From Candidatus Naiadarchaeum limnaeum (GTDB lineage: Archaea; Undinarchaeota; Undinarchaeia; Undinarchaeales; Naiadarchaeaceae): a stretch of 5,590 bases of DNA. The translations under genes were made by a program, and so were the position numbers. A model generated the notes under the pieces. That model searched no databases and was not told where the DNA came from. It was given only the letters and a program-made list of their open reading frames with translations. Below, one piece after another: positions 1 to 5,590 of this stretch; the first letter of the stretch is position 1, and each line of letters starts with the position of its first letter. The stretch spans positions 1 through 5,590 of the forward strand of contig DVAB01000019.1 in assembly GCA_014189685.1 (NCBI GenBank), in the 5' to 3' direction.

Positions 1-516
1 TGGTGTATGAGAAGGCCCAGCTGAGCCAATTTCTACCTCGCCACTGGCAGCATGTAACTTTTCCAATTTTTCCCGCAAGTGCGGAAAATCGTGCAACGGA
101 ATAAACCTATCTTGCAACCCGCGCACTTTTCCAACAGTGAATACAATTCCCATGACCAATACAAAAAATATTGCACCAATAATTAAAACAAACGCAGTGA
201 AAAAACCTTCTGGAATAATGCCAAGAGGCAATAGCACCACCAGCACTCCGCCTATTCCACAAATTCCAGAAAGTGTTTTTGGCTCAAAAGGAAATACAAC
301 TTCAGGGCGAAGTTTTTTTTGTCTATAAAGCCATGCTATAAAAATCCCCATCATCCCAAATCCAATTATAAAGGCTGCAACTGCCATTCCAAAAGTTGTG
401 GAAAGATCGAATTCTCCAGTTGGAGTTGGGATTGTTATTTGCGCGGCTGCAAATCTGAAGCTTAATAAAATAATTAAAATCGTGCTTATTGCCGCAACTG
501 CTTTCTTAATATCCAT
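1..516 (-). CDS. Secretory-pathway membrane protein of unknown function, 5' part (runs off left edge)
   Basis: An uninterrupted reading frame of 172 codons starts at ATG 516-514 and is still open at position 1, so the C-terminus is missing. I do not recognise the family. Residues 1-25 look like a type I signal peptide: K4-K5, a hydrophobic core (about 9-20), then AAA before Q26 as a likely cleavage site. A short Thr/Pro-rich exported stretch (27-40) follows, then hydrophobic membrane segments at about 43-63, 83-103 and 105-128. The segment at 43-63 is followed by a basic patch (RQKKLR, 65-70). After residue 130 the chain becomes charged and soluble, with two His-containing stretches (LHDFPHLREK, 141-150, and LHAASGE, 154-160). 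The start is supported by an in-frame stop upstream with no other ATG in between, and by a TATA-like box about 30 nt upstream. The frame is certain to be coding; the function is unknown. Confidence 0.82.
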   Translation of the reverse strand, partial: MDIKKAVAAISTILIILLSFRFAAAQITIPTPTGEFDLSTTFGMAVAAFIIGFGMMGIFIAWLYRQKKLRPEVVFPFEPKTLSGICGIGGVLVVLLPLGIIPEGFFTAFVLIIGAIFFVLVMGIVFTVGKVRGLQDRFIPLHDFPHLREKLEKLHAASGEVEIGSAGPSHTP

Positions 517-542
517 CGAACAATTAAAAGTATGTTCCTTCC

Positions 543-550
543 TATTTAAT
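543..550 (-). promoter_or_regulatory. TATA-like box for the left-edge membrane protein gene
   Basis: Read on the minus strand this is ATTAAATA, preceded by a purine-rich AAAAGG that could serve as a BRE. Its centre is about 30 nt upstream of the ATG at 516. Initiation roughly 26 nt downstream would give a leader of only a few bases. This matches the spacing seen before the other genes of the window. Confidence 0.5.
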
Positions 551-610
551 CCTTTTTCTCAGCCGATGTTCTTTGAAATAAATCAGAAAGGTATTGTCAG
601 CTGGCGCCAA

Positions 611-705
611 TAAGGGGACATTCGCTATGAAGTTTGCGAAGCGACAATGCGAAACCAAAGGTTTCGCATGCATTCAGGAACAGAGTTCCTGAATGAGTCC
701 CCTTA
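611..705. repeat. Compact multibranched inverted-repeat element (four stems), possible MITE-like or structured RNA element
   Basis: The sequence shows a perfect 9-bp outer stem (611-619 with 697-705, core AGGGGAC/GTCCCCT) enclosing three hairpins. The first is a weaker 5-bp stem, 622-626 with 640-644, with an alternative pairing of 621-625 with 636-640. The second is a perfect 10-bp stem, 647-656 with 660-669, and loop AAA. The third is a perfect 11-bp stem, 671-681 with 685-695, and loop AGA. Only a few junction bases stay unpaired. The two ends share an imperfect inverted repeat, TAAGGGGAC followed by ATTC on one side and TCATTC on the other. The trinucleotide AAT flanks it (609-611 and 705-707), which could be a short target duplication. 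It lies between the DUF357 stop codon and the promoter of the left-edge gene, so it could also act as a terminator. Whether it is mobile, a transcribed RNA or a terminator is inference; the pairing itself is plain. Confidence 0.75.
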
Positions 706-1020
706 ATTTCTACTTTTATTTTTGCCTGAGGTACCTGTGTTTCTAAATACAAATAAATCCTCATTCCTTAAAATTTTAAAGTATCCAGCATAAACCCCTG
801 CATCCAAAAGCCCGTGGGCATACTCAATTGCCCCAAAAGCAGCAACTAAATTTCCTTTTTCCAAAAAATGCTGTGCATCTGAAACATATCTCTGTATCAT
901 GTCCAAAAGTTCGCGTCCTTCATTTTCGTTTATAAGTCCAATTGAGTTTAGAGCAGTTGCTGTTTTATCTAAAGATTTTTCAACATAAGATTTTGTTAAA
1001 CCTTTCCTCTTTACCGCCAT
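703..1020 (-). CDS. DUF357 family protein
   Basis: A 105-residue soluble, mostly helical protein. The core at about residues 40-82 matches the archaeal DUF357 pattern: an RYVSDAQHF segment (44-52), a KGN turn (55-57), then AAFGAIEYAHGLLDAGVYAG (60-79), with the conserved Tyr-Ala-His-Gly and Leu-Asp-Ala-Gly. No biochemical role is established for this family, and I do not assign one. The N-terminus is basic (KRKGLTK), and the C-terminal tail after residue 92 is polar and low in complexity. The start at 1020 is supported by a TTTAAATTA box centred 27 nt upstream, implying a leaderless transcript. The stop codon TAA overlaps the last bases of the inverted-repeat element at 611-705, so the polar tail may have been set or shortened by insertion of that element. 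The gene is divergent from the methyltransferase. Confidence 0.83.
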   Translation of the reverse strand: MAVKRKGLTKSYVEKSLDKTATALNSIGLINENEGRELLDMIQRYVSDAQHFLEKGNLVAAFGAIEYAHGLLDAGVYAGYFKILRNEDLFVFRNTGTSGKNKSRN

Positions 1021-1042
1021 AATTAATGAATAAACAATTCTC

Positions 1043-1051
1043 TAATTTAAA
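1043..1051 (-). promoter_or_regulatory. TATA box for the DUF357 gene
   Basis: On the minus strand this reads TTTAAATTA preceded by GTAGG. It is centred exactly 27 nt upstream of the ATG at 1020, as expected for a leaderless archaeal mRNA. No Shine-Dalgarno sequence lies between box and start. Confidence 0.6.
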
Positions 1052-1075
1052 CCTACTCATACAACAAAACCAATG

Positions 1076-1085
1076 TTATTATTAA
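1076..1085 (+). promoter_or_regulatory. Probable TATA box for the methyltransferase gene
   Basis: TTATTATTAA centred about 29 nt upstream of the ATG at 1110. It is less canonical than the other boxes in the window, and no Shine-Dalgarno sequence is seen before the start. The 89-bp gap at 1021-1109 contains only this box and the divergent DUF357 box as recognisable signals. Confidence 0.4.
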
Positions 1086-1109
1086 CTTTGCAAACAATTA
1101 CTAGAAGCG

Positions 1110-1799
1110 ATGGCACAGGGCAATAAATTCTGGGAATTGATGTGGGGAAAAACCACAGAACTTACAATATTCCCTTATCACGCGCATCCTCAGCCAGAAT
1201 ACTTTGTAATGGAGTTTTGTAGAAATTTTTTAAAGGCAAGACAGCAGTATTCTGTTGCAGAAATTGGATGCGGACCGTTTGCGCACTTTTCGCGCCTTAT
1301 AAAAAAGGGATTTCGTGGTTCCTTTTTTAGTAATATACGCTTAGTTGCAATAGATGTAATCAAAGATTTTATGAAAACTGGCATGGAAACAGTGACTTTT
1401 ATAACTGCAAGTGCAGAAGAGTTTCCTCCTAATATAGGGGAATTTGATTTAATGATATATCCCTTTGTTTTTGAGTACTTAGATAAAGAAAAAGCAATTT
1501 CTGAACTTAAACGAGTGCTAAAGGATGAGGGGGTGGCAATATTTTTATTAAATAATAAAAAATCGCCTTTTTTGTGGAGCGAAAAAGAAATTCAAGTATG
1601 GGAAAAACAAGACGCAGAATTTGCAGAGCAGCTCAAGAGAGTAAATGAAATACAAGAAAGGAATGCATTTGAATCTGCTGATGCGGCCGGAAGATTTTTT
1701 TCAGGGCATGGTTTTGAAGTTATTCAATTAAATGAATTCAAGATAGCTGGCACCAATGTAATTTATGGATATGGAATAATTGTTAGGAAAAAATCGTAA
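1110..1799 (+). CDS. Class I SAM-dependent methyltransferase (methyltransferase type 11-like)
   Basis: A 229-residue soluble protein with the Rossmann methyltransferase layout. Motif I, the SAM glycine loop, is VAEIGCGPF at 49-57. The acidic end of strand 2, which would bind the SAM ribose, is LVAID (78-82). A motif III-like TASAEEFP lies at 99-106. Motif IV is EFDLMIYPFVFEYL at 111-124. The typical post-motif helix and strand, AISELKRVLKDEGVAIFLL, lies at 129-147. This order is that of the methyltransferase 11/25 group, which acts on small molecules, lipids, quinones, RNA or protein. The substrate cannot be read from the sequence. The N-terminus (FPYHAHPQPEYF, 21-32) and the charged helical region at 156-185 (many E, K, Q) are probably substrate-specific parts. 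The start is supported by the TATA-like box 29 nt upstream. The gene stands alone, converging on dphB with 11 bp between the stop codons, so there is no operon context. Confidence 0.85.
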   Translation: MAQGNKFWELMWGKTTELTIFPYHAHPQPEYFVMEFCRNFLKARQQYSVAEIGCGPFAHFSRLIKKGFRGSFFSNIRLVAIDVIKDFMKTGMETVTFITASAEEFPPNIGEFDLMIYPFVFEYLDKEKAISELKRVLKDEGVAIFLLNNKKSPFLWSEKEIQVWEKQDAEFAEQLKRVNEIQERNAFESADAAGRFFSGHGFEVIQLNEFKIAGTNVIYGYGIIVRKKS

Positions 1800-1822
1800 C
1801 TTATTGCTTTTTAAAATTTGTT
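1786..1822. terminator. Possible oligo-T terminators at the convergent methyltransferase/dphB ends
   Basis: The stop codons of the two convergent genes are 11 bp apart. Downstream of the methyltransferase the plus strand has T-rich stretches (T5 at 1808-1812, further T runs to 1822). Downstream of dphB the minus strand has a T6 run, the complement of A6 at 1788-1793, inside the methyltransferase 3' end. Archaeal RNA polymerase terminates at T-runs without a strict hairpin. In AT-rich DNA such runs are common, so this call is weak. Confidence 0.3.
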
Positions 1823-2560
1823 TAATTCCAAAGCTTCTCTTTCTTTAAAATGCAATTTTCCAGGAACAATTAAAACATGCATCGGGCCGCCAAAATCTTC
1901 TTTCAATAATTCTTTTACTTTTCCAAATTTAACTAAAGGATTTTCAGAGCCAGCGCGCGCAACTATAACAATTTCTGTATTTTCTGTAAAAACTTTTTTC
2001 TTTTTTTTCTTTTCAATTTCTATTAATTTTTTCATTGCCTCATTTGCGCTCATTAAATTTTCATTTTGTATATCTAAAAATATTAGAGTATGCAAACCTG
2101 CTTTTTTATTTTCAGCCAAAATATCATAAGGCGATTCTGCTTTGAAAAAAGGAATTGAGGTTGCGCGGCCAAATTTGTAAATTTGCAATCCGCTCAATCC
2201 TGCGGCCGCAGTGTAAATTGAGCTTCCGTGCACAACTCTAAATTCAATTCCACCCTTTTTTGCCTCTATTAATAAATCAATGTGTGTTGTTGCAGTTAAA
2301 GCATCGCCTGCAACTAAAATTCCAATATTTTTTTCACGCGCTTCTTGCAAAAAGTTTTTTGTTTTGCCCTCAAACTGCTCGCGGTTTAAAACTTTTATTT
2401 CTTTTCCTATTTGATTTTCCAATTCAGAAATATTTTTCAGCCCTGTCAATCTGCTAGTATAAAATTCCACATATAAAACATCACAATCTTTCGCCTCTTC
2501 CAAAGCTTCTAAACTCATACTTTTTTCATTCCATAATCCTAAGCCGATTAATTTTATCAT
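1811..2560 (-). CDS. dphB: Diphthine synthase (diphthamide biosynthesis methyltransferase)
   Basis: SAM-dependent methyltransferase that methylates the amino group of the 3-amino-3-carboxypropyl-histidine intermediate on elongation factor 2, the second step of diphthamide synthesis in the cytosol. The 249 residues match the tetrapyrrole-methylase fold of Dph5/DphB end to end. Visible landmarks are LIGLGLW at the N-terminus (4-10), VEFYTS (31-36), VAGDALTATTHIDL (83-96), SSIYTAAAGLSGLQIYKFG (113-131), SIPFF (135-139), GLHTLIFLDIQ (155-165), VARAGSENPLV (200-210) and FGGPMHVLIVPGKLHFKEREAL (223-244). Two points differ from the usual family sequence: GDP in the SAM-binding motif is GDA here (85-87), and there is a run of six lysines at 184-189. 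The length is slightly under the usual 255-290. The start ATG overlaps the permease stop codon (ATGA at 2560-2557), so translation is probably coupled. No separate promoter is evident. Confidence 0.95.
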   Translation of the reverse strand: MIKLIGLGLWNEKSMSLEALEEAKDCDVLYVEFYTSRLTGLKNISELENQIGKEIKVLNREQFEGKTKNFLQEAREKNIGILVAGDALTATTHIDLLIEAKKGGIEFRVVHGSSIYTAAAGLSGLQIYKFGRATSIPFFKAESPYDILAENKKAGLHTLIFLDIQNENLMSANEAMKKLIEIEKKKKKKVFTENTEIVIVARAGSENPLVKFGKVKELLKEDFGGPMHVLIVPGKLHFKEREALELNKF

Positions 2561-3513
2561 AGCACAAACCCAATTAGTCCAGCTAATAGCATTGAAATAA
2601 TAACTAGCGCAGCTGGCAAAATTATCAGCCAGGAGAGAGAGACTTTCAAAGCTTGCATAACATTTACATTTTTTCTTGCCAACCCAACTCCTACTGTTGC
2701 CCCAATTAAAGTTTGTGTTGTGCTCACAGGAATTCCTGTTGAAACAAAAGCTATCATAACTAATCCAGCTGCCAACATTGCGATAAACCCTCTGCTTGGG
2801 GAAAGATCTGCAAATTCAACTCCTAATCTATGCGCAGTTTTTGAGCCCCAAGTTATTATTCCCAAAATTAGTCCGCCCACTCCAATTAAAATCAAAGTTG
2901 AAAAGCTAATCTTTCCCCCTAGTAAGCCAATTACAATTCCAACTGAATTTGCCCCAAGTGCAAAAGTTAAAATTAATAATGCTATAAACCCCGGAAGGAA
3001 GAATTTCATTTCAAAAGATTCTATTTTTCTTATACTGGAGTATTCTTTTGCGAACAAACTTTTCATAATGTAGAAAATTGTAAAAGCAATTAAAAGTGCG
3101 CCGAAAGGGCTTAAGAACATAGAGATCAGAACTTTTTCAAAAGTTAAAAAATTTATCTCAGCTCCACTTATTAAAGCATAGCCACCAATCGCTCCGACTA
3201 CTACATAAGTTGTAGAAATTGGAATTCCCCTATAAACAATAATTGTTGCAATTATTACAATTGCGATTAAAACTGATAGCAGGCCGCTTAATTCTAGTCT
3301 AATTAAATCTTTTGAAATTGTATCCACAACCCTATTTGACAGTAACGCAACCCCAAAAATTGCCGCAATTGAAGCAAAAATTACTGCAGTTTGCTTTGGA
3401 ATTTTTGTGCTTCCAAAACTTATTCCAATTGTTGAGCCAAAAGTACTCACTCCGATATTCCAGGCTAAGTAAAGTCCCATTAACACACTTATTACTAACA
3501 GTAATTCCACCAT
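2557..3513 (-). CDS. PiT family inorganic phosphate permease homologue with non-canonical ion-binding motifs
   Basis: An integral membrane protein of 318 residues (about ten hydrophobic segments) with the two-fold inverted repeat of the PiT/PHO4 family, which takes up phosphate with Na+ or H+. Family marks are WNIG-xxx (18-24), RVVDTISKDL (61-70), GIPISTTYVVVGAIGGY (96-112), FALGANSVG (184-192), AHRLGVEFADLSPSRGF (227-243) and GIPVSTTQTLIGATVGVGLAR (260-280). Unusually, both GANDVAN-type motifs lack their Asp (T24 and S190). The positions aligning with the conserved glutamates carry A51 and M246, so transport chemistry may differ from canonical PiT. I place the start at ATG 3513. A TTG at 3555 would add 14 residues, but the TTTAAATTTA box sits 28 nt upstream of 3513 and inside that extension. 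The gene is the first of an operon with dphB (4-bp overlap) and is divergent from a DUF47 gene, the normal PiT partner. Family membership is firm; phosphate as substrate is inferred. Confidence 0.88.
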   Translation of the reverse strand: MVELLLVISVLMGLYLAWNIGVSTFGSTIGISFGSTKIPKQTAVIFASIAAIFGVALLSNRVVDTISKDLIRLELSGLLSVLIAIVIIATIIVYRGIPISTTYVVVGAIGGYALISGAEINFLTFEKVLISMFLSPFGALLIAFTIFYIMKSLFAKEYSSIRKIESFEMKFFLPGFIALLILTFALGANSVGIVIGLLGGKISFSTLILIGVGGLILGIITWGSKTAHRLGVEFADLSPSRGFIAMLAAGLVMIAFVSTGIPVSTTQTLIGATVGVGLARKNVNVMQALKVSLSWLIILPAALVIISMLLAGLIGFVL

Positions 3514-3522
3514 GTTGATAAC

Positions 3523-3532
3523 AATTAAATAT
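3523..3532 (+). promoter_or_regulatory. TATA box for the DUF47 gene
   Basis: AATTAAATAT centred 27 nt upstream of the ATG at 3555, giving a leaderless transcript. It lies between the start of the divergent permease gene and that gene's own TATA box, so the two promoters are interleaved. Confidence 0.55.
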
Positions 3533-3536
3533 GTCC

Positions 3537-3546
3537 TAAATTTAAA
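3537..3546 (-). promoter_or_regulatory. TATA box for the PiT homologue-dphB operon
   Basis: TTTAAATTTA on the minus strand, centred about 28 nt upstream of the ATG at 3513. It nearly matches the box before the DUF357 gene (TTTAAATTA). It fixes the permease start at 3513 rather than at the upstream TTG at 3555. Confidence 0.6.
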
Positions 3547-3554
3547 CTTACGCA

Positions 3555-4211
3555 ATGGAGATATTGCCTGTATTGCGCGCGGATAAGGGGAAAGAATTTT
3601 ACAAAACTTTAGAAACTTTTATCACAGAGGTTCACTCCTCTGTTAAATATTTAAATGATACAGTGCGCAATTACTGCGATGGAAAATCCAGAGAAGCGCG
3701 CAAATTTGCAAATTTTGTGATTGATTTCGAAACAAAGGCAGATTCCTCAAGGAGAAGTTTGGAAAAAATGCTGTATACTGGTGTTGTCCTTCCTTTTGGC
3801 CGCGGTGCAAAGTATGAATTGCTGGAAAGCGTTGATGATGTAGCTGATAAAGCAGAGCTTGTGGCAAGATTAATTTTAATTGAGCGTTTAAAGGTTCGAC
3901 AAAACTTGAGAAAAGATTTGAAAGAGCTTAGCGGGACAGTTCTGGAAGTTGTTAACAATCTAAAAGAAGCAGTTTTACAACTTGATATAAATTTGGATAA
4001 AGCAGTTGCGCACGCAACGAGCGTTGAGTTGATGCGCGAAAAAGCAAGGCAGATAGAATTCAAATTAATTGAAAAACTTTTTTCAAAAATGCGAGCTGAT
4101 ATAAACATAATTTTGCTTAAAGAATTAATTTCTTTAATAGCAGCAGTTGCTGACAAGGCAGAGGAGGCTGCTGACCGAGTCGTAAGTTTGGCTGTTAAAT
4201 ATCAGGGATAA
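3555..4211 (+). CDS. DUF47 family PhoU-like protein (TIGR00153 type), probable PiT partner
   Basis: A 218-residue cytoplasmic, nearly all-helical protein of the PhoU-like DUF47 group. In bacteria and archaea these genes commonly sit beside PiT transporters and are thought to modulate them. The two-fold helical-bundle repeat is visible. The first half carries FETKAD (58-63), RRSLEKMLYTGVVLPFGRG (66-84) and LLESVDDVADKAEL (89-102). The second half carries RQIEFKLIEKLF (165-176) and ELISLIAAVADKAEEAADRV (190-209). The acidic D/ExxxD clusters (D94-D98 and D200 to D207) correspond to the metal-binding motifs of PhoU proteins. Length is typical of the family. The start has a TATA box 27 nt upstream and no Shine-Dalgarno sequence. 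The gene is divergent from the permease, with 41 bp between the start codons. Its TAA is immediately followed by the complement of the next gene's TAG, with no spacer. Confidence 0.9.
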   Translation: MEILPVLRADKGKEFYKTLETFITEVHSSVKYLNDTVRNYCDGKSREARKFANFVIDFETKADSSRRSLEKMLYTGVVLPFGRGAKYELLESVDDVADKAELVARLILIERLKVRQNLRKDLKELSGTVLEVVNNLKEAVLQLDINLDKAVAHATSVELMREKARQIEFKLIEKLFSKMRADINIILLKELISLIAAVADKAEEAADRVVSLAVKYQG

Positions 4212-5150
4212 CTATTTCCTATAGGAATCCAAAATAATTTTTGCAGCTCCAAGAATTAAAGGTCCAAGTATAATTCCTTTTACTCCGAAAAACAGCGGGC
4301 CGCCTATAAATCCAACAATTAAAATTGCTGGGTGAATTTTTGTGATGTGGCTTGACAACTTTGGAGCTAAATAAAGCTCAAGAATTTGCATAATAACTAA
4401 TGCCACAAGTAGAGCAATTGCGAGTGGATGGTTTTTAAGTAAAATATTGTAAGTGATTAGGGGAATATAAACAATCCATGTTCCTATTATTGGGATTAAA
4501 GCTGCTATGGCAACTGCTACTGCAAGCAGCTCAGCAAATTTCACCCCTAGTATAAAAAATATCCCATAGGAAGTCATCCCAATTACAATTGCGGCCAAGA
4601 TATTTCCAATTATAACTCCTTCTAAGAGATTTTCAAGCTCCTGTATAATTTGTCTCTCTTTTTTTTCTTTTACAATACTATAAACATAGCTGCGAATTTT
4701 CGGCCCGTCTCTAAGGAAGTAATAGATAAGTGAAAGCATTATGAAAAGGTCAATTATTTTTTTTGGTGCAATAATTAAAAAGCCACCCATAGCATTGATT
4801 ATTTTTTGGGTTAAAATATTTGTGGCAGTAGTTATGGTTTGACTTCCACTTCCTTTTGTCAGGGAAACAAGTTTAGCAACAATATCTGATACAAAATTCT
4901 GTATTAAATTCACATTTGCGATTACCGATTGTATAACAATGGCTATTGGAAAAATTATTACAGCAAAAACTGCAAAAGTTATTATAAAAGCAGAAATGGA
5001 GCGCTCTTTTATAAACCTGTTTATTCGCTCAAAAACACCTTTTGTTAAAAAAGTAATTACAATTGCAAAAATTATTGCTCCTAATAAATCAAAGATAATT
5101 GTAAATGCTAAAAAAAGAATTATGATTAGTTTTGCATATTTTAAGTCCAT
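4212..5150 (-). CDS. AI-2E transporter family (UPF0118) membrane protein
   Basis: A 312-residue polytopic membrane protein. Hydrophobic segments lie near residues 7-36 (a long or paired segment), 53-77, 122-147, 176-200, 205-235, 243-262 and 275-306. Family landmarks are YYFLRDGPKI (143-152), EGVIIGNILAAIVIGMTSYG (177-196), LGVKFAELLA (201-210), ALIPIIGTWIVYIP (217-230) and the C-terminal GGPLFFGVKGIILGPLILG (283-301). The family is named after a proposed autoinducer-2 exporter, but members include Na+/H+ antiporters and many of unknown substrate, so the name should not be read as a quorum-sensing role here. The protein is a little shorter than the usual 340-370 residues, with a compact N-terminus. 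The ATG is 4 nt after the stop of the upstream Cys-rich protein, so the two are probably co-transcribed. The gene ends exactly against the DUF47 stop codon. Confidence 0.9.
   Translation of the reverse strand: MDLKYAKLIIILFLAFTIIFDLLGAIIFAIVITFLTKGVFERINRFIKERSISAFIITFAVFAVIIFPIAIVIQSVIANVNLIQNFVSDIVAKLVSLTKGSGSQTITTATNILTQKIINAMGGFLIIAPKKIIDLFIMLSLIYYFLRDGPKIRSYVYSIVKEKKERQIIQELENLLEGVIIGNILAAIVIGMTSYGIFFILGVKFAELLAVAVAIAALIPIIGTWIVYIPLITYNILLKNHPLAIALLVALVIMQILELYLAPKLSSHITKIHPAILIVGFIGGPLFFGVKGIILGPLILGAAKIILDSYRK
4216..4227. repeat. 12-bp perfect palindrome at a zero-spacer convergent gene junction
   Basis: TTCCTATAGGAA is its own reverse complement and begins 5 bp past the DUF47 stop, inside the last codons of the AI-2E family gene. 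The plus strand has a T5 run shortly after (4238-4242). It could take part in termination or be a protein-binding site, but codon constraints or chance could also explain it. Confidence 0.35.
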
Positions 5151-5154
5151 TAAT

Positions 5155-5568
5155 TTAATCCAACAAGGTCGTTAATGTTCCAGAGCAATAGGGCTTTATG
5201 CTTGAGAGGTCTCTAAGCGGGTTTACAACTATGCCAACAAAATCTAGTGGAACTAAGCAGCTCATAGACCTTCCTTTGTAAGGGCGCAGCGTTCCAGTTG
5301 CCCCTTCTACTTTGACACTAAATGAGCAAAATTCTCCTGATTTTCCTGATAAAGCACCAGCAAAAGTGAGTGAAGATTCTCTGCTGCTCGTTGTATAAAT
5401 TCCTGTTGCGCGTGAGCATGCCCTAAATGCATCTGCTAAGCAATCAACTTCTGCCCCGCATTCTTTGCCCCCCCCAATCCCTCCACCTGAAAAAAAACCA
5501 AACCCAAGAAGTCCACCTGTTGCAACTATTACAATTGCAATAATAAGAATCCAGTTTTTCTTTAGCAT
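5155..5568 (-). CDS. Small Cys-rich protein with N-terminal membrane anchor, unknown function
   Basis: A 137-residue protein with a basic start (MLKKNW), a hydrophobic anchor at about 7-26 and a glycine linker (28-34), followed by a domain expected outside the membrane. The domain has six cysteines (37, 43, 51, 81, 104, 128), an even number consistent with three disulfides. The spacing CGAEVDCLADAFRAC (37-51) resembles a motif I associate with short secreted proteins of small-genome archaea, but I recognise no named family. The anchor may be a signal peptide or stay as a membrane tether; there is no lipobox Cys directly after it. The ATG at 5568 is chosen because it gives a classic n-region and anchor. 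The frame has no stop between 5569 and the right edge, so a longer N-terminus cannot be excluded. The codons around residues 25-34 contain G8 and T8 runs. The AI-2E family gene follows 4 nt after the stop. Confidence 0.75.
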   Translation of the reverse strand: MLKKNWILIIAIVIVATGGLLGFGFFSGGGIGGGKECGAEVDCLADAFRACSRATGIYTTSSRESSLTFAGALSGKSGEFCSFSVKVEGATGTLRPYKGRSMSCLVPLDFVGIVVNPLRDLSSIKPYCSGTLTTLLD

Positions 5569-5590
5569 CTCAATTAGTGCATCAAGACAA

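Follow-up and report, generated by a model that had tools for sequence, protein, structure and literature searches.

The window analysed here, which comprises positions 1 to 5,590 of contig DVAB01000019.1 of Candidatus Naiadarchaeum limnaeum, carries a PiT-type permease gene that is divergent to a gene of the DUF47 (PhoU_div) family, and this pair is flanked by dph5 and by a gene for an AI-2E family membrane protein (Table 1). By profile match the permease reading frame is a member of the PiT / PHO4 family (PF01384), with 150.1 bits against a curated cut-off of 33.7; the frame is intact, and its start could be the GTG at 3510 instead of the ATG at 3513. The outer parts of the window, 1-516 (-) and 5155-5568 (-), encode two membrane-anchored or membrane proteins with no Pfam matches. 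An AlphaFold model of the permease, built from an alignment of four rows and hence of too low depth, has a mean pLDDT of 38.8.

Table 1. Features of the window; codon rows refer to the permease and name the equivalent residue of human PiT2
Feature	Position	Strand	Remarks
dph5 diphthine synthase	1811..2560	-	TIGR00522, E 1.6e-88; 4-base overlap with permease 3' end; conserved neighbour
PiT-family permease, 318 aa, without any of the four canonical acidic transport residues	2557..3513	-	PF01384, E 1.1e-43; TmPiT 6l85, E 2.9e-19
Codon of S264	2722..2724	-	PiT2 S593, critical serine of second PxSTT motif; kept
Codon of M246	2776..2778	-	PiT2 E575
Codon of S190	2944..2946	-	PiT2 D506, second GANDVAN Asp
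Codon of L186	2956..2958	-	PiT2 H502
Codon of S100	3214..3216	-	PiT2 S113, critical serine of first PxSTT motif; kept in window, Phe in f4 relatives
Codon of A51	3361..3363	-	PiT2 E55
Codon of T24	3442..3444	-	PiT2 D28, first GANDVAN Asp
DUF47 (PhoU_div) gene	3555..4211	+	PF01865, E 6.9e-25; divergent to permease, 41-base gap
AI-2E family membrane protein	4212..5150	-	PF01594, E 2.9e-47; conserved neighbour by synteny

For human PiT2 a critical role in transport has been reported for seven residues, namely D28, E55, S113, H502, D506, E575 and S593 (PMC3126765), and our site assignments are based on this mutagenesis together with alignment. The window protein reads T, A, S, L, S, M and S at these sites, which means that five of the seven residues are replaced, including all four acids expected of a Na+-coupled PiT protein (D28, E55, D506 and E575), and that the critical serines of both PxSTT motifs are kept. 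In pairwise alignment with TmPiT (PDB 6l85) T24 lies opposite the Asp of GANDVAN, A51 opposite the Glu of FLEFLG and M246 opposite the Asp of SRGFTVDF, with no gaps around these three sites, and S190 is set against the second GANDVAN Asp by MAFFT. The spacing agrees as well, with 27 residues separating both D28 from E55 in PiT2 and 24 from 51 in the window protein, and 18 residues separating both E575 from S593 and 246 from 264. An alignment artefact as the source of the losses is rejected by the pairwise and the multiple alignments. The GANDVANA signature, which has an Asp in each half of the protein, is replaced by GVSTFGS and GANSVGI, a failure shared with CysP and other PF01384 members, and the seven-site alignment revealed no conserved new acid at the motifs. 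The preliminary description had placed four acid losses at residues 24, 51, 190 and 246 by eye, and every one of these placements proved right, although its residue list missed the fifth loss (H502 to L186) and left the kept serines S100 and S264 unstated. Its notion that the Glu residues are conserved in functional PiT proteins was on the other hand overstated, since E. coli PitA, which is annotated as a metal phosphate:H+ symporter, has N and Q at these two positions.

A scan of genome contigs gave only three relatives of the same family (f4), and the window protein forms one clade with these proteins (from G003-G005) at a support of 100/100. The named records of the relatives (L051-L053) include Undinarchaeales, the order to which the window genome belongs, and UBA55 archaea. 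Identity within the clade is about 38% overall; the three relatives likewise lack acids at all four sites, T24 and S190 are invariant, and the first critical serine is, unlike in the window protein, replaced by Phe. Purifying selection acts among the relatives, with dN/dS values of 0.09-0.16 among L051-L053. The gene order AI-2E, DUF47, PiT, dph5, DUF357, including the divergent DUF47-PiT pair, is common to the window and the relatives, which is also an argument for correct binning of the 5.6-kb contig. Only in the window are dph5 and DUF357 separated by an unrelated methyltransferase gene. In the UBA55 relative L052 the DUF47 gene (2197-2989) is split into two frames, possibly through an assembly error. 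In the tree the clade lies on the side of TmPiT and stays there after removal of long-branch rows, but its exact sister group is not settled because all its branches are long. We can thus retain the earlier suggestion of a subfamily, as opposed to decay: homologues with the same substitutions at T24 and S190 do form a single, fully supported clade within the order, with conserved gene order and low dN/dS values among the relatives.

The loss of the acids is however not peculiar to this clade. Our sample combined a PF01384 survey with matches to the window-clade profile and held 111 archaeal PiT rows, the frequencies in which are not unbiased. The two Glu positions are acidic in only 25 and 35 of these rows, both Asp are kept in 77 and neither in 19; the Glu positions are weak markers and the Asp positions better ones. 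None of the four acids is present in 18 rows, made up of the window protein, its three relatives and 14 proteins of families f15, f16, f21, f50 and f105, with the placement in f16 being less sure as its first motif is aligned with gaps. In the f16 proteins (L028, L029, L030) this first GANDVAN motif is collapsed and DUF47 is still adjacent. The state with neither Asp requires at least seven changes on the tree, four of which are forced by well-supported branches, and Asp loss therefore looks repeated in archaeal PiT proteins. The five other acid-less families sit on branches separate from the window clade, and joining the clade to the acid-less f21/f105 group is not rejected (AU p 0.23). In this latter group (L114, L129, L133, L138, L139, L143) the first PxSTT motif is replaced by YPMPTAF, and the surroundings are without a DUF47 gene. 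The clade nearest to that of the window in two trees, f6, f36 and f87 (L009, L010, L011, L063, L068, L077, L080, L082, L084, L085), keeps both Asp, lacks both Glu and has ISGSD/SPTQ in its PxSTT motifs; DUF47 is missing from the roughly 1.5 kb around its genes.

The rarity implied in the preliminary description is accordingly not supported, since acid-less proteins occur in five other archaeal families and bacterial CysP is likewise without the Asp pair. The same description would have been overturned by many functional archaeal PiT proteins with the same substitutions, and because of these five families that objection has partly materialized: acid-less proteins do exist there, which may or may not be functional. 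The novelty is smaller than was claimed, given the other acid-less archaeal proteins and the known Asp-less CysP, and the window protein is a variant that selection still maintains and that is unusual without being unique. Nor can the DUF47 partner serve as a distinguishing mark, because DUF47 lies next door for most archaeal PiT proteins of the TmPiT group and for several acid-less ones; such a pairing is commonplace and hardly informative on the loss of the acids. Only the divergent arrangement is limited to the window clade among the DUF47-PiT loci compared, the others being codirectional.

The window permease is the only PiT protein found in the draft genome, which is 98.08% complete, and single-family searches of this draft found no PstB over cut-off, no PstS-like protein and no Na_Pi_cotrans (NptA). 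The phylum has been described as probably host-dependent and poor in transporters (PMC7414124), and because of this probable host dependence the cell's phosphate may come from the host or from nucleic acids.

The best explanation, to which we give an even chance, is that the window protein is a functional oxyanion transporter of the PiT fold, whose substrate is most likely phosphate, whose Na+ coupling is altered or lost and which has DUF47 as its partner. The retained serine/threonine motifs (PxSTT) would bind the anion, whereas Na+ coupling of the TmPiT/PiT2 type would be weakened or absent because Thr and Ser replace the two Asp and the Glu sites hold no acid; this would leave coupling to protons or a facilitated flow along the gradient, and the divergent DUF47 protein would be its likely partner in regulation, as in many other archaeal PiT systems. 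In favor of this are the homology to PF01384 and TmPiT, the kept serines, the invariance of T24 and S190, the dN/dS values, the tree position on the side of TmPiT, the status as sole PiT protein where the Pst and NptA families were not found, and the retention of the DUF47 pair in relatives. Against it count the critical role reported for the Asp and Glu residues of human PiT2 (PMC3126765), the replacement of the first critical serine by Phe in the f4 relatives, the fact that CysP, the one characterized Asp-less PiT protein, carries sulfate (PMC5840216), and the possible supply of phosphate from host or nucleic acids. A different coupling ion or a different substrate, as suggested in the preliminary description, would be plausible. 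The further-reaching notion that the protein is a separately evolved, Na+-independent (uncoupled or proton-coupled) sole phosphate importer of a probably host-dependent archaeal lineage, and would show the acidic hallmark residues of PiT to be dispensable for phosphate transport, is a tentative one that we consider possible but doubtful.

It appears unlikely that the protein transports a different oxyanion, for instance sulfate as does CysP of B. subtilis. CysP is a sulfate permease and sets a precedent for an Asp-less PiT protein (PMC5840216), with G and N at the two Asp sites (Bacillus, L056; model NF053884), and the missing first critical serine of the f4 relatives could likewise hint at another substrate. 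CysP is also the top NCBIfam match of the window protein, but this is uninformative, since the window protein reaches only 66.5 bits against a curated cut-off of 400 and Asp-bearing PiT proteins score higher on the same model (about 134 bits); a genuine CysP retrieved from a cysH-cysP-sat-cysC operon scores 534 bits. This protein (L056, 3989-5053) carries the record annotation 'inorganic phosphate transporter' in spite of its sulfate-assimilation operon. Uniting the window clade with CysP is furthermore rejected (AU p 0.008), as is uniting it with the whole CysP group (AU p 0.022), and CysP membership is ruled out by the model scores and the tree. The neighbours of the window gene are DUF47 and dph5 instead of sulfate-assimilation genes, and single-family searches of the window's draft genome turned up neither ATP-sulfurylase nor SulP, and PAPS reductase did not reach its cut-off. 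Conversely, in the same-order genome G001 (75% complete) ATP-sulfurylase and PAPS reductase genes lie near each other (contig C25; L047, L055), yet no PiT protein and no SulP was found in it. A phosphate transporter that is still cation-coupled, with its cation site formed by the polar residues T24, S190, N189, T101/T102 and T266, is decidedly unlikely as well. The N and Q at the Glu sites of the annotated symporter PitA do indicate that not all of the acids are required, and T24 and S190, which are invariant in the clade, could provide oxygen ligands, but for human PiT2 a critical role of both Asp has been reported (PMC3126765) and no conserved new acid has appeared at the motifs.

It may also be envisaged that transport has been lost altogether and that the protein is a sensor or transceptor reporting phosphate to DUF47, a notion in agreement with the replacement of five of seven critical residues and with a DUF47 gene that stays divergent and adjacent. 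This is nonetheless improbable, since no other phosphate importer is recognized beside this sole PiT protein and there is thus no obvious transport system for a sensor to regulate, and acid-bearing PiT proteins pair with DUF47 too. A decaying or non-functional paralogue is scarcely conceivable: the permease is indeed less conserved (38% identity to relatives) than DUF47 (about 50%) or dph5 (53-57%), but the frame is intact, the genome holds no paralogue, and decay is rejected by the dN/dS values of the relatives and by the gene order and substitutions shared with them.

Should acid-less proteins indeed carry phosphate, the supposed hallmark of PiT transport, namely the Asp and Glu positions, would be dispensable, and the acid-less proteins scattered across archaea would constitute a natural test set for the cation coupling of the family. 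If they do not, such genes are misnamed where they are annotated as phosphate transporters, and the route by which these cells obtain phosphate comes into question.

Among known systems TmPiT shares with the window protein the PiT fold, as judged by sequence homology, and both PxSTT motifs, but its residues at the four acid sites are D, E, D and D, against T, A, S and M in the window protein, and it has a His before GAND where the window protein has Leu. E. coli PitA is likewise a PiT family member with no acid at either Glu site, but in contrast to the window protein it keeps both Asp and the His. CysP resembles the window protein in family, in having lost both GANDVAN Asp and in having no acid at the Glu sites; it belongs however to a separate clade, is encoded in a sulfate-assimilation operon and not next to DUF47 and dph5, and has Pro in place of the second PxST serine, which the window protein keeps as S264. 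The proteins of f15, f16, f21, f50 and f105 are, like the window protein, devoid of all four acids, and those of f16 and f50 together with two of f15 furthermore have DUF47 adjacent, just as is seen in the window.
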